Shown piece by piece: positions 1-64,000 of a stretch of DNA of 64,000 bases. The notes beneath the pieces are model-generated. The model was not told the DNA's origin. It saw only the letters and a program-made list of their open reading frames with translations, and ran no database searches. Numbering within the stretch: position 1 is the first letter of the stretch; every line of letters begins with the position of its first letter. The translations under genes and the position numbers were made by a program. Origin of the DNA: Spirosoma rigui (GTDB taxonomy: Bacteria > Bacteroidota > Bacteroidia > Cytophagales > Spirosomataceae); contig NZ_CP020105.1 of the NCBI RefSeq assembly GCF_002067135.1, forward strand, positions 1,550,001 to 1,614,000, read 5' to 3'.

Positions 1-1558
1 TAAACGGCTCAACCTGCCACGATAGCCGGCGGCTGAACGAGCGCTCGAAACCGCCCGACAGATTTAACTGGCTGAAACCGTTCCAGCCTGTGCTGCCGTG
101 CCATTCTTTCGGAACGTTATACGTGTGAGCGGGATAAGCGTAGACGTAGTCTTCCCGATTGATGTAATACGTAGTAGCCCCTCCGCTCACAAACCACCGG
201 TCGGGCAGGCGACCGTCCGACCGGGGCCGGATAACCAGGTCGTAGCGCAGGTTGATCGGAATGTCGAACATCCGGCAGCTCCCGTCGACGCTCAGCGGCC
301 TTGTTGCTGATGTCCAGGTACTGGGCCACTCATAATCATTCGGGTAAGCCTTGTATATTTTTGTACTGCGTAAAACGCCCGCCTGAATGCTCCAGCGCGG
401 AGCCAGCCGGTATTCTGCCATAATTCCTACGTTGGTACCGGGCCGCTGGAGTTCCCGTAGTCCGATGCTGCTCAGATCGGGCGACACCAGGAAGCGAACA
501 CTCAGCCCCCTGGCTGAGGAAGCGGGCTGCGCCAACGCTGGCTGCGCCACTGCCGGTTGCTCAACCCGGGTGGTAGGCAGTACTACGTCCCGGCCCCGGA
601 AAGGTAACGGACTAGGCCACTGCCCCGGCCGGTTGGTGAGCGCATCGAATGATAGAAGTACCACCGGCGTGGCCACATCCGATACCGGTTGTGCACTGAT
701 ACCGGGTAACGGCTCATTCGTTTCCGAATTGCTGACTGACCCGGCCGGTGTTCGCTTTGTCGAAACCAGTCGATTGGCCTGTGTACCAAATGATCTGGTT
801 GGGTATGGTGATGCTGGGGTGTTGGCTGGCAGCACCCTGACCGAAGAATTGGTGCGTGAACGTCTGGTACTACGGTTGGCTAAACCGGTCCGAAGCCGTT
901 CGCGGGGCGCTGTTGTGCCCGACCGGGCCAGCAAATTGCTTTCTGAACGTATCCGGTCGGGCATACGGGTATCGGCCACGGGAGCCGTAGTAGCAGCGGT
1001 ACCGACAGCATTTATCTCCGCGTCTGAAGCGGGCCGACGGTCATGGCTGGTTGGCGCGGAAATCGCCGTCCGGCTGGTGCCGCGAACCTCGCTGGCCGAC
1101 AACGCTGGTAATTCCTGGTTATTCGGCCGGTTCGGCGAAGCATCAGCCCGCCGGTTGGGGACAGGATTCGCCGATTCGATTGCCTGCCGGGGCCCAACGG
1201 CTTGCTCACCGGGCAGACCGGGCTTCGTCGACGCCGTCGGCTGATCGGAGGTAGCGGGCGTCGTTGTCACCGTGCCCGGTAGCGAACGGACGTTTGTCTG
1301 GTTAACCGGCGGCCTGTTCAGGGACGTAGCCAGTACCTGTTTGTGGTACGCGTTCCAGCTACCGGCCGTCAAGATCAGCAACAGCAATACGGGCATTCCC
1401 CACCGGAGCATATGTTCCCAGGCTGAATAACGATCGTGGTTATCCAGACGGCTTTTCATATCCTGCCAGGCAGCCGGATCGAACGGTATATCGAACTCTT
1501 CCCCCGATTTTCTGAAGAGTCCGTCCAATTGATCATCGGTTGGTTCTTGCATACTCAT
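1..1558 (-). CDS. Membrane-anchored protein with C-terminal barrel-like region, partial
   Basis: The frame stays open from the ATG at 1558 to the window edge, so about 519 residues are visible and the C-terminus is missing. Residues 1-50 are acidic and probably cytoplasmic, with a FDPAAW motif near residue 26. One membrane segment lies at about 51-69. A long Ser/Thr/Pro/Arg-rich linker runs to about residue 350. The remainder has alternating aromatic and polar residues typical of outer-membrane beta-barrels (for example LSGGFERSF near the edge). The start overlaps the end of the sigma factor gene by 26 bases, which suggests translational coupling and a role as partner or anti-sigma-like protein. 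That role is inference. I do not recognise a named family. Confidence 0.7.
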   Translation of the reverse strand, partial: MSMQEPTDDQLDGLFRKSGEEFDIPFDPAAWQDMKSRLDNHDRYSAWEHMLRWGMPVLLLLILTAGSWNAYHKQVLATSLNRPPVNQTNVRSLPGTVTTTPATSDQPTASTKPGLPGEQAVGPRQAIESANPVPNRRADASPNRPNNQELPALSASEVRGTSRTAISAPTSHDRRPASDAEINAVGTAATTAPVADTRMPDRIRSESNLLARSGTTAPRERLRTGLANRSTRRSRTNSSVRVLPANTPASPYPTRSFGTQANRLVSTKRTPAGSVSNSETNEPLPGISAQPVSDVATPVVLLSFDALTNRPGQWPSPLPFRGRDVVLPTTRVEQPAVAQPALAQPASSARGLSVRFLVSPDLSSIGLRELQRPGTNVGIMAEYRLAPRWSIQAGVLRSTKIYKAYPNDYEWPSTWTSATRPLSVDGSCRMFDIPINLRYDLVIRPRSDGRLPDRWFVSGGATTYYINREDYVYAYPAHTYNVPKEWHGSTGWNGFSQLNLSGGFERSFSRRLSWQVEPF

Positions 1559-2111
1559 CGTAGTTTAATTGCTTCAGCAACAGGCGCAGGTTTTCCCGCG
1601 CTCGTGCCAGGTTCGACTTCGACGCCCCAACCGAAATGCCGAGTTGTGCAGCAATTTCGTCGTGCGTAAATCCATCCATAACGTATAAATTAAAGACCAG
1701 CCGGTAGGCCGGTGATAAGTGCTGGATCAAACCCAGCAGTTCTTCGTGTGCAAGCTGACTCTGCGCGTCGGCCGTTTCCGACATAACAGTTTGCTCGGCC
1801 CGTTCTACAGTCTCAAAATGGTGATGACGAACCTCTTGCCGATAGTGATCGAGAGCCGCGTTGATCAGAATCCGCCGGAGCCAGCCTTTGAAGGGCTGGG
1901 TGGTGTCATACTGTTCCAGACGCGTGAAGACTTTCAAAAACCCATCGTTCAGCACTTCCAGCGCGCCCTCGCGCGTGGGTGCATACCGCAAACAAATGCT
2001 CATTGCATACCCATAAAATTGCCGATAGAGCAATTCCTGGCTTTGCCGGTGGTTGCGTAAGCAACCCGCCAGCAAGTCAGATAAGTGTGGGATGTTAGGA
2101 GCGTTAGCCAT
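1533..2111 (-). CDS. ECF-type RNA polymerase sigma factor
   Basis: The 192-residue protein has the size and layout of an extracytoplasmic-function sigma factor. A region 2 helix bundle occupies roughly residues 20-90, including FLKVFTRL and WLRRILINAALD. A region 4 helix-turn-helix lies around 125-180, with FTHDEIAAQLGIS followed by the recognition helix SNLARARENL. It would direct core polymerase to a small set of promoters. The downstream gene overlaps it and encodes a one-segment membrane protein, the usual position of a cognate regulator in this phylum. Targets cannot be read from the window. Confidence 0.9.
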   Translation of the reverse strand: MANAPNIPHLSDLLAGCLRNHRQSQELLYRQFYGYAMSICLRYAPTREGALEVLNDGFLKVFTRLEQYDTTQPFKGWLRRILINAALDHYRQEVRHHHFETVERAEQTVMSETADAQSQLAHEELLGLIQHLSPAYRLVFNLYVMDGFTHDEIAAQLGISVGASKSNLARARENLRLLLKQLNYDEYARTNR

Positions 2112-2149
2112 TAATTAAGAGGATCGTTGGATACTGCTTTTACCAAATA

Positions 2150-2195
2150 GGTAAGACAGGCGCTGTAGACTAGTTGGATAAATGCCTGCCTTACC
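2150..2195 (-). terminator. Hairpin downstream of the repeat lipoprotein gene
   Basis: Arms 2150-2161 and 2184-2195 pair over 12 bases with one imperfection. The hairpin lies just beyond the stop of the minus-strand gene ending at 2208. The following T-run is weak, so it may terminate inefficiently into the sigma gene. Confidence 0.45.
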
Positions 2196-2207
2196 AAACG
2201 TTATCAC

Positions 2208-3047
2208 TCAGCTTTCCGGTGCATTAGGTGATGTTTTGTACACGACCGGCCACACACCGGGCCGGGGTACGCTAACCCCCTTGGTACTACCCCGAACGCC
2301 CTGGTCATTACCGAAATAGTAGAGCGGCCAGCCTTTGTAGGTAACCTGGGTTTTGCCGAACACGGTGATCGTACCGAAATCGGCTTTGTTCAGCGTCGAC
2401 GGAACCTCGTCAACCGTTCCTTCAAACAAGGGCCATACCGCGTTGTTACTCAGGTCGGCTTTGGTGAACGTATTCTTGTTCTTTTTGTCCGGGGCAAACG
2501 CGTAGAGAGTCCGCCCTGCGTTGTCGGTCAAAAATAACGAATTTCCCGTACCTTCCTTAGCGTCAAACGTATACAGCTTGCCGTCCTGGCCCGTTAGTTG
2601 CCGAGAGGCTATCAGCACAGTATAGTTTGGCTTGGCGGCAATCCAGACGTTTCCAACATTTTCGCCGGTAACATCGCCAGCCTTGGTGTCGTTTTTGAAA
2701 TAATACAGGGGCCAGCCTTTGAATGCCGTTTGTTTGGCCCCGTCGGCGCGGGTAATGGTGGTAAAATCAGACTGGTTGAGTCCGTTGCCCAGCGTGAGGG
2801 ATTCTTTGTAATAAATGGGCCAGTTTGTCAGGCAGTTGCCGCTACAGTTGGCGTTTCCATCGGCATCGGGCGCAAACACGTACAGCGTATGACCACCATC
2901 GCCCGTCAAAACCCGCCCCAGCGATGTGGTTTCGAGATTGAGGTCGGTCGTTATAACGGGATTCGGTTCGTCCTTACAGGCCAACAGGGCCATACCGATT
3001 AGCGCCGTCATGGACAGCAAGTGCGTTTTACGAAGGAAGGGTTGCAT
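2208..3047 (-). CDS. Lipoprotein with two COG4315-type repeats
   Basis: The 279-residue product begins with a signal peptide ending in a lipobox (LLAC, Cys at about residue 24), so it should be a lipid-anchored envelope protein. Two related halves follow. Each carries a GRTLYVF/GRTLYAF-like start, a WP(I/L) segment and the phrase FKGWPLYYF or YKGWPLYYF. This matches the secreted repeat family of unknown function (Pfam Lipoprotein_15, COG4315). The first half has a CSGNC pair in the position usual for the family. The function is not established. The gene has a private spacer on both sides and no clear operon partner. Confidence 0.8.
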   Translation of the reverse strand: MQPFLRKTHLLSMTALIGMALLACKDEPNPVITTDLNLETTSLGRVLTGDGGHTLYVFAPDADGNANCSGNCLTNWPIYYKESLTLGNGLNQSDFTTITRADGAKQTAFKGWPLYYFKNDTKAGDVTGENVGNVWIAAKPNYTVLIASRQLTGQDGKLYTFDAKEGTGNSLFLTDNAGRTLYAFAPDKKNKNTFTKADLSNNAVWPLFEGTVDEVPSTLNKADFGTITVFGKTQVTYKGWPLYYFGNDQGVRGSTKGVSVPRPGVWPVVYKTSPNAPES

Positions 3048-3125
3048 TGTATCAACTGTGTTTGACGGTGAAAACAGAACAGTTGAACCGGTTCATTCGC
3101 AGTACGGAGAATGCCCGAAAAGGGT

Positions 3126-3163
3126 TGCGTGGGGTACGTAAAATTTCTTTCGTACCCCACGCA
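3126..3163 (-). terminator. Terminator hairpin after the SDR gene
   Basis: Perfect 13-base arms (3126-3138 and 3151-3163) flank a 12-base AT-rich loop, 5 bases past the SDR stop codon. A short T-rich stretch follows on the minus strand. Confidence 0.6.
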
Positions 3164-3167
3164 TTTG

Positions 3168-3938
3168 TCAGTAACCCCAGGCCATCAGCCCACCGTCGGC
3201 CGCAATGGTCTGGCCGGTAACATACCCCGATGCGGGCATACTGAGGAACGATACGACCGAGGCTACTTCGTTGGCCTCACCAATGCGGTTCATGGGCGTC
3301 CGCTTCAAAATAGCCGACCGCTTCTCGGGGTTGTTGAGCACCGCCGAGGCCAGGGGCGTGGTAATGTACCAGGGTGCTACGGCGTTGACCCGAATACCAT
3401 CGGGTGCCCATTCGACGGCTAGGTTACGGGTGAGCTGTAGCATAGCGGCTTTGGTCATCCCGTAGAGCGATCCGCTGCTGGTGTGGGTCAGGCCCGATAC
3501 CGACGATACCATCACCACTTTCCCGGTGCCCGATGCTTTCAGGAGGGGGTAAGCGGCCTGCGTGAGCTCGTAGGCCGACCGCAGGTTGGTGTTCAGAATG
3601 TGGTCATACTCCGCACTGCTGTACTCGGCGGTGGGTTTACGGATGTTTGTTCCTGCGTTGTTGACGAGGATGTCGAGCGTATCCCACCCGGCCCGGACGG
3701 CTTCAATAACGCGTCCGGCTTCGCCCGGCTGACTGATGTCGGCGGCAATGCCCTCAACGGTATGGCCTTGCTGGCGGTAGTCGGCCAGTTGCTGTTGTAA
3801 CAGATCATTAGTGCGGGCAACAATAAAGACGGTCGCACCGAGGTCCAGAAACTGACGGACGATTGCTTCGCCGATGCCTTTGGTACCACCCGTTACAAGG
3901 GCGCGCTGGCCGGCGAGCGACCATAGGGACTGATTCAT
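3168..3938 (-). CDS. Short-chain dehydrogenase/reductase (SDR)
   Basis: The 256-residue protein has the classical SDR layout: the nucleotide-binding TGGTKGIG at residues 16-23, NNAG near 92, the catalytic Ser in a VSSVSG segment, and YxxxK in YGMTKAA. Length and the C-terminal [14 protein letters not shown] are typical of tropinone reductase-like or 3-oxoacyl-reductase-like enzymes that use NAD(P)H on small carbonyl substrates. The substrate cannot be told from sequence. It is transcribed alone between two hairpin-bounded spacers. Confidence 0.9.
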
Positions 3939-4078
3939 AAACGATGGTTTTTTGGCTTAATAGTGGCGAAAGTTAATCAGCAGATAAGGGTAAACCAGCG
4001 AGTGGAGCCGAATCGGCCGGCCTTTTGCGATCTACCCGTTCTACGCTATATTTAAGCGTTCCCAACCAAACTCACCTC

Positions 4079-5422
4079 ATGAACAAACGAATCGGGCTGC
4101 TGGCCGGGCTAATCCTCTCGGCGGGTATTGCCGCATCGGCACAGAACAAGCCCAGGCCGGAAGACGTGCAGACGTTCACGCTCAAGAACGGCATGAAATT
4201 CATGGTCCTCGAAGACCATTCGATCCCCAACGCCAATCTATACACGTTCTGGAAAGTAGGCTCCCGCAACGAGGTACACGGCATTACGGGCCTGTCGCAC
4301 TTCTTTGAGCACATGATGTTCAACGGTGCCAAAAAGTACGGTCCTAAACAATTTGACCGGACCATGGAAGCCAATGGCGGCTCGAATAATGCCTACACGA
4401 CCCAAAACACAACCGTCTATACCGACTGGTTCCAGCGCGACGCGATTGAAACCATCTTCGACCTCGAAGCCGACCGGATTCGTGACCTGGCCATCGACCC
4501 GAAAATGGTGGAGAGTGAGCGGGGCGTGGTCTTGTCGGAGCGGAGTACGGGGCTGGAAAATAGTAACTACCGGGTGATCAGCGAACTGGTGCAGGCAACG
4601 GCTTTTGTCGAGCATCCCTATATGTTTCCCGTTATTGGCTTCGAGTCAGATATCAAAAAATGGACGCAGGCCGACCTGGAGCGCTATTTCAAGACGTATT
4701 ACTCACCCAACAATGCCGTTGCTGTGGTGGTGGGTGACGTGACAGCCGCGCAGGTGAAGAAACTGGCCGAGAAATATATTGAGCCAATCCCGGCGCAGAA
4801 ACTTCCTGACAGTCTCCGTACCGTTGAGCCGCCCCAGAACGGCGAACGGCGCGTAACGACTTACAAGGACGTCGCTACGCCCAATATTATGCTGGCCTAC
4901 CACACCCCCGCTACGAGCCACCCCGATTACTACGCCCTCGATCTGCTGAGTGGTATCCTGAGTTCGGGTAACTCGTCGCGCCTGGTTAAATCGCTGGTGC
5001 TCGATTCAACCATCGCGTCGCGGGCATTTACCAATTTCGGCGAATCGTTTGACCCGGATCTGTTTGCTATATATGCCATTGCCGCCAGCAACGTATCAGC
5101 CGAGCAGCTGGAGCGGTCGGTGCTGGGTCAGATTGACAAGGTCGCCAACAGCGGAATAACCGATACGGAACTGCAGAAGCTGAAGAACCAGAAGCTGATG
5201 GAATTTTACCGGACGATGGAAACCATCAACGGCAAAGCCAACTCGCTCGGTACCTACGAACTGTTCTTCGGCGACTACAAAAAACTTTACGAAGCACCGG
5301 CCCTATACGAGAAAGTAACCAAAGAAGACGTGCAGCGGGTGGCCAAAACCTACCTCACTGCCCGTAATCGCACCGTTGGTTACCTGCTTCCCGAACCGAA
5401 AAAGACGGGCGGAGCTAATTAA
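4079..5422 (+). CDS. M16 family zinc peptidase, catalytic partner
   Basis: I chose the ATG at 4079 because a signal peptide (about residues 1-21, ending ASAQ) begins there; the frame is open 54 bases further upstream. The 447-residue protein carries the inverted zinc motif HFFEH at residues 74-78, with downstream glutamates around 147-155 as the expected third ligand. It has the two-lobe length of a single M16B subunit. It should act in the periplasm on short peptides, paired with the next gene product, which lacks the zinc ligands. The pair is collinear, with a strong palindrome between the genes. Confidence 0.9.
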   Translation: MNKRIGLLAGLILSAGIAASAQNKPRPEDVQTFTLKNGMKFMVLEDHSIPNANLYTFWKVGSRNEVHGITGLSHFFEHMMFNGAKKYGPKQFDRTMEANGGSNNAYTTQNTTVYTDWFQRDAIETIFDLEADRIRDLAIDPKMVESERGVVLSERSTGLENSNYRVISELVQATAFVEHPYMFPVIGFESDIKKWTQADLERYFKTYYSPNNAVAVVVGDVTAAQVKKLAEKYIEPIPAQKLPDSLRTVEPPQNGERRVTTYKDVATPNIMLAYHTPATSHPDYYALDLLSGILSSGNSSRLVKSLVLDSTIASRAFTNFGESFDPDLFAIYAIAASNVSAEQLERSVLGQIDKVANSGITDTELQKLKNQKLMEFYRTMETINGKANSLGTYELFFGDYKKLYEAPALYEKVTKEDVQRVAKTYLTARNRTVGYLLPEPKKTGGAN

Positions 5423-5427
5423 ACCGA

Positions 5428-5478
5428 CCCCTCACCCCCGGCCCCTCTCCCATGGGGCGAGGGGCCGGGGGTGAGGGG
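5428..5478. repeat. 51-nt GC-rich palindrome between the M16 genes
   Basis: Perfect 20-base arms (5428-5447 and 5459-5478) flank an 11-base loop that itself contains CCCATGGG. No T-tract follows, so it does not look like a simple terminator. The CCCCTCACCCCCGG type of arm resembles dispersed palindromes seen in several bacterial genomes. Confidence 0.85.
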
Positions 5479-5493
5479 TACTTATCCCACATT

Positions 5494-6870
5494 ATGAAAT
5501 ACATACTTACTTTCATTACCGCCCTGATCGTTACGGGCGCAGCGTCGGCGCAGACATTTAAGGTACCGCCGTACCAGAAATTCAAACTCAAAAACGGTCT
5601 GACGGTCTACCTGATGGAGCAGCGCGAAGTGCCGCTCATCAACGTATCGGCGGTGTTCGATGCCGGGGCGGTGCAGGACGGTACACGGTACGGTCTGGCC
5701 AATATGACCGCCGAAGCCATGCTGTTCGGAAGCGCCAACTATACGAAAGCGCAACTGGAAGAGAAAGCCGAATACGTAGGCGCATCGGTCGATACCTACG
5801 CTGGTAAAGAGGTGGCGAAAATCACTGCGTCATTCGCCGTGAAAGATCAGGACCTGCTGTTCAACATCCTACAGGATGTGATCACCCGACCAACCTTCGA
5901 TCAGGGCGAATTCGACAAATACAAACAGCGGCAGCTGCTGCAGCTAACCCAGCAAAAAGAAAGTCCCCGGTCGGTGCTGACGTCCTATTTTAACCAGTTC
6001 GTCTTTACGGGACATCCTTACGCCAATCCCGTAACGGGTACGCCATCGGCAGTTTCGGCGGTTACGGCGGCCGACGCCCGACAGTTCTACCAGAAGAATT
6101 ACACCACCGACCGGGCGGCTATCGCGGTAGTGGGCGATTTCAATACGGCCGACATGAAAAAGCGCATCACGACGCTGTTTGGTAGTTGGAAAACGGCGGC
6201 TGCTACGTCGCCCCGGCTGACCGAGCCAACCGTTTCGTTCGATAAGAACCGGGTGTTGCTGGTCAATAAGGACGATGCCCGCGAAGCAACGTTCATGATT
6301 GGCGGTAAAGGCATTACGCAGAACAACCCCGATTTTATTCCTGTCACCGTTGTCAATACCATTCTGGGCGGTCGGTTTACATCGTGGCTCAATGATGCTT
6401 TACGCGTCAATTCGGGCCTGACCTACGGCGCTGGCAGCCGGTTCAGTACCTACCGAAACACCGGAACGTTTGCCATCTCGACCTTTACCAAAGTGAGCAC
6501 CACGACCGACGCTATCGACCTGGCGCTGGTGGTACTGGACAGTCTGCACAAGACCGGTATCGACGAGAAAACCCTGACCTCGGCCAAAAACTACGTAAAA
6601 GCGGACTTCCCCCCAAACTACGAATCGGCCGGGGCACTCGCCAATTTGCTGACGGATATGTTCAGTCTGGGCTTCGATGAGTCGTTTATCAATAATTTTC
6701 AGAAAAATGTTGACGGCCTGACGGTAGCCCGTACCCGACAGATCATTGACCAGTATTTCCCGAAGAACAACCTTCAGTTTGTGCTGATTGGCAAAGCCGA
6801 AACCATCCGGGACAAGGTGAAGAAATACGGTACGATAACCGAGAAGGAAATAAAGGCCGAGGGTTTTTAA
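5494..6870 (+). CDS. M16 family peptidase-like protein, inactive partner
   Basis: The ATG at 5494 starts a clear signal peptide (residues 1-20, ending ASAQ); an in-frame ATG at 5452 lies inside the palindrome and is not used here. The 458-residue protein has the M16 two-lobe fold. The zinc motif position reads NMTAE instead of HxxEH, so no metal site remains. It keeps the C-lobe GGRFTSWLN...GLTYGAGS segment, which holds the Arg and Tyr that bind substrate in the non-catalytic subunit of two-chain M16 enzymes. It probably forms a heterodimer with the preceding product. Confidence 0.88.
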   Translation: MKYILTFITALIVTGAASAQTFKVPPYQKFKLKNGLTVYLMEQREVPLINVSAVFDAGAVQDGTRYGLANMTAEAMLFGSANYTKAQLEEKAEYVGASVDTYAGKEVAKITASFAVKDQDLLFNILQDVITRPTFDQGEFDKYKQRQLLQLTQQKESPRSVLTSYFNQFVFTGHPYANPVTGTPSAVSAVTAADARQFYQKNYTTDRAAIAVVGDFNTADMKKRITTLFGSWKTAAATSPRLTEPTVSFDKNRVLLVNKDDAREATFMIGGKGITQNNPDFIPVTVVNTILGGRFTSWLNDALRVNSGLTYGAGSRFSTYRNTGTFAISTFTKVSTTTDAIDLALVVLDSLHKTGIDEKTLTSAKNYVKADFPPNYESAGALANLLTDMFSLGFDESFINNFQKNVDGLTVARTRQIIDQYFPKNNLQFVLIGKAETIRDKVKKYGTITEKEIKAEGF

Positions 6871-6924
6871 CGGCCCCGCGCGCCATCTGGACCAGTTGAC
6901 GTTTTTTAGTTAAACAGATAAGTC

Positions 6925-6932
6925 TACCTTTG
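6925..6932 (+). promoter_or_regulatory. Candidate -7 box before the cobalamin riboswitch
   Basis: TACCTTTG matches the Bacteroidota -7 consensus TAnnTTTG. A TTG lies upstream at 6896-6898, a slightly long spacing. Transcription would start just before the riboswitch. Confidence 0.5.
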
Positions 6933-6942
6933 CGCTGCGTTT

Positions 6943-7100
6943 TAGGTTTACCCTCTTAACAAGGGTAATTAAAAGGGAACACCGGTGCAAAACCGGGGCT
7001 ATACCCGTAGCTGTGAGTTCGATCCATAGCCGATGACAACAACGCCACTGCCTTTGGGTGGGAAGGCGTCATCGGTCGAACAAGCCAGAAGACCTGCCTT
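6943..7100 (+). ncRNA. Cobalamin (AdoCbl-type) riboswitch
   Basis: The leader contains the conserved parts of a cobalamin riboswitch in the right order: a closing stem, the GGGAAC/CCGGTGCAAAACCGG core, the CCCGTAGCTGTGA segment, the GATGAC and GCCACTG strands, a GGGAAGGCG segment and the B12 box (GCCAGAAGACCTGCC, about 7084-7098). Binding of adenosylcobalamin normally represses the downstream genes. The next gene is a TonB-dependent receptor whose start lies about 160 bases beyond, so the switch should control corrinoid uptake and salvage genes. Confidence 0.95.
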
Positions 7101-7261
7101 AAACGAATTCATGATTCGAGCTTTCGGGTAAAAAGCCGGGGATGAAAGACGTTTTTCGGTTGAATGGCGTGGTCATTTGGATGACCATTGACGGGTGCGC
7201 ACCCAGTCTATCTTTTATTTTCACTATCCGTCAGCTCATTACTTAATCAACCTGATTAATA

Positions 7262-9259
7262 ATGGGCAACACTACTACCTTGCTGTCGGCCGTCCTGGCC
7301 ACCACCTGTCTGTCAGCATTCGCGCAGACCAGTTCCAATCCACCCGTTTCGCCAGCCCGGCAACTGGATGCCGTTACCGTAACGGCCAACAAAGTCGAGC
7401 AGAAGCTTTCGCAAACGGGTAAAGTCGTCACCGTTCTCTCCGATTCCATCCTGCAACGTTACGCAACCCAGTCGGTGAGCGAGCTCCTGTCGCGGCAGGC
7501 GGGTCTCCAGATTGTGGGTGCCAATGGCCCGCTGGGTACCAATCCGGATATTTACATGCGCGGTGCATCGGCGGGGAACACGCTGATCCTGCTGGACGGA
7601 CTTCCCGTTTACGACCCGTCGGGTACGGCCAATACGTTTGACCTGAACCTGCTGACGGTGGGCGAGTGCGACCGGATCGAGATTTTGCGCGGTGCCCAGT
7701 CGACAACCTACGGGTCTGATGCGGTGGCGGGCGTAATCAATATTTTCACCCGCCGGGGTGCGGCCAGTGGCGCCGGCCGCAAGCCAGTAGGCGTAACGGC
7801 ATCACTCAACTACGGTAGTTACCAGACTTTCCGGGGAACGGTTGGTGTGAGTGGACAAACCGAAAAACTATCCTACAACGTACAATACACCCGCCAGTCG
7901 TCGGCTGGTTTCTCGGCCGCTACTGACCGAACCGGTCAGCAGAATTTCGACAAGGACGGGTATCGGCAGAATGCGTTGCTGGCGAATCTGACACTGCAAC
8001 TGAGTTCGAAACTGAGCTGGCAGATCCGGGGTATCACGACCGGCTACTCGACCGACCTGGATGCGGGCGCGTTTGCCGATGAGAAAGACTTCACGTACCA
8101 CAACCAGTTCAAGCAGATCGCAACGGGTCTGACTTACCGGCATAATCACGGTCGGCTGGTTGTCAACTACGGCCTGAGTGATAGCCGCCGTACTTACACC
8201 AACGATTCGATGGCGGTGGAACCGGGCGCTTTCGATAAATATTCGTACCAGGAATACGGCGGGCTGGCTCAGTTTGCCGAAGCTTACCACAGCCTGAAGG
8301 TAGGCAACTGGGGCGAACTGCTCACCGGGGCCGATTATCGATTCAGCAACACGGATCAGATCTACCGATCCATCAGCTCATTCGGGCTGTACGAAGCGCC
8401 ACCCATTGGTGCTGATACCGCGCGTATCGGTCAGCTGGGTGTTTACGCCACGGGTATCGTAACGCCGTACAGGGGCCTGTCGGTGGAGCTGGGCGGCCGG
8501 TATAACCGCAATTCGCTGTACGGCAGCGTATTCACGTACTCGTTTAACCCGTCGTATCTGGTCGCCGACCGCGTCAAGGTATTCGTGAATCTGTCGTCGG
8601 GTTTCCGGGCGCCTACGCTCTACCAGCTTTTCTCGCCCTATGGCAACAAGGCGCTGCAGCCTGAACGCAGTCACTCGACCGAAGCAGGCTTGCAACTCTT
8701 TACCAAAAGTCGCAATGCCTGGGTGCGGGCCGTGTATTTCGATCGCCAGATCGAGCATGTTATCTTCTTCGAGTCGCTGAATGCCGCGCCGTTTGGTCGT
8801 TACATCAACTTCGACCGGCAGCATGACCACGGCTGGGAGTTTGAAGTGCAGTCGCAGATGAACAAGCTGCTGCTGACGGGTAACCTGACCCTGCTCAACG
8901 GGGCTATCACTACGCAGACTGCTGGTCGCGACACGACGTACAACAACCTGTTTCGTCGTCCAAAAACGCAGTTGAATTTCAGTGCGGGCTACCAGTTTAC
9001 ACCGGCCCTGCTGGTGAGTGCTACAGTCCGGACGGTAGGCGATCGGGTCGACCGGTTTTATAACAACGAAACGTTTGGCACCGAAAACGTAACCCTACGG
9101 GCCTACACAACGCTTGATATCTATGCCGAAGGCAAGATCAACCCCCGGCTCCGCCTGTATGGCGACATTCGCAATCTGTTCAACGAGTCATACACGGATG
9201 TGTACGGCTATAACACCCGCGGCCGTAATGCCAATGTGGGTGTACGCTTTACCTGGTAG
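7262..9259 (+). CDS. btuB: BtuB-like TonB-dependent corrinoid receptor
   Basis: The 665-residue protein has a signal peptide (about 1-22, ending AFAQ), a TonB-box-like region (LDAVTVTANK, about residues 36-45), a plug domain with LLDGLPVYD and AGVINIFTRR, and a 22-strand-type barrel ending in an aromatic residue (VGVRFTW). Barrel phrases such as LSSGFRAPTLYQLFSPYGN are typical of vitamin B12 and related receptors. The cobalamin riboswitch directly upstream and the corrinoid genes downstream support B12 or corrinoid import across the outer membrane. It is somewhat longer than the Escherichia coli BtuB. Confidence 0.9.
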   Translation: MGNTTTLLSAVLATTCLSAFAQTSSNPPVSPARQLDAVTVTANKVEQKLSQTGKVVTVLSDSILQRYATQSVSELLSRQAGLQIVGANGPLGTNPDIYMRGASAGNTLILLDGLPVYDPSGTANTFDLNLLTVGECDRIEILRGAQSTTYGSDAVAGVINIFTRRGAASGAGRKPVGVTASLNYGSYQTFRGTVGVSGQTEKLSYNVQYTRQSSAGFSAATDRTGQQNFDKDGYRQNALLANLTLQLSSKLSWQIRGITTGYSTDLDAGAFADEKDFTYHNQFKQIATGLTYRHNHGRLVVNYGLSDSRRTYTNDSMAVEPGAFDKYSYQEYGGLAQFAEAYHSLKVGNWGELLTGADYRFSNTDQIYRSISSFGLYEAPPIGADTARIGQLGVYATGIVTPYRGLSVELGGRYNRNSLYGSVFTYSFNPSYLVADRVKVFVNLSSGFRAPTLYQLFSPYGNKALQPERSHSTEAGLQLFTKSRNAWVRAVYFDRQIEHVIFFESLNAAPFGRYINFDRQHDHGWEFEVQSQMNKLLLTGNLTLLNGAITTQTAGRDTTYNNLFRRPKTQLNFSAGYQFTPALLVSATVRTVGDRVDRFYNNETFGTENVTLRAYTTLDIYAEGKINPRLRLYGDIRNLFNESYTDVYGYNTRGRNANVGVRFTW

Positions 9260-9277
9260 TATTTTTAGACACGTACT

Positions 9278-9877
9278 ATGAAACAATCGATCAATCCCCG
9301 CTTCCTTGTGCTGATGGCCTTCATTGGCTTGATGGCGGCCTTACGCGTTGCCAACTCGGCCGACTTGTCACCGGTGGCGCATTTCACCCCTGTTGGCGCA
9401 ATGGCCCTCTTCGGCGGCTCTTATTTTACAAGTCGCTGGAAAGCCTTCGGTCTCCCGCTGTTGACACTCTGGCTGAGTGACCTGGTCATCAATGTCGTGT
9501 TGCTGGACGGAAAGTACGGCATCATGTACGACGGCTGGTACTGGATCTACGGCATTTTTGCCCTGATCGTCTGGTTTGGCAAGACCCTACTCAAGCGAAT
9601 ATCGGTCAAAAATGTGCTGGCGGCTTCGCTCGTAGCGGCACTGTCGCACTGGCTGCTGGCCGACACGAGCGTGTGGCTGGCGGGTGGTACCGACCTGCGG
9701 ACACAACTGCCCCTGAGCCGGGATTTTGCCGGCTGGCTGCAATGCATCGTGCAGGGTATACCGTATATGCGTAACTTCCTGGCCGGTACGCTGGTCTACA
9801 GCACCCTGCTGTTTGGTGGATTCGAGTGGCTGCAAACGCGCTACCCGAAACTGGCTGTTGTACGTGTACGGTCCTAG
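9278..9877 (+). CDS. DUF6580-like integral membrane protein in the B12 block
   Basis: This 199-residue protein starts 18 bases after the receptor gene, so it is almost certainly co-transcribed under the riboswitch. It has about five to six membrane segments with short loops and a GAMALFGG motif near residue 42. From memory it resembles the family called DUF6580 putative transport protein. Its size and hydrophobicity resemble small substrate-binding (S) components of ECF transporters, but no energising module is in the window. A role in moving corrinoids or precursors across the inner membrane is inference. Confidence 0.7.
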   Translation: MKQSINPRFLVLMAFIGLMAALRVANSADLSPVAHFTPVGAMALFGGSYFTSRWKAFGLPLLTLWLSDLVINVVLLDGKYGIMYDGWYWIYGIFALIVWFGKTLLKRISVKNVLAASLVAALSHWLLADTSVWLAGGTDLRTQLPLSRDFAGWLQCIVQGIPYMRNFLAGTLVYSTLLFGGFEWLQTRYPKLAVVRVRS

Positions 9878-9957
9878 TTGCTGGTACGCGCTCTGATCTG
9901 ATTTGTCATTTTTTTTGCCGGAGCCGTCAACGGTTCCGGCAATCGTATTTATCGCCT

Positions 9958-10920
9958 ATGAAAGCCTGTTCGTTTTTGCCAGCCGCCACCCAGATGGTCT
10001 ATGACATGGGGTTGCAGGAGTTGCTGCACGGCGTTACGTTCGAATGTTCGGAAGAGTCCCGGGCCGAAAAAACCATTCTGGTGCGCTGCGTGCTGGAAGG
10101 ACACAACTATTCCAGCGACGAGATCGATCGTATCTTCTCGGCGTCGAAAGCCGAGGGGCGTAGTCTGTACTACGTGGAAGAAGAAGACCTGCACCGTATT
10201 GCGCCCGATGTGATCTTCACGCAGGATGTGTGCGAAGTGTGCCAGATCGACACCAAGTGTACGCAGGCGGTACTTGACCGGTTACCGGTGCAGCCAACCG
10301 TTGTGCCACTGACGCCACAGAGCCTGACCGACGTGTTTGATACGGCCATCACCATTGCGTCGGCGCTGGGGCACGAAGAGGCCGCTTATCCGTATCTACA
10401 GGGCCTGCGCAACCGGATCGATGTGATCATTGATACGTTACGGGCCAGTCGCGCGTTGCCCAAACGGGTCATGGTGATGGAGTGGGTATCACCTATTTAC
10501 AACTGCGGCCACTGGATTCCGCATCAGATTGCCTACGCCGGGGGCATCGACATGCTGGGTAACCCTTCGGGCGACAGTATTGTGACCAGCTGGGATAAGG
10601 TACGCCGGTACGACCCCGAAGTACTCGTCATTGCACCCTGCGGTTTTACGACGGAACGGACAATGGAAGAGCTGCACTTGCTTCAGCAGCAACCGGGCTG
10701 GAGCGAGCTACGGGCAGTCGCCAGCCAGGCCGTCTACGTGGCCGATTATGACCTGTTCACGCAGCCGTCGGCGGCTACTCTGGTGGGGGGCATCGAATTA
10801 CTGGCGGCTTGTTTCCACCCCGATCTGTTTACCGTTCCGGCCTCCCTACACTATAAAGTCCATCCTGTTTATGCCGACTCGACAAGCGTATGTGCACCTG
10901 GTAACGGGCGGAGCGCGTAG
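9958..10920 (+). CDS. BtuF-like corrinoid-binding protein without signal peptide
   Basis: I chose the ATG at 9958 because the periplasmic-binding-protein fold begins there (MKACSFLPAATQMVY); the frame is open 132 bases upstream without homology. The 320-residue protein matches the BtuF/FhuD-type helical-backbone fold: two lobes and GVTFEC, then HWIPHQIAYAGGIDMLG and VLVIAPCGF. There is no signal peptide or lipobox, so the product should stay in the cytoplasm unless exported another way. A Cys cluster of the form CxxCx5C (DVCEVCQIDTKC) lies near residue 97. The gene overlaps cobU by 50 bases. Confidence 0.85.
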   Translation: MKACSFLPAATQMVYDMGLQELLHGVTFECSEESRAEKTILVRCVLEGHNYSSDEIDRIFSASKAEGRSLYYVEEEDLHRIAPDVIFTQDVCEVCQIDTKCTQAVLDRLPVQPTVVPLTPQSLTDVFDTAITIASALGHEEAAYPYLQGLRNRIDVIIDTLRASRALPKRVMVMEWVSPIYNCGHWIPHQIAYAGGIDMLGNPSGDSIVTSWDKVRRYDPEVLVIAPCGFTTERTMEELHLLQQQPGWSELRAVASQAVYVADYDLFTQPSAATLVGGIELLAACFHPDLFTVPASLHYKVHPVYADSTSVCAPGNGRSA

Positions 10921-11404
10921 CGGAAAAAGCCGCTACGCCCAGGAACTGGCCCGGCAGTGCAGCGACACGCCCATCTACGTAGCAACGGCCAAGATCTGGG
11001 ACGATGACTTTTCCGGGCGTGTTTCCCGCCACCGGCAGGACCGGGGACCCGAATGGACGGTCTACGAAGAACAGCGGACCGTAAGTAGTCTGCCGCTGGC
11101 CGGACAAGTCGTTATGATCGACTGCGTAACGCTCTGGCTGACCAATTTTTTCATGGATACAAAGCAGGATGTTGAGCAGGCGCTGGCCCTGTTTACCCGG
11201 GAGATCGACGCGTTACTGGCGTTGCCGGGCCAGTTCATTATTGTAACGAATGAACTGGGTATGGGGCTTCACGCCGACACCGCCGTTGGTCGGGCGTTCA
11301 CCGATCTGCAGGGTTGGGCCAACCAGTACGTAGCACGCCAGGCCGATGCGGTTACGCTGATGGTAAGCGGCCTGCCCATGCCCGTAAAAACGCCTGCTTT
11401 ATGA
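10871..11404 (+). CDS. cobU: Adenosylcobinamide kinase / phosphate guanylyltransferase
   Basis: The start at 10871 gives a 177-residue protein of the normal CobU length; the open frame before it is only overlap with the preceding gene. It has the P-loop GGARSGKS (residues 13-20), a SRHRQDR segment with the candidate guanylylated His at about 54, the Walker B-like MIDCVTLWLTN, and VTNELGMG. CobU phosphorylates cobinamide and activates it with GTP, the salvage step for scavenged corrinoids. It overlaps the upstream gene and shares an ATGA stop/start with the downstream gene, which indicates a tight operon. Confidence 0.93.
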   Translation: MPTRQAYVHLVTGGARSGKSRYAQELARQCSDTPIYVATAKIWDDDFSGRVSRHRQDRGPEWTVYEEQRTVSSLPLAGQVVMIDCVTLWLTNFFMDTKQDVEQALALFTREIDALLALPGQFIIVTNELGMGLHADTAVGRAFTDLQGWANQYVARQADAVTLMVSGLPMPVKTPAL

Positions 11405-12102
11405 ATAAAACCCTGATGAACTGGAGTGGCGGCAAAGATTCTGCGCTGGCGCTCTGGCATGTACTCCAGCGTGGGCACTATACGGTCGATACGCTCTTCA
11501 CTACGTTGAATGCGGCAAACCGGCGGGTATCTATGCACGGGGTTCGCGAGGAACTGCTCGATGCCCAGGCCCAGCGCCTGCATCTGCCACTGACCAAGCT
11601 GTTTCTGCCCGAAGACACTACCATGGCCGACTACCAGGAACAAATGGGTGCTGCGCTGGAACCGGTAGTCAGCTCGGGTGTTACGCATGCCGTCTTTGGC
11701 GATATATTCCTGGAAGATTTACGAACGTGGCGGGAAACGCAGCTGGCCCGTTGGTCGCTGACGGGCGTTTTTCCGCTCTGGCATGTTTTATCACGTCAGT
11801 TGCTGGACGAGTTCTGGGCTGCCGGGTTTGCTACGATCGTTGTTAGTGTTAACAGCCACTACCTCGACGCGTCCTACTGCGGGCGTGTGCTGGATCAGGC
11901 TTTTGTCGATAGTCTACCGGCCAACGTAGACCCCTGTGGCGAAAACGGCGAGTTTCACACGTTTGTGTATCAGGCACCGTATTTCAGTGCGCCCATTGAC
12001 GTCCGAATCGGGGAAACGGTCGAGAAACAGTATACCTATAAAACCGATAGGGGCGAGGAAATAAAGTCGCTGTACTACTTTACCGACCTTCAGCTAATTT
12101 AA
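11401..12102 (+). CDS. PP-loop ATPase, diphthine-ammonia ligase-like (COG2102)
   Basis: The 233-residue protein begins with a PP-loop (NWSGGKDS, residues 8-14) and has the family signature GENGEFHTFVY near residue 181. Archaeal and eukaryotic members amidate diphthine on elongation factor 2, a modification bacteria lack, so the bacterial role is different. The gene starts inside the cobU stop codon (ATGA) and belongs to the riboswitch block. An ATP-dependent amidation or other nucleotidyl activation of a corrinoid side chain is conceivable but is only inference. Confidence 0.85.
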   Translation: MNKTLMNWSGGKDSALALWHVLQRGHYTVDTLFTTLNAANRRVSMHGVREELLDAQAQRLHLPLTKLFLPEDTTMADYQEQMGAALEPVVSSGVTHAVFGDIFLEDLRTWRETQLARWSLTGVFPLWHVLSRQLLDEFWAAGFATIVVSVNSHYLDASYCGRVLDQAFVDSLPANVDPCGENGEFHTFVYQAPYFSAPIDVRIGETVEKQYTYKTDRGEEIKSLYYFTDLQLI

Positions 12103-12137
12103 ATTGTAGCAGTGGAGTTATTGGTAACGACAGTGCG

Positions 12138-12145
12138 TAGGTTTG
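12138..12145 (+). promoter_or_regulatory. Candidate -7 box before the propeller lipoprotein
   Basis: TAGGTTTG fits TAnnTTTG and lies 28 bases before the ATG. No well-spaced -33 TTG is seen. It may let the lipoprotein be expressed independently of the riboswitch transcript. Confidence 0.35.
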
Positions 12146-12173
12146 TGAGACCAACCAACCGGTTTGATCATTA

Positions 12174-13277
12174 ATGAAGAAACAATGGCGTTACGGAACA
12201 CTCGCGGGATTATGGGCGCTAAGCGTATGGGGCTGTAAAACACCTGATCCGGCACCTTCACCCTATGAATCGGGCGTTTATATCATCAACGCCGGTAGTT
12301 CCTTTGATAACAACGGGTCCATTTCATACCTACCCCGTAACGCAGCAGCGGCATCGACCGATATATTCAATGCCGCGAATGCCCGGCCGCTGGGCGGTGT
12401 CGTTCAGGATTATGCCGAGATTGATGGAAAAGGCGTCGTTCTCGTCGATAATAGCAAAGTCGGGCAGGACAAGGTCGAAATCGTCGAAGCAGGTACGTTC
12501 AAATCGCTGGGCACCGTACAGGCGCCCGACGTGGAGAACCCACGTGCGGTAGTTGCTGCTGGCCCCAACAAGGCCTATGTAAGCTGCTGGGACGCTACCG
12601 GCGACTTCTCGAATTTTTACCCGAAACCGGGCTATGTACTGGTAATCGATCTGGCCTCGCGAACGGTAACCAAGAAAATCCCGGTGACGCGGGGCGCCGA
12701 CCGCATGGTGTTGGTAGGATCAGAAGTATACCTGGGTACGACGGGTGGCGAGCGGGTACTGACGGTGATCGATACCGAAAAGGATGAAGTCCGGCAGCCC
12801 GGCGTAGACGTGGGCGTGAATATTAACCCGGTGGCTGTCGATGCCAATGGCCGGCTGTGGGCCTACGCGGCTTCGGCCAAAGAGATGGTACGGATCAATG
12901 CCGCTACCAAAGCCGTTGACCTCCGGCTCAGAGTTGGCAATGCCGTGAAGTCACCCGCTTCCATTGCGCTGAGCCAGGATAAACAGGTCTTTTATTTCGT
13001 CAACTCCTTCGTCGACTCCAACGACAACCTCCGGGAAAAAGGAGAACTGTACAGTTTCCGCATCACCGACGGTGCCATCCCCGCCACGACGCCCATCGTG
13101 AACCGGTTGTTCAGTGGCCTGGGTGTCGACCCACAATCGGGCCTGCTGTATGCCGGAGTCACCCCGGCCTCTAAACAGGCGGGCTATGTACTGCGGTACC
13201 GTCCTAACGGCAACGGCGTCGTACTGGTCGATTCGGTGAAGGCCGAGATTGCGCCTTCCAAATTTTTCTTTCGGTAA
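12174..13277 (+). CDS. Beta-propeller surface lipoprotein, BtuG-like candidate
   Basis: The 367-residue protein has a signal peptide with a Cys at residue 21 (VWGC; Trp at -2 is atypical for a lipobox). A chain of YncE/DUF5074-type propeller blades follows, with SGVYIINAGS at the start, and phrases such as VLVIDLASRTVTKKI and LTVIDTEKDEV. Its length and location at the end of a B12 block match BtuG, the lipoprotein that caps BtuB and binds B12 tightly in Bacteroides. The match to BtuG is inference from fold and context. A terminator follows. Confidence 0.8.
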   Translation: MKKQWRYGTLAGLWALSVWGCKTPDPAPSPYESGVYIINAGSSFDNNGSISYLPRNAAAASTDIFNAANARPLGGVVQDYAEIDGKGVVLVDNSKVGQDKVEIVEAGTFKSLGTVQAPDVENPRAVVAAGPNKAYVSCWDATGDFSNFYPKPGYVLVIDLASRTVTKKIPVTRGADRMVLVGSEVYLGTTGGERVLTVIDTEKDEVRQPGVDVGVNINPVAVDANGRLWAYAASAKEMVRINAATKAVDLRLRVGNAVKSPASIALSQDKQVFYFVNSFVDSNDNLREKGELYSFRITDGAIPATTPIVNRLFSGLGVDPQSGLLYAGVTPASKQAGYVLRYRPNGNGVVLVDSVKAEIAPSKFFFR

Positions 13278-13283
13278 TAGAAA

Positions 13284-13319
13284 GAGCCCTGTCAGCGTCT
13301 ACGACGAATGGCAGGGCTC
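13284..13319. terminator. Terminator hairpin between convergent genes
   Basis: An 11-base stem (13284-13294 with 13309-13319, one G-U pair) with a 14-base loop lies just after the propeller gene stop and before the end of the convergent phosphate transporter gene. No long T-tract is present on either side. Confidence 0.55.
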
Positions 13320-13347
13320 GATTGCAGGGCTACTTCGTTACCGGCAA

Positions 13348-14769
13348 CTACAGCAGCCAGCGGAAGAAAATATAGAGCGTGAACGACAGCAGAACGGAAA
13401 CGGGCAGGGTCAATACCCAGGCGAGGGCAATGTTCCGCACCGTACTGGCCTGTAAGTTCTTGATACCTTTGTTCGCCACCATACTTCCAGCAATACCGGA
13501 CGACAGGACGTGGGTGGTACTAACCGGTAATTTCAGCATGGAAGCTACACCGATCATGGTAGCCGCCGTCAACTCGGCCGAAGCACCCTGTGCGTAGGTC
13601 AGGTGCTGCTTTCCGATCTTCTCACCGACTGTTACCACGATCCGGCGCCAGCCGATCATTGTGCCCAGACCAAGTGACAGCGCAATCATCAGAATAACCC
13701 ACAAAGGCGCATAATCGGTGAAGCGCCGTAAACCGCTTTCCTCGTTCAGGTTGGCTTTCAGCGTCGACAGTTGCGCGGCACTCAGATTAGCGCCTTCGTC
13801 TTCAACGATCTTGTTCATGTTACTGGTGATCAGCAACAAGTCGCTCCGAACGTCCAGGCGTTTAGCCTGAGGGATTTTGTCATCGGTAGTGGGGTTGCTG
13901 ACCAGTTGGTCCAGTTCTCGCAGTTCAGTACGGGTGCGGGCCAGCCGGGCGCGGTTGATGGTCGTTAGCTGGTTGGAATCCAGGGCCGCGATGGTCTGCT
14001 GAATGCCGCTGATGTTTCCTTTCAGCAACTGCGGGTCGAGGTCGGATTTAACTGCGAACTGGAAGGGAACAATACCAATCAGGATCAGCATGACCAGGCC
14101 CACGCCTTTCTGACCGTCGTTGCTACCGTGGAAAAAGCTGACCAGCGAACAGGTGGCAATCAGAATAGCCCGTATCCAGGTTGGTGGGGGCGAGTTTTTC
14201 TTGGGCTCCTTGAACAGCTGATCTTTTGTTTCAGCGGGGACCAGCCGCCGGATCATAAACATGATGATAATAACGAGACTGAAACCCAGTAGGGGTGACA
14301 GTAACAGGGCATAGCCGGTCTCGATGGCTTTTTCCCAGTTAACGGCGGCTCCTTCTTTGTTTTCGGGCAGGGTAGCAAAAGCCAGACCAACGCCCAGGAT
14401 AGAACCAATAAGAGTATGTGAGCTGGAACTTGGCAGGCCAAAATACCAGGTGCCCAGGTTCCAGACAATGGCGCTGAGCAGAAGCGCAAGTACCATGGCG
14501 ACACTGTGGTAGACGTTCTGATCGACCAGTAGCTCGACCGGCAGCAGGTTAACAATACCCATGGCCACGCCAATACCACCCAACAAAACACCAGTGAAGT
14601 TGCAGATACCCGACCAGACAACGGCAATCGTTGGCCGGAGGGAGTTCGTATAGATAACGGTGGCTACGGCGTTGGCCGTGTCGTGAAAACCATTGACAAA
14701 TTCGAAAGCGCAGGCAGCAAAGAGGCTGATAAACAAGAGGATAAAAACATCCGTTTCTAATCCAAACAT
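13348..14769 (-). CDS. pit: PiT-family inorganic phosphate transporter
   Basis: The ATG at 14769 begins 473 residues that start at the first membrane segment; an upstream in-frame extension lacks family character. The PiT signatures are present: FVNGFHDTANAVAT near residue 25 and the C-terminal partner GASAELTAATMIG. There are about ten to twelve membrane segments and a large hydrophilic, coiled-coil-like central loop (about residues 225-340), as in many Bacteroidota PiT proteins. It should import phosphate with a cation. A candidate promoter (CAAAAGTA on the plus strand) lies at 14827-14834. Confidence 0.93.
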   Translation of the reverse strand: MFGLETDVFILLFISLFAACAFEFVNGFHDTANAVATVIYTNSLRPTIAVVWSGICNFTGVLLGGIGVAMGIVNLLPVELLVDQNVYHSVAMVLALLLSAIVWNLGTWYFGLPSSSSHTLIGSILGVGLAFATLPENKEGAAVNWEKAIETGYALLLSPLLGFSLVIIIMFMIRRLVPAETKDQLFKEPKKNSPPPTWIRAILIATCSLVSFFHGSNDGQKGVGLVMLILIGIVPFQFAVKSDLDPQLLKGNISGIQQTIAALDSNQLTTINRARLARTRTELRELDQLVSNPTTDDKIPQAKRLDVRSDLLLITSNMNKIVEDEGANLSAAQLSTLKANLNEESGLRRFTDYAPLWVILMIALSLGLGTMIGWRRIVVTVGEKIGKQHLTYAQGASAELTAATMIGVASMLKLPVSTTHVLSSGIAGSMVANKGIKNLQASTVRNIALAWVLTLPVSVLLSFTLYIFFRWLL

Positions 14770-14826
14770 GAGGTGGGTGTCTTCTGTGGTTAGGCGAACG
14801 GCAGGTCCGTAAGCCGATGATTGCCA

Positions 14827-14834
14827 CAAAAGTA
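14827..14834 (-). promoter_or_regulatory. Candidate -7 box for the phosphate transporter
   Basis: On the minus strand this reads TACTTTTG, a full TAnnTTTG match, about 58 bases before the ATG at 14769. The rest of the 279-base spacer 14770-15048 shows nothing else I can assign. Confidence 0.5.
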
Positions 14835-15048
14835 CAGTAAACAATCCATAGCCATATTACCAAATTGTTAAGTAGAGTAGCGGCTCTCCGCGGCTGTCAC
14901 GCGTCCGTAATTCCCGTCATGCAGGCACCAGCTCACTTTGCCGGGCTAACAATGAGACCGGGGGAGAGCTGGAACTGTATGGAAATAGTCGTTAGAGGTA
15001 GGGTAAGGAATTTAATAAGGCTGGGTGAAGACGCGACGGGTTGCGTTC

Positions 15049-16098
15049 TTACTTTTTGCCCGCCAGCTGGCCGCAAGCGGCATCGATGTCTTTGCCACGG
15101 CTTCGCCGGACGTTCACCGTTACGCCTTTTTCCTCCAGATAACCGGCAAACCGATCCAGTGTTTGTGGATCGGTATTTTTGAAATTGGCTTCGGCGATGG
15201 GGTTATATTCAATGATATTCACCTTGGCCGGTACGCGCTTCGTAAACTTCCAAAGCTCCTGCGCGTCCTGCAGCGTATCGTTGAAATTATAGAAGAGGAT
15301 ATACTCGAAGGTAATCCGGGTGCCGGTTTTCCTGTAGAAATACGTCAGTGCGTCACCCAAAGCTTCCAGCGTATTGCTTTCGTTGATGGGCATGATCTGA
15401 TCGCGCTTCAGATCATTGGCCGCGTGCAGCGACAGGGCGAGGTTAAATTTCACCGCGTCATCGCCGAGCTGCCGGATCATCTTGGCAATACCCGCCGTCG
15501 ATACCGTAATTCGTTTCGGCGACATACCCAGGCCATCGGGCGAAGTGATCCGGTCGACCGATTCGAGGACGTTTTTGTAATTCAACAGGGGTTCGCCCAT
15601 CCCCATATATACGATGTTGGTCAGGGGGGCGTCGTAATTCTCTTTGGCCTGCCGGTCGATGGCTACCACCTGGTCGTAAATTTCCGCTGCGTCGAGGTTG
15701 CGTTTCCGGTCCATATAGCCCGTAGCGCAGAACTTACACGTCAGCGAGCAACCCACCTGACTCGATACGCAGGCGGTCATTCGATCCAGATCGTCGTTGC
15801 GTAACGCCGGGATCAGCACACCCTCAACCAGGTTGCCATCGAACAGTTTGAACGACGATTTAATAGTACCATCATTACTTTTCTGCTGCTGGTCGACGCT
15901 CAGTGGCCGTATCTCGAAATTGGTATTGAGCAGCTCGCGCGTGGGCAGCGACAGGTTTGTCATCTGCTCAAACGAGTGCGCCGACTTTTTCCAGAGCCAT
16001 TCATGCACCTGTTTCGCCCGAAAGCCCTGCTCGCCGTTTTTCACGAGCCAGTCCTTGAGTTGACTGGCGTTGAGCTTGCGTATGTCCTGTTTTCCCAT
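15049..16098 (-). CDS. rlmN: Dual-specificity 23S rRNA/tRNA adenine-C2 methyltransferase
   Basis: The ATG at 16098 gives 349 residues, the normal RlmN length. The radical-SAM cluster motif CxxxCxxC is at C117, C121 and C124. The two further catalytic cysteines of the family correspond to C110 (TACVSSQ) and C342 (DAACGQL). Other conserved phrases include MGMGEPLLNY and NLALSLHAA. The enzyme methylates A2503 of 23S rRNA and A37 of some tRNAs in the cytoplasm. It appears to be last in a yqeY-cvpA-rlmN transcript, with repeat-containing spacers. Confidence 0.96.
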   Translation of the reverse strand: MGKQDIRKLNASQLKDWLVKNGEQGFRAKQVHEWLWKKSAHSFEQMTNLSLPTRELLNTNFEIRPLSVDQQQKSNDGTIKSSFKLFDGNLVEGVLIPALRNDDLDRMTACVSSQVGCSLTCKFCATGYMDRKRNLDAAEIYDQVVAIDRQAKENYDAPLTNIVYMGMGEPLLNYKNVLESVDRITSPDGLGMSPKRITVSTAGIAKMIRQLGDDAVKFNLALSLHAANDLKRDQIMPINESNTLEALGDALTYFYRKTGTRITFEYILFYNFNDTLQDAQELWKFTKRVPAKVNIIEYNPIAEANFKNTDPQTLDRFAGYLEEKGVTVNVRRSRGKDIDAACGQLAGKK

Positions 16099-16117
16099 TT
16101 TTGACTGAGTGACGAAT

Positions 16118-16128
16118 TGATTGGGTGA
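16118..16128 (+). repeat. TGATTGGGTGA motif, copy 1
   Basis: An 11-base motif in the spacer upstream of rlmN. The same motif recurs at 16744-16754 and, inverted, at 16782-16792 in the next spacer of the same operon. Confidence 0.7.
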
Positions 16129-16197
16129 ATGGCTGTAGAGGCTACGTCTGCTGTTAACCACACGATCGTTTCCAATGCCCACCCAACCACGCATGCA

Positions 16198-16725
16198 CTA
16201 ATTAATTTCGGCCCGCCATTTCTTACCGGCTTCAAGGCCCTGAGGTACCCAGACGGCGGCTTTGTCCATTACTTTCGGAGCAATGGGCCGGATGTAAGGA
16301 TACAGAAAGGCCCCTTCAACCTGGCGGGGGGGCATTTTAACCCCCATATAGCTGAACAGCCAAAGAATCACACTAATTCCAAAGACCCACGTAAAAACCC
16401 CAACGGTAGCCCCCGCCACGCTGTCGAAGGTGCCGAGGATCGTAAATTTCAATGACCGCCGGATGGCAAAGCCCATCTGGTTGATCATGTAAACCGTCGG
16501 AAAGAAAATAACCGAGAACCCCATCCAGGGCAGCAGCTTGCGGGCAAATTCACGACTGATGTACGGGCTGAGCAAATCGATACCGAATGCCAGAAATTTA
16601 AAGCCCACAATCATAGCCACAATAAAGGCAATGACCGCCACGATCTCCACGAGGAGACCTTTGCGATAACCATTGAAGGCTCCCCAGGCGAGGGGAATGA
16701 ACATGAGCAGGTCGAGCGTTGTCAA
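16198..16725 (-). CDS. CvpA family membrane protein
   Basis: The 175-residue protein has four membrane segments and the CvpA-type start (LDLLMFIPLAWGAFNGYRKGL) with the conserved Gly-Arg/Lys-Lys-Gly turn. CvpA-like proteins sit in the inner membrane and are linked to envelope stress and, in enterobacteria, to colicin V export; the exact role is unsettled. The gene lies between yqeY and rlmN on the same strand, with short spacers of about 75 and 100 bases, so co-transcription is likely. Confidence 0.85.
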   Translation of the reverse strand: MTTLDLLMFIPLAWGAFNGYRKGLLVEIVAVIAFIVAMIVGFKFLAFGIDLLSPYISREFARKLLPWMGFSVIFFPTVYMINQMGFAIRRSLKFTILGTFDSVAGATVGVFTWVFGISVILWLFSYMGVKMPPRQVEGAFLYPYIRPIAPKVMDKAAVWVPQGLEAGKKWRAEIN

Positions 16726-16743
16726 AGGGCGAGAGAGGGTGCA

Positions 16744-16792
16744 TGATTGGGTGAGTGAGCGAATGAGTCAATAGCGGCAATTCACCCAATCA
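16744..16792. repeat. Inverted TGATTGGGTGA pair in the yqeY-cvpA spacer
   Basis: TGATTGGGTGA at 16744-16754 and its exact complement at 16782-16792 can form an 11-base stem. The 27-base loop between them is a degenerate GAGT/GAAT tetramer tract. It fills most of the 75-base spacer between two collinear genes. Confidence 0.7.
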
Positions 16793-16800
16793 CGCAATCA

Positions 16801-17250
16801 CTAATTTAATAGCTGCCGAACCATTGCCGAGATAGCTTTGCCATCGGCCTGACCAGCCAGTTCTTTGGAGGCAATGCCCATGACCTTACCCAGATCCGAC
16901 GGAACCGATGCCCCCACACGGGTCATGATCGCCTGCAGTTTTGCCTTCAATTCATCGTCCGACAGTTGGCTGGGCAGATACTTCTCAATTACGGCGATTT
17001 CAGCTTCTTCAACGGCCAGAAGATCAGGACGGTTTTGCTGCCGGTAAATGTCGGCCGAATCTTTGCGCTGCTTGACGGCTTTGATGAGCACCTTCATTTC
17101 GTCGTCGGGTTTCAGCTCACCCGTACCGCCTTCTTTCGTTTCTTCGAGGAGGATCAATGATTTGACCGCCCGCAGGGCGCGAAGTTTGTCCTGGTCGCGG
17201 GCCAGCATAGCCTGTTTTATATCGGCGTCAATTTGTTGCTTGAGAGACAT
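16801..17250 (-). CDS. yqeY: GatB/YqeY domain protein
   Basis: The 149-residue protein matches stand-alone YqeY proteins over its whole length: an N-terminal helical bundle (LKQQIDADIKQAMLARD), the KYLPSQLSDDEL segment, and the C-terminal VMGIASKELAGQADGK. It resembles the tail domain of GatB, which binds tRNA, and so may act on tRNA or protein synthesis. No biochemical role is settled. It is the first gene of a likely yqeY-cvpA-rlmN operon, preceded by a leader with a hairpin (17279-17310) and a candidate promoter at 17330-17337. Confidence 0.9.
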   Translation of the reverse strand: MSLKQQIDADIKQAMLARDQDKLRALRAVKSLILLEETKEGGTGELKPDDEMKVLIKAVKQRKDSADIYRQQNRPDLLAVEEAEIAVIEKYLPSQLSDDELKAKLQAIMTRVGASVPSDLGKVMGIASKELAGQADGKAISAMVRQLLN

Positions 17251-17278
17251 TGTGTGTAATGAGCGAAAGGGTGAATGA

Positions 17279-17310
17279 GTAACCGAATGGGTAAGCGATC
17301 GTTCGGTTAC
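17279..17310. repeat. Inverted repeat in the yqeY leader
   Basis: GTAACCGAA (17279-17287) and TTCGGTTAC (17302-17310) form a 9-base perfect stem. It lies between the candidate -7 box and the yqeY start, so it would be in the 5' untranslated leader. Confidence 0.6.
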
Positions 17311-17329
17311 TGAACCTTCATTGTTTCAG

Positions 17330-17337
17330 CAAAGTTA
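17330..17337 (-). promoter_or_regulatory. Candidate -7 box for the yqeY operon
   Basis: On the minus strand the site reads TAACTTTG, a full TAnnTTTG match, about 80 bases upstream of the yqeY ATG. A TTG equivalent lies at 17363-17365 (plus-strand CAA), 25 bases away. Confidence 0.5.
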
Positions 17338-17435
17338 CGAATCTGTAAGTCGTAATTCGCTACAACCCGGTTTTCTGCTTTGTGCACCACAAGCAGGAGC
17401 GAGCCGGTCTTTCACCCTTTTTCTGCTTCGAACCC

Positions 17436-18155
17436 ATGACTCGCCTGTCTGTCAACATCAACAAAATAGCAACGATTCGTAATGCCCGCAACGGCAACAA
17501 CCCCGATCTGGTGAAGGTCGCCCTCGATTGCGAGCGCTTCGGCGCGCAGGGCATCACGGTACACCCCCGCCCCGATGAGCGCCATATCCGCTATCAGGAT
17601 GTGCTGGATCTGAGTCAGGTCGTTACCACCGAGTTCAATATTGAGGGCAACCCCGACGACCGTTTCATTGAACTCGTTAAGCGGGTGAAGCCCGCTCAGG
17701 TGACCCTCGTACCCGACGCGCCCGATGCGATTACGTCCAACGCGGGTTGGGACACCATTACCCACGCGGATCATTTGCGAAATCTGGTCAATACCTTCAA
17801 AGCCGATGGTATCCGGGTCTCGATTTTCGTCGACGCCGACGAGCGCATGGTGGAAGGGGCCAAGGCGGTGGGCACCGACCGGATCGAACTGTATACCGAG
17901 CCGTATGCGGCTCACTATGCAGAAAATCGGGAAGCCGCCGTAGCGCCGTTTGTACAGGCAGCTTTGAAAGCGCAGGAACTGGGTCTGGGTCTGAACGCAG
18001 GGCATGACCTGAGTCTCGACAATCTGCGATTTTTCAACGAAAACGTGCCGGGTCTGGAGGAAGTCTCCATCGGGCACGCCCTCATCTGCGATGCGCTGTA
18101 CCTGGGTCTGGAAAATACCATCCAGTTGTATCTGAGGGAGTTAGCGCAGAGTTGA
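17436..18155 (+). CDS. pdxJ: Pyridoxine 5'-phosphate synthase
   Basis: The ATG at 17436 begins the conserved [18 protein letters not shown] start of PdxJ and gives 239 residues, the usual length. [17 protein letters not shown] and FNIEGNP are family hallmarks, as are [18 protein letters not shown] and the C-terminal [13 protein letters not shown] and SIGHALI. The enzyme condenses 1-deoxyxylulose 5-phosphate with 3-amino-2-oxopropyl phosphate in cytoplasmic vitamin B6 synthesis. It is divergent from the yqeY operon. Confidence 0.96.
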
Positions 18156-18279
18156 TACAGGGTATGATCAGGTTAAGGCGTGTACCACCTTTGGCAGGGA
18201 TGGAACAATGCATCGTTAATCACTTTCAGGTAAGATATTTACAACGCCAAAGCAGCCAGTACCCTTCCCAGCCCGTAGC

Positions 18280-19314
18280 ATGGTCAAGCAGTTATCCGTC
18301 GAGGAGTTTTTAGAGAAAGCGCAGTCGTTGCCCGTTGTCGACGTGCGGTCGCCGGGCGAGTATGACCATGCGCACATTCCCGGTGCCGTCAGTATCCCTC
18401 TGTTCGACAATGAAGAGCGGGCCCTGGTGGGCACTAAATACAAAAATGCCGGCAAAGACTCTGCCGTTCTGCTAGGACTCGATCTGGTGGGTCCCAAGCT
18501 GGCGGGCTTCGTCAAGCAATCGAAGAAGCTCAATCCACAAACTAAAGAGGTGCTGGTTCACTGCTGGCGGGGCGGCATGCGCAGCGGTTCCTTCGCCTGG
18601 CTGCTGGATACCGCCGGGCTAACGGCATCGACCCTCATCGGTGGTTACAAAGCATACCGGAATGCGGTACTATCGGCGTTTGCCGAACCGCGCAACCTGA
18701 TCATTTTGGGCGGCAAAACCGGTAGCGGTAAGACCGATATTCTGAAAGAGCTGACCCGGCAGGGCGAACAGGTTATTGATCTGGAAGGGCTGGCGCACCA
18801 CAAGGGCTCTACCTACGGGGCCATTGGTCAGTTACCACAGCCCGCTTCCGAACAGTTTGAGAATGCTATTTTCAAAGAGTGGCGAACATTGGACCCCGGC
18901 CGCCGGATCTGGCTCGAAGACGAAAGCCGAAATGTAGGTTCGTGCTTCATTCCCATGGCCCTCTGGCAGCAGATGCGGGCTGCGCCGGTAGCATTCCTCG
19001 ACGTACCCAAAGCCGTTCGGGTGCAGCGGCTGGTGACTGAATATACGGGTATTGACCATGGCCTGCTGGTCGAAGCCACGCAGCGGATCAGCAAGCGGCT
19101 GGGTGGTAAGGTAACTAAAGATGCGCTCGACGCACTTACCCGAAATGACTACGCTACCGTTGCCGATCTGACACTGGACTACTACGACAAAGCGTACCTG
19201 CATGGGTTGTCGCAGCGCAACCAGGACCGGGTTCATCCGCTCAATATTGAGGCCGATAGCCCGGCAGCCACCGCCCGCCGGCTTATTGACTGGGCCGGCA
19301 CTCAATTGCCGTAG
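18280..19314 (+). CDS. mnmH: tRNA 2-selenouridine synthase
   Basis: The 344-residue protein has an N-terminal rhodanese domain (VVDVRSPGEYDHAHIPGA) with the catalytic Cys in HCWRGGMRS near residue 91, then a P-loop domain with GGKTGSGKT near 150. This two-domain order is specific for MnmH/SelU, which geranylates and selenates 2-thiouridine at the tRNA wobble position. The usual selenophosphate donor gene selD is not in the window. It follows pdxJ after 124 bases and may have its own promoter. Confidence 0.93.
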   Translation: MVKQLSVEEFLEKAQSLPVVDVRSPGEYDHAHIPGAVSIPLFDNEERALVGTKYKNAGKDSAVLLGLDLVGPKLAGFVKQSKKLNPQTKEVLVHCWRGGMRSGSFAWLLDTAGLTASTLIGGYKAYRNAVLSAFAEPRNLIILGGKTGSGKTDILKELTRQGEQVIDLEGLAHHKGSTYGAIGQLPQPASEQFENAIFKEWRTLDPGRRIWLEDESRNVGSCFIPMALWQQMRAAPVAFLDVPKAVRVQRLVTEYTGIDHGLLVEATQRISKRLGGKVTKDALDALTRNDYATVADLTLDYYDKAYLHGLSQRNQDRVHPLNIEADSPAATARRLIDWAGTQLP

Positions 19315-19368
19315 CATGGCTGCTTATCCATTCGGGTAAAGCCAGGTGTACGGCCATTCGACAAAATT

Positions 19369-19950
19369 TTATTTTTTCTTCGTTGCGCTCATCCGACGGA
19401 TAATCTCCCGTTTGGGGAAGGCCAGCCGCCAAACGGCTAGTGGTGTTTTCTGCCCTGCGAAGCAGGTTTGGCAAATAACATTTTCGGTGGGTACGGCTGC
19501 GTTGTAGACGTAGAGCGTTTCGGTGATCTTTTGGATATTGGAAATCTGGGGCAGCTTCTGCTCGGCATTGTAGAGGTAGGCGTCCAGCACTTCCCGTTCC
19601 TTGGCGCTGAGCGACTTGTTGGCAACGTCGGCGCTGCTCAACAGGCTGATATCGATACCGTATCGTTCGGCAATGGCGTTGGTACGCGGCAGATTCTGCA
19701 ACTGGCATAGCTTAGCCTGCTCAGCCGGATTGGTCGTTTTTTCGAGCTGGGTCGTCAGTTCCTTCTGAATGACCGCTGTGATCTTTTCGCCGAAGTTGTC
19801 GACCGTTTCAACGAGGTCGGCGTTGGTGATTCGCTTGATTTTTTTGTCGGCCATTTCCTGTTTTAGCTCGTTAGTGTACTTCACCCGTTCGGGGTTGCAG
19901 GCGAAAAGAGTGAGTAACAGGAGGGAGGCAAACAGCTTGGAACGGTTCAT
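19369..19950 (-). CDS. Tll0287/DUF3365-like lipoprotein with altered heme motif
   Basis: The ATG at 19950 starts a lipoprotein signal (LLTLFAC, Cys at about residue 18); the longer frame has no signal peptide. The 193-residue product follows the order of DUF3365/Tll0287-like proteins: an AKLCQLQNLP segment, YGIDISLL, a helix before ETLYVYNAAVP, a Cys pair, and a final aromatic-basic segment (AVWRLAFPKREI). In that family the pair is normally a CxxCH heme site. Here it reads CQTCF, so the axial His is missing. The family call is from memory and moderate. Confidence 0.6.
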   Translation of the reverse strand: MNRSKLFASLLLLTLFACNPERVKYTNELKQEMADKKIKRITNADLVETVDNFGEKITAVIQKELTTQLEKTTNPAEQAKLCQLQNLPRTNAIAERYGIDISLLSSADVANKSLSAKEREVLDAYLYNAEQKLPQISNIQKITETLYVYNAAVPTENVICQTCFAGQKTPLAVWRLAFPKREIIRRMSATKKK

Positions 19951-20056
19951 AAACAGGAACTTAATACGGGTAGGTTGCGTCATTTGCTGAGAAAACGCAG
20001 GGGCGGGCGGCTTGGTTGCAACGAGATATAACAAAGCAGTACTGACCGGTTTTTTG

Positions 20057-20064
20057 TAATTTTG
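20057..20064 (+). promoter_or_regulatory. Candidate -7 box for prfA
   Basis: TAATTTTG fits TAnnTTTG and lies 56 bases before the prfA ATG. It sits in the 169-base spacer shared with the divergent lipoprotein gene. Confidence 0.4.
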
Positions 20065-20119
20065 CGTTTTATCGATTGTCTTACTCCATCCTTGATCAAG
20101 GATAGCAACATTATATAGT

Positions 20120-21193
20120 ATGCTCGACCAGTTAGAAGCCATTCGTGAGCGCTTCGACGAAGTAGCCCAGCAAATTGTTCAGCCGGAAGCTGTTTCGGAT
20201 CAGAAACGGTTCATGAAGCTGAGTAAAGAATATAAAGATCTGGAAAAGATCGTTGTCCAGTACCGGGCCTACCAGCAGCTGCTCGAAGAAATCGAGAACG
20301 CCAAGCAGGTTATTGCGACCGAGAAGGACGAAGACTTCCGCGAAATGGCCAAAGGCGAACTCGACGAGCTACTGCCCCGCCGGGATGCGCTCGAAGAAAC
20401 GCTGAAAGAAATGCTGATGCCCAAGGATCCGAATGACAGTAAAAACGTCATTCTGGAAGTGCGGGGCGGTACCGGTGGCGACGAAGCCGCTATTTTTGCC
20501 GGCGATATCTTTCGGATGTACCAGCGCTTCTGCGAAAAAATGGGCTGGAAAATGTCGCTCGTTGATTACACCGAAGGAACATCGGGTGGTTACAAGGAAA
20601 TTATCACCGAGATCGAGGGCGACGATGTGTATGGCAAACTCAAATTCGAGTCGGGTGTTCACCGGGTGCAGCGCGTACCGGCTACCGAAACCCAGGGTCG
20701 GATTCATACGTCAGCAGCCAGCGTAGCGGTGTTGCCCGAAGCGGAAGAAGTTGACGTCGAACTCAACATGAATGATATCCGTAAGGATACCTTTTGTTCA
20801 TCGGGTGCTGGTGGTCAGTCGGTAAACACCACCTACTCGGCCGTTCGCCTGACCCACATTCCTACTGGTCTGGTGGTACAATGTCAGGATGAACGTTCGC
20901 AGCTGAAAAACTTCGATAAGGCGCTCACCGTACTACGGTCGCGGCTGTACGAAATCGAATTACAGAAACACAATGACGCCATTGCGTCACAGCGCAAGAC
21001 GATGGTGGGAAGTGGCGACCGGTCTGACAAGATCCGGACGTACAATTATCCCCAAAGTCGCGTAACGGATCACCGTATTGGCATGACGGTTCATAACCTG
21101 TCGGCGGTGATGGACGGCGACATCGGTGATTTTATCGAGCAACTCCGCATTGCCGAAAACGCCGAGCGGCTGAAAGAAGGAGCGGCCGCCTAG
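20120..21193 (+). CDS. prfA: Peptide chain release factor 1
   Basis: The 357-residue protein has the full RF1 layout: an N-terminal helical domain, a PCRF domain with VRGGTGGDEAA, the codon-recognition PAT tripeptide in RVPATETQGRIHTSA, and the hydrolytic GGQ in SSGAGGQSVNTT. The PAT motif distinguishes RF1 (UAA/UAG) from RF2. It releases nascent chains on the ribosome. A strong terminator follows the gene, so it is monocistronic. Confidence 0.97.
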   Translation: MLDQLEAIRERFDEVAQQIVQPEAVSDQKRFMKLSKEYKDLEKIVVQYRAYQQLLEEIENAKQVIATEKDEDFREMAKGELDELLPRRDALEETLKEMLMPKDPNDSKNVILEVRGGTGGDEAAIFAGDIFRMYQRFCEKMGWKMSLVDYTEGTSGGYKEIITEIEGDDVYGKLKFESGVHRVQRVPATETQGRIHTSAASVAVLPEAEEVDVELNMNDIRKDTFCSSGAGGQSVNTTYSAVRLTHIPTGLVVQCQDERSQLKNFDKALTVLRSRLYEIELQKHNDAIASQRKTMVGSGDRSDKIRTYNYPQSRVTDHRIGMTVHNLSAVMDGDIGDFIEQLRIAENAERLKEGAAA

Positions 21194-21218
21194 TCTGTAC
21201 GAAATCCTAAGTAACGAA

Positions 21219-21261
21219 CAATCCCTCGGCTACCCGCAGCAGCCGGGGGATTGCTTTTTTT
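21219..21261 (+). terminator. Rho-independent terminator of prfA
   Basis: A 13-base stem (21219-21231 with 21241-21253, one G-U pair) is followed by a run of seven T from 21255. Confidence 0.9.
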
Positions 21262-21269
21262 CGTGGACA

Positions 21270-22298
21270 TTACACGCCTGCGCTAGTCCAGCCCTGCGCC
21301 CGAATGGGCGTTTGCTGACCAGCTTTGGTAGCTAAAACAACCTGGGTGGGGTCGGCGGTGAGGTAGCCGATGGCGGTAATCCGGGCATTGGTCGATAGTT
21401 TCTCGAACTCCTGCGGACGAACGGTGAACAGCAGTTCGTAATCTTCACCGCCGTTGAGGGCGGCCGTAACGGGACTGATTTTGAACTCGTCGGCGGCAAG
21501 GAGGGCTTGGTCGTCAAGCGGGATATTCTCGTCGAAAATAACCGCGCCCGTATTTGACTGCCGGCAGAGGTGCAGCAGTTCAGACGCTAAGCCGTCGGAG
21601 ATGTCGATCATGGCCGTAGGTCGGATGCCGAGGTCGCGCAGCTCGTGAACCATGTCGGTACGGGCATCGGGACGAAGTTGACGCTGTACCAGATAGGCAC
21701 GCTCCTCCGACAGATCAGGCTGCATATTCGGATCGGCCAGAAATACCTGCTTCTCGCGTTCCAGCAACTGCAAACCCAGGTAGGCCGCACCGAGGTCGCC
21801 CGTTACGCAGATCACGTCATTGACCTGAGCCGTATTCCGGTAAGTAATCAGGTCTTTGGGTACCTTGCCCAGTACCGACACCGAGATGATCAGTCCCGAT
21901 CGGGACGCGGTCGTATCACCCCCCACGAGATCGACGTTATAGGCTGCGCAGGCGGCCCGGATGCCTTCGTACAGTTCATCGACGGCTTCGACGGGAAAGC
22001 GGCTGCTGAGACCTACGCTCACGGTAATCTGCACGGGCAGGCCGTTCATAGCCGCAATATCCGACACGTTTACTGCTACCGCTTTGTAGCCAAGGTGTTT
22101 CAGCGGTACGTAAGTAAGGTCGAAGTGGATACCTTCAACGAGCATGTCGGTGGCTAGCAGGCCGTAATCAGAACCCCAGTCGAACACGGCGGCATCGTCA
22201 CCAATACCACGGATGGTTTCGGGGTGTACGGGGGCGGGTGTTGCCTGCCGAATCCGTTCGATCAGGCCAATTTCGCCAATAGTATTGAGGTCAGTCAT
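21270..22298 (-). CDS. thiL: Thiamine-monophosphate kinase
   Basis: The 342-residue protein matches ThiL: GEIGLIERI at the start, GIGDDAAVF, then TDMLVEGIHFDL, KAVAVNVSDIAAMNG, VGGDTTAS, and DISDGLASELLHLC. The repeated acidic motifs bind Mg and ATP in this AIR-synthase-like fold. It phosphorylates thiamine monophosphate to thiamine diphosphate, the last step of B1 synthesis. It is convergent with prfA. Confidence 0.96.
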   Translation of the reverse strand: MTDLNTIGEIGLIERIRQATPAPVHPETIRGIGDDAAVFDWGSDYGLLATDMLVEGIHFDLTYVPLKHLGYKAVAVNVSDIAAMNGLPVQITVSVGLSSRFPVEAVDELYEGIRAACAAYNVDLVGGDTTASRSGLIISVSVLGKVPKDLITYRNTAQVNDVICVTGDLGAAYLGLQLLEREKQVFLADPNMQPDLSEERAYLVQRQLRPDARTDMVHELRDLGIRPTAMIDISDGLASELLHLCRQSNTGAVIFDENIPLDDQALLAADEFKISPVTAALNGGEDYELLFTVRPQEFEKLSTNARITAIGYLTADPTQVVLATKAGQQTPIRAQGWTSAGV

Positions 22299-22370
22299 AA
22301 GCAGGTTGGTGAGCGGAGGAGTTAGGGAGTCGATCAGCTGGTAACCGGCTTACTAACTCCTCCACTGACA

Positions 22371-22405
22371 TAAAAAAGCCGTTCTGTTTGATTAACGGAA
22401 CGGCT
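22371..22405 (-). terminator. Rho-independent terminator of the small lipoprotein gene
   Basis: Arms AGCCGTTC (22377-22384) and GAACGGCT (22398-22405) extend through GTT/AAC. On the minus strand the stem is followed by six T. Confidence 0.88.
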
Positions 22406-22431
22406 CAAGAATGAAATTGGTTTGCGGAACG

Positions 22432-22881
22432 CTACGGGTTCGAGAGCGTATAGGTATTGGTTGTGTTTCCAGTTTTCAGGCTGGGCGTTGTCCGGGTTAT
22501 TTTCAGCTCCGAATCGGTTAGCGACACAATGGTAAATTCGATCGACCCATTCGTGGTACCGGACGGTACAGGGTTTAGGTTCGTCAGTAGAAGACGATTG
22601 TCGGAAGGAATTGAATACTGACCTGTAAAGGTATTGTTATCGAATTCCGTATAGGTGACCACGGGCGGCTTGCTCAGGTCGAGTTTGAATGAAGTGTAGT
22701 TGCGAACGTTGGCGGTAGCACCCCGGGTGTAGACCGTAGCGCTGTTTTCTTCGACGATTCGGGCGGTCCAGACTTTGGCGATACGTTCCGAAACGGGAGC
22801 TACTTTTTTCTTGCCGCAACCCGTCAGCAGGTTTATCAAGGCTACTACGGCAAAAAAGGCAATGAAAGAAGTCTTTCTCAT
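22432..22881 (-). CDS. Small lipoprotein of unknown function
   Basis: The ATG at 22881 starts a signal peptide with lipobox LLTGC (Cys at about residue 22) followed by GKKK. The mature part of about 125 residues is rich in Thr, Asn and Ser with alternating beta-strand character (FKLDLSKPPVVTYTEFDNN, SIEFTIVSLTDSELKITR). This looks like a lipocalin-like or single beta-sandwich domain of the kind common in Bacteroidota lipoproteins. I do not recognise a named family. It has its own terminator. Confidence 0.75.
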   Translation of the reverse strand: MRKTSFIAFFAVVALINLLTGCGKKKVAPVSERIAKVWTARIVEENSATVYTRGATANVRNYTSFKLDLSKPPVVTYTEFDNNTFTGQYSIPSDNRLLLTNLNPVPSGTTNGSIEFTIVSLTDSELKITRTTPSLKTGNTTNTYTLSNP

Positions 22882-22985
22882 AGTTAACTGTTGCATAGGA
22901 TCAGAAGTGGCTAAAGTTACGCTAAATTTGACATCACCTACAAAAACAGTACCCAATTATTCACTTCACCAACTTACCGGCCGGC

Positions 22986-23234
22986 ATGACGCCCGATACC
23001 TCTGTACTGCCTCCTTACACTCGTTCGCAGCTTGCCCTGCGTAATGGCAGCGATCGCGACGAGATCTGGTGCGCCTACCAATCGATCATTTATGACGTAT
23101 CGGCGTCGCGGCTGTGGCGAACGGGCAAGCACTACGAGCACTGGGCCGGGCAGGACTTGACGGCCGAACTGGCCGACGCTCCGCATGCCGACTGGGTGTT
23201 CGCCAAATTTCCGATGGTCGGACGGTTGGTGTGA
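22986..23234 (+). CDS. Small cytochrome b5-like heme/steroid-binding protein
   Basis: This 82-residue soluble protein fits the short stand-alone cytochrome b5-like family (COG4892). YTRSQLALRNG is followed by WCAYQSIIYDVSASRLWRTG, the usual IYDVS...W.G phrase, then HYEHWAGQDLTAELADAPH, which supplies His residues at the expected positions. There is no signal peptide or membrane segment. It starts 20 bases upstream of the sugar kinase gene and is probably co-transcribed with it. Confidence 0.75.
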   Translation: MTPDTSVLPPYTRSQLALRNGSDRDEIWCAYQSIIYDVSASRLWRTGKHYEHWAGQDLTAELADAPHADWVFAKFPMVGRLV

Positions 23235-23253
23235 ATGACTGAAATGAACGCTG

Positions 23254-24102
23254 ATGACTCAACTTATTGCCGATAGCGGCTCAACAAAAACCGACTGGCG
23301 CCTGGTCGGTGCCGGTTTAGTTCCTGTAGAGATTCATACCGACGGTATCAACCCGTATTACCAGACAACGGAACAAATCACCGATGTATTGCGGGCTCAG
23401 TTGCTGCCCGGCCTGAACGAAAGGCCCGTATCCGATGTGTTTTTCTACGGTGCGGGCTGCAGCGGCCCGGCTGTTAACGGCATCGTAGCCGATGCGTTGC
23501 GGGCAGTGCTGCCAGGTGTGCAGACGGTCGACGTGAACAGCGATATGCTCGGGGCTGCCCGGGCGGCTGCGGGTCGGGAGCCGGGGATCGTGTGTATTTT
23601 AGGGACGGGCTCCAACGCCTGCTGCTACGATGGCAACCAGATTACGCGGGGTATTCAGTCGCTGGGTTTCTGGCTGGGCGACGAGGGGAGTGGCGGGTAC
23701 CTGGGCAAAACTCTCGTGCGCGATTTTTTTCAGGAACGGCTCCCGGCCGATCTGCAGGCCACCTTTAAACAGCGGTATGTGCTGGACCGGGCAACGCTGC
23801 TCGATAATGCCTACCAGAAGCCGTATCCTAATCGCTATTTTGCTTCGTTCACGCCGTTTTTATCTGAAAACATCGACCATCCACACATCGTTGGGCTGGT
23901 AAAGGACGCCTTCAGTCTATTTCTGACGACTTATGTTCAGCGATTCCCTGAGGCCAGTACATGGCCGGTCCACTTTGTGGGGTCAGTGGCGCACTATTTC
24001 GCTGGTCTGTTGCAAGAGGCTGTTTTACAGGCCGGCTTGCTCATGGGTCATATCTTGAAAGCCCCTGCGGAACGGCTGGTTGAATTTCATAAAAGAGGGT
24101 GA
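23254..24102 (+). CDS. BadF/BadG-type ATPase, N-acetylglucosamine kinase-like
   Basis: The 282-residue protein starts with the ASKHA phosphate-1 motif (LIADSGSTKTDW) and has GTGSNACCYDG and GFWLGDEGSGGYLGK, as in eukaryote-type N-acetylglucosamine kinases and the BadF/BadG/BcrA/BcrD family. Its length and the absence of an iron-sulfur ligand set favour a sugar kinase over a benzoyl-CoA reductase activator. It likely phosphorylates an amino sugar in the cytoplasm. No peptidoglycan-recycling gene is adjacent. Confidence 0.85.
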   Translation: MTQLIADSGSTKTDWRLVGAGLVPVEIHTDGINPYYQTTEQITDVLRAQLLPGLNERPVSDVFFYGAGCSGPAVNGIVADALRAVLPGVQTVDVNSDMLGAARAAAGREPGIVCILGTGSNACCYDGNQITRGIQSLGFWLGDEGSGGYLGKTLVRDFFQERLPADLQATFKQRYVLDRATLLDNAYQKPYPNRYFASFTPFLSENIDHPHIVGLVKDAFSLFLTTYVQRFPEASTWPVHFVGSVAHYFAGLLQEAVLQAGLLMGHILKAPAERLVEFHKRG

Positions 24103-24119
24103 GTTTCACGCGTTGGCCG

Positions 24120-24127
24120 TACCTTTG
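24120..24127 (+). promoter_or_regulatory. Candidate -7 box for the 2Fe-2S reductase gene
   Basis: TACCTTTG fits TAnnTTTG, 51 bases before the ATG at 24178. No clear -33 element is seen. Confidence 0.4.
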
Positions 24128-24177
24128 TGGTCAAAGTATATATACCGAGGAGCGGAGCTAGAACACGCTAAGTACGA

Positions 24178-25251
24178 ATGGCAGCACGATATTTTTTGAA
24201 AGTAAAAGACGTAGTTCGGGAAACCCCCGACGCCGTAACGATAACCTTTTGGCACCCCATCAGCGAAGAGATCCGGTACCTACCGGGTCAGTTTCTTACC
24301 TTCCTGCTCAACATTAACGGACAGAAGGTGCGCCGGTCCTATTCCATGTCCTCGTCGCCCCACGTCGATGTGTCGCTGGCCGTATCCGTAAAGCGGGTAC
24401 CGGGCGGCCTGGCTTCGAACTATCTCTGCGATCAGATCCATTCCGGCGACATTATTGAAACGCTGGAACCGATGGGTACGTTTGTGCCGAAGCTGGAGCC
24501 CCAGAACCGCCGGACGCTGATCCTGATCGGTGCCGGCAGCGGTATTACCCCCTTGTTTTCGATGGCGAAATCAGCCCTGCACGTCGAGCCGGGGAGCCGG
24601 GTGTGGCTTATCTACGGCAACCGTAGTCAGGAATCGATTGTCTATAAAGCGCATCTGGACGCCATGGAGCAGGCTTATGGCCGGTCACGCTTTCAGGTCA
24701 CCCACGTATTGAGCCAGCCCTCGGCGGGTTGGTCGGGCCTCACCGGCCGGCTGAATCAGCATACCCTCACCCGCTTACTGGAGGACGTGCCCGCTGCCGA
24801 CCGGCAAAACGCGAGTGTTTACCTCTGCGGGCCCGATGGTATGATGGCCGAAGCCCGCTCGGCGCTGGCACTGGTTGGTGTTCCGGCAGATCGGGTACAC
24901 AAGGAAAGCTTCGTGAGTGCGCCCGTAGCGGCTGGCGATGTTATCGAAGAACCCATGGCCGACGATGACGATACCGGATCACCGGAAGTGACGGTCGTCT
25001 ATGAAGGCAGCGAGTACAAATTCGCCGTGGCTCCGCACCAGACGATTCTGGAAGCGGCTCTGGATTTAGACATTGACCTGCCTTATTCCTGCCAGGCGGG
25101 TATGTGTACGGCTTGTCTGGGCCGCTGCACATCGGGTACCGTAAAGCTGGACGAGGAAGACGGCCTGTCCGAATCCGAAATCAAAGCGGGCTATGTACTG
25201 ACCTGCGTAGCACACCCCGTCGGCCGCGACGTCGTAATTGAAATAGAATAG
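24178..25251 (+). CDS. Flavin/2Fe-2S oxidoreductase (PaaE/Hmp-like reductase)
   Basis: The 357-residue protein has an FAD-binding barrel (RRSYSMSSSP), an NAD-binding domain (LIGAGSGITPLFSM and LCGPDGMM) and a C-terminal plant-type 2Fe-2S ferredoxin domain with CQAGMCTACLGRC and a final Cys in LTCVAHP. This order is that of phenylacetyl-CoA epoxidase reductase PaaE and related electron-transfer subunits. No paa genes are nearby, so the partner oxygenase or desaturase is unknown. A TACCTTTG -7 box lies at 24120-24127. Confidence 0.9.
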   Translation: MAARYFLKVKDVVRETPDAVTITFWHPISEEIRYLPGQFLTFLLNINGQKVRRSYSMSSSPHVDVSLAVSVKRVPGGLASNYLCDQIHSGDIIETLEPMGTFVPKLEPQNRRTLILIGAGSGITPLFSMAKSALHVEPGSRVWLIYGNRSQESIVYKAHLDAMEQAYGRSRFQVTHVLSQPSAGWSGLTGRLNQHTLTRLLEDVPAADRQNASVYLCGPDGMMAEARSALALVGVPADRVHKESFVSAPVAAGDVIEEPMADDDDTGSPEVTVVYEGSEYKFAVAPHQTILEAALDLDIDLPYSCQAGMCTACLGRCTSGTVKLDEEDGLSESEIKAGYVLTCVAHPVGRDVVIEIE

Positions 25252-25292
25252 CTTTTCTCGGCCGAACAAAACGTTCGGTTCTGAACTGTAAT

Positions 25293-25364
25293 GCCGGACG
25301 TCCTGTCCGGCCGTGGAAACGAAAGGGCTACCTTATCTACCCACGGCCGGGCGGGACGTCCGGC
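25293..25364. repeat. 72-nt inverted repeat between convergent genes
   Basis: Arms 25293-25316 and 25341-25364 match over 24 bases with only two differences, both of which can be G-U pairs in the plus-strand RNA. Each arm carries GGACGTCC-like sub-palindromes. It lies between the reductase gene and the end of the convergent M56 gene, so it may terminate both or be a dispersed palindromic element. Confidence 0.8.
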
Positions 25365-25370
25365 GTTGTG

Positions 25371-27842
25371 CTAGTGCTCATCATCGGGCTTTGCGGCCGG
25401 GCGCGGAACCGGAGCTATTTTGGGTGTTGCTTTGCCCTGTACTCGTGGCATCGTCTTTGGTACAGGCGGTGCTGCCGGTGCATCGAGTTGAGCAGGTGCG
25501 GCCGGGATCGCTGGGACTACTGCATTAGGCGCTACAGCAGGCCGGGGCAGGCGCGGAGTTCGTGGGGCACGAGCGCGTGTTGGCCAGACCGCTCTCAAAT
25601 CATATTTATACTCGACCATGTTGTCTGCGGGAGCAGCCGGTGCCGCAGGCTCATTGGATATGGTTGGGGTCGCTGGTCGTAGTGCATTTGGCGCTTTTGC
25701 AGGACGGGGAGGTCTGGCCGGGGCAGCAGGACGTGCGGGGGAATTGATTCGACCATCCAGCTGATCCAGGTTCATGTTCAGCTCGCGTAATTGCCAGTCA
25801 GTTTGCCGATTGAGCCTGTTCATTTCCCGATTGAGATTGAGCTCCAGTTCTCTGTTCAGTTTTAGATTCAACTCGTGATCGAGGTAGGAACTACCCGTCA
25901 ATTTTTCACTGTGTTTCTCAATTTCGCTGGTTAGCCGGTCAATCTGCTCACCAAGTTCCTCCGATTCACGCTCCAGTTTCTCCATCGGTTGCCGGGCGGC
26001 TTCCTGTTTCGTCTTGACCTCTTCAAATTGCCTGTTCAACGCTTCCATGTTGGTTTCGAGCTTTTTGATTTCGGGTTCGAGAGCCGCTATCTGCTTCTCC
26101 ACGTCGGCCTGACTCAATTTTTGCTTTCCATCATTGTGCAGAAGACGCTGATGCTTTTCAACCAGCGCATCACGCTGTTCCATGAGTTTGTCTTTACGCC
26201 AATTGAGTACGTCATTATTCCGACTGATTTCCTCAAATGGAAACCTTAATTTCTCCATCTGGAGACGGATCGATTCCATCTGCCGGGAACGTTGGGTAAT
26301 GAGCCTGCTCAAACTATCTGTCTGCCGCTGAAATAAGGCTCTTTGGTTATCGAGCGTGTCAGACTGCGGTTGCCGGAAACTCGCAATGACCGGCGCATCA
26401 CTGGAATTATCTTTGTAATTGATCTTGTCCAGGCCAGCCAGCGTGCCACCCAGTTCGTCAGGAATGGCCGTTTGGGCGCTGACTATGATGTTGTCGTAAT
26501 CAATCTGCTCTAGTCCTTCGGCTAGTGCATTCATGCCTGCTCCCAGAGAATTATTGGTTTCAATGATGGTTAGCAGGATATCCCGGTCTGGTTGTTTAAC
26601 GGTGTCAAGTGAGAGTTTTCCGCCCATCACCTGATCGTATTGAGTCTGTAAGCGGGCAACATGAGCAGCGGAGAGCTTTTTCCCCTGCCAAATTACGTAG
26701 TCAATGGTTTTGTTATCCGTGATGCCGAACTCAGTGCGCGCATCAACTTTATGACGTCGGCTTGCTCTCGACTGCGCTTTGCGAGGCTTCGGCTCATCCC
26801 GCTGCTGCACGGCATAGACCGACACGCTGACCAGCAACAGCGTTGCCAGCGTCATACCAGCCAGACTGGCGTTGGAGACAAACGGTCGGGTTGGAATACC
26901 CAGCATGCGTTGAACCCGATGCAGCAAATGCTGACGCTTGCCGGCAAACGCCATCGCCAGGGCGGGTGTCGGCGTTGTTTGCCTCAGGCGGACTTCCTCC
27001 ACGCGGGCCAGCGCCTGAGCCAGCATACGGCCATTTCCGCCAATGGCCACTACGGCCATATCATCGCAGCAGTGTTCACGCTCTTCACGCACCCGGGCAG
27101 ACAGCCACCATAAGGCTGGGTGGAAGAAATATAGTACTTCCATGACCGACTGAAGCAGGTTAACAGCGTAATCATGTCGTTTGATGTGCGCCAACTCGTG
27201 GGCCAGTACTGCTTCAACTTCGCGAATGGATAAGCTGGATGCCAGGCTGATGGGAACCAGTAAGACGGGTTTCAGCACTCCTACCACCATGGGCACCGCG
27301 ATGCGAGCCGATTCGCGCACCTGAACAACCGCCCGCACTGCCAGCGCCGACCGCAACGGATCGACTAGTTCTGTCCAGCCGGTTGTTGATGATAACGTAG
27401 CCCTGCGGCTCAGGCGTTGCAGGTAGATCCAGCCACCCGCGAGCCGGATGCCGAACAGAAGTACGCCAATCAGGTACACCAGCACGAACTGGCTGAGGTA
27501 AGTTTCTAGAAATTCCCGCACCTGTTGCTGCCAGGGTAATGACTGGTAGGTCAGTGGCTGGATAATGGTTTGCCAGTTGGCGGGTATCGATTGAGTCAGA
27601 TCCGGTTTCGCCAGCGCTGTGACGGGCTGATAGCACCAAACGAACGTAGCTATCGATACCAGTAACTGAGTTAACAGCGTAAGTGAACTAATCCGATAGC
27701 GAAGGTTACTCGGTTTATTACGCAACAGGTGCAGTAAAACAGCCGTGGGCAGCACCAGCGCGAAGCCCTGCCATAGGGCGTGGAGCAGCGTCCAGCCCAA
27801 TGCGTTGGCTACGGAGCCAGACATGAAATCAATTGAATTCAT
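25371..27842 (-). CDS. M56 (BlaR1-like) membrane peptidase with long coiled-coil tail
   Basis: The 823-residue protein has an N-terminal membrane region (helices near 12-38, 50-70 and 117-140), then the M56 zinc motif HELAH at 215-219 with EREHCCDD near 254 as the further ligand region. A last membrane segment lies at about 326-345. The remaining 470 residues are highly charged coiled coil (about 470-660) and a Pro/Ala/Arg-rich tail. The penicillin-binding sensor domain of BlaR1/MecR1 is absent, so the signal is unlikely to be a beta-lactam. It overlaps the repressor gene by 14 bases. Confidence 0.88.
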   Translation of the reverse strand: MNSIDFMSGSVANALGWTLLHALWQGFALVLPTAVLLHLLRNKPSNLRYRISSLTLLTQLLVSIATFVWCYQPVTALAKPDLTQSIPANWQTIIQPLTYQSLPWQQQVREFLETYLSQFVLVYLIGVLLFGIRLAGGWIYLQRLSRRATLSSTTGWTELVDPLRSALAVRAVVQVRESARIAVPMVVGVLKPVLLVPISLASSLSIREVEAVLAHELAHIKRHDYAVNLLQSVMEVLYFFHPALWWLSARVREEREHCCDDMAVVAIGGNGRMLAQALARVEEVRLRQTTPTPALAMAFAGKRQHLLHRVQRMLGIPTRPFVSNASLAGMTLATLLLVSVSVYAVQQRDEPKPRKAQSRASRRHKVDARTEFGITDNKTIDYVIWQGKKLSAAHVARLQTQYDQVMGGKLSLDTVKQPDRDILLTIIETNNSLGAGMNALAEGLEQIDYDNIIVSAQTAIPDELGGTLAGLDKINYKDNSSDAPVIASFRQPQSDTLDNQRALFQRQTDSLSRLITQRSRQMESIRLQMEKLRFPFEEISRNNDVLNWRKDKLMEQRDALVEKHQRLLHNDGKQKLSQADVEKQIAALEPEIKKLETNMEALNRQFEEVKTKQEAARQPMEKLERESEELGEQIDRLTSEIEKHSEKLTGSSYLDHELNLKLNRELELNLNREMNRLNRQTDWQLRELNMNLDQLDGRINSPARPAAPARPPRPAKAPNALRPATPTISNEPAAPAAPADNMVEYKYDLRAVWPTRARAPRTPRLPRPAVAPNAVVPAIPAAPAQLDAPAAPPVPKTMPRVQGKATPKIAPVPRPAAKPDDEH

Positions 27843-28206
27843 CGGATGAATTGATTTGACTAAGGAGTTTTTTTATCTCGTCCAATTCCTGTCGTGAGGC
27901 CTTGTGTTGGCCCAGTAGCTGCATAACCAGTTTCGAGGCCGACCCCCGGAAGGCGGTTTCAACAAATCGGTCAACCAGACCCCGTTGGGTTTCTTCTTCC
28001 GTCACGGCCGCAACGTAGGTGTGCGACCGGTTGGCTTCTTCGCGGGTGAGCAAGCCTTTCTCGTGCATGATCTGCATCAATTTCAGGGCCGTTGTATACC
28101 CGATATCCCGGCTTTGGCTCAGGCTTTCGTGTACCTGACGAACCGTACTTGGCCCACTAGTCCAGAGTACGTGCAGGATTTCCAGTTCAGCATCTGTCGG
28201 CTTCAT
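27829..28206 (-). CDS. BlaI/MecI/CopY family repressor
   Basis: The 125-residue protein matches BlaI-type winged-helix repressors: MKPTDAELEILHVLW at the start, the recognition region GYTTALKLMQIMHEKGLL, and a helical dimerisation tail. Such repressors are cut by the partner M56 peptidase, which releases transcription. The gene is first in the pair and is preceded by two inverted repeats (28214-28231 and 28240-28255), which probably are its own operators. Confidence 0.92.
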   Translation of the reverse strand: MKPTDAELEILHVLWTSGPSTVRQVHESLSQSRDIGYTTALKLMQIMHEKGLLTREEANRSHTYVAAVTEEETQRGLVDRFVETAFRGSASKLVMQLLGQHKASRQELDEIKKLLSQINSSDEFN

Positions 28207-28213
28207 TATCTAT

Positions 28214-28231
28214 CTACGAATGATTTCGTAG
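28214..28231. promoter_or_regulatory. Candidate BlaI-type operator, site 1
   Basis: CTACGAA and TTCGTAG form a perfect 7-base inverted repeat around a 4-base centre, starting 8 bases from the repressor ATG. Confidence 0.75.
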
Positions 28232-28239
28232 TAAACATA

Positions 28240-28255
28240 TACGAAGCAATTCGTA
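28240..28255. promoter_or_regulatory. Candidate BlaI-type operator, site 2
   Basis: TACGAA and TTCGTA form a 6-base inverted repeat around a 4-base centre. Its centre is 25 bases from that of site 1, about two and a half helical turns. Confidence 0.75.
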
Positions 28256-28367
28256 GATGCAATAGGCTGAACAAAAAAGTTTCATAAATGCTTGACGTAA
28301 CAGGGGCTAAGGTGCGTTATCTTACACCCGTGTCGACTCTTTACAAAAACAGATCTGAGTCTGTACT

Positions 28368-30131
28368 ATGTCCATGACCGCTAACGAAAACGTTACTATT
28401 TTAACCCGTGCACCCCGCCAGTTTATTGGAGAAGCCATTGTTCTCTCCAACTGGGAAACCGTAAAACCTTATTATGACGATCTGCTTAATCGGCCCATCA
28501 ATGATGCTGATGACCTTAGGCGCTGGCTGATCGACCGGAGCGAACTGGAATCGTATCTGTCGGAGAATTTTGCGTGGCGCTACATCAAAATGACCTGCGA
28601 TACGGCTAACGAAGCGCTCGTCCAGGATCTTAACTTCTTTATCGAACACATTCAGCCCGCCATGGCGGCTTATGGCAATGATCTTGACCTGAAGGCCGTA
28701 AATAGCCCATACCTGAGTCAACTGACCGACGATGGCTACGAGATAATGGTACGGGGTATGAAAAAAGCCATCGAGATCTTCCGCGAAGAGAATATCCCGC
28801 TCCAGACGGATATGCAGACCGAGGAGCGTAAATACGGCGCTATTGCCGGGGCCATGACCGTATCGATCAACGGCAATGAGCTGACACTGCCCGAAGCCAG
28901 CGACCTGCTGCAGTCGACCGACCGGGCCGTACGTGAAACCGCCTGGCGCAAAATCTGGGAGCGCCGATACAAGGATCACGAGATACTGGATCAACTGTTC
29001 GATCGGCTGCGCGACCTGCGTCACCACGTAGCCGTGAACGCGGGCTTCGCCAACTTCCGGGATTATTCGTTTGCCGCCCTCGGCCGTTTCGACTACACCC
29101 CACAGGACTGCGTTAACTTCCACGAATCGGTGGCGGAGGCCGTTGTGCCCATGCTGAATCAACTGGCCGAGCAGCGCAGGCAGGCGCTGGGTGTTGATGT
29201 GCTCCGCCCGTGGGATAGTAAGGTCGACGTAGCGGGTCGTCCGCCCCTGAAGCCCTTTGCTACCGGCACCGAACTGCTGGAAAAAACCATCGCCTGTTTT
29301 GACCGTCTCGACGCCAGTGCGGCTACCGGTACATCGTCATCATCGGAATTAGGGAATGATCTGCGCATTATGCGGGCGATGGGTCACCTCGATCTGGAGT
29401 CGCGGAAGGGAAAAGCGCCGGGTGGCTATAACTATCCGCTCGAGGAAATTGGTGTGCCGTTCATTTTCATGAATGCTACGTCGAGTCTGCGGGATCTGGT
29501 CACGATGGTACACGAAGGTGGCCACGCCGTGCATTCCTTTCTAACGCGTGATTTACCGCTGAAAGCCTTCCGGAATCCGCCGATGGAAGTCGCCGAACTG
29601 GCGTCGATGAGCATGGAACTGCTGACGATGGACCACTGGGATGTTTTCTTCGACGACCCGGCCGAACTACGTCGGGCGAAACGCCAGCACCTTGAATCCA
29701 TCATTGAAACGCTGCCCTGGGTGGCAACCATCGACGCGTTCCAGCATTGGGTGTATGAAAACCCGACGCATACGGTCGACGACCGGCGCGAAAACTGGCT
29801 GCGTATTCATGACAAATTTGCCGATACCATCACCGACTGGAGCGGTTTTGCGTATTACAAAGAATACCTGTGGCAACGGCAGTTACACTTGTATGAAGTA
29901 CCGTTCTACTACATCGAGTACGGCATCGCGCAGTTGGGCGCTATTGGTGTCTGGCGAAATTACCGGCGCGACCCGAAGGCGGGTCTGGATGGCTACAAAG
30001 CTGCCCTGCGGCTGGGTTACAAAGCACCCATCCGGGACATCTACGCAGCGGCTAACGTGCCGTTCGACTTTTCGCGCGAGCATATTCAGGCGCTGATGGG
30101 TTTTGTGTGGGATGAAATGGAGAAATTATAA
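28368..30131 (+). CDS. M3 family oligoendopeptidase (PepF-like)
   Basis: The 587-residue protein has the M3 zinc motif HEGGH at residues 382-386 (VHEGGHAVHSFL), with downstream glutamates in the MEVAELASMSME segment as third ligand. An N-terminal helical domain is typical of PepF-like oligoendopeptidases. There is no signal peptide, so it should trim short peptides in the cytoplasm. It is divergent from the BlaI pair, and its promoter region abuts the paired operators, so co-regulation is possible but not shown. Confidence 0.93.
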   Translation: MSMTANENVTILTRAPRQFIGEAIVLSNWETVKPYYDDLLNRPINDADDLRRWLIDRSELESYLSENFAWRYIKMTCDTANEALVQDLNFFIEHIQPAMAAYGNDLDLKAVNSPYLSQLTDDGYEIMVRGMKKAIEIFREENIPLQTDMQTEERKYGAIAGAMTVSINGNELTLPEASDLLQSTDRAVRETAWRKIWERRYKDHEILDQLFDRLRDLRHHVAVNAGFANFRDYSFAALGRFDYTPQDCVNFHESVAEAVVPMLNQLAEQRRQALGVDVLRPWDSKVDVAGRPPLKPFATGTELLEKTIACFDRLDASAATGTSSSSELGNDLRIMRAMGHLDLESRKGKAPGGYNYPLEEIGVPFIFMNATSSLRDLVTMVHEGGHAVHSFLTRDLPLKAFRNPPMEVAELASMSMELLTMDHWDVFFDDPAELRRAKRQHLESIIETLPWVATIDAFQHWVYENPTHTVDDRRENWLRIHDKFADTITDWSGFAYYKEYLWQRQLHLYEVPFYYIEYGIAQLGAIGVWRNYRRDPKAGLDGYKAALRLGYKAPIRDIYAAANVPFDFSREHIQALMGFVWDEMEKL

Positions 30132-30269
30132 CGATCCCGACTAAGTTTGCAGCCCAAACGGGGAGGCCAGACCGGCGCAGTAGGGATTCTGAACCATATT
30201 GAGCGGTCTGGCTTGGAAACGTAATGGGCCTGACGTAATTTTGGCAAATAATTTTGTAAGCAAGTGACT

Positions 30270-30548
30270 ATGAAACGTTCATGGAGTGGAGGAATAGCCA
30301 TTGTGGCAATGCTATCGCTGGCGTCCTGCGACTATCAGAAATACAATACCATTCGGCAGGCCGACCGCCGGGCTGGCGACTATAGCGCTACCTACAAGGC
30401 TGGTGATGCTGAAGTATACGGAAAAGGTAAGGATTCGGCCGCCGTGCAGTCGACTTACAAATATGCGCCTAACCCAGCTCTGGAAGATAGGACGCAGAAA
30501 ATCCGGGAAAAACTGTTTGGGTCCGGTACTATTGGTGAAGGAGCCTAG
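30270..30548 (+). CDS. Small lipoprotein of unknown function
   Basis: The ATG at 30270 is preferred over a GTG two codons upstream. The signal peptide ends in a lipobox (LASC, Cys at about residue 20). The mature part of about 72 residues is polar, with Tyr, Ala, Lys and Gly repeats (DYSATYKAGDAEVYGKGKDS), probably extended or disordered. I do not recognise a family. A strong terminator follows. Confidence 0.7.
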   Translation: MKRSWSGGIAIVAMLSLASCDYQKYNTIRQADRRAGDYSATYKAGDAEVYGKGKDSAAVQSTYKYAPNPALEDRTQKIREKLFGSGTIGEGA

Positions 30549-30568
30549 TTTGTAAATACGTAGGTACC

Positions 30569-30610
30569 AAAAGCGGTGACTCAGCTAACTTACGCTGGGT
30601 CACCGCTTTT
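30569..30610. terminator. Strong bidirectional-looking terminator
   Basis: A 17-base stem (30569-30585 with 30594-30610, one G-U pair) has A-runs on the left arm and T-runs on the right, as in a rho-independent terminator. Confidence 0.9.
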
Positions 30611-30735
30611 GTCGTATTTTCCCGTAGCATAAGTCCTCAGGTGGAAGATTGTTTTTTTCCGTTACTTTGTCCGTAGAATACAGCCAATAATAGTATTATT
30701 CGGTTAACCAAACCGCTAAACGTACCAGAAACATC

Positions 30736-31809
30736 ATGAATATTGCATTGGTTACGGGCTCGGCCGGTCTAATCGGCAGTGAAGCTGTCGCATTTTTCGC
30801 CGACAAATTTGACCTCATCGTTGGTATCGATAACAACATGCGGCAGTACTTCTTCGGTGCCGATGGCTCGACAGAATGGAATCGCAATCGCTTGTCTGAT
30901 GCCTACAACAACTACGCACACCGCCCGGCCGATATCCGGGAAGTGTCACAGCTGGAGCCCATTTTCCAGGAATTCGGAAAAGACATCAAGCTGGTACTGC
31001 ACACAGCCGCACAACCGTCGCACGACTGGGCCGCCCGTGAGCCGTTCACTGACTTCGGCGTTAACGCCGTTGGTACGCTGAACATGCTGGAGATGACACG
31101 CCTGCACGCACCCGAAGCGGTGTTTATTTTCACCTCGACCAACAAGGTATACGGCGACAATCCGAACTTCCTGCCGCTGATCGAAACCGACACGCGTTGG
31201 GAAATTGACGAGAACCACCCTTACTTCAAGGATGGTATTGACGAATTCATGAGTATCGACCACACGAAGCACTCGGTTTTTGGTGCCTCGAAAGTAGCGG
31301 CCGATGTCATGGTTCAGGAATATGGCCGGTATTTCGGCATGAACACGGGTGTGTTCCGGGGAGGCTGCCTGACGGGACCCAACCACTCCGGTGCACAGCT
31401 GCACGGGTTCCTGTCGTACCTCATGAAATGCGCCATTACGGGCAACCAGTACACGATCTTCGGCTACAAAGGCAAGCAGGTGCGTGACAACATCCACAGC
31501 TGGGATCTGGTGAACATGTTCTGGCATTTCTACCAGAACCCCCGGCCGGGTGAGGTATACAACGCCGGTGGTGGCCGTTATGCCAACTGCTCAATGCTGG
31601 AAGCTATTGCCCTGTGTGAAGAAATCTCGGGTAATAAGATGAACTACCAGTACTCGGAAACCAACCGGAGTGGTGACCATATCTGGTATATCTCGAACCT
31701 GAACAAGTTCAAGGAGCACTATCCAGGCTGGGATTGGACCTACGATCTGAAGGAAACGATGACGCAGATTCACGACAGCATGGCCGCGCGACTGGCCGTA
31801 GCGAAATAA
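30736..31809 (+). CDS. NAD-dependent sugar epimerase/dehydratase (CDP-paratose epimerase-like)
   Basis: The 357-residue extended SDR starts with [11 protein letters not shown] (residues 7-17), which binds NAD, and has [12 protein letters not shown] and a C-terminal sugar-binding half ([22 protein letters not shown]). It is most like CDP-paratose/tyvelose 2-epimerase-type proteins. The usual catalytic Tyr of YxxxK is Phe here (F182, K186, in VFGASK). It leads a glycan gene neighbourhood and likely makes or modifies a nucleotide sugar. Confidence 0.85.
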
Positions 31810-31823
31810 TATAACGCACGGTG

Positions 31824-31866
31824 GATGGGCCATCGATAACCCGGTTCGGGCTATCGATGGCCCATC
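31824..31866. repeat. 43-nt palindrome after the epimerase gene
   Basis: Perfect 15-base arms (31824-31838 and 31852-31866) surround an inner CCCG/CGGG stem. There is no T-tract. It may be a terminator of another kind or an mRNA-end stabiliser. Confidence 0.85.
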
Positions 31867-31882
31867 ACTGTGTACAAACGAG

Positions 31883-31890
31883 TATCTTTG
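31883..31890 (+). promoter_or_regulatory. Candidate -7 box for the GT39-like gene
   Basis: TATCTTTG is a full TAnnTTTG match, about 64 bases before the ATG at 31954 and directly after the palindrome. No clear -33 TTG is seen because the palindrome occupies that position. Confidence 0.5.
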
Positions 31891-31953
31891 CCCCCGAGCG
31901 TGGGTCCGGAACCGCATCGGCGGGTTGCCCGCCCGACCCACCACCCACCTTTC

Positions 31954-33633
31954 ATGCCTCGTTTCGATACTTATCCTATTGTATACTGGTTACCTGTTTA
32001 TGCCCTGTGCTGGGGGGTATTGTGGCTGGCGTTACGACCAACAGTGAACCGATGGATATTTGTCGGATCGGCTCTGTTCCTGCTGTTTCTACTGCGCTTG
32101 CCCAGTATTGTCTTCAACGCCGAGGTTAACCCCGACGAGAGCCAGATGATTACCCAGGCGCTCACCCTGCGGCATTATCCCGTTTATTTTCAGTCGGTCG
32201 ATGGCACTACGGCAGGACCACTGGATAGTTATTTCCTCGTCCTTCCCGGTCTTCTGGGCTTGCCATTCGACTATATTACGGCGCACTTGATGGCGTTCGG
32301 CCTTGTGGCGCTTTGCTTCTGGCTGCTCTTCCGAACGGCGAAATTGTGGTTTGGCGAAGCGGCCGCCCGGCTGGCTCTGCTACCGTTGGTGTTCACCTTC
32401 GGCCTGACCCAGAACGGTGATTTCCTGCATTACAATAGTGAACTCATTGCACTGATCCTGCTGAGTGTAAGTTACTACCTCTACGCCCGGCAGCTGATGG
32501 AGAAACAGCCCTCGTTCGGGCGTATTGCGCTGGTTGGTCTGTTGCTCGGTATGGTGCCCTTTGGCAAACTGCAGGCGGTACCGCTGGCGGCCGTTGTTGG
32601 GTTGTTCATGATCCTGGACCTGGTAACCCGCCAAAACCTGTCCGTCCCTGCCAGAGCGGGTCGTGTGGTCCTGCTTGGGGTGTGTGCCGCACTGTTTCCG
32701 CTGCTGGTGGTGCTGCTAACCTGGGTCAATGGCGTTTACGACGATTTTGTGACCTTCTATATCCTTGGCAACTTCCAGTATGCCAGCGATACCAACCAGC
32801 TGCAAAGTGTGTTGCAACTGCCCGAGTTTTTCAGGAAAGGAACCGAATTTGACTGGCTCGTTAAACTGACACTTGGTATAGCAACGGCGGGTTTCCTGCT
32901 GTCCCTGCGCCAACATACCCGGTTTGGTCGTCAGGCATGGCAGGTGGGCGGCTTTATCGGCCTCCTGTTCGCGGCTACGGTCTTTGCCATTACCCGGACA
33001 GGATCGAGTTACGTACATTACCTCTATTTCTTAACCGGACCGTTGGTATTTGGCCTGGCCTACGGCTTCCAGCAGCTGCTTGCGGGTGAAAAAATTGGCA
33101 GATGGGTGAGCGTGGGCGCTTTAGTGCTCTTCCTGGCGCTGTTTGGAGTGAAAGCATTTATAAACAACCGGCAGGGGGTTCCCTTAAATCCGTATCCGTC
33201 CGACCGGCAAAACGGCTGGACTATTCAGCAGTCGCCCGTTTCGGAGAAAGTAGCGCAGTATGCAAAACCCGGTGAGAAGCTGGTGGTGTGGGGATGGCGT
33301 TGCGACTACTACGTTCAGGCGCAGATGCCGCAGGGTGTTGCCGAAAACCACTCCATCCGGAGTGCCTTTTCACACCCACTGTTGGCGACCTACCAGCAGC
33401 GGTACACCCGTAACTTTGTCAGCTCATTCCCGCCCGTATTTGTCGATGCCGTGGGGGCGCAGAACCTGTGGATGACGGATCGGAAAACGCAGGGACATGA
33501 ACTGATCAAACCGCTCGGGCAGTTCGTAGCGGCTCATTATACGTATGTGGGCATGGCCAACGATGCCCGGATTTACGTGCGTAATGACCGGGTGAAGGGA
33601 CGCCCGGCCGACAACCGGCAGGCCGGTTTATAA
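31954..33633 (+). CDS. GT39/ArnT-like membrane glycosyltransferase
   Basis: The ATG at 31954 begins just before the first membrane segment; the longer open frame has a Pro/Arg-rich unlikely N-terminus. The 559-residue protein has about eleven membrane segments and the conserved acidic pair of polyprenyl-phosphate-sugar transferases in the first outer loop (NPDESQ, D61 and E62). A soluble periplasmic C-terminal part follows from about 400. It should transfer a sugar from a lipid carrier to a glycan or protein at the outer face of the inner membrane. The acceptor is unknown. Confidence 0.8.
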   Translation: MPRFDTYPIVYWLPVYALCWGVLWLALRPTVNRWIFVGSALFLLFLLRLPSIVFNAEVNPDESQMITQALTLRHYPVYFQSVDGTTAGPLDSYFLVLPGLLGLPFDYITAHLMAFGLVALCFWLLFRTAKLWFGEAAARLALLPLVFTFGLTQNGDFLHYNSELIALILLSVSYYLYARQLMEKQPSFGRIALVGLLLGMVPFGKLQAVPLAAVVGLFMILDLVTRQNLSVPARAGRVVLLGVCAALFPLLVVLLTWVNGVYDDFVTFYILGNFQYASDTNQLQSVLQLPEFFRKGTEFDWLVKLTLGIATAGFLLSLRQHTRFGRQAWQVGGFIGLLFAATVFAITRTGSSYVHYLYFLTGPLVFGLAYGFQQLLAGEKIGRWVSVGALVLFLALFGVKAFINNRQGVPLNPYPSDRQNGWTIQQSPVSEKVAQYAKPGEKLVVWGWRCDYYVQAQMPQGVAENHSIRSAFSHPLLATYQQRYTRNFVSSFPPVFVDAVGAQNLWMTDRKTQGHELIKPLGQFVAAHYTYVGMANDARIYVRNDRVKGRPADNRQAGL

Positions 33634-33690
33634 CAGGATGCTGCCGTCTCGTATTTATTAGCAACCAAGAGTACCAAACGTCTTTACCAC

Positions 33691-34644
33691 ATGTGGACTA
33701 AAAAAGGGCTTATCTATAAACCCGACGGCTCAAAACCATTCAGCCGTACCCACGCTCAGGTTCCATTCGGGTTTCCGATGGGCGACAAACTGCGCGTTTA
33801 CTTTTCAACCCGCGACGAGAATATATCGTCGGCTACGTCTTTCGTTGAGCTTGATCCCAACGACCTGTCGAAGGTGACCTACATCCACGATAAACCCTGC
33901 CTGACCAAGGGAGACGTGGGTACGTTCGATGAAACGGGTGCCATGCCGTCGTGGTTTTTAACGGTAGGCGACGAAATCTGGCTGTATTACACCGGTTGGA
34001 ACAAGAGTGAAACGGCCAGCTACCGCCTGGGTATCGGCTTGGCCGTTAGCCGCGACGGTGGACTAACGTTCGAGCGCAAATACACGGGACCGTTACTGGA
34101 CCGCTCGATCTACGACCAGGTGTGGGTAGCCCAGCCCTGCGTCATGCGCGAAGAAAATGCCGATGGCAGCATCCGCTGGCGGATGTGGTACCTGTCGTGC
34201 ACAAAAATTGAAGTGATCAACGGCCACCCCGAGCCATTCTACGATGTGAAGTATGCCGAATCGTCTGATGGGATCAAGTGGGAACGCACGGGGCATGTGT
34301 GCGTTGGCTACGATGAGTTTACGGATGCCATTGGCCGGCCAACGGTGTATAAGGAAGGGAACTTGTACAAAATGTATTTCTCCTACCGGAACGCTACCAA
34401 TTACCGGACTGATGTTCAGCGCAGCTACCGGATTGGTTACGCCGAATCGCCCGACGGTCTGACCTGGACCCGTAAAGACGACCTGGCGGGTATTGAGCGT
34501 TCGACTGATGGCTGGGACTCTATGATGATGGACTATTGCCACATCTTCCCCCATAATAACGAGTGGGTTATGTTCTACAACGGCAACGGTTTCGGCGCGT
34601 CGGGCTTCGGTTATGCCACCCAACCCATGCAGGCATCTGTATAA
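33691..34644 (+). CDS. Five-bladed propeller, glycosidase-like protein
   Basis: The 317-residue protein has blade-like repeats typical of GH32/43/68/130-type propellers: LRVYFSTRDE, EIWLYYTGWN, IGLAVSRDGGLTF, VKYAESSDGIKWER, GYAESPDGLTW and WVMFYNGNGFGASG. There is no signal peptide. Such proteins are common in capsule and O-antigen loci, where their activity is mostly unproven. It follows the GT39-like gene by 57 bases and is followed by a strong terminator, so the two probably share a transcript. Confidence 0.75.
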   Translation: MWTKKGLIYKPDGSKPFSRTHAQVPFGFPMGDKLRVYFSTRDENISSATSFVELDPNDLSKVTYIHDKPCLTKGDVGTFDETGAMPSWFLTVGDEIWLYYTGWNKSETASYRLGIGLAVSRDGGLTFERKYTGPLLDRSIYDQVWVAQPCVMREENADGSIRWRMWYLSCTKIEVINGHPEPFYDVKYAESSDGIKWERTGHVCVGYDEFTDAIGRPTVYKEGNLYKMYFSYRNATNYRTDVQRSYRIGYAESPDGLTWTRKDDLAGIERSTDGWDSMMMDYCHIFPHNNEWVMFYNGNGFGASGFGYATQPMQASV

Positions 34645-34662
34645 TTGTTCGCGTAACGATCC

Positions 34663-34695
34663 AAATAAAGCCGTTCCCCGGGAACGGCTTTATTT
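34663..34695. terminator. Perfect palindromic terminator
   Basis: Two 16-base arms (34663-34678 and 34680-34695) around a single central base. A-rich on the left and T-rich on the right, so it can act in both directions. Confidence 0.9.
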
Positions 34696-34987
34696 GTTGC
34701 AGGCTGGCGCAGGAACAGACCGGGCTGAAATTAATCAGCCGATAGATTGACATAACTCATCGGCAGCCCGCCGGGTAGCCCGCACTTTCGCGGCAGTAAA
34801 ACCCGACTGTTCATGTATGCATTCTATGGGATTACCTGCCGGTATGAACGAATTGACAGTAGTTAATGACTACTGCGTCATTGTTATTTCCAACTTAATG
34901 CCCACACACTAACAGATGCCCGTTTTATTTGTTAGTTACCTACGTAGCACTCTATTTTGCAGTACGTTAATCCGTAAGCGATATACC
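34696..34987. other. Intergenic spacer with a candidate promoter
   Basis: With the terminator before it, the gene-free stretch 34645-34987 is 343 bases. TTTG at 34928-34931 and TATTTTG at 34953-34959 are 21 bases apart and could be the -33 and -7 elements for the gene starting at 34988. I see no other structure or short gene here. Confidence 0.45.
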
Positions 34988-35812
34988 ATGAAAGAAGTAG
35001 CAAAATACCTCATAAAAGTTGATGCCGAGTTTAAGGATGGACGCATAGTTCCGGAAATTCCTTATGAAGAAGTAATGCGTCTGGTCAACGAACCAAACAT
35101 TGTCATTATCAAGACCGGAATTCCTCAGGAACTCCTGAATAACGCCATCGAAGCCACGCGTGCCTGGTCGGCAGAAACGCCACTCGCCGAGGCACCCGAT
35201 ACGTTCCGCAATAATCAGCACAAACACCGTCTGCACATCGCTAAAATTCAGCAGGCTCCGCAGCTTTTCCACGATCATACGTTTGACGATATGGATGGAC
35301 TGGCCAGCGAATACCGTCAGAACCTGTTACCGATTTTTGATCCGCTACGGCAGTTCTGGAATTCGCTCACGGGCAACCAGGAAGAATTTGGTTTTCAGGA
35401 AGGCAAGGCCTATTTCCACCCGCAAATCACGCACTACCCCATGGGTGGCAGTTTCTTCGGGCGGCACTGGCACCCGCTTCATCCACAGCAGGTAGGTCAG
35501 ATCCTGGCTCTGAATCAATACGGTCAGGAGTACCACTCGGGTGGTACGGGCTACGTTATCAATGATACCATCGTTGAAACCGAAGGCCACCAGGATCGGG
35601 GTGATCTGATTCTGTTCCGTTACGACCTGCCGCACTGGGTAAGTCCATCAAGCTTTGCTGACCGGTTCAGCTGGGACGATCCAGCCGGGCGCTGGGTGGC
35701 TATCCTGCCCTTTTATAATCCATGGGGAACGCCCGCCGATAAAGATGAACCACAAGGCTGGAAGACCAAGATCAAAACGGCCAAGAATGAATCGACGGAG
35801 GCCGCGGCCTAG
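34988..35812 (+). CDS. Dioxygenase-like (double-stranded beta-helix) protein, unassigned
   Basis: The ATG at 34988 gives 274 residues; the upstream open frame overlaps the promoter. The central part has THYPMGGSFFGRHWHPLHP (H160, H162), a GYV strand, GDLILFRYDLPHWVSP with a distal His at about 216, and an Arg in GRWVAILPF. This spacing fits a Fe(II)/2-oxoglutarate dioxygenase-type jellyroll, but I cannot name the family. It lies between glycan genes and has its own promoter and a following hairpin. Oxidation of a sugar or lipid-linked intermediate is inference. Confidence 0.65.
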   Translation: MKEVAKYLIKVDAEFKDGRIVPEIPYEEVMRLVNEPNIVIIKTGIPQELLNNAIEATRAWSAETPLAEAPDTFRNNQHKHRLHIAKIQQAPQLFHDHTFDDMDGLASEYRQNLLPIFDPLRQFWNSLTGNQEEFGFQEGKAYFHPQITHYPMGGSFFGRHWHPLHPQQVGQILALNQYGQEYHSGGTGYVINDTIVETEGHQDRGDLILFRYDLPHWVSPSSFADRFSWDDPAGRWVAILPFYNPWGTPADKDEPQGWKTKIKTAKNESTEAAA

Positions 35813-35858
35813 TTGTAATTCGTACCCGGCGTATGGCCTAAAAACCAGCGGTGATGCG

Positions 35859-35866
35859 TACCTTTG
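35859..35866 (+). promoter_or_regulatory. Candidate -7 box for the GT2 gene
   Basis: TACCTTTG is a full TAnnTTTG match. Transcription would begin near 35873, directly before the hairpin at 35880-35917. Confidence 0.5.
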
Positions 35867-35879
35867 TTAATATCTAAAA

Positions 35880-35917
35880 AACCCGGTTTGCGCTCAACAA
35901 GCTGCGCGAACCGGGTT
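35880..35917 (+). terminator. Hairpin in the leader of the GT2 gene
   Basis: A 14-base stem (35880-35893 with 35904-35917, one G-U pair) is followed by CATTTTT. It may be the terminator of the preceding gene, but it lies downstream of a -7 box and 13 bases before the GT2 start. Confidence 0.7.
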
Positions 35918-35930
35918 CATTTTTCAGTCT

Positions 35931-36887
35931 ATGGTTAAAGTTAGTGTTCTGATTATCACCTATAATCAGCGTAATTTCATCCGAAAGGCCATCGACAGCG
36001 CTGTAGCGCAGAAGACCACGTTTCCCATCGAAATATTGGTTGGCGATGACTTCTCGTCGGATGGCACGCGGGAGATTATTCAGGAATACGAACGCCAGTA
36101 CCCTGGTTTGGTAATTGGCGTACTGCATCCCCGAAATATGGGTAAAAATGGGGGAATCAACTTTCTGGAGACGCTGAAACTAGCCAAAGGCGAGTACTAC
36201 GCGCTGATGGACGGGGATGACTACTGGACCGATCCCCTGAAGCTTCAGAAACAGGTTGACTTGCTCGATACGCACCCTGACTACTCGATGGCGTTTACCA
36301 ACACGCTGATCACTTATGAAGACGGTGCTCCGTCGCACCTGCTCAATGGTGACGACATGAAGCCTTTCTATACCGTCGATGACCTGATTGGCGAGAACGA
36401 AATCTGGTTCATGGCAACGTCCAGTACACTATACCGTAACAGTATCCGGGAATACCCCGCCTGGTTCAGTGATTCGTCGAGTGGTGATATTCCCCGACTG
36501 ATTCTTAAGGCTAAGATGGGCAAGATTGGTTATCTGCCCGACGTAACGACCGTATACCGCAAGAACCGGGCCGGTGCCAGCTACCACGATAACGAGCGCG
36601 ATGAGAAGTTCCTGCGTAATCGTATCCAGATGTACAGCGATATCAACCGTGAACTCGATCATAAGTACGATCGGGTACTACGCCGGAATATTGCCCGCTA
36701 CTACCGCATGATGCTCGATGCTAAGCAGTATGAGCAGAGCTACTTCCGACGTGCTGGTATCGCCATGAAATACTTATATTTGGGACAGCCCGGCTGGGAC
36801 AAAGCAAAAGATGTGATCCGGGATTACATCGTGCCGGAACCGCTCCGGAAAATCTACAGCACCATTCGGCTACTGCCGTATCGGTAA
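35931..36887 (+). CDS. Glycosyltransferase family 2
   Basis: The 318-residue protein has a GT-A fold: VSVLIITYNQRNFIRKAIDSA at the start, LVGDDFSSDGTREI, and the metal-binding ALMDGDDYWTDP near residue 95. Phrases such as FTNTLITYEDG are typical of the family acting on capsular or O-antigen sugars. There is no membrane segment, so it should work on the cytoplasmic face of the membrane. Donor and acceptor are unknown. Confidence 0.92.
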   Translation: MVKVSVLIITYNQRNFIRKAIDSAVAQKTTFPIEILVGDDFSSDGTREIIQEYERQYPGLVIGVLHPRNMGKNGGINFLETLKLAKGEYYALMDGDDYWTDPLKLQKQVDLLDTHPDYSMAFTNTLITYEDGAPSHLLNGDDMKPFYTVDDLIGENEIWFMATSSTLYRNSIREYPAWFSDSSSGDIPRLILKAKMGKIGYLPDVTTVYRKNRAGASYHDNERDEKFLRNRIQMYSDINRELDHKYDRVLRRNIARYYRMMLDAKQYEQSYFRRAGIAMKYLYLGQPGWDKAKDVIRDYIVPEPLRKIYSTIRLLPYR

Positions 36888-37003
36888 ACACGGCACCTTG
36901 CCGGGGCTGAACAGAAAACTTTGTTTCCATCGGGTTACCGCGTGAGACGCGTATTGCCGTACTATTTGTCACTTATACGTGGGCTGGAATCAGCCGTTCA
37001 GAT

Positions 37004-37774
37004 ATGAAATTAAGCGTCGTTATACCCGCTTACAACGAAGAAGAATCGCTCCCGCCTACGTTGCGGATTTTATACCAGACGTTAGCCAAACACGGGATCG
37101 AACACGAGATCTGCGTGACGAATGACAATTCGAAGGACGGCACGCTGCGCGTGTTGCAGGACCTGGCCGCCACTGAAATTCCAACGTTGGTTTACTACAC
37201 CAACCCCGGCCCTAACGGTTTCGGCTATGCCGTACGGTATGGGCTGGAACGCTTCTCGGGTGACTGTGTAGCTGTTTTCATGGCCGATCTATCCGATGAT
37301 CCCGAAGACCTGGTTCGCTATTACAACAAAATGCGCGAAACCGACGTAGACGCCGTATTCGGTTCCCGTTGGGGAAAAGGAGGGAAAGTAGTTGATTACC
37401 CACCCCTCAAAAAAACAATTAACCGGGTAGCCAACTTCATCGTCAAGATGGTGATGGGAATTAAGTACAACGATACGACGAATGCATTCAAACTCTACAA
37501 ACGCGAGACGATCGAAGGAATAAAACCATTTCTGGCTCCCCACTTTAACCTGACCGTCGAACTACCCCTTAAAGCCATCGTTCGTGGGTATAGTTATGCT
37601 GTAGTGCCAAATAGCTGGACCAATCGGAAGTACGGCGAATCGAAGCTGAAGATCAAGGAGATGGGTAGCCGTTACTTTTTTATTCTCATGTACTGCCTGA
37701 TCGAGAAGTATTTCTCGCAGGGCGACTTCCGTAAGAAAACCGCAGCATCGACGCCGAAACCGGTGAGCCGTTGA
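37004..37774 (+). CDS. Glycosyltransferase family 2, polyprenyl-phosphate sugar synthase-like
   Basis: The 256-residue protein resembles dolichol-phosphate mannose synthase (DPM1) and related polyprenyl-phosphate glycosyltransferases: LSVVIPAYNEEESLPPTL, VTNDNSKDGT, and FMADLSDDPEDL as the acidic metal site. GSRWGKGGKV and NRKYGESKLKIKEM are in the right positions. It lacks C-terminal membrane segments. It could make the lipid-linked sugar donor used by the GT39-like enzyme at 31954. Confidence 0.88.
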   Translation: MKLSVVIPAYNEEESLPPTLRILYQTLAKHGIEHEICVTNDNSKDGTLRVLQDLAATEIPTLVYYTNPGPNGFGYAVRYGLERFSGDCVAVFMADLSDDPEDLVRYYNKMRETDVDAVFGSRWGKGGKVVDYPPLKKTINRVANFIVKMVMGIKYNDTTNAFKLYKRETIEGIKPFLAPHFNLTVELPLKAIVRGYSYAVVPNSWTNRKYGESKLKIKEMGSRYFFILMYCLIEKYFSQGDFRKKTAASTPKPVSR

Positions 37775-37796
37775 CACAGCCTCTGTTGCCAGACTG

Positions 37797-38246
37797 CTAG
37801 TGCCAGCCCAGCATAGCCCGGATATGGGGAAGCTGGTAAAGTGCCAGCGTTTGTACAACAGCCCAGAAGAGCGCGCTGCCCAGCATGTACAGCAGGAGCC
37901 TGACCCGGTTGACCCGAAATGATACTGCCAGCGCCGTTCCCCCGATGGGCGTAAGCAATAAAGGAGTAAGGAACGCAATGCCCAATAACCCCGATCGGCG
38001 CCAGACCCGGACGGCAAGCCGGGTACGGCGGGAAAACCGTTTTGGCGTACGGGGCCGGTATCGATCCAGCAACGCCTGTAGAGCCGCTCCGGCATACGTT
38101 ATTACAACAACACTGAGCATCATTCCCAGTACCGTACAAGCCGCCGTCTCGAGCCAGGAAAGGCCCAAAGCCAAACCCGACAGCGGCCCGCCAACGAATT
38201 TGATCGTACTGGCAATGATAACGGAAGCGTACCGGGCAAACTGCAT
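37797..38246 (-). CDS. Small integral membrane protein
   Basis: The 149-residue protein has about three to four membrane segments separated by a basic loop (RYRPRTPKRFSRRTRLAVRVW, about residues 62-82). The segment FLTPLLLTPIGGTALAVSF looks like part of a small transporter or VTT-like fold. I do not recognise the family with confidence. It is convergent with the GT2 gene and divergent from the hydrolase gene. Confidence 0.65.
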   Translation of the reverse strand: MQFARYASVIIASTIKFVGGPLSGLALGLSWLETAACTVLGMMLSVVVITYAGAALQALLDRYRPRTPKRFSRRTRLAVRVWRRSGLLGIAFLTPLLLTPIGGTALAVSFRVNRVRLLLYMLGSALFWAVVQTLALYQLPHIRAMLGWH

Positions 38247-38303
38247 GAAATTCTATTTAGTCTTGTAACAACGCCTTAAAAGTAAGCGTTGTTCACTGTA
38301 TCT

Positions 38304-39272
38304 ATGCCGCTAATTTCCTCCGCTTACGCTGGCCCACCGGCTTACCAGTACAACGGGCACCTGCAAACGATCATTCCAAGTCTGACGCGGGCGGTTGCCG
38401 GTGTCAGCTATACCCGCGAACGGCTGACACTTACGGACGGTGATTTTGTGGATCTGGACTGGATCAAACGGGGGAATAAACGACTGGTTATTGTCACGCA
38501 CGGCCTTGAGGGGGACAGCAGCCGGCAATACATGCTGGGAACGGCCAAGCTTTTCGCGGAAGCTGATTTCGACGTGCTGGCCTGGAACTGCCGGTCGTGC
38601 AGTGGAGAAATGAACCGTGCCTTCCGCTTGTATAATCACGGCGAAATCGGGGATATTGGCGAAGTAATTCAGCACGCGCTCCGAACAAATGCATACAATG
38701 AGGTGACGCTGGTTGGATATAGTATGGGTGGCAACATTACGCTGAAATACCTGGGTGTTCAGGGCAAAAACACACCAGCAGCGATTACGTGCGGTATCGC
38801 CATCTCATCGCCAACAGATCTGGAGGCCAGCGCTCTGTTGCTCGATCGTCCATCAAATCGGTTCTACCGAAACCGATTTATGAGAAAGCTTTTGGTGAAA
38901 ATCAGTCAGAAGGCCGCTGGCTTCCCCGACCGTCTGGATATGACGAAGTTGAAGCTGGTCAGGCGCTGGCGCGATTTCGATGATTTCTTTTCGGCACCCG
39001 TCAATAATTACCGCGATGCGGGGGATTTTTATCAGCAGGCATCGGCCGTTAACTACATGGCCGACATAACCGTGCCGACGCTATTGCTGAATGCCCAGAA
39101 TGATCCCCTGCTATCGCCCGAGTGTTCCCCCGCCTGGCTTGCCGAGAACCACCCGCACATCTACCTAGAGACGCCCCGGATGGGCGGGCACGTCGGCTTC
39201 GCGCTACCCCGAGACCCATATACGTATGCCGAACGGCGGGCGCTTGCCTTTGCGCAGGGTAACCTATCCTGA
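38304..39272 (+). CDS. YheT-family alpha/beta hydrolase
   Basis: I chose the ATG at 38304 over a TTG 15 bases upstream. The 322-residue protein starts with the YheT-type PPAYQYNGHLQTIIP and has VTHGLEGDSSRQY (oxyanion region), the nucleophile elbow GYSMGG, an acid in NAQNDPLLSP and the His in GGHVGF. The family (COG0429) includes carboxylesterases of unknown natural substrate. It ends 6 bases before the convergent MerR-type gene. Confidence 0.9.
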   Translation: MPLISSAYAGPPAYQYNGHLQTIIPSLTRAVAGVSYTRERLTLTDGDFVDLDWIKRGNKRLVIVTHGLEGDSSRQYMLGTAKLFAEADFDVLAWNCRSCSGEMNRAFRLYNHGEIGDIGEVIQHALRTNAYNEVTLVGYSMGGNITLKYLGVQGKNTPAAITCGIAISSPTDLEASALLLDRPSNRFYRNRFMRKLLVKISQKAAGFPDRLDMTKLKLVRRWRDFDDFFSAPVNNYRDAGDFYQQASAVNYMADITVPTLLLNAQNDPLLSPECSPAWLAENHPHIYLETPRMGGHVGFALPRDPYTYAERRALAFAQGNLS

Positions 39273-39278
39273 CACGCG

Positions 39279-40157
39279 CTACGAACCGGCAATGCGAATA
39301 AGGTCTTCGATCTGGTTGATTACTGTTGCATTTTCGGGCAGTTCTATGTCCTGTCCAACGACCTGATAACCTGTTAACAGCAGATGTGAGTCGGGGAAAG
39401 CCTTCACAAGCCGGTTCACGTAGGGCTGTACCTCGTGGTTTGAGGGTACAGAAGTAAGCGCCGTGAAAATGTAATCCGGCCGGTGTACATTGTAGGCAAA
39501 CACCAGCTCGTTGAAGGGCAGACTTTGACCCAGGTAAATCACCTTGTTGTAGCGGGCACGGATAACGTAGTTGGCAAACAGCAGACTTATTTCATGAAGC
39601 TCACCCTCGGGAAGGTAGAGCATGTACTTTTTGCCGTTTGGACGCTGTTTGCTCACCTGCCCGTCAATGGCTACAATGATCTTCTGGCGAATAAGATTTG
39701 TGATGAAGTGCTCCTGCGCTGGCCCAACCGATCCCGTTACCCAGAGGGTGCCGATACGGCTCAGGAAAGGATAGATGATGTGGATCATCGTATCCTCGAA
39801 GCCAAACTGGAGAATATTGGTACTGACAATTTTTTCGAACCGTTCTTCATCCAGATCAATCATAGAGATTGTCAGGGCGTGGATCTGATCGGGATAATTG
39901 AGCTGCCGGTCGGATATTTTGATGACCTCGCGGTACATCTCTTCAATGGACAGTTTTGAAATCTCCGATATTTTGTAACCGTGATCTTTTAGCAGTGAAA
40001 TGTTCAACACCAGCTTCAAATCCCGGTCGTCATATGTTCGAATATTTGTGTCCGTGCGCTTGGGCGAAATGATATTGTAGCGCTGCTCCCAGATACGTAA
40101 CGTATGGGCTTTTATGCCAGAGAGTTGCTCTAAATCCTTGATTGAGTAATTGCTCAT
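39279..40157 (-). CDS. MerR-type regulator with cobalamin-binding domain (CarH/LitR-like)
   Basis: The 292-residue protein has a MerR helix-turn-helix (YSIKDLEQLSGIKAHTLRIWEQRY), a four-helix domain with the CarH-type Wx9EH motif (W139, E149, H150) and a Rossmann-like domain with ELHEIS (His188) at the place of the lower-axial cobalamin ligand motif ExHxxG, the last Gly being Ser. CarH binds adenosylcobalamin, represses carotenoid genes in the dark and releases DNA in light. It lies directly downstream of a carotenoid gene on the same strand, which supports that role. Confidence 0.85.
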   Translation of the reverse strand: MSNYSIKDLEQLSGIKAHTLRIWEQRYNIISPKRTDTNIRTYDDRDLKLVLNISLLKDHGYKISEISKLSIEEMYREVIKISDRQLNYPDQIHALTISMIDLDEERFEKIVSTNILQFGFEDTMIHIIYPFLSRIGTLWVTGSVGPAQEHFITNLIRQKIIVAIDGQVSKQRPNGKKYMLYLPEGELHEISLLFANYVIRARYNKVIYLGQSLPFNELVFAYNVHRPDYIFTALTSVPSNHEVQPYVNRLVKAFPDSHLLLTGYQVVGQDIELPENATVINQIEDLIRIAGS

Positions 40158-40327
40158 AAGACAAATTAGCTACGGGTATACAGAAGGTTAGCTGACAAAT
40201 CACGCGTTTTGCGTACCTAATCCATACCGGTTCAGTAGATTATCTACGACAGGCATGCCCGGCTGGATGCCGTTGATTATGCAAATCACGTAAAATAAAC
40301 CTAAAGATAGCTATTTTGTTTAACTTT

Positions 40328-40987
40328 TCACCGCAAATGCATCAACAGATTGTGTAAAGCGAAGAAGAGGAACTGAAGGGCCAGCAACCACTTGGCGAGC
40401 CGGTTATACTTTCTAAATGGTAAATAATACCAGAGGCTAAACAGGGCGGCCGAAACCAGCCACCAGGCTACATAGTTTTGCAGGGGAACGGGCTGGTTGT
40501 ACCAGGTCCAGAAATCGAGTGCTACCGCTACGGGTTCGATAAAGACATCGAGCACAACCATCAGCGTAGAAGCCAAGAGTATTTTCAGCCAGACCGGTAC
40601 GCGAAGCTGGTCACATACTGAGCCGCAGCAGTAAGACAGCGTTAACCAGTTAATGCCAATCACGGGCGGTACCGACCATATCTTAGCGCCCAGTCCCCAG
40701 CCGTAAGCGTACCGACCAAAAATAGCTTCGGTATGCACCCCTATTACTTCAATGAAATAACTGGTTAGCAATGCGACCGCAATATAAATGTAGAAAGCAG
40801 GACGCCAGTCGGTGTGATACAGCAGCAAAACAACCAGCGAACTGATGATGGTTAGAGGGCTCAGGGGCCGAAAATAATCGGCCAGCATGGGTAGCTGGAG
40901 CCCAAAGACACCGGCTACGTAGGCCAGTATCAGCACCGTTTTGATAGTAGGATGATGACGTGATGATATGGGAATACTGCTTGCCAT
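40328..40987 (-). CDS. Carotenoid biosynthesis membrane protein, CruF-like
   Basis: The ATG at 40987 begins before the first membrane segment; the longer frame runs through the tRNA-His gene and is not credible. The 219-residue protein has about seven membrane segments and the family signature EVIGVHTEAIFGRYAYG with VPPVIGINW. This is the carotenoid synthesis family (Pfam Caroten_synth, DUF422) that includes CruF 1',2'-hydratase. It should act on a carotenoid in the inner membrane. The CarH-like gene follows after 170 bases. Confidence 0.85.
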   Translation of the reverse strand: MASSIPISSRHHPTIKTVLILAYVAGVFGLQLPMLADYFRPLSPLTIISSLVVLLLYHTDWRPAFYIYIAVALLTSYFIEVIGVHTEAIFGRYAYGWGLGAKIWSVPPVIGINWLTLSYCCGSVCDQLRVPVWLKILLASTLMVVLDVFIEPVAVALDFWTWYNQPVPLQNYVAWWLVSAALFSLWYYLPFRKYNRLAKWLLALQFLFFALHNLLMHLR

Positions 40988-41033
40988 GTGGGGAAAACCG
41001 CTTGTACCAACGGAAAGTTGGGTGGCAGGGCAT

Positions 41034-41060
41034 AAAAAAACCCTGATACACAGGGTTTTT
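41034..41060 (-). terminator. Terminator downstream of tRNA-His
   Basis: Arms 41036-41045 and 41051-41060 pair perfectly over 10 bases with a 5-base loop. On the minus strand the stem ends in a run of seven T. Confidence 0.9.
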
Positions 41061-41067
41061 AGAAGAG

Positions 41068-41142
41068 GGTGAAAGACGGGGCTCGAACCCGCGACCTCCG
41101 GAACCACAATCCGGCGCTCTAACCAACTGAGCTACAATCACC
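41068..41142 (-). tRNA. tRNA-His (GTG)
   Basis: On the minus strand the cloverleaf reads with a D arm (GCTC/GAGC), an anticodon stem CCGGA/TCCGG around TTGTGGT (anticodon GTG) and a T arm with TTCGAGC. An extra 5' G pairs with position 73, as expected for tRNA-His. The acceptor stem as read has two adjacent U-U oppositions. CCA is not encoded. Confidence 0.93.
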
Positions 41143-41183
41143 GTTTTTGAGAATGCAAAAGTAGCAGATATTGCTTAAACTGC

Positions 41184-41232
41184 AATGGATAATGTAGAAT
41201 AAGACTACAGTTTTTATTCTACATTATCCATT
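41184..41232. terminator. AT-rich palindromic terminator after the SOD gene
   Basis: Perfect 19-base arms (41184-41202 and 41214-41232) with an 11-base loop lie 7 bases past the SOD stop codon, between it and tRNA-His. Confidence 0.8.
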
Positions 41233-41239
41233 CAACCAG

Positions 41240-41854
41240 TTAGGCCTGCTTGCCTTTCTGGTAGCGTTGCTCAGCCGCGCTCCAGTCGATGACGTTGAAA
41301 AAAGCGGCAATATAGTCGGGCCGGCGGTTCTGATATTTCAGGTAGTACGCGTGTTCCCACACGTCGAGACCAATAATGGGGAAGCCTTTAACGTCGGCAA
41401 TATCCATCAGTGGGTTATCCTGGTTTGGCGTCGACGTAACGGCCAGTTCACCACCGGGTGTTACGATCAACCAGGCCCAGCCTGATCCGAAGCGTGTAGT
41501 GGCCGCCTTGGTGAATTCTTCCTTGAAGGCATCGAACGAACCAAACTTGGCTGTGATGGCATCGGCCAGTTCACCCGTTGGCTGTCCACCCCCACTGCCC
41601 GTAATGGTATTCCAGAACATGGTGTGATTGTAGTGGCCACCACCATTGTTACGCACAGCTACCGGCGCTGAACTGATACTGCCCAGCAGATCCTCGATAG
41701 ATTTGTTCTCCATCTCGGTACCGGCAATAGCGTTGTTGAGGTTGGTTACGTAGGCGTTATGGTGTTTGCCATGGTGAATTTCCATGGTCTGCTTATCAAT
41801 ATTTGGCTCAAGCGAATCGCTTGGGTAGGGTAGCGGATCTAAGACAAATGCCAT
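41240..41854 (-). CDS. Fe/Mn superoxide dismutase
   Basis: The 204-residue protein has the four metal ligands at H27, H77 ([10 protein letters not shown]), D164 and H168 (DVWEHAYY). The active-site Gln lies in the NQDNPL segment near residue 145, the position typical of manganese-type enzymes, so Mn or cambialistic use is likely. There is no signal peptide; it detoxifies superoxide in the cytoplasm. Confidence 0.95.
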
Positions 41855-41912
41855 TGTTGGTACTGGTTTAGAATGAAAGATAGTTCGGTTTGAGTAACAA
41901 AGCCTGTCAACG

Positions 41913-42347
41913 TTATGTTCTTAAGCGCTGAAAAAACTTTGCCAGTAATGCCTGACTTTCGGTAGCCAAAATGCCGGTTTCCAGTCTGGTTTTCGGATGA
42001 AGCAACGACGGTGTAACCCGGCTGTAACCCCGCTTGGCGTCGGGGGCGCCAATGACCAGTCGGCCGACCTGCGCCCAGAACAAAGCCCCCGCGCACATCA
42101 CACAGGGCTCCAGCGTAACATACAGGGTGCAGTCGCTCAGGTATTTGCCGCCGAGGTAGTTGGCCGCAGCGGTAATAGCCAGTAGCTCGGCGTGTGCCGT
42201 TACGTCGTTCAGCAGCTCGGTCTGGTTGCGTCCTTTACCAATAATTCGGTTCCGGCAAACGACAACGGCACCCACAGGGATTTCACCATCTTCGGCCGCT
42301 TCTTCGGCCAGCCCGAGGGCAATATCCATGAAATAGTCATCCGTCAT
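41913..42347 (-). CDS. tadA: tRNA-specific adenosine deaminase
   Basis: I chose the ATG at 42347 over a TTG three codons upstream, giving 144 residues. The zinc and catalytic motifs are HAE (H52, E54) and PCVMC (C82, C85). EIPVGAVVV and FFQRLR match TadA, which makes inosine at the wobble position of tRNA-Arg. A guanine-deaminase-like role is less likely given the length. It lies between the SOD gene and the large secreted protein on the same strand. Confidence 0.9.
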
Positions 42348-42369
42348 AGCCAACAAGGGGATAATAGGA

Positions 42370-45300
42370 TCAATATTTCAGGACCTTACGCAAGGTATGC
42401 CGGTCGCCCACTTCAATCAGTAACATATACAGGCCGTTGGGCAATCCGCTCAGGTCCAGCTTCGTCTGTCGGTTGCGGGTTGTTTGCTGCATCACCGTCC
42501 GTCCTTGCATACTCGTCAGTGATAATCGGGCTGCGTCGCGTGTCAGAGGCATATCGAGGTCAACCGTAAGTACCTGGCTGGTGGGTACGGGATAGGCTTT
42601 CACGAGCGGATCGAGCGAGTTATCTTCAATACCCAATAGGGGGGCGACCGATACCGTAGCAGTGCCTGATATGGTTCCGGTACCGCAGGAATTCAGCAAG
42701 GACGTTAACCGGTATACCGTCGTTCGGGCGGGTCGTACTTCAGCAATGTAGGGTGTCGTGGTTGCCGTAGCCGTATAGCTTCGGATACTATCCGCGTAGT
42801 TAATCGTCCACGGACCGTCTCCTCCCAGTGCAATCGTCAGGTTGGCGGGCTGCCCCTCATAGATCGTTTGCGTACCGGCGAGTGTAGCCGTTGGCAGGGA
42901 GCGAATGGTGAGCTGCGTGGGGCTGTTGCTGCCCGTAACGCCGACTTCCGGGTTAAGCGCTTTAACGCGAACCGCGTATTGACCGCCCGGTGTCGATAGC
43001 GGAATCGTAGCTGTTACTGGTGATGAACCGGCCGTGGCCTGGATGTCGTATTTTTTGCTTGTATCGGCGATGCTGACGAGTTCGAACCGGAAACTGTTAC
43101 CGGGGTTGAATTCTCCCGTGGTAGTGAACGGTACCGTCAGGGACGTACCTGCGCATAGAGTTGTGCTTTGCAAGGCTCCCGTACTAATCGTTGGAATGCG
43201 CACGGTTACTTCGGCGGTAGCCGGGTTGCCCGGTAAGCCAACGCCACATCCATTAGTTACCGCCGTAACCTGGTAGGTTGTGTTGCCACGGGGTAGTACG
43301 GAAATCGTGGTGTCACTGCTGCGCGAGGTACCGGTGTAGCCACCCGATATGGTGTAGCTGTAGGGAGCCGAGCCCGTAAAGGTCAGGCGAAGCGGGACCC
43401 GGAGTCCCAGGTTCGTGTTTGACACCGGCGCCCGCAATGCCAGCGTCGGCGTCGTATTAACAACCACCCGGATCACCGAGCGGGCGCTGTAACAGCCGTT
43501 GCTGCCGATCTGATACACATAAAAGGGGTCTCCTGCGGGATCAATGTTCGTGTTCAGGGTCAACGGGGTCGGCGCTTCTGAGGTAGTCCGATTGTATGGG
43601 TCGATCCATCTGGCGCTGGCTCCCGTCTCGATGGTTGCCTGCAGCGGGGTAGCCTTGTCGTTGATACAGTAAGCGATCAGGGGTCTTGCTACAACGGGAG
43701 CGGCCGTAGTGTTTACGACAACCTGAATAGAAGCACGGCCGCTCTCGCAGGCATCAACCGTTTGAGTGACCTGATAGGTCTGAACGCCAGCCTGATTGAT
43801 GGCAGGCGTTGGCGCGCCGGGAAATGGATTGCCGTCCGGATTGTACCAGCGCAGGTTCTGTCCACCGGCCGACAGAGGACCGACGGCTTGAGCGGGCTGA
43901 TCGGTTTGTGCCTGACAGTAGGTTACGTTGCCAACGCTTGGAAGGCCGGGCAGGGGTTTGATGGTGACGACCAGACTGGCTTTACCACTTTCGCAGCCCT
44001 CGCCACTTGTTTGCGATGCCTTGTACGTTTGTGAACCAACAGCTGATGTTGGCGGAGTTGGTGCGCCGGGAAGGAGGATTTCACTATCGGTATACCACTT
44101 GATGGTGGTACCGCTGGCTGTTAGCGGTTGGGCGGGGGCGTTGTTGCAGAAGCTTACAGGCGTAACACCAGGTGCAGCCGGGGTAGCCTTGACGCGCACG
44201 TTCAGTCCGGCGCGCGGGCTTTCGCAGCCGTCCAGTGTCTGACTTACATAGTACGTAGTAGTGGCTACTGTTGCGTTCCCGGGAACCGGCGCTGTAGATG
44301 AGGCTGTACCGCCCGACGCACTAGTGCCGTACCAGTTTGCATTGGCACTCTGAACCAGGGTCGCCGTTAATACGGGGGGCGTTGTTCCCTGGCAGAAATC
44401 CACGGGCGACGTGCCGGGCTGGTTGGGGGTATCCTTGACCAGAACGGGTATGGGTGCCCGGTCGCTCTCGCAGGTATTGACCGTTTGGCTGACGTAGTAA
44501 TTGGTAGTGCCAATAATGCCCGTATTAGGCGTTGTTGCCGTTGCGGTGCCCGTTCCGCCGGTAGCGTTGGTACCGTACCACCGTAGACCTGTACCGGTTG
44601 CCGAGAGGGGGACTGCGGTGCTCCCTTCGCAGTAGGCGCTGGGCGTGCTTACGCTGGGTAGCGCCGGAATGGGATTTGTGGTAACCACAATGGCCGCCCG
44701 GCCGCTTTCGCAGCCATTAACGGTCTGGCTGACGTAGTACGTTTGTGACCCCAGTGCATCAGTTCCTGGAGACGGTGCTGTATTGGTTGCCGTTCCGCCG
44801 GTAGCGCTGGTGCCATACCAGTTTAACGTACCACCCGCCGATGATGAAGCTATTAGTGCCGATGCAGAGCGGCTTTGGCAAGCAATAACGGGCGATACGC
44901 CGGGAAGAGCCGGGGTTGCCTTCGTGGTAACCGAAATAGTAGTCCGTGGTCCTTCGCAGCCATTGAGTGTTTGGCTCACGAAATACTGAACCGTTCCGGC
45001 CTGGGTGGTGGAGGGAGTAGGTGCCGTTGCGGAGCCTGTCCCACTACTACTTACATACCAGTTCAGGGTTGCACCCGTCACGGGCGTAGCCGAGAGTGGA
45101 CTGGCTGCTACGTTCTGGCAATAGGACGGCCCTGTGCCGGTTGCCGGGGCTGGTGGCGTGCTCTTAACCTGAACCGGAATAGTCGTTCGCGGGCTTTCGC
45201 AGCCGTTTACGGTCTGGCTGACGTAGTAATTGGTGGTGCCAACAATGCCAGTGTTAGGAAGCGTTGCCGTACTGGAGCCCGTGCCGCCCGTGGCATCAGC

Positions 45301-46242
45301 ATACCAGCGCAGGCTTTGCCCTGAAGCCGCCAGCGGAACTGGGATGCTACCTTCACAATAGGGGTTGGGGGCCGTTGCCACGGGTGCTGCCGGTACACTG
45401 TTAAACGTCACAACGATGCTGGCGCGGGCGCTCTCACAACCATTAACGGTCTGGCTAACGTAGTACGTGCCACTGGCCGAAGGGGTTGGTGCAATACTCG
45501 ATGGGGTACCGCCGGTAGCGTTGGTGTTGTACCAGTTCAGCGTACCACCGCTCGCCGGGATAGCCGACAAAGGACTGGCGGTCTGTCCCTGGCAATAACT
45601 GACAGGACTCGTGCCGGGGGCTGCTGGCTTGGCCTTGACCGTTACTACGATACTGGCGCGGGCGCTTTCGCACCCGTTGATTGTCTGACTGACATAGTAT
45701 GACGTATTGCCAATAACGTTTGTACTGGGTGTGCTTGGGGTTGACGATCGTGTTCCGCCCGATATGCTGGTGTTGTACCAGTTTAAGGTGCCTCCCGTCG
45801 ATGGGGTGGCGACCAATGGACTCGCTTGGTCTCCTTCGCAGTAGGGCGCGGGGGTAGTAACGGCAGGCGGGGCAGGGGTGGTAACGGCAAGCGCCAGGCT
45901 ATTGGAGTTACGTACCGGACTGGTCGACGCAATCCGGATCTGGTAGGTAGCACTGGCCGTTGCCGGCGGAACGACGGCGACAAGGGATGTTGCCGTTGAG
46001 GATTGCGTGGTTAGATTAACGGGGCTGGTAAATGCACCGGAAGCATCAGAAAGCTGTGCGGCAAAGACATTTCCCGTACTAAACGTCCCGCTTGTGGTAT
46101 ACGTAATGACAACTGTGCTACCGGGGCAGACACTGGCTGGTGCAATGGAGCTTATTGTAATTGTCTGGGAAAAGCCAGCAACCGACAGTCCTACGACAAA
46201 CAACCATACAAAAAAGTAAGAGTAGAAGTTACGTCCTTTCAT
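42370..46242 (-). CDS. Secreted protein with ten Ig-like repeats and type IX sorting domain
   Basis: The ATG at 46242 starts a signal peptide (about residues 1-25, ending GFSQ). The 1290-residue product has an N-terminal beta-sandwich (25-120), then ten repeats of about 80 residues (about 125-935), each with a YCEG/YCQG-like start, LNWY or LRWY, and SQTVNGCES near the end. Each repeat keeps two Cys. Three further beta domains follow, then a C-terminal domain (AYPVPTSQVLTVDL to VLKY) of the type A signal for the type IX secretion system. It is probably a cell-surface or matrix adhesin; the ligand is unknown. Confidence 0.9.
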   Translation of the reverse strand: MKGRNFYSYFFVWLFVVGLSVAGFSQTITISSIAPASVCPGSTVVITYTTSGTFSTGNVFAAQLSDASGAFTSPVNLTTQSSTATSLVAVVPPATASATYQIRIASTSPVRNSNSLALAVTTPAPPAVTTPAPYCEGDQASPLVATPSTGGTLNWYNTSISGGTRSSTPSTPSTNVIGNTSYYVSQTINGCESARASIVVTVKAKPAAPGTSPVSYCQGQTASPLSAIPASGGTLNWYNTNATGGTPSSIAPTPSASGTYYVSQTVNGCESARASIVVTFNSVPAAPVATAPNPYCEGSIPVPLAASGQSLRWYADATGGTGSSTATLPNTGIVGTTNYYVSQTVNGCESPRTTIPVQVKSTPPAPATGTGPSYCQNVAASPLSATPVTGATLNWYVSSSGTGSATAPTPSTTQAGTVQYFVSQTLNGCEGPRTTISVTTKATPALPGVSPVIACQSRSASALIASSSAGGTLNWYGTSATGGTATNTAPSPGTDALGSQTYYVSQTVNGCESGRAAIVVTTNPIPALPSVSTPSAYCEGSTAVPLSATGTGLRWYGTNATGGTGTATATTPNTGIIGTTNYYVSQTVNTCESDRAPIPVLVKDTPNQPGTSPVDFCQGTTPPVLTATLVQSANANWYGTSASGGTASSTAPVPGNATVATTTYYVSQTLDGCESPRAGLNVRVKATPAAPGVTPVSFCNNAPAQPLTASGTTIKWYTDSEILLPGAPTPPTSAVGSQTYKASQTSGEGCESGKASLVVTIKPLPGLPSVGNVTYCQAQTDQPAQAVGPLSAGGQNLRWYNPDGNPFPGAPTPAINQAGVQTYQVTQTVDACESGRASIQVVVNTTAAPVVARPLIAYCINDKATPLQATIETGASARWIDPYNRTTSEAPTPLTLNTNIDPAGDPFYVYQIGSNGCYSARSVIRVVVNTTPTLALRAPVSNTNLGLRVPLRLTFTGSAPYSYTISGGYTGTSRSSDTTISVLPRGNTTYQVTAVTNGCGVGLPGNPATAEVTVRIPTISTGALQSTTLCAGTSLTVPFTTTGEFNPGNSFRFELVSIADTSKKYDIQATAGSSPVTATIPLSTPGGQYAVRVKALNPEVGVTGSNSPTQLTIRSLPTATLAGTQTIYEGQPANLTIALGGDGPWTINYADSIRSYTATATTTPYIAEVRPARTTVYRLTSLLNSCGTGTISGTATVSVAPLLGIEDNSLDPLVKAYPVPTSQVLTVDLDMPLTRDAARLSLTSMQGRTVMQQTTRNRQTKLDLSGLPNGLYMLLIEVGDRHTLRKVLKY
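43437..45870 (-). repeat. Ten tandem coding repeats of about 240 bases
   Basis: The repeats correspond to the Ig-like units of the secreted protein. They are diverged at the DNA level but share blocks that encode the YYVSQTVNGCES phrase, which recur about every 240 bases. Boundaries are approximate. Confidence 0.8.
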
Positions 46243-46557
46243 AAAGGTGATCAAGTGAGACAATTTAGGGCATAAAGTTAACCTTTTGTATCCCATATCC
46301 GGATTCGCAAAATGGCTGACTTCAGGGCAGGAATTGGTTGAACGGGCAGCCAGTTGCCGATACGCATCTGTGAACCAAATGACTGATTTTGTAGAGCGAT
46401 TAATTTAAATGAACTGTAGGGTAAAAACCGTCCTACCCAAACACAACAAAGATGATAACTACGGGACAAAAAAAAGCCATTACCCGGCGGTAATGGCATT
46501 AAATTATTGAATGATAGTGATAAATAAGGATATAGTAGCCGAAAAGCCTTACTCTGT
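46243..46557. other. Spacer between the adhesin-like and GH3 genes
   Basis: A 315-base stretch with no gene I can support. It holds the terminator of the upstream GH3 gene at its right end and presumably the promoter of the adhesin-like gene near 46260-46290, where TAACTTTA is seen on the minus strand. Confidence 0.5.
46466..46497 (-). terminator. Terminator of the GH3/hydrolase gene
   Basis: GCCATTACC (46476-46484) and GGTAATGGC (46489-46497) form a 9-base stem with loop CGGC, followed by a T-run of eight on the minus strand. Confidence 0.92.
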
Positions 46558-49500
46558 TTATTCAATAGAGTTGTAAATGACTTCGTGGATACGGCGCCGG
46601 AGTTTAGTCGTGTTGATTGAGTTATTACCGGCGGTAGGGTATATGCGGTTCGATAGAAAGATGAAAATCAACTCTTCGTCCGGGTCGACCCAAACCACAT
46701 TACCCGTGAAGCCGGTATGCCCGAAAGAACGGGCCGAAGCCTGAGACGCCATATAAACGCTGCTGGGGCTCTCCGGATTTGGCTTGTCCCAACCCAGCGA
46801 CCGGTGGCTTCGGCTACTGAGTGTCTGAGTGAAGTAAGGTACCGTCATTGGATTCAGAATACGCTGCTGACCATAAGCGCCCTTCTGTAGGTTCATCTGA
46901 AGCAACGTGGCAATGTCACGGGCGTTTCCGAACAAGCCCGCGTGACCTGATACACCACCCTGTACGGCGGCCATCTGGTCGTGGACGGTACCTACCAGGA
47001 GCTGATTCCGGTAGTACGTATCCTGCTCTGTTGGGGCGCAGTGTGGATTTTTGAGCCGTTGCAGAGGGGTAAATCCTAACTGGTGAATACCTAACGGTTT
47101 GTATACGTTTTCCGTCACGAACTGGTCGAGGGGCTGTTTGCTGACCCGCTCGACGATTTTCTGCAAGGTCAGGAAATTCAGGTCGCTGTAAACGTAGGCG
47201 GGTTTGCCCGACTCGTCGGTTTTGCGTGACATTGGTGACTGAACAACCCACTTCCAGACTGAATCTTTCAGAGCGGGGACGGCCCACAGTGTTGGGGCAA
47301 TCTGCAGCGTGTGCAGGCTGTCGGGTGTAGCATTGTAAAATTCGGCTTTTAAGCCTCCACCCGGTTTGCGCGTACGATCCCAGGTGGTCGGGTAGTAGGA
47401 AACCATACCCGACTGGTGCCAGAGCAGATCCTGGATCACGATATTCTGTTTGTTAGTACCCCGCAGTTCCGGTAGATAGGCCGATGCTTTCTGCGTCAGA
47501 TCGATTTGCTTCCGGTCATAAAGTACCATAACCGACTGAAGCGTGGCCAGCACTTTAGTTAGTGAAGCCAGATCGTACAGCGTCTCATCGGTAACTTTTT
47601 CGGCACCGGGTGCGTAGGTTACAGCACCGAAGTTTTTGTTGTAGACTACTTTACCCCGCCGGGCCACCAGAATTTCGCAGCCAGGAACAACGTGCTCCCG
47701 AACGGCGGTCTGAACCATGGCATCGATTTTCGACAGGCTTGCCGATTTCATGCCTACGCTTTCCGGGGAACCCATGGACAGACGTCCTTCCGGGTTAATT
47801 GTCTCGCCCATTCCAATCCGTAGATCACCCGACGAGATGGGCAGCATGCCACGGCTTCCCAGTCCGCCGAACAGCATCTGGGGAACCACGCGCTGCATTT
47901 CGTCGAGGTCCTGATAGGCACATACCAGTGCATCAGCCCCATTAAAGTTTGGCAGGCTGTAGGGTGATCCAAAAGCGGTAACGATTACTTTGGTTCCCCG
48001 CTGTTTAAGCCGGGCAATGAGGTCGAGCGACTGTTTCGTGATGCCAAACCGGCGGGTAGCCGATTCGCTCATGCGGTGAAAACTGATCACGGCTACGTTC
48101 GCGTCGCCAATCTGGGTCAGCATACTGAGCAGCTCGTGCTCGGAAACGGGCTTGTCAGGATAGGTCAGGGTATTGAACGGAGCGTACTGATTGAGGGTCT
48201 TCTGAAATACGTTGCCTGCTTCGGCACCAATGGCGATGGAGGCCAGGCGCAACGTATCCAGCCGGTTGAAGGGCAGAATATTCTCCTTGTTCGTGACCAG
48301 CGTTACCGACTGCTCGCATAGTTCCCGCTTCAGCAATTCGGCTTCCGGTGAGCTAAGGTCGCTGGCAAGATTATTCAGGCTGATCGGTTTGTAGTTGTTC
48401 AGGCCGGCCCAGTACTTGGCACGCAGAATTTTCTTCACCTTTTCATCGATGAATGACTGCGAGATGACCCCCTGCTGCACAGCGTTCAGAATATTTTGGG
48501 CTGCTTCGCGCACATTTTCGGGGTAGAGAAGAATGTCATTGCCGGCAATGAGCGCCCGCAAATTTACATCCATCGTTTTGGGAGCCCGGCTGATACCACC
48601 CATGTTAAGGGCATCGGTAAAGACAAGCCCCCGGAAACCAAGCTCATTTTTGAGCAGTTCCGTCACGATCTTTTCCGACAGTGTAGCCGCCAGCGCGGGC
48701 GTGTTGTCAATGACCGGAACATGGAGGTGACCCGTTACAACGCCCATCAGGCTATCGGCGATAAGTTTTCGGAACGGATAGAGATCAATATCGCGCATCT
48801 GTTCCGACGAGCGGCTAACCGTAGGGAGCGAGTGGTGCGAATCGACATTGGTGTTGCCGTGACCGGGAAAGTGCTTGGCAGTGGCAATAACGTGGGTTCC
48901 CTGCAGCCCCCGCATGTATGCCGACGCTTTGAGCGCTACGTTCTCTTTGGATTCGCCAAACGAACGAACGCCGATAACGGGGTTCGCCGGGTTGCTGTTA
49001 ATATCGGAAACGGGGGCAAAGTTGATATGGATACCCAGCCGCTGGCACTGCCGGCCAATTTCGGCGCCCATACGGTAAATGAGTTCATTATCACGGATCG
49101 CTCCGAGCGACATCTGCTTCGGAAAATCCATCGTGCTATCGAGTCGCATTCCCAAACCCCACTCGCCATCAATGCCAATGAGCAGGGGAACTTTAGCCTG
49201 TGCTTGGTATCGGTTGGTCAGGATAGCCTGCCGATGGGGACCGCCCTGGAAAAAGATCAGTCCGCCAACGTAGTTGGACTGAATCAGGTGATCAATGTAC
49301 TGATAATGATTTTCGTGGCGGTTGGAGAACGTGGCCACCATGAAGAACTGTCCTACTTTCTGCTCCGGTGTGAGGGTGTTAAACACACTGTCAACCCAAT
49401 GCGCTCCGCTGTCTGACATCGCAAAGACTTCAACGGGTCTGGCATAGGTACGAACACGGGAAACGGAGGGCACGACCGCCCTTTTCGGCGATAGTTTGTG

Positions 49501-49626
49501 AGGAGTTTTGGGTGTGGCCAGCCGGTTCCATATAGTACGCCCTGGATTAGTCAGGCCAAACGCAGTCAATAAACTGACGGACAGCAAGCCGACAAGCAAA
49601 ACCGGCCGTATGATGTTGTTCCGCAT
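46558..49626 (-). CDS. GH3 beta-N-acetylhexosaminidase fused to serine beta-lactamase-fold hydrolase
   Basis: The 1022-residue protein has an N-terminal membrane or signal segment (about 7-24). A GH3/NagZ-type barrel follows, with KHFPGHG (251-257), the catalytic-loop DSHH (262-265) and the nucleophile D338 in VFTDALNMGG. A GH3 second domain runs to about 600. The C-terminal part has SxxK (S688, K691), a Tyr motif (YSDLNF, Y813) and a GHTG segment, as in class C beta-lactamases and PBP-like esterases. This fusion is known in Bacteroidota. It probably acts on peptidoglycan fragments in the periplasm. Confidence 0.92.
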   Translation of the reverse strand: MRNNIIRPVLLVGLLSVSLLTAFGLTNPGRTIWNRLATPKTPHKLSPKRAVVPSVSRVRTYARPVEVFAMSDSGAHWVDSVFNTLTPEQKVGQFFMVATFSNRHENHYQYIDHLIQSNYVGGLIFFQGGPHRQAILTNRYQAQAKVPLLIGIDGEWGLGMRLDSTMDFPKQMSLGAIRDNELIYRMGAEIGRQCQRLGIHINFAPVSDINSNPANPVIGVRSFGESKENVALKASAYMRGLQGTHVIATAKHFPGHGNTNVDSHHSLPTVSRSSEQMRDIDLYPFRKLIADSLMGVVTGHLHVPVIDNTPALAATLSEKIVTELLKNELGFRGLVFTDALNMGGISRAPKTMDVNLRALIAGNDILLYPENVREAAQNILNAVQQGVISQSFIDEKVKKILRAKYWAGLNNYKPISLNNLASDLSSPEAELLKRELCEQSVTLVTNKENILPFNRLDTLRLASIAIGAEAGNVFQKTLNQYAPFNTLTYPDKPVSEHELLSMLTQIGDANVAVISFHRMSESATRRFGITKQSLDLIARLKQRGTKVIVTAFGSPYSLPNFNGADALVCAYQDLDEMQRVVPQMLFGGLGSRGMLPISSGDLRIGMGETINPEGRLSMGSPESVGMKSASLSKIDAMVQTAVREHVVPGCEILVARRGKVVYNKNFGAVTYAPGAEKVTDETLYDLASLTKVLATLQSVMVLYDRKQIDLTQKASAYLPELRGTNKQNIVIQDLLWHQSGMVSYYPTTWDRTRKPGGGLKAEFYNATPDSLHTLQIAPTLWAVPALKDSVWKWVVQSPMSRKTDESGKPAYVYSDLNFLTLQKIVERVSKQPLDQFVTENVYKPLGIHQLGFTPLQRLKNPHCAPTEQDTYYRNQLLVGTVHDQMAAVQGGVSGHAGLFGNARDIATLLQMNLQKGAYGQQRILNPMTVPYFTQTLSSRSHRSLGWDKPNPESPSSVYMASQASARSFGHTGFTGNVVWVDPDEELIFIFLSNRIYPTAGNNSINTTKLRRRIHEVIYNSIE

Positions 49627-50025
49627 AGGTACTCAATGGGTAAAAAAAAGGTACAGTCAGCTATCGGTGGTTAGCGCCAAACCATAAAAGTAGCCAAACA
49701 AGGTCGTAAACCATAGCCTATGTATGAATAATCAATGATTTTAACGGAATATCATAAGCACTTCGTTTCGTTCTGGTTGCAAAAATCAGAATAAATTGGA
49801 ACTCCAATCAAGTTTCGCGAAGGTAGTACTACTTAATAGTCTGATTGGTATCCGGTTAACTCGCACAGAAATTTGGCCCGTTACGGGTTTCAGAACCAGA
49901 CCGATTAGTGATCCGTTAGGCGAATCGGGAGAACAAGACGTTTCCCGCCGTTTTTGTTTAAGAAAACCAGTGTTTGCTTGGTTGCGTATGTGTTCCTGAC
50001 ACTGGTATCGCTATCTTACTGCATT
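49627..50025. other. Spacer between divergent GH3 and rhodanese genes
   Basis: A 399-base AT-rich region. A near-consensus -7 box for the GH3 gene (TACTTTTA on the minus strand) lies at 49685-49692. No other motif, hairpin or short gene is convincing. Confidence 0.5.
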
Positions 50026-50526
50026 ATGAAGCTATTTTGGATTGTTCTCGGGTCGCTGCTTGCGGCAGGCAGTTCGGGCATGGCCCAGACAACCAGCAAA
50101 GCATATGGTGCTATGCTGGAAGCCATGTACCGAAAATCAGTGCCCCTGGTGACGGTCGATGAACTGAAGAAGATGCCCGATGTAGTCTTGCTGGATACGC
50201 GGACGAAGGAGGAGTACAACGTGAGTCACCTCCCCAATGCGTACTGGGTAGGTTATGACGACTTTGATTTGAAGCGACTGCCGGCGATCCAGAAACAGGC
50301 GAATGTGGTGTTGTATTGTTCGGTGGGGTACCGGAGCGAACGGGTAGGAGAGAAACTACTGGCTGCGGGCTATAGGCGTGTCCACAACCTCTACGGTAGC
50401 TTATTCGAGTGGGTTAATCAGGGAAACCCGGTAGTTGATAATCAGGGGAAGCCAACCCAGCGTGTTCATGCCTACTCGCGCCTGTGGGGCGTATGGCTGA
50501 AACGGGGCGACAAAGTGTATGACTGA
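50026..50526 (+). CDS. Exported rhodanese-domain protein
   Basis: The ATG at 50026 starts a signal peptide (about 1-20, ending GMAQ). The 166-residue protein has one rhodanese domain: VVLLDTRTKEEYNVSHLPNA, and the active loop CSVGYRSE with the catalytic Cys near residue 104. It should act in the periplasm as a sulfur carrier or thiol-handling protein; the partner is unknown. It ends 1 base before the convergent small gene. Confidence 0.88.
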   Translation: MKLFWIVLGSLLAAGSSGMAQTTSKAYGAMLEAMYRKSVPLVTVDELKKMPDVVLLDTRTKEEYNVSHLPNAYWVGYDDFDLKRLPAIQKQANVVLYCSVGYRSERVGEKLLAAGYRRVHNLYGSLFEWVNQGNPVVDNQGKPTQRVHAYSRLWGVWLKRGDKVYD

Positions 50527-50527
50527 A

Positions 50528-50773
50528 CTAGTAGGCCTTTGTGGGCCGTATTTGAGACAGTACCGTCAGCAAACGCTTGCTAATGGTGTTTTTGTCGATC
50601 TGCACCAGAGGCTGCCACGACGAACTAGCCGATGATTTTGACTTCACCGCTAGTGCTGCCGTTTTTGCGCGCATTTGTTTACGGGCAGCAAATACGTTGT
50701 GCGGATGCCCCATGCTCAGCGCCTGTCCGCTAACACCAACGACTAACATTCCAATTACCAGCAGGGTTTTCAT
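50528..50773 (-). CDS. Small exported basic protein of unknown function
   Basis: The 81-residue protein has a signal peptide (MKTLLVIGMLVVGVSGQALS, about 1-20). The mature part is basic and Ser/Lys/Ala-rich (AARKQMRAKTAALAVKSKSSASSSW), ending KRLLTVLSQIRPTKAY. I do not recognise it. Its tight convergent placement against the rhodanese gene suggests a shared terminator region. Coding status is moderate, supported by the signal peptide. Confidence 0.55.
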   Translation of the reverse strand: MKTLLVIGMLVVGVSGQALSMGHPHNVFAARKQMRAKTAALAVKSKSSASSSWQPLVQIDKNTISKRLLTVLSQIRPTKAY

Positions 50774-50846
50774 ACGTCCTTTTTTAAAGTACAACACAAA
50801 GATATAGGCTTTGTTTGGTATCTTGTATCACATAGTACTAAATATT

Positions 50847-50888
50847 TTTTCAGGCGGCTGATTGTTTTTCGCTTCAGCCGCCTGAAAA
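50847..50888. terminator. Bidirectional terminator hairpin
   Basis: Perfect 15-base arms (50847-50861 and 50874-50888) with T-rich left and A-rich right ends, directly at the end of the gene that stops at 50889. Confidence 0.9.
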
Positions 50889-51710
50889 TCAGTATACGAG
50901 GACTCGCTTTACCGCGCCGTCTTCCTGCTGCGTCACCGTGATGAAGTAGGTGCCCTGTGGTTTTTTGCCTAGATCGATCTGACCAACGAACTCGCCGGAG
51001 AAATCTTTCAGATCCCGGCGGGCTACTTCTTTGCCTTTTGTGTTGGTGACAATGATACTGACATCGCCTTTGGCGGGAGCCGTAAATCGCACGTTGAGCT
51101 GGTTCCGGTCGGGATTGTTCGGGAACGCATCCAGGCCCCGAATGGTGGATGGTTTGGCACTCATTGTGCGCGCCCAGTCTTCAAAGGGCCGCGCCAGTTG
51201 TCGATCCCAATCGCGCGGAATCTGCAACCTGAACCGGTTCATCTGGTCGGTTAGGGAGTCAGCCCCGCGCCGGAACTCGTATTGCCACGTCTGGCTATCC
51301 CAAGGGTCACGGGGACTACGGGGTTGCCGGTTTCGCCGGGCATACACATCGGCGGGTGCCCGATCTTTACCGGGTGTCGGTCGGTTCTTACGCACTATGC
51401 GCTCTCCGTCGTTATCATCGACAATAATGGTCATCTGGCGACGGCCTGATCCCTTACGGGTAGCTTTGAGCGAGTCGACCAGTTTCATAACCATTTTGTC
51501 CCGGTCCGGATCGGCCATACCGTCAATCCGATATGTACGCTCTGTCTCCCGTACATCGTCCCCGTTGCGCTCAATAATTCGAATGTTGACTTCCCGTCCT
51601 GCTTTCGGGGCGGTTGAATCGCTTTTCTGCGCTACGGCAACCGTTCCCACACTCAACGTGAGCACCAGGGCAGCAACGAACCGTTGACCAATAAAAACTG
51701 TTTTTTTCAT
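50889..51710 (-). CDS. Exported protein with type IX secretion sorting domain
   Basis: The 273-residue protein has a signal peptide (about 1-27, ending AVAQ), a highly charged Arg/Asp-rich middle (about 30-190, including DDNDGERIVRKNRP) and a C-terminal domain of about 75 residues (FPNNPDRNQLNVRF, GTYFITVTQQEDG, KRVLVY) that matches the type A sorting domain. It should be secreted by the type IX system. The charged middle is probably not globular. It is divergent from the histidine kinase gene, and a shared control region is possible. Confidence 0.85.
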   Translation of the reverse strand: MKKTVFIGQRFVAALVLTLSVGTVAVAQKSDSTAPKAGREVNIRIIERNGDDVRETERTYRIDGMADPDRDKMVMKLVDSLKATRKGSGRRQMTIIVDDNDGERIVRKNRPTPGKDRAPADVYARRNRQPRSPRDPWDSQTWQYEFRRGADSLTDQMNRFRLQIPRDWDRQLARPFEDWARTMSAKPSTIRGLDAFPNNPDRNQLNVRFTAPAKGDVSIIVTNTKGKEVARRDLKDFSGEFVGQIDLGKKPQGTYFITVTQQEDGAVKRVLVY

Positions 51711-51888
51711 GAGTACGAAGTGTTTATCGGGATAGTGATAAAGTCCTTATAACGAGGATAACTTGTCTGTTAAAGTTTGTTAAAGGGAAACTAGAGGCTA
51801 TGGTGATTCGTACTTTTACCTGAGAACCCCGCTCGTTTTTTCTATAGATGACGAAAATCCGGGAAGGTTGCATGAGTAAGCAAATAAA

Positions 51889-53808
51889 ATGTCGAAACAA
51901 CGCATACAATGGATCGTGGCACTAATGGCCGTAGGGTTGCTAGGACTTGTTGGCGTGCAGCTATACTGGATTGGCAGTGCGCTCCAGTTGCAAAGGGAGC
52001 AGTTTGCCTATAAAGTCACCGATGCCCTGCAGGAAGTAGTTCGGACGCTCGAACGGCAGGAGATCGTATACCTGACCAAACAGCGGATTCACGCGCGCGA
52101 GCAGCAGGACCGCTTGATGGCCATTGCCAAAAAAGACACCAAACCCACCCAGGCCAGTGCATCCACCCGTACGGAAAGCCAGGGCGAAGAAGGATCGGCG
52201 AAACGCCAGCCTACCCGGGAACGAACAACGGTTACCGACCGTATGGCGGTTGCGCCGGGTATCGTCCCCGCGGGTGCCGTAGTGGTACAATCCGACGTGC
52301 TACACCCAACAGTTCACCCGCTGTCGGCCGACCAGATGGTTGTTGTGGAGGAATTTTTCCGGCAGCAGGATGAGCTGATGGCGGCTGGTGACTGGCAAAC
52401 GCAGTTAATTCAACAGCAACAGTTTGATAGTTGGGTGGAACACGTGCTGACTGATGAGCTGAACCGAATCAACAACCAGGTAGCGATGAATGCCCGCCGG
52501 TCAGATTCGGCCCGGTATAGTATGCGTAACCGGTTACGGACGGCTGCCCGCCAGCGTAAAGAAAAGAAGTCGGTTGAACCGGCTGCCGGGCAGCCAGCGG
52601 TAGCTACGGCACCAGCCAGCCTAAGCCAGCACCGTGCCGAAGAGCAGTCGCACATGATCAAGGATGTGCTGAAAGGACTTTTGCTATCAGATCGTCCAAT
52701 TGAGGATCGGGTTAACCGGCTGGCGCTGGATACCCTGCTGCGTCAATCACTCGATGAACGGGGCATCAGTATCCCGTTTGCCTATGGCGTCCGGACGCAT
52801 AAGCAGCCGAAATTTTTGTTTACCTCCCACGGTACAGAGCCCAAGCAGTTTGCGGCTAATGGATATAAGGCGGCTTTGTTCCCCAATAACCTGATGGAGT
52901 CGGGCAACTACGTGTACGTGTATTTTCCCACGCAGCAGCAATTTATTCTGAGTCGGCTCGGCTTCACGTTCGCAGCTTCGGCGGTACTGTTGCTGGTCAT
53001 CCTAGCCTGTTTTTACATCGCCATCAGCACGATTGTGAAACAGAAAAAGCTGGCAGATATCAAGAACGACTTTATCAACAACATGACCCACGAGTTCAAG
53101 ACGCCTATTTCAACCATTTCACTGGCGGTTGAAATGGCTCAGGAACAGCTCCGGTCGGTACCCGCCAGCCGGATGCCCGCGCTGAGCGTGCCCGATTCCG
53201 CAGCTTCGTCGGATCAGGCGGGTGATCAGCGGCTCACGCGATATATGGGCATTATCCGCGACGAAAACCGCCGGCTGGGCTCTCATGTGGAGAAAGTTCT
53301 GCAAATGGCTTTGCTTGACCGGGGCGAAATTGTACTGAAACTGGCGGAGGTTAACATTCATGATATTATCGAAAAGGTGCTCAATAACATCGGTTTGCAG
53401 ATTGAGCAGCGTGAGGGTGATGTTGAGCTTATTTTCGATGCCGATCACGAGATCGTAGAAGCTGATGAGGTGCACCTGACCAATATCATCTATAATCTGC
53501 TCGACAATGCGATTAAGTATTCACCGGATAAACCACACATAACCCTGCAAACCCGTAGTTTGCCCGAAGGTATCAGCGTTACTGTTGCCGATAAAGGGCT
53601 GGGTATGACCAAAGACCAGATTAGTCGGGTGTTCGAAAAGTTTTACCGCGTACCTACGGGTAATCGACACGACGTGAAAGGCTTTGGATTAGGTCTGAGC
53701 TACGTTAAAAAAATGATCGAGGAGCACCACGGCCAGATTCGGGTCGAAAGCCAGCCGGGAAAAGGCTCGTCGTTTGAATTAATTTTACCTTATAAAGTGA
53801 GTGAGTGA
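51889..53808 (+). CDS. Sensor histidine kinase with long extracytoplasmic region
   Basis: The 639-residue protein has membrane segments at about 8-30 and 358-383, enclosing a 325-residue sensor region with Gln-, Arg- and Ser-rich stretches. The kinase core has the phospho-acceptor H401 in MTHEFKTP, an N box (NLLDNAIKYS, N540), D568 in VADKGLGM, and GFGLGLSYV. The two helices of the dimerisation domain are separated by a low-complexity insert (about 423-447). The response regulator gene follows after 43 bases, so this is a two-component pair. The signal is unknown. Confidence 0.92.
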   Translation: MSKQRIQWIVALMAVGLLGLVGVQLYWIGSALQLQREQFAYKVTDALQEVVRTLERQEIVYLTKQRIHAREQQDRLMAIAKKDTKPTQASASTRTESQGEEGSAKRQPTRERTTVTDRMAVAPGIVPAGAVVVQSDVLHPTVHPLSADQMVVVEEFFRQQDELMAAGDWQTQLIQQQQFDSWVEHVLTDELNRINNQVAMNARRSDSARYSMRNRLRTAARQRKEKKSVEPAAGQPAVATAPASLSQHRAEEQSHMIKDVLKGLLLSDRPIEDRVNRLALDTLLRQSLDERGISIPFAYGVRTHKQPKFLFTSHGTEPKQFAANGYKAALFPNNLMESGNYVYVYFPTQQQFILSRLGFTFAASAVLLLVILACFYIAISTIVKQKKLADIKNDFINNMTHEFKTPISTISLAVEMAQEQLRSVPASRMPALSVPDSAASSDQAGDQRLTRYMGIIRDENRRLGSHVEKVLQMALLDRGEIVLKLAEVNIHDIIEKVLNNIGLQIEQREGDVELIFDADHEIVEADEVHLTNIIYNLLDNAIKYSPDKPHITLQTRSLPEGISVTVADKGLGMTKDQISRVFEKFYRVPTGNRHDVKGFGLGLSYVKKMIEEHHGQIRVESQPGKGSSFELILPYKVSE

Positions 53809-53851
53809 TAACGGCTCACCACTTACTTTTTCGTTCGTTTACCCTTCGCCC

Positions 53852-54541
53852 ATGGCTACTATTTTACTCGTTGAAGACGACCCTAATCTGGGTCAGCTCG
53901 TGCAGGAATACCTGAATCTGAAAGGCTACCCAACCGACCGTGCTACGGACGGTAATCAGGGGTTGCAGCACTTTATGGCGGGTCAGTATGACCTATGCAT
54001 CTTCGACGTAATGATGCCCAAAAAAGATGGATTTACGCTGGCCAAAGAAGTGCGGATGGCCGGTCGTGACGTGCCCATCATTTTTCTGACGGCCAAATCC
54101 ATGCAGGAGGATACGATCCAGGGATTCAAAGCCGGTGCCGACGATTACATAACGAAACCCTTCAGCATGGAGGAGCTGCTCCTCCGAATTCAAGCCATCC
54201 TGCGACGGTATCAACGCTCATCTGACGTAGCAGAACCGACTACGTACCGAATTGGCGAACTGGCATTTGATTACCAGCACCAGCTATTATCCTACCCCGG
54301 CGATGATGGGCAGCCTCAGAAGCTAACCAGCAAAGAATCCGAATTACTGAAACTGCTGGCGCAAAATCTGAACCAGCCCGTCAGCCGGAGTTTTGCCCTG
54401 AAAATGGTCTGGGGAGACGATTCCTACTTCAATGCCCGGAGTATGGACGTGTACGTGACGAAGCTGCGCAAATACCTCAAACCCGATCCCGCCGTTCAGC
54501 TCGTCAATGTGCACGGCGAGGGATTTAAGCTGGTCGTTTAA
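53852..54541 (+). CDS. OmpR-family response regulator
   Basis: The ATG at 53852 begins the receiver domain (MATILLVEDDPNL); an in-frame GTG at 53801 inside the kinase gene is less likely. The 229-residue protein has the phospho-acceptor D52 in FDVMMP, T80 and K102 of the receiver, and a winged-helix DNA-binding domain ending in MDVYVTKLRKYL and VHGEGFKLVV. It should be activated by the preceding kinase. Its targets are not visible here. Confidence 0.95.
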   Translation: MATILLVEDDPNLGQLVQEYLNLKGYPTDRATDGNQGLQHFMAGQYDLCIFDVMMPKKDGFTLAKEVRMAGRDVPIIFLTAKSMQEDTIQGFKAGADDYITKPFSMEELLLRIQAILRRYQRSSDVAEPTTYRIGELAFDYQHQLLSYPGDDGQPQKLTSKESELLKLLAQNLNQPVSRSFALKMVWGDDSYFNARSMDVYVTKLRKYLKPDPAVQLVNVHGEGFKLVV

Positions 54542-54637
54542 GGAACAGACAACCGATAGCCGGCGTTAGTCAGTTAAATTAGGACGATGGGCTACGTATG
54601 CCCTGGTCCATAGTGTTAACGTCTGTTGTTTTTGTCA

Positions 54638-55618
54638 ATGATTCAGATTCGTCGTCCACGCCGGAACCGCCAGTCGGCCGTTATCCGGGATATGGTGCAG
54701 GAAACGCGCCTTTCCGTTACTGATTTTATCCTGCCACTTTTTGTCATGGAAGGGCAGAATGTTCGCAGCGAAGTGAAGTCGATGCCGGGTATATACCGGT
54801 TATCCATCGATAATTTGTTACAGGAGGTGCAGGAGTGCGTCGATCTGGGCGTTAAAACATTCGGTCTTTTTCCGAACCTTCCTGAAGCAAAGAAAGACAA
54901 GTATGCAACGGAAAGCTACAATCCTGACGGGTTATATCAGCAAACGATTCGGGCCATCAAAGATCGGTTTCCCGAAGTGGTTGTGATGACCGATATAGCC
55001 ATGGACCCTTATAGTTCCGACGGCCACGATGGTATCGTTGAGAATGGCAAGATCCTGAACGATCCAACGCTGGAAGTTCTGGGGAAAATGGCGGTAGCTC
55101 AGGCCCGGGCCGGTGCCGATATTGTGGGTCCATCCGACATGATGGACGGACGTATTGGCTACATCCGCCAGGTGCTCGACGAGAATAACTTCCACGAGGT
55201 GGCTATCATGGCCTACACGGCAAAGTACGCCAGTGCCTTTTATGGCCCTTTCCGTGATGCCTTGGATTCTGCACCCAAGTTTGGTGATAAGAAAACCTAC
55301 CAGATGAATCCGGCTAACAGCCGCGAAGCAATCATAGAAGCGCAACTTGATTATACGGAAGGAGCCGATTTTCTGATGGTCAAACCAGCGTTACCTTATC
55401 TTGATATAATTAAACTTTTAGCTGACAACTTTAAGTTACCCATATCGGCCTATAATGTAAGTGGAGAATATGCGATGATAAAGGCAGCCTCCCAATTGGG
55501 GTGGCTTGACGGCCAGAAAGCTATGGTTGAATCTTTGCTATCAATAAAAAGAGCTGGTGCGTCTATTATTCTGACTTACTTCGCCAAAGAGATGGCTGTA
55601 CTGTTAAATCAGCGTTAG
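54638..55618 (+). CDS. hemB: Delta-aminolevulinic acid dehydratase (porphobilinogen synthase)
   Basis: The ATG at 54638 gives 326 residues, the usual length. The two active-site lysines lie in MAYTAKYAS and MVKPALPYLD. The metal loop reads DIAMDPYSSDGHDG (residues 119-132), lacking the Cys triad of zinc enzymes, so a magnesium-type site is expected. The enzyme joins two 5-aminolevulinate molecules in tetrapyrrole synthesis. No other heme gene is adjacent. Confidence 0.96.
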   Translation: MIQIRRPRRNRQSAVIRDMVQETRLSVTDFILPLFVMEGQNVRSEVKSMPGIYRLSIDNLLQEVQECVDLGVKTFGLFPNLPEAKKDKYATESYNPDGLYQQTIRAIKDRFPEVVVMTDIAMDPYSSDGHDGIVENGKILNDPTLEVLGKMAVAQARAGADIVGPSDMMDGRIGYIRQVLDENNFHEVAIMAYTAKYASAFYGPFRDALDSAPKFGDKKTYQMNPANSREAIIEAQLDYTEGADFLMVKPALPYLDIIKLLADNFKLPISAYNVSGEYAMIKAASQLGWLDGQKAMVESLLSIKRAGASIILTYFAKEMAVLLNQR

Positions 55619-55728
55619 CAGTATAGTACAAATTTAATCGTTTTATAATGTTGCAAAATTCTATGGTTTGGGTAGATTTGTCTGAGTATTAATCTGGTTT
55701 AGGATTACTCAGACAATCTACCCTTTCT

Positions 55729-56436
55729 ATGAGAAAAACGTTTACGCTGTTTCTTCTATTAAGTACATTACTTGCCTGTAAGAACTCTAATCAGATTGCT
55801 CCACAAGGGAGTCAGTTCAACACCGTTAAAGAAACGGCTCAATCACCCCTGGTTGTCATCCTTGGTTCCTCTACAGCATCGGGCTGGGGTGCTTCGGACT
55901 ATAAACATGCCTGGGCAGGTTTGTTCAGCAGCTATCTGAACAACGGCAAAGTCATTAACTTGGCTAAAGGAGGGTATACAACCTATCATATTCTTCCCAA
56001 CGATGCCGACCATGTATCAAGCCGGCCGGAGTCGGATACGCTTCGCAACATCACCGCAGCTCTAAAAATGCACCCGACGCTGTTGATGATCAGCATGACG
56101 ACCAATGATGTCAGCAACGGCTACAACGTTGACGAGGTCATTGCCAATCTCAATGCCGTACGGGCTATAGCCCTGGCAAATGGTGTCCGTCATTTTGTGA
56201 TTACCACATCGCATCCCCGGAAAGTTAGTGCTGCTGTCACGAAGAAGTATATAGAGCAGCGTGACCGGGTGTTGGCCGTTTTCAAAGACGAAGCCGTTAA
56301 TTTCTTCGATCCCGTTGCAGACGCCGATAATTATTTCCGTCAAGATCTGCTAAGCGCCGACGGTATTCATCCGAATGATCAGGGACATGCTATCCTGTTC
56401 GATCAGATAAAAGTAGCCTTCGAGCGCAACAAATAA
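55729..56436 (+). CDS. SGNH/GDSL hydrolase lipoprotein
   Basis: The 235-residue protein has a lipoprotein signal (LLACKN, Cys at about residue 17) and the SGNH blocks: GSST (catalytic Ser, near 48), Gly in KGGYTT, Asn in MTTND and the Asp/His pair in DGIHPND. It should be an esterase or deacetylase tethered to the envelope. It is convergent with an acyltransferase gene, with stop codons 8 bases apart. An O-acetyl adding and removing pair is possible but unproven. The region is lower in GC than its surroundings. Confidence 0.88.
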   Translation: MRKTFTLFLLLSTLLACKNSNQIAPQGSQFNTVKETAQSPLVVILGSSTASGWGASDYKHAWAGLFSSYLNNGKVINLAKGGYTTYHILPNDADHVSSRPESDTLRNITAALKMHPTLLMISMTTNDVSNGYNVDEVIANLNAVRAIALANGVRHFVITTSHPRKVSAAVTKKYIEQRDRVLAVFKDEAVNFFDPVADADNYFRQDLLSADGIHPNDQGHAILFDQIKVAFERNK

Positions 56437-56443
56437 GGTTTCC

Positions 56444-57616
56444 TCAATTGCCCAGCAGCCATCTGAACCGTGTTTGGTTGACTAGCTTCACGAACATCAG
56501 GGTGAGTGTGTAGATAATTATCCAGCGCAGTATAGTGATACCAGCCAACGCTAAGCCAGTGTAGTCTACACTGTATAGCATAAAACTAAAGTAGGTCGAG
56601 AAGATACTGAATGCTTCTATGAAGTACAGGTGATATAAATAAATGCCAAATGACTCACTGCGTGGATTCAGCCAGACGAGTTTGCTGGAAAAGTCATTCT
56701 TTAGCAACAGGGCAAAGAAAGACATCGAAAATAGCTGATTCGACAGACGAATGGTATTGAACGGGCTAACCGAGTTAATTGACCACAAATACTTACTCTC
56801 AACCACAGCTAGACAAAGAAAGAGCACGACGCTACCGACCAGCCACTTGTTCGGCATCTTCTGAATATACGTAATCACGTTTTCGTGCCGGGACAGCCAG
56901 ACGCCAAGCCATAAGTAAAACAAATAAGCAGGCATGGCCAAATTATGGCGTTGTTCAATCCACCCAAAGTATATATTGACACTGTAAAAGACAGCTATCA
57001 AGCCTGTTACAAGACCATACAGGGTAGAATCGGAATGACGCCAGAAAACAAAAAACAGGCCAAGGGCAATCAGGAAGCTGAAAATGAACCAATAGGACGA
57101 CATAAAAAGAGTTATCCAGATCTTATTCTGAATAAAGTCTGGCGTCAGCATTGAGAGATCGTACCGGCCAATCAGCAATCCGTATACACCCAGGTGCTTC
57201 AGGAAATATAATCCAAACGCAATTAGGAAGGGGATTCCAACAACACGTAGCCGACGCCGGTAATACGACCAGGGTGACTGGTCGCTGGTGAGGTGTTTAC
57301 CAAGCAGATAACCAGATATTAAAAAGAAGCAGATTGTACCAAATTTCATGGGTTGTACAATCCAGGGCATGGCCTGTGCCTGACTGATATTCTCCACGAA
57401 ATGCCCATTGGGATTAAGGTTGACGTAATTAGCAGGCGTATTTGGATCGTGAAGGTCGAGACAATGTTCGTAAACAATAGATAACATCGCTACAAAACGG
57501 ATCCAGTTAACAAAAGAAAAGTCTGCTTTGAAGCGCGTTTTTTCTGGTTTGAGTGGACGTTGAGTTTCTGGTTGCACTGGAGTGGAGGTTAAAAAACGAA
57601 AACGTACTTTTGCCAA
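56444..57616 (-). CDS. Acyltransferase 3 family membrane protein
   Basis: The protein of up to 390 residues has about ten membrane segments and an N-terminal FSFVNWIRFVAMLSIVYEHCLD, which carries the His of the family (EH, near residue 51) after RF. The frame opens with TTG at 57616; a GTG at 57577 is an alternative, and no ATG lies before the first membrane segment. Family members O-acylate sugars or lipids at the inner membrane. It has lower GC and more AT-rich codons than neighbours. Confidence 0.85.
   Translation of the reverse strand: MAKVRFRFLTSTPVQPETQRPLKPEKTRFKADFSFVNWIRFVAMLSIVYEHCLDLHDPNTPANYVNLNPNGHFVENISQAQAMPWIVQPMKFGTICFFLISGYLLGKHLTSDQSPWSYYRRRLRVVGIPFLIAFGLYFLKHLGVYGLLIGRYDLSMLTPDFIQNKIWITLFMSSYWFIFSFLIALGLFFVFWRHSDSTLYGLVTGLIAVFYSVNIYFGWIEQRHNLAMPAYLFYLWLGVWLSRHENVITYIQKMPNKWLVGSVVLFLCLAVVESKYLWSINSVSPFNTIRLSNQLFSMSFFALLLKNDFSSKLVWLNPRSESFGIYLYHLYFIEAFSIFSTYFSFMLYSVDYTGLALAGITILRWIIIYTLTLMFVKLVNQTRFRWLLGN
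57605..57612 (+). promoter_or_regulatory. Candidate -7 box for the dihydroorotase gene
   Basis: TACTTTTG fits TAnnTTTG, about 101 bases before the ATG at 57713. It overlaps the start region of the divergent acyltransferase gene. Confidence 0.4.
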
Positions 57617-57712
57617 ATCATGCCACTTTACAATGACCCTATTCGTCGCTAACGGATACCGGTTCTGCTTTAGTGTTAATGAGAATATAACTTTTTGTCA
57701 TGTAAAATCACT

Positions 57713-59062
57713 ATGGTGCGAATTCTGTTACTGAATGCTAAAGTTGTAAACGAGGGAAATACCTACGAAACGGACCTGCTGGTTGTTGATGGATATATTG
57801 CTCAGATCGCTCCAAACCTATCCGGACAGCATGCTGATCAGATCATTGATGCTAAGGGTAACTACTTACTGCCAGGTATCATTGATGATCAGGTACACTT
57901 CCGGGAACCAGGACTTACTCACAAAGCCACGATTCGAACGGAGTCAAGGGCTGCCGTGGCCGGGGGCGTTACCACATTCATGGAAATGCCCAACACAGTG
58001 CCCAATGCACTGACTCAGGAGTTACTGGCCGATAAGTATGCCATTGCTGCCCGGTCGTCCATGGCCAACTATTCTTTTTTCATGGGTGCTTCAAACGACA
58101 ACCTCGCTGAAGTGCTGCGCACTGACCCACGCACCGTTTGCGGAGTAAAAGTGTTCATGGGTTCCTCAACCGGCAGTATGCTGGTCGACGATGAGCATGT
58201 GCTGAATGAATTGTTCCGCGAAAGCCCCATGCTCATTGCTACCCACTGCGAGGATGAAGCTACCATCCGCGCTAATACCGAATACTACCGCGCTACCTAT
58301 GGCGATACTGCTACGGCCGCTCTGCATCCGCTCATTCGCAATGAAGCAGCCTGCCTGACCTCTTCGTCACTAGCCGTCGAACTGGCCCGCCGACATAACA
58401 CCCGCCTGCATATTCTGCACATCTCGACGGCTGACGAACTGCCTTTATTTACCGGTACTGCTGATAGGCCTGTATCGTTGCAGGACAAGAGAATAACGAA
58501 TGAAGTATGCGTTCACCATCTATGGTACGATAGTCGGGATTATGAGCAGTTGGGCAATCAGATCAAGTGCAATCCGGCCATAAAAGAGGCTCACCACAAA
58601 GAAGCACTGCTAGCGGCTCTGCTCGACGACCGGCTCGATATCATCGCTACTGACCACGCCCCGCACACTTGGGACGAAAAACAGCAATCATACTGGCAGG
58701 CCCCTTCGGGTTTACCATTAGTACAGCATCCGCTGCTGATGATGCTTGAATTCGTCCAGCAGGGGAAGCTATCCATTGAAACACTGGTGCGTAAGATGTG
58801 TCACGCCCCCGCCGATTGTTTCCGGATCGAAAAGCGCGGCTACATTAGGGAAGGCTACTGGGCCGATCTGGTACTAGTCGATGTGAATCAACCCACGACG
58901 GTTTCCAAACAGAACTTGTTTTATCAATGCGGCTGGTCGCCATTGGAGGGACATACTTTCGACGCTACAGTAACGCACACTATTGTGTCAGGTGAACTAG
59001 TCTATCAGAATGGGGCCTTTCTAGCCGAGCGGGCGGGTAAGCGGATTTTTTTTAACCGGTAA
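57713..59062 (+). CDS. pyrC: Dihydroorotase (type I, PyrC-like)
   Basis: The ATG at 57713 is chosen because the amidohydrolase fold begins at MVRILLLNAK; the frame opens 18 bases earlier. The 449-residue protein has DDQVHFREPG (residues 58-67), GVKVFMGSSTG with the carboxylated Lys, THCEDEAT, HILHIST and ATDHAPH. In the first metal motif the usual HxH reads QVH (Q60), so one ligand differs. Type I dihydroorotases close the ring of carbamoyl-aspartate in pyrimidine synthesis. I cannot exclude a paralogue with another substrate. Confidence 0.88.
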   Translation: MVRILLLNAKVVNEGNTYETDLLVVDGYIAQIAPNLSGQHADQIIDAKGNYLLPGIIDDQVHFREPGLTHKATIRTESRAAVAGGVTTFMEMPNTVPNALTQELLADKYAIAARSSMANYSFFMGASNDNLAEVLRTDPRTVCGVKVFMGSSTGSMLVDDEHVLNELFRESPMLIATHCEDEATIRANTEYYRATYGDTATAALHPLIRNEAACLTSSSLAVELARRHNTRLHILHISTADELPLFTGTADRPVSLQDKRITNEVCVHHLWYDSRDYEQLGNQIKCNPAIKEAHHKEALLAALLDDRLDIIATDHAPHTWDEKQQSYWQAPSGLPLVQHPLLMMLEFVQQGKLSIETLVRKMCHAPADCFRIEKRGYIREGYWADLVLVDVNQPTTVSKQNLFYQCGWSPLEGHTFDATVTHTIVSGELVYQNGAFLAERAGKRIFFNR

Positions 59063-59085
59063 TCGCAAATTTTTTCGGATAAGAC

Positions 59086-59117
59086 TTGCGCTATTGCGAA
59101 ATGGCGCCTTATCTTTG
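59086..59117 (+). promoter_or_regulatory. Promoter of tRNA-Leu
   Basis: TTG at 59086-59088 and TATCTTTG at 59110-59117 are separated by 21 bases, a good Bacteroidota -33/-7 pair, 26 bases before the tRNA. Confidence 0.7.
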
Positions 59118-59143
59118 CATTCCCAAACAGGGGCAATACCTAC

Positions 59144-59227
59144 GCCGAAGTGGTGAAATTGGTAGACACGCACGTTTCAGGGGCGTGTGTCTTTACGGAC
59201 ATGCGAGTTCGAGTCTCGCCTTCGGCA
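59144..59227 (+). tRNA. tRNA-Leu (CAG)
   Basis: Acceptor arms GCCGAAG and CTTCGGC pair fully. The anticodon loop TTCAGGG gives anticodon CAG, and a long variable arm and TTCGAGT T-loop fit a class II leucine tRNA. CCA is not encoded. Confidence 0.96.
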
Positions 59228-59233
59228 CATTAC

Positions 59234-59266
59234 AAGAGCCTGTCAGTATTCACTGACAGGCTCTTT
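59234..59266 (+). terminator. Terminator of tRNA-Leu
   Basis: A 14-base perfect stem (59234-59247 with 59252-59265), a 4-base loop and a short T tail. It also faces the end of the convergent ABC permease gene. Confidence 0.85.
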
Positions 59267-59270
59267 GTTG

Positions 59271-60932
59271 TTACCCCATCTCAATCTGCGTCCAGTTCGT
59301 TTGGCGATACTGACGGAAAAGAATCCAGAACAGCACGATCGACACGGGGATGGCGCCAGAAACTCCATATGGAATCAGCGTAAGACCATAGTGCGACGTA
59401 CCCACGATACCGAGTACCAGACCTACCAGCAGACCTCTCGCCGTGTTGTTTTGCTTTAACGCATCTTGCTCCACTGAAAACGGCATATGCCGCTTTGACA
59501 ATAATGCAGCGCTAATGAGCATGATTAAGGAGTTGAAAAAAGCCAGGATCACATCAGGCGTTTTGTCGGTACCGTAGCGAAAGAGAATATATCCGGCCAG
59601 TAGTGCATAAAACGGCATGAGCAGTTTGATGATAAGCGCTTTTAAGGCACCTGACAGAACATCGCCCGGCTCGCGAATGGGCGCACTACCATATACCCAG
59701 GAAGCGCGGTAGCTGTCGGATACGCTTAGCTGGTACTGGGCAACCATAACGTATATGCCGGCAAAGTAGAGAGCGAACAGATAGAAAAAGCCACTCGATC
59801 CCAGACTATGGCCCTGGATAGACATAACAACGACGTAGGCCAGACCAAAACCCAACTGCGGGTAGGTCTTAAGTTTAAATTTACGATCGCGGCCGGTAAT
59901 GCGCCAGGTGAAGGCAAAAGCAGCCCGTTCGAGCGGGGAGGTAGTGGCCCAGTCTGCTAATCGTTCAATTCCGGCCGACCGGCTCTGCTGCACGTTCTGG
60001 TCAGATAGTACCGGGCGTGCTTCCTGATCGATATTACCTAGTTTCTGCGTGAATCCCGTTGTCAGGAAACGGTTCATGAGCCAGAGTCCAGCAAAGGGCA
60101 TGACCAGGGCTAGGCTTAGAAATAGCAAATGGGTTGGATCAATTATAGGCTTGATAACGATTTCTACGGCACCAGCCATCCACATGGGTGGTACCAGAAG
60201 ATGCCACCATTCATGATCGAGTGCCTCGGTTATCATCGTCTCAGTATCCATTAGACGCGGCAATAGCTGGTAACCTCCATAAAACACAACCGCCATTACG
60301 ATCTGGAAGTAGTTGATGACTTCGCGTAACTTGTCTTCACTGATAAAACGCATCAGCAGGAGATAAAAGACGTTGGTCAGAAATACCATCAGAACGGCCG
60401 ACAACAGGCTCATGCCCAGAAAGAGTAGTCCCGCTAGCGCTCCAAATCGGTAGCCAATAATCAGTACGCCGATCACCGAAGCTGATAAGGCAATAGCGAA
60501 AAGATAACTTGTGATGTGAACGACCCGCGCCAGCCATAGCGTACGGCTGCTGACGGGTCTTGGCAGGATAATCTGGTTGTCGGACGAATCGAGAATGACC
60601 GAAGAAAAGTCGGAGATGAGCGTCATGGCGCATAACGACATGATGTAGGAGAACTGGAGCGTCAGCGGAAAAAACATGGTGTCGCTGTCACTACGGATAA
60701 GCATAGCCAGGCTAATGAGTCCTCCAACCAGCGTGTAAATGCCCAGAATCCGGGTGAAATTGCTGTTGTTCTCGGCCGACTGGCGGCCGTAGCGCCCTAA
60801 ACTGACAATGCTACGGCGATTATCCATGGTGAGTTTGACCTGGACAATAGCCCGGAGCTGACCATAGTCGGCACCCGCCATTCGAAATAGCCATTGCAGC
60901 CGGTCGAGGAGAAATAAAATGGGCTTGGTCAT
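59271..60932 (-). CDS. ABC exporter permease
   Basis: The 553-residue protein has about twelve membrane segments and no ATP-binding site. Its start (MTKPILFLLDRLQWLFRMAG) and the phrase SSVILDSSDNQIILPRPVSS are typical of large Bacteroidota ABC-2-like permeases of unknown substrate. The gene overlaps the upstream ATPase gene by 4 bases (ATGA type), so the two form a transporter. It is convergent with tRNA-Leu. Confidence 0.85.
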   Translation of the reverse strand: MTKPILFLLDRLQWLFRMAGADYGQLRAIVQVKLTMDNRRSIVSLGRYGRQSAENNSNFTRILGIYTLVGGLISLAMLIRSDSDTMFFPLTLQFSYIMSLCAMTLISDFSSVILDSSDNQIILPRPVSSRTLWLARVVHITSYLFAIALSASVIGVLIIGYRFGALAGLLFLGMSLLSAVLMVFLTNVFYLLLMRFISEDKLREVINYFQIVMAVVFYGGYQLLPRLMDTETMITEALDHEWWHLLVPPMWMAGAVEIVIKPIIDPTHLLFLSLALVMPFAGLWLMNRFLTTGFTQKLGNIDQEARPVLSDQNVQQSRSAGIERLADWATTSPLERAAFAFTWRITGRDRKFKLKTYPQLGFGLAYVVVMSIQGHSLGSSGFFYLFALYFAGIYVMVAQYQLSVSDSYRASWVYGSAPIREPGDVLSGALKALIIKLLMPFYALLAGYILFRYGTDKTPDVILAFFNSLIMLISAALLSKRHMPFSVEQDALKQNNTARGLLVGLVLGIVGTSHYGLTLIPYGVSGAIPVSIVLFWILFRQYRQTNWTQIEMG

Positions 60933-61705
60933 AGTGTCAGCGCCTGGATAAATTCTTCGGCTACCGTTGTTTGACCGTCGCTGCCGGTTAGCTGGGCAAA
61001 CAGCTGCTCAAGCGATTCAGGCCGTTGTTGCTGAAGCTCGGCAAAAGTACCATCGGCAATGATCCGGCCCTGGGCAATGATGATGATGCGGTCAGATATT
61101 TTCTCGACTACGTCCATAATGTGAGAACTGTAGAAGATGGTTTTGCCGCTGTTAGCTAACTGCCGGATGATTTCTTTCACCAGAACGACCGCATTAGCGT
61201 CCAGACCCGAAAGGGGTTCGTCGAGGAAAATGACATCGGGATTGTGCAATAGTCCGGAAATGAGCAGTACTTTCTGGCGCATCCCTTTCGAAAACGTAGT
61301 CATACGCGCATTGGCGTGATCGGCTAGCTGAAGCAGCCGGAGCAGGTCAAGGGCTTTACGCTCGATGTGGTCGCTATCCAGTTCGTATAGCTGACCAACA
61401 AACTGCAGGTACTCCATAGGGGTCAGGGTGTCGTAGAGCGCTGCATTTTCGGGAACGTAGCCAATCCGGCGTTTGATATCGAGGGCCTGCGTCCGCACAT
61501 CCATGCCGAGTACAGTAGCCTCACCCGTAAAATCGGGTAGCATACCGATCAGAATTTTGAGCGTTGTGGATTTACCGGCACCATTTGGGCCGATATAACC
61601 AACGATCTGTCCCGCCGTTACGGTCAGGTCGATCCCTTTCAGGACGTGGGTCGAGCCGTAGTATTTATTGAGGTCCTGAAGGTGAATAACGGGGGAGCTG
61701 GTCAC
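60929..61705 (-). CDS. ABC exporter ATP-binding protein
   Basis: The GTG at 61705 is preferred: the frame extends to a TTG at 61762, but that lies inside the asd terminator. The 258-residue protein has Walker A GPNGAGKST, the signature variant FSKGMRQKV and Walker B VIFLDEP with the following SGLDANA. It resembles NatA/CcmA-type export ATPases. With the overlapping permease gene it makes an exporter of unknown substrate. Confidence 0.9.
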   Translation of the reverse strand: MTSSPVIHLQDLNKYYGSTHVLKGIDLTVTAGQIVGYIGPNGAGKSTTLKILIGMLPDFTGEATVLGMDVRTQALDIKRRIGYVPENAALYDTLTPMEYLQFVGQLYELDSDHIERKALDLLRLLQLADHANARMTTFSKGMRQKVLLISGLLHNPDVIFLDEPLSGLDANAVVLVKEIIRQLANSGKTIFYSSHIMDVVEKISDRIIIIAQGRIIADGTFAELQQQRPESLEQLFAQLTGSDGQTTVAEEFIQALTL

Positions 61706-61739
61706 GTGAGCATCAGTTAGGTTGAGTACGAAAGATACC

Positions 61740-61775
61740 AAAAAAGTCCCGCCCGGCAGCAAGCCGAACGGGACC
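61740..61775 (-). terminator. Terminator of asd
   Basis: GTCCCG (61746-61751) and CGGGAC (61769-61774) with an inner GGC/GCC pair, followed on the minus strand by a run of T. Confidence 0.85.
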
Positions 61776-61803
61776 TTTGGTTATGTATCCGGAAAAATGG
61801 TTA

Positions 61804-62820
61804 TTACGCGACGGTGTTCTCGGCAACGTTTACCAGCTCATGTTTCAGGAGGTATTCTGCGATCTGAACGGCGTTGGTAGCAGCACCTTTCCGGAGGTTG
61901 TCGGCAACGATCCACATGTTCAGCGTGTTAGGCTGGCTCTCGTCCCGGCGGATGCGACCAACAAAAACCTCGTCTTTACCATGAGCCGTCAGCGGCATTG
62001 GGTACACAAAGTTTTTCGGATCATCCTGTACGATAACACCCTCAGCATTCGTGAGCAGTTCTACTACATCGTTTAGATCGAAATCGTTTTCGAACTCAAC
62101 GTTAACGGCTTCGGAGTGGCCACCGATGGTTGGGATACGAACGGTGGTCGCGGTTACCTGGATGGAGTCATCGCCCATGATCTTCTTGGTCTCGTTTACC
62201 ATCTTCATCTCCTCTTTCGTATATCCATTATCGAGGAAGACGTCAATGTGCGGGAGTACATTGAGGTCAATGGCGTGGGGATATACCTTGGCAACACCTT
62301 CTCGTCCTTCGCGTTCCGCAAAAAGTTGATCAACAGCGGCTTTGCCCGTTCCCGTTACCGACTGATAGGTAGACACCACTACACGTTTGATGGTGTATTT
62401 ATCGTGCAGGGGCTTGAGGGCCACTACCATCTGAATGGTTGAGCAGTTGGGGTTGGCAATGATCTTATCCTCCGGAGTCAACGTATTGGCGTTGATTTCA
62501 GGTACAACCAGTTTTTTGGTCGGGTCCATCCGCCAGGCCGACGAGTTGTCGACGACGGTGATACCAGCAGCGGCAAACTGAGGAGCTAGGGACAAGGATG
62601 TGCTGCCACCAGCCGAGAAAATAGCAACGGCGGGCTTGGCCGCAATGGCATCCTGAAAGCTGACAACCGTGTGCGGCTTGCCCTTAAACTCGATCTGTTT
62701 ACCAACCGACCGCTCGGAGGCAACCAAAATAAGTTCAGAAACGGGGAAGTTGCGTTCTTCCAGCACCTTCAGGATTTCGCTGCCGACCAGGCCGGTAGCG
62801 CCAACAACTGCAATTTTCAT
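61804..62820 (-). CDS. asd: Aspartate-semialdehyde dehydrogenase
   Basis: The 338-residue protein has the NADP-binding GATGLVG (residues 7-13), the catalytic Cys126 in NPNCST, the QSVTGTG segment and the active-site His in RIPTIGGHSE. It reduces aspartyl phosphate on the route to lysine, diaminopimelate, threonine and methionine. A TATTTTTG -7 box on the minus strand (62941-62948) lies 121 bases upstream. A terminator follows. Confidence 0.96.
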   Translation of the reverse strand: MKIAVVGATGLVGSEILKVLEERNFPVSELILVASERSVGKQIEFKGKPHTVVSFQDAIAAKPAVAIFSAGGSTSLSLAPQFAAAGITVVDNSSAWRMDPTKKLVVPEINANTLTPEDKIIANPNCSTIQMVVALKPLHDKYTIKRVVVSTYQSVTGTGKAAVDQLFAEREGREGVAKVYPHAIDLNVLPHIDVFLDNGYTKEEMKMVNETKKIMGDDSIQVTATTVRIPTIGGHSEAVNVEFENDFDLNDVVELLTNAEGVIVQDDPKNFVYPMPLTAHGKDEVFVGRIRRDESQPNTLNMWIVADNLRKGAATNAVQIAEYLLKHELVNVAENTVA

Positions 62821-62940
62821 ACTAGTAGCGCAGAGGATACGGGACCGCCCGCTGGGGCTGTTGCCGTAGAACTCCGCTTTTAACGGTTTAAAGAATGGGT
62901 ATGCTGGTTGTCACCAGCCCCTGATAAGATTATTGGAGTG

Positions 62941-62948
62941 CAAAAATA
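62941..62948 (-). promoter_or_regulatory. Candidate -7 box for asd
   Basis: The minus strand reads TATTTTTG, a full TAnnTTTG match, leaving a leader of about 115 bases. Confidence 0.4.
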
Positions 62949-62988
62949 GGGTAAATCTTTGACGGACAGGAATGGTATCCTAAAAAAA

Positions 62989-63672
62989 TTAGAACCGTCC
63001 CGCCAGCCCTACACCCGCGCTGGACCAGGAGGAGTAAGGCGTTAACCGCCACGAAATACCCGATCGATTCAGGGCCCGATTGTAATACTGTACTGACCGG
63101 CGCAGATGGTGTCCGGGTATGGTCAGGCCCCAGCCAATACCACCGAGTATGGCCCCGCCAAGCAGAAAAATGCTTCCTGCAGCAAACGTATTTTGCTTTC
63201 GGGTGTCTGGTACCGTCTGATACCCGGCAATCTGACCGCCATAGACGGTACCGCTGATACCGGTTCCACCACAAGCGTAGCCTGATGGACAGTAGATGGG
63301 TTGCTGGGTAGTGAATGTGCCATCGCGGCCCGGACCATTTGACAGCATGATAGAAGCGCCGACAACAGCCGATACTACGCCCGTCGCGATCAACCAGCCA
63401 CCCGCGTGTCGACTGCTGATATAACTGTTAAATTCACGGATGGCATCAGGATTTTCCGATGCATAAATGTACTGGCCTAGGTCTTTAGTTCTACGAACGT
63501 CCAGACCGTCATACGTATACTGTGTTTTCACCTGCTGGCCATAGCGCCCGTTGTATGAAGGGATCAATTCGGTGCCAATCGGTTTGAGATTTTCGGCCGG
63601 GGGAGGCAGGCTGATTTGTTGTGCCCACAAATGCAGCGGGCAAAGCAGAGAAATAAGCAGAAGTGTTTTCAT
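62989..63672 (-). CDS. Exported protein with two hydrophobic segments, unknown function
   Basis: The 227-residue protein has a signal peptide (about 1-18, ending LWAQ). Two later hydrophobic segments lie at about 93-110 (GGWLIATGVVSAVVGASIML) and 167-185 (GSIFLLGGAILGGIGWGL), both Gly-rich. The loop between them holds two Cys (CPSGYAC). A C-terminal segment with alternating aromatic residues (SWRLTPYSSW) ends GLAGRF. I do not recognise a family. A small envelope or outer-membrane-associated protein is likely. Confidence 0.7.
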   Translation of the reverse strand: MKTLLLISLLCPLHLWAQQISLPPPAENLKPIGTELIPSYNGRYGQQVKTQYTYDGLDVRRTKDLGQYIYASENPDAIREFNSYISSRHAGGWLIATGVVSAVVGASIMLSNGPGRDGTFTTQQPIYCPSGYACGGTGISGTVYGGQIAGYQTVPDTRKQNTFAAGSIFLLGGAILGGIGWGLTIPGHHLRRSVQYYNRALNRSGISWRLTPYSSWSSAGVGLAGRF

Positions 63673-63753
63673 GGTCGTTGATTCGTTTAAGGAAGTTAAA
63701 AAGAATCAACGATTATTCATTTAATAAAGTAAATAAATTAAGATTAAATAATC

Positions 63754-64000
63754 TTAATTAAAGATATATAGGCGATCAGGGGTGATGCAGCTTTCCAATC
63801 TTACATCAGTGTGTTCTACATCATCGATTTTGTCTACCGGGTCGAAGAGCGACAGGCCAATCTTACGACTGTGAGGAACATCATTGGCCAGAAAGCGATC
63901 ATAATACCCTTTTCCGTATCCAACCCGGTGGCCGCGCTGGTCAAACACAAGTAGTGGAATCAGTACCGTATCGATCTGGCTATTGTCAACCCGAAAATGT
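63754..64000 (-). CDS. 5-formyltetrahydrofolate cyclo-ligase, partial
   Basis: Only the C-terminal 82 or so residues are in the window; the frame stays open to the edge. The visible part has TVLIPLLVFDQRGHRVGYGKGYYDRFL, whose GYGKGYYDR core is the ATP-binding signature of the enzyme, and ends in a short tail. The enzyme converts 5-formyl- to 5,10-methenyl-tetrahydrofolate. An AT-rich spacer separates it from the exported protein gene downstream. Confidence 0.9.
   Translation of the reverse strand, partial: HFRVDNSQIDTVLIPLLVFDQRGHRVGYGKGYYDRFLANDVPHSRKIGLSLFDPVDKIDDVEHTDVRLESCITPDRLYIFN

Follow-up and report, generated by a model that had tools for sequence, protein, structure and literature searches.

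A probable CarH-like B12 photoreceptor-repressor of a Cytophagales clade, and a predicted inverted-repeat operator found before its own gene and before carotenoid sigma factor, rhodopsin and pterin genes

Published CarH operators are built of 11-bp direct repeats containing TnnACA (PMC9304148). A light-response signature of the B12 domain, consisting of GxxW, EH, GxxH and GxxxP, has been defined (PMC11796333). MerR genes that head or adjoin carotenoid genes are reported from Nonlabens (PMC11855829), Dyadobacter (PMC11573002), Sediminicola (PMC4732338) and Flavobacterium (PMC5887021), and the accessible parts of these papers describe no B12, light sensing or operator for them. The control of proteorhodopsin expression in flavobacteria has been named as needing further work (PMC3587595). 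Among the titles and abstract openings of the open-access papers listed, no CarH operator or CarH-controlled rhodopsin was found for Bacteroidota, and no inverted-repeat operator for CarH was found in the open-access literature searched.

The DNA analysed here, called the window, is a stretch of 64 kb that covers positions 1550001-1614000 of a 5.83-Mb Spirosoma genome in one contig. The following features of the window are used below.

39279..40157, minus strand: carH-like gene, MerR DNA-binding domain and B12-binding domain, 292 aa (ORF, Pfam, phmmer, AlphaFold2/Foldseek, motifs)
40313..40351, no strand assigned: predicted operator, an imperfect inverted repeat before carH, overlapping the last cruF codons (23.3 bits)
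40328..40987, minus strand: cruF-like gene, PF04240 carotenoid biosynthesis protein family, 219 aa (PF04240 and TIGR03460 scores)
41030..41060, minus strand: likely terminator, a hairpin between tRNA-His and cruF whose 3' arm is U-rich (fold)
41067..41141, minus strand: tRNA-His(GTG), just upstream of cruF (ARAGORN; Rfam tRNA, 60.9 bits)
6927..7115, plus strand: cobalamin riboswitch, followed by a TonB-dependent receptor gene (Rfam RF00174, 107.1 bits), context only

The carH-like reading frame has 292 codons, and its product matched MerR_1 (PF13411, 60.6 bits) and B12-binding_2 (PF02607, 35.1 bits against a cut-off of 23) in Pfam. The sequence RIWEQRY in its MerR domain equals RxWERRY but for one residue, as in an N-terminal MerR-type DNA-binding domain. 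The best solved relatives by phmmer were Thermus CarH/LitR (3whp and 5c8d; E about 1e-17, residues 4-218). An AlphaFold2 model was obtained with a pLDDT of 87.3 and a pTM of 0.81, and 5c8d was its top Foldseek match (E 3.5e-16), at about 20% identity to Thermus CarH. Structural Z values from VIA were 18.9 for the C. thermophilum MerR CBD (8jbs/8jbt) and 18.2 for Thermus CarH, which is a tie, in a comparison where at least one fifth of the rows span residues 84-292 only and the DNA-binding domain is barely tested. Model residues up to 292 align to the B12 domain of Thermus CarH. The protein scored 85.1 bits with the NCBIfam CarH equivalog NF052513, which requires 400, and was not among the matches of the Rossmann B12 model PF02310 at E 0.001. 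The closest named relative comes from Spirosoma utsteinense (98% identical), and a carH-like match at E ≤0.001, in some cases weak and short, was present in 140 of the 149 genomes searched, our own included. The sequence-only reading of this locus had proposed a CarH-like B12 photoregulator, and the motifs, the predicted fold and the genomic context support this proposal well.

That reading had also pointed to a Wx9EH motif with an axial His and to a Gly-to-Ser change in ExHxxG. Both are present as described: W139-x9-E149-H150 and H188 (in E186-x-H188), and E186-x-H188-xx-S191. In an alignment of 129 rows, one of which is Thermus CarH and two of which (the window protein and L001) are the same protein, W was kept in every row, E in 128, H in 127 and the axial His in 126. 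The position of the Gly-to-Ser change holds S in 81 of these rows, G in 33 and A in 7; in the 52-row alignment A1, position 191 is S in 33 and G in 9. By these alignments the change is not special, being common within the clade. The light-response signature is complete in the window protein (GTLW at 136, EH at 149, GELH at 185, GQSLP at 210) and in 104 of 127 rows, a count that leaves out Thermus CarH and L001; 19 of the remaining 23 rows lack only the Gly of GxxH. Judged from its sequence, the protein is CarH-like in build and in pocket motifs.

The classic B12 motif D/ExHxxG/P, SxT/V, GG is incomplete, with S191 in place of Gly/Pro, A233 in place of Ser (A233-L-T235) and T262 in place of the first Gly (T262-G263). 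H132 of Thermus CarH, the bis-His ligand that takes the cobalt after illumination, corresponds to V140 here, and His stands at this position in the Thermus row only (1/129). For the H132A variant of Thermus CarH, dissociation of the full-length protein on illumination in air is reported, as is minimal light-driven change of the B12 domain in crystals (PMC10442372). The bis-His ligand is also missing in the light-responsive CtMerR and photocobilins (PMC11796333), and therefore its absence does not rule out light sensing.

These residues bear on the alternative that the regulator acts through the repeat described below but senses no light through B12, either as a CarA-like, B12-independent dimer or with some other partner. 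The incomplete classic motif, the missing H132 equivalent and an operator that is inverted instead of direct would suit such a protein, for which CarA (PMC9304148) and a class II LitR that answers to a LOV protein (PMC9758184) are precedents. However, the Trp lost in CarA is retained as W139 and is invariant in all 129 rows, W, E, H and the axial His rank with the best-conserved columns of the carH-like family, and the H132 equivalent is likewise missing from the light-responsive proteins just named. We consider this alternative unlikely.

A few CarH proteins of other genomes depart from the pocket pattern. In the CarH of genome G054 (L049, L381), Gln replaces the axial His and Ser replaces G136, and the DNA-binding domain is 83% identical. 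L098 (G006:C7, about 92590-93447) is a divergent CarH paralogue without the B12 motif, and its match contains a stop. L088 (G146:C55) is another divergent paralogue, with EH changed to ER and the axial His to Gln; its genome has a second CarH copy, L089, in which the motif is retained.

As in class I LitR/CarH, the gene has a genetic link to carotenoid genes, namely the adjoining cruF. In some more distant relatives, carH, a gene for an ECF sigma factor ('sigX'), crtI and crtB are contiguous, and two loci (L054 and L062) have cruF in addition. The order carH-sigX-crtI(-crtB) was found in Pontibacter, Adhaeribacter and others, in the first two of these without cruF. In our own genome, sigX-crtI-crtB (L041) lies away from carH, and a CrtD-like desaturase is encoded at L042 (NF042421, 616 bits).

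The first sign of an operator was a repeated TGTTTA...TAAACA upstream of sigX in distant relatives. An alignment-only footprint of the carH upstream stretches showed little, and the repeat emerged from spacing statistics. When TGTNNA/TNNACA pairs were counted by spacer, leaving out stretches with identical last 120 bases and sigX matches below 40% identity, peaks appeared at 18 and 19. Upstream of carH (n=172) the counts were 37 at spacer 18 and 21 at spacer 19, where other spacers averaged 2.2; upstream of sigX (n=53) they were 19 and 28, where the others averaged 2.8. The closely related Spirosoma set had smaller bumps at other spacers, for example 7/30 at spacer 8. No such pair at spacer 18 or 19 occurred upstream of SOD (42), TadA (42), abh (37) or GT2 (28) genes, and with the pattern TGTYYR/YRRACA three were seen at spacer 19 in the TadA stretches. 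The predicted operator upstream of carH-family genes is the inverted repeat TTTTGTTTAA-N16/17-TTAAACAAAA, with the consensus ATTTTGTTTAA-N16/17-TTAAACAAAAT. The half-site TAAACA fits the CarH core TnnACA, and its two halves face each other here. In the window, the core half-sites at 40313-40351 are TGTTTA and TCAACA (plus strand) with a 19-bp spacer, and this is the sole match of at least 12 bits in the 64 kb.

A weight matrix was trained on sites fitting TGTYYR/YRRACA only, and for this reason the window site and the proximal site of our own sigX were left out of it. Trained on carH sites alone, the matrix matched 49 of 53 sigX and 63 of 172 carH upstream stretches, 2/80 for cruF, 5/55 for crtI and 3/56 for crtB, and none of the SOD, TadA, abh and GT2 controls; in 109 of the 172 carH stretches (250 bp), no operator was found at the 1% threshold. 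With wrong spacers, the same matrix matched 10 and 5 of 53 sigX and 18 and 12 of 172 carH stretches, indicating that part of the signal consists of single half-sites in A+T-rich DNA. Over 177 loci (2,003 kb), many of which also supplied training sites, 96 of the 107 matches of at least 18 bits fell in the 400 bp that precede carH or sigX, and four wrong spacer pairs gave 4 to 9 matches each. A repeat of at least 18 bits precedes carH in 58 upstream stretches. A -7 box TANNTTTG, following the consensus of PMC3587595, falls inside the repeat or next to it in 17 of 38 sigX and 14 of 58 carH cases, where shuffles gave 1.6 and 2.2. Multiple repeats before sigX yielded 21 distances, 6 of them 43-45 bp and 12 of them 63-65 bp. 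In our own genome, the proximal operator of sigX is weak (13.3 bits) and the distal one scores 23.2 bits. One Lewinella locus (L249) had no operator match of at least 15 bits.

The published tandem 11-bp TnnACA operator was also sought before carH, cruF, sigX, crtI, crtB and crtD, and nothing convincing appeared; the best tandem run (p 0.05) lies before cruF and overlaps the terminator hairpin. Since this direct-repeat operator, the classic B12 motif and the NCBIfam cut-off were each tried and did not fit, we call the protein a CarH variant.

Whole genomes were searched with a model, R1, made from 26 carH and sigX sites, among them the window operator as our own carH site and the sigX-proximal site; 150 candidates were scored per genome, and matches are strand-wise, so that a palindrome can count twice. 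In our own genome, the best match beyond carH and sigX lies at the rhodopsin gene (E 0.0014; 34.1 bits with the matrix), and a further one at a PTPS-folE pair (E 0.0036). Weaker places are a CoA-binding/HNH locus (E 0.083), an Hsp20/hemC locus (E 0.16) and a fasciclin gene (E 0.43). In relatives, the matrix, trained on carH and sigX promoters only, gave at least 18 bits before rhodopsin in 26 of 30 loci drawn from 34 genomes with a match, and before PTPS in 23 of 30 loci drawn from 57. Four rhodopsin and seven PTPS loci fell below 18 bits. The rhodopsin misses include L304, with one base upstream, and L305 (G099), where an R1 match lies at the gene start (G099:C1:3020583-3020615), inside the stretch that was left out. 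Two wrong spacer pairs gave 3 and 0 for rhodopsin and 0 and 0 for PTPS, in 30 loci each.

The best R1 site per genome was inspected for 30 of the 34 genomes with a match, three of these sites (L348, L362, L364) being already among the 26 of R1. Twenty-five lie beside sigX, carH, PTPS, rhodopsin, fasciclin or CoA-binding genes, and L376 carries the letters of the L087 sigX site, which brings the best sites beside regulon genes to 26 of 30. The remaining four (L366, L371, L372, L375) all come from carH-less genomes. The better-supported predicted targets lie elsewhere in the genome: the ECF sigma-crtI-crtB operon, the rhodopsin gene and the PTPS-folE pair.

Several features of the predicted target loci were recorded. 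Our own rhodopsin (PF01036, 143.8 bits) appears by eye to be of the proton-pump type, with D, T and E at what we take to be the pump positions. The Blh gene beside it (PF15461, beta-carotene 15,15'-dioxygenase; L281:3770-4776, about 2924769-2925775) is split over two overlapping frames; both parts stand in one frame in relatives such as L289, and hence our copy looks broken. One operator match (L283:5091-5129) lies between genes for an HNH/NUMOD4 homing-endonuclease-like and a CoA-binding protein, and a site in another genus (L367) is flanked by a like pair, the HNH-like one recognised by eye. Another (L284:4950-4988) lies between the Hsp20 and porphobilinogen deaminase (hemC) genes, where tetrapyrrole synthesis might be tied to light. 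No photolyase was seen beside the operator sites of our own genome.

The distribution of the repeat was compared with that of carH in 40 genomes. R1 gave 2-12 matches in each of 25 genomes with intact carH (mean 5.56), a group that leaves out G054 (axial Gln, 0 matches), and 0-4 in 14 genomes without a full carH match (mean 1.14); the difference (p 1.2e-6) refers to raw counts without correction for phylogeny, genome size or A+T content. Seven of these 14 'carH-less' genomes have no carH match and seven have weak matches only (best E 7e-6 to 8e-4). One of them, G044, has a sigX with a strong operator in an assembly that is 88% complete, so that a gap in the assembly may account for the lack of carH. 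Many of the carH-less genomes have a small size, and sigX was absent too from two carH-less crtI stretches examined, so that carH and sigX are hard to separate. The rhodopsin loci of the carH-less G097, G130 and G115 (L377-L379) had no repeat of at least 11 bits; at the rhodopsin locus of the carH-bearing G041 (L380), the score is just 13.8 bits. G054, whose CarH carries the axial Gln, had no R1 match at E 0.1.

The repeat might nevertheless belong to another DNA-binding protein that governs the same light genes, with the CarH site being a different one. Known CarH operators are direct repeats, 109 of the 172 carH upstream stretches are without the inverted one, and genome G047, an 82%-complete assembly with no carH match, carries a repeat of 35.9 bits in front of its rhodopsin gene (L297). 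Against this alternative, which we hold to be improbable, the half-site is that of the CarH core TnnACA, the repeat goes with the presence of carH and stands before carH itself in the 58 stretches mentioned above, and the four best sites that lie off the regulon all belong to carH-less genomes.

The sequence-only reading had pointed to a CruF-like neighbour on the same strand and, together with the riboswitch block, to a link between adenosylcobalamin supply and light control of pigments. The neighbour is indeed on the minus strand, 170 bp upstream of carH, and is the single PF04240 match that a search of the genome gave (89.9 bits, above the cut-off of 25); it resembles CruF, with a TIGR03460 score of 72.6 bits that stays below the cut-off of 154.7. 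A cruF-like match was also found in 46 of 80 named carH loci, and this adjacency is what favours direct control of cruF by CarH, tied to the local riboswitch block. However, an operator was found in just 2 of 80 cruF upstream stretches, the window copy stands before carH, at the end of cruF that is remote from the cruF start, and cruF itself is preceded by a tRNA gene and by a hairpin that resembles a terminator. The riboswitch block itself exists, but it lies 32 kb from carH, looks like an ordinary B12 uptake locus and offers no specific link. Direct control of cruF is quite doubtful.

The hairpin has a folding energy of -12.5 kcal/mol (z -3.5; equally stable shuffles, 0/200). It was not among the matches of a consensus promoter/terminator scan, which was uninformative. 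A sigma-type promoter common to the cruF upstreams was also sought, and nothing but the tRNA-His and terminator sequence stood out. Downstream of the riboswitch, the receptor gene at 7262-9259 (PF00593/PF07715) is followed at 9826-12102(+) by a B12 uptake block of overlapping frames for periplasmic-binding-protein-like, CobU and diphthamide-synthase-like products. A cobalamin adenosyltransferase is encoded in the genome (PF01923, 214.5 bits), and therefore adenosylcobalamin can probably be made. CarH as its sole client is unsupported, as PF02310 finds other B12-binding proteins in the genome. At 42370-46296(-), the window also encodes a probable surface protein of 1308 aa, in which 'YCEG...NWY...YYVSQT' units recur many times and a sorting-like domain can be made out by eye at the C-terminus.

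That the gene encodes a degenerate MerR regulator with a chance motif resemblance and no light role would agree with the low identity to Thermus CarH, but the fold match, the conserved pocket and an operator among light genes leave this explanation a negligible place.

We therefore regard the protein as probably a CarH-like (LitR/CarH-type) B12 photoreceptor-repressor of a Cytophagales clade, which would govern a light regulon including rhodopsin through the inverted repeat. In the dark, AdoCbl would be bound by H188 from below and by the W139/E149/H150 pocket from above, and the AdoCbl-bound protein would oligomerise and occupy TTTTGTTTAA-N16/17-TTAAACAAAA. The operator overlaps or abuts the -7 box in many promoters, which would be shut off in this way. 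Light would break the Co-C bond, and the repressor would leave the promoters of its own gene, the ECF sigma gene heading the crtI-crtB operon, the rhodopsin gene and the PTPS-folE pair. The ECF sigma step would form a relay like that from LitR to LitS in Streptomyces. The hemC/Hsp20, fasciclin and CoA-binding-protein genes are less sure candidate targets. The wider form of the proposal, in which the Cytophagales as a whole use a CarH-type photoreceptor without the bis-His residue and with an inverted-repeat operator, so that the pump rhodopsin, pterin synthesis and the carotenoid sigma factor rise together, seems to us evenly poised.

On this wider reading, vitamin B12 supply would decide whether rhodopsin phototrophy is light-gated or constitutive. 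With operators in pairs at 43-45 or 63-65 bp, two dimers or a single tetramer could bind on the same face of the helix. The proposed mechanism would join two light biologies, B12 photoreception and rhodopsin phototrophy, and optogenetics would gain a new CarH-type operator geometry. A precise operator, predicted targets and a candidate regulator make rhodopsin regulation directly testable in a group related to flavobacteria. The protein also offers a test case for CarH-type switching without the bis-His ligand, and G054 a natural case of the lost axial ligand.

Thermus thermophilus CarH/LitR (5c8d, 3whp; class I) shares with the window protein the MerR DNA-binding domain, the four-helix and Rossmann B12 domain, Wx9EH, the axial His, the TnnACA half-site core and the carotenoid link. 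The window protein differs from it in the low identity, the absence of H132 and the Ser for Gly in ExHxxG; where Thermus CarH has three 11-bp direct repeats, the operator predicted here is an inverted repeat whose spacer measures 18/19 bp, and the predicted targets include rhodopsin and pterin genes. The MerR of Chloracidobacterium thermophilum (8jbs/8jbt) has the highest structural Z, tied with Thermus CarH within 1, and has a light-responsive CBD in which the bis-His ligand is also missing (PMC11796333). For Myxococcus CarA, inverted repeats were first proposed as the operator, as here, although PMC9304148 favours direct repeats there too, and CarA is without the Trp that is kept here. The class II LitR of Pseudomonas resembles the present system in that folE belongs to its light regulon in P. 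putida, but it is without the Rossmann B12 half and acts through a LOV protein in P. mendocina (PMC9758184). In Streptomyces LitR-LitS, as proposed here, a B12 regulator feeds an ECF sigma factor that drives crt genes (PMC12705666); its gene lies beside the sigma gene there, whereas sigX of Spirosoma stands with crtI-crtB far from carH, and the genes are contiguous in some other Cytophagales.
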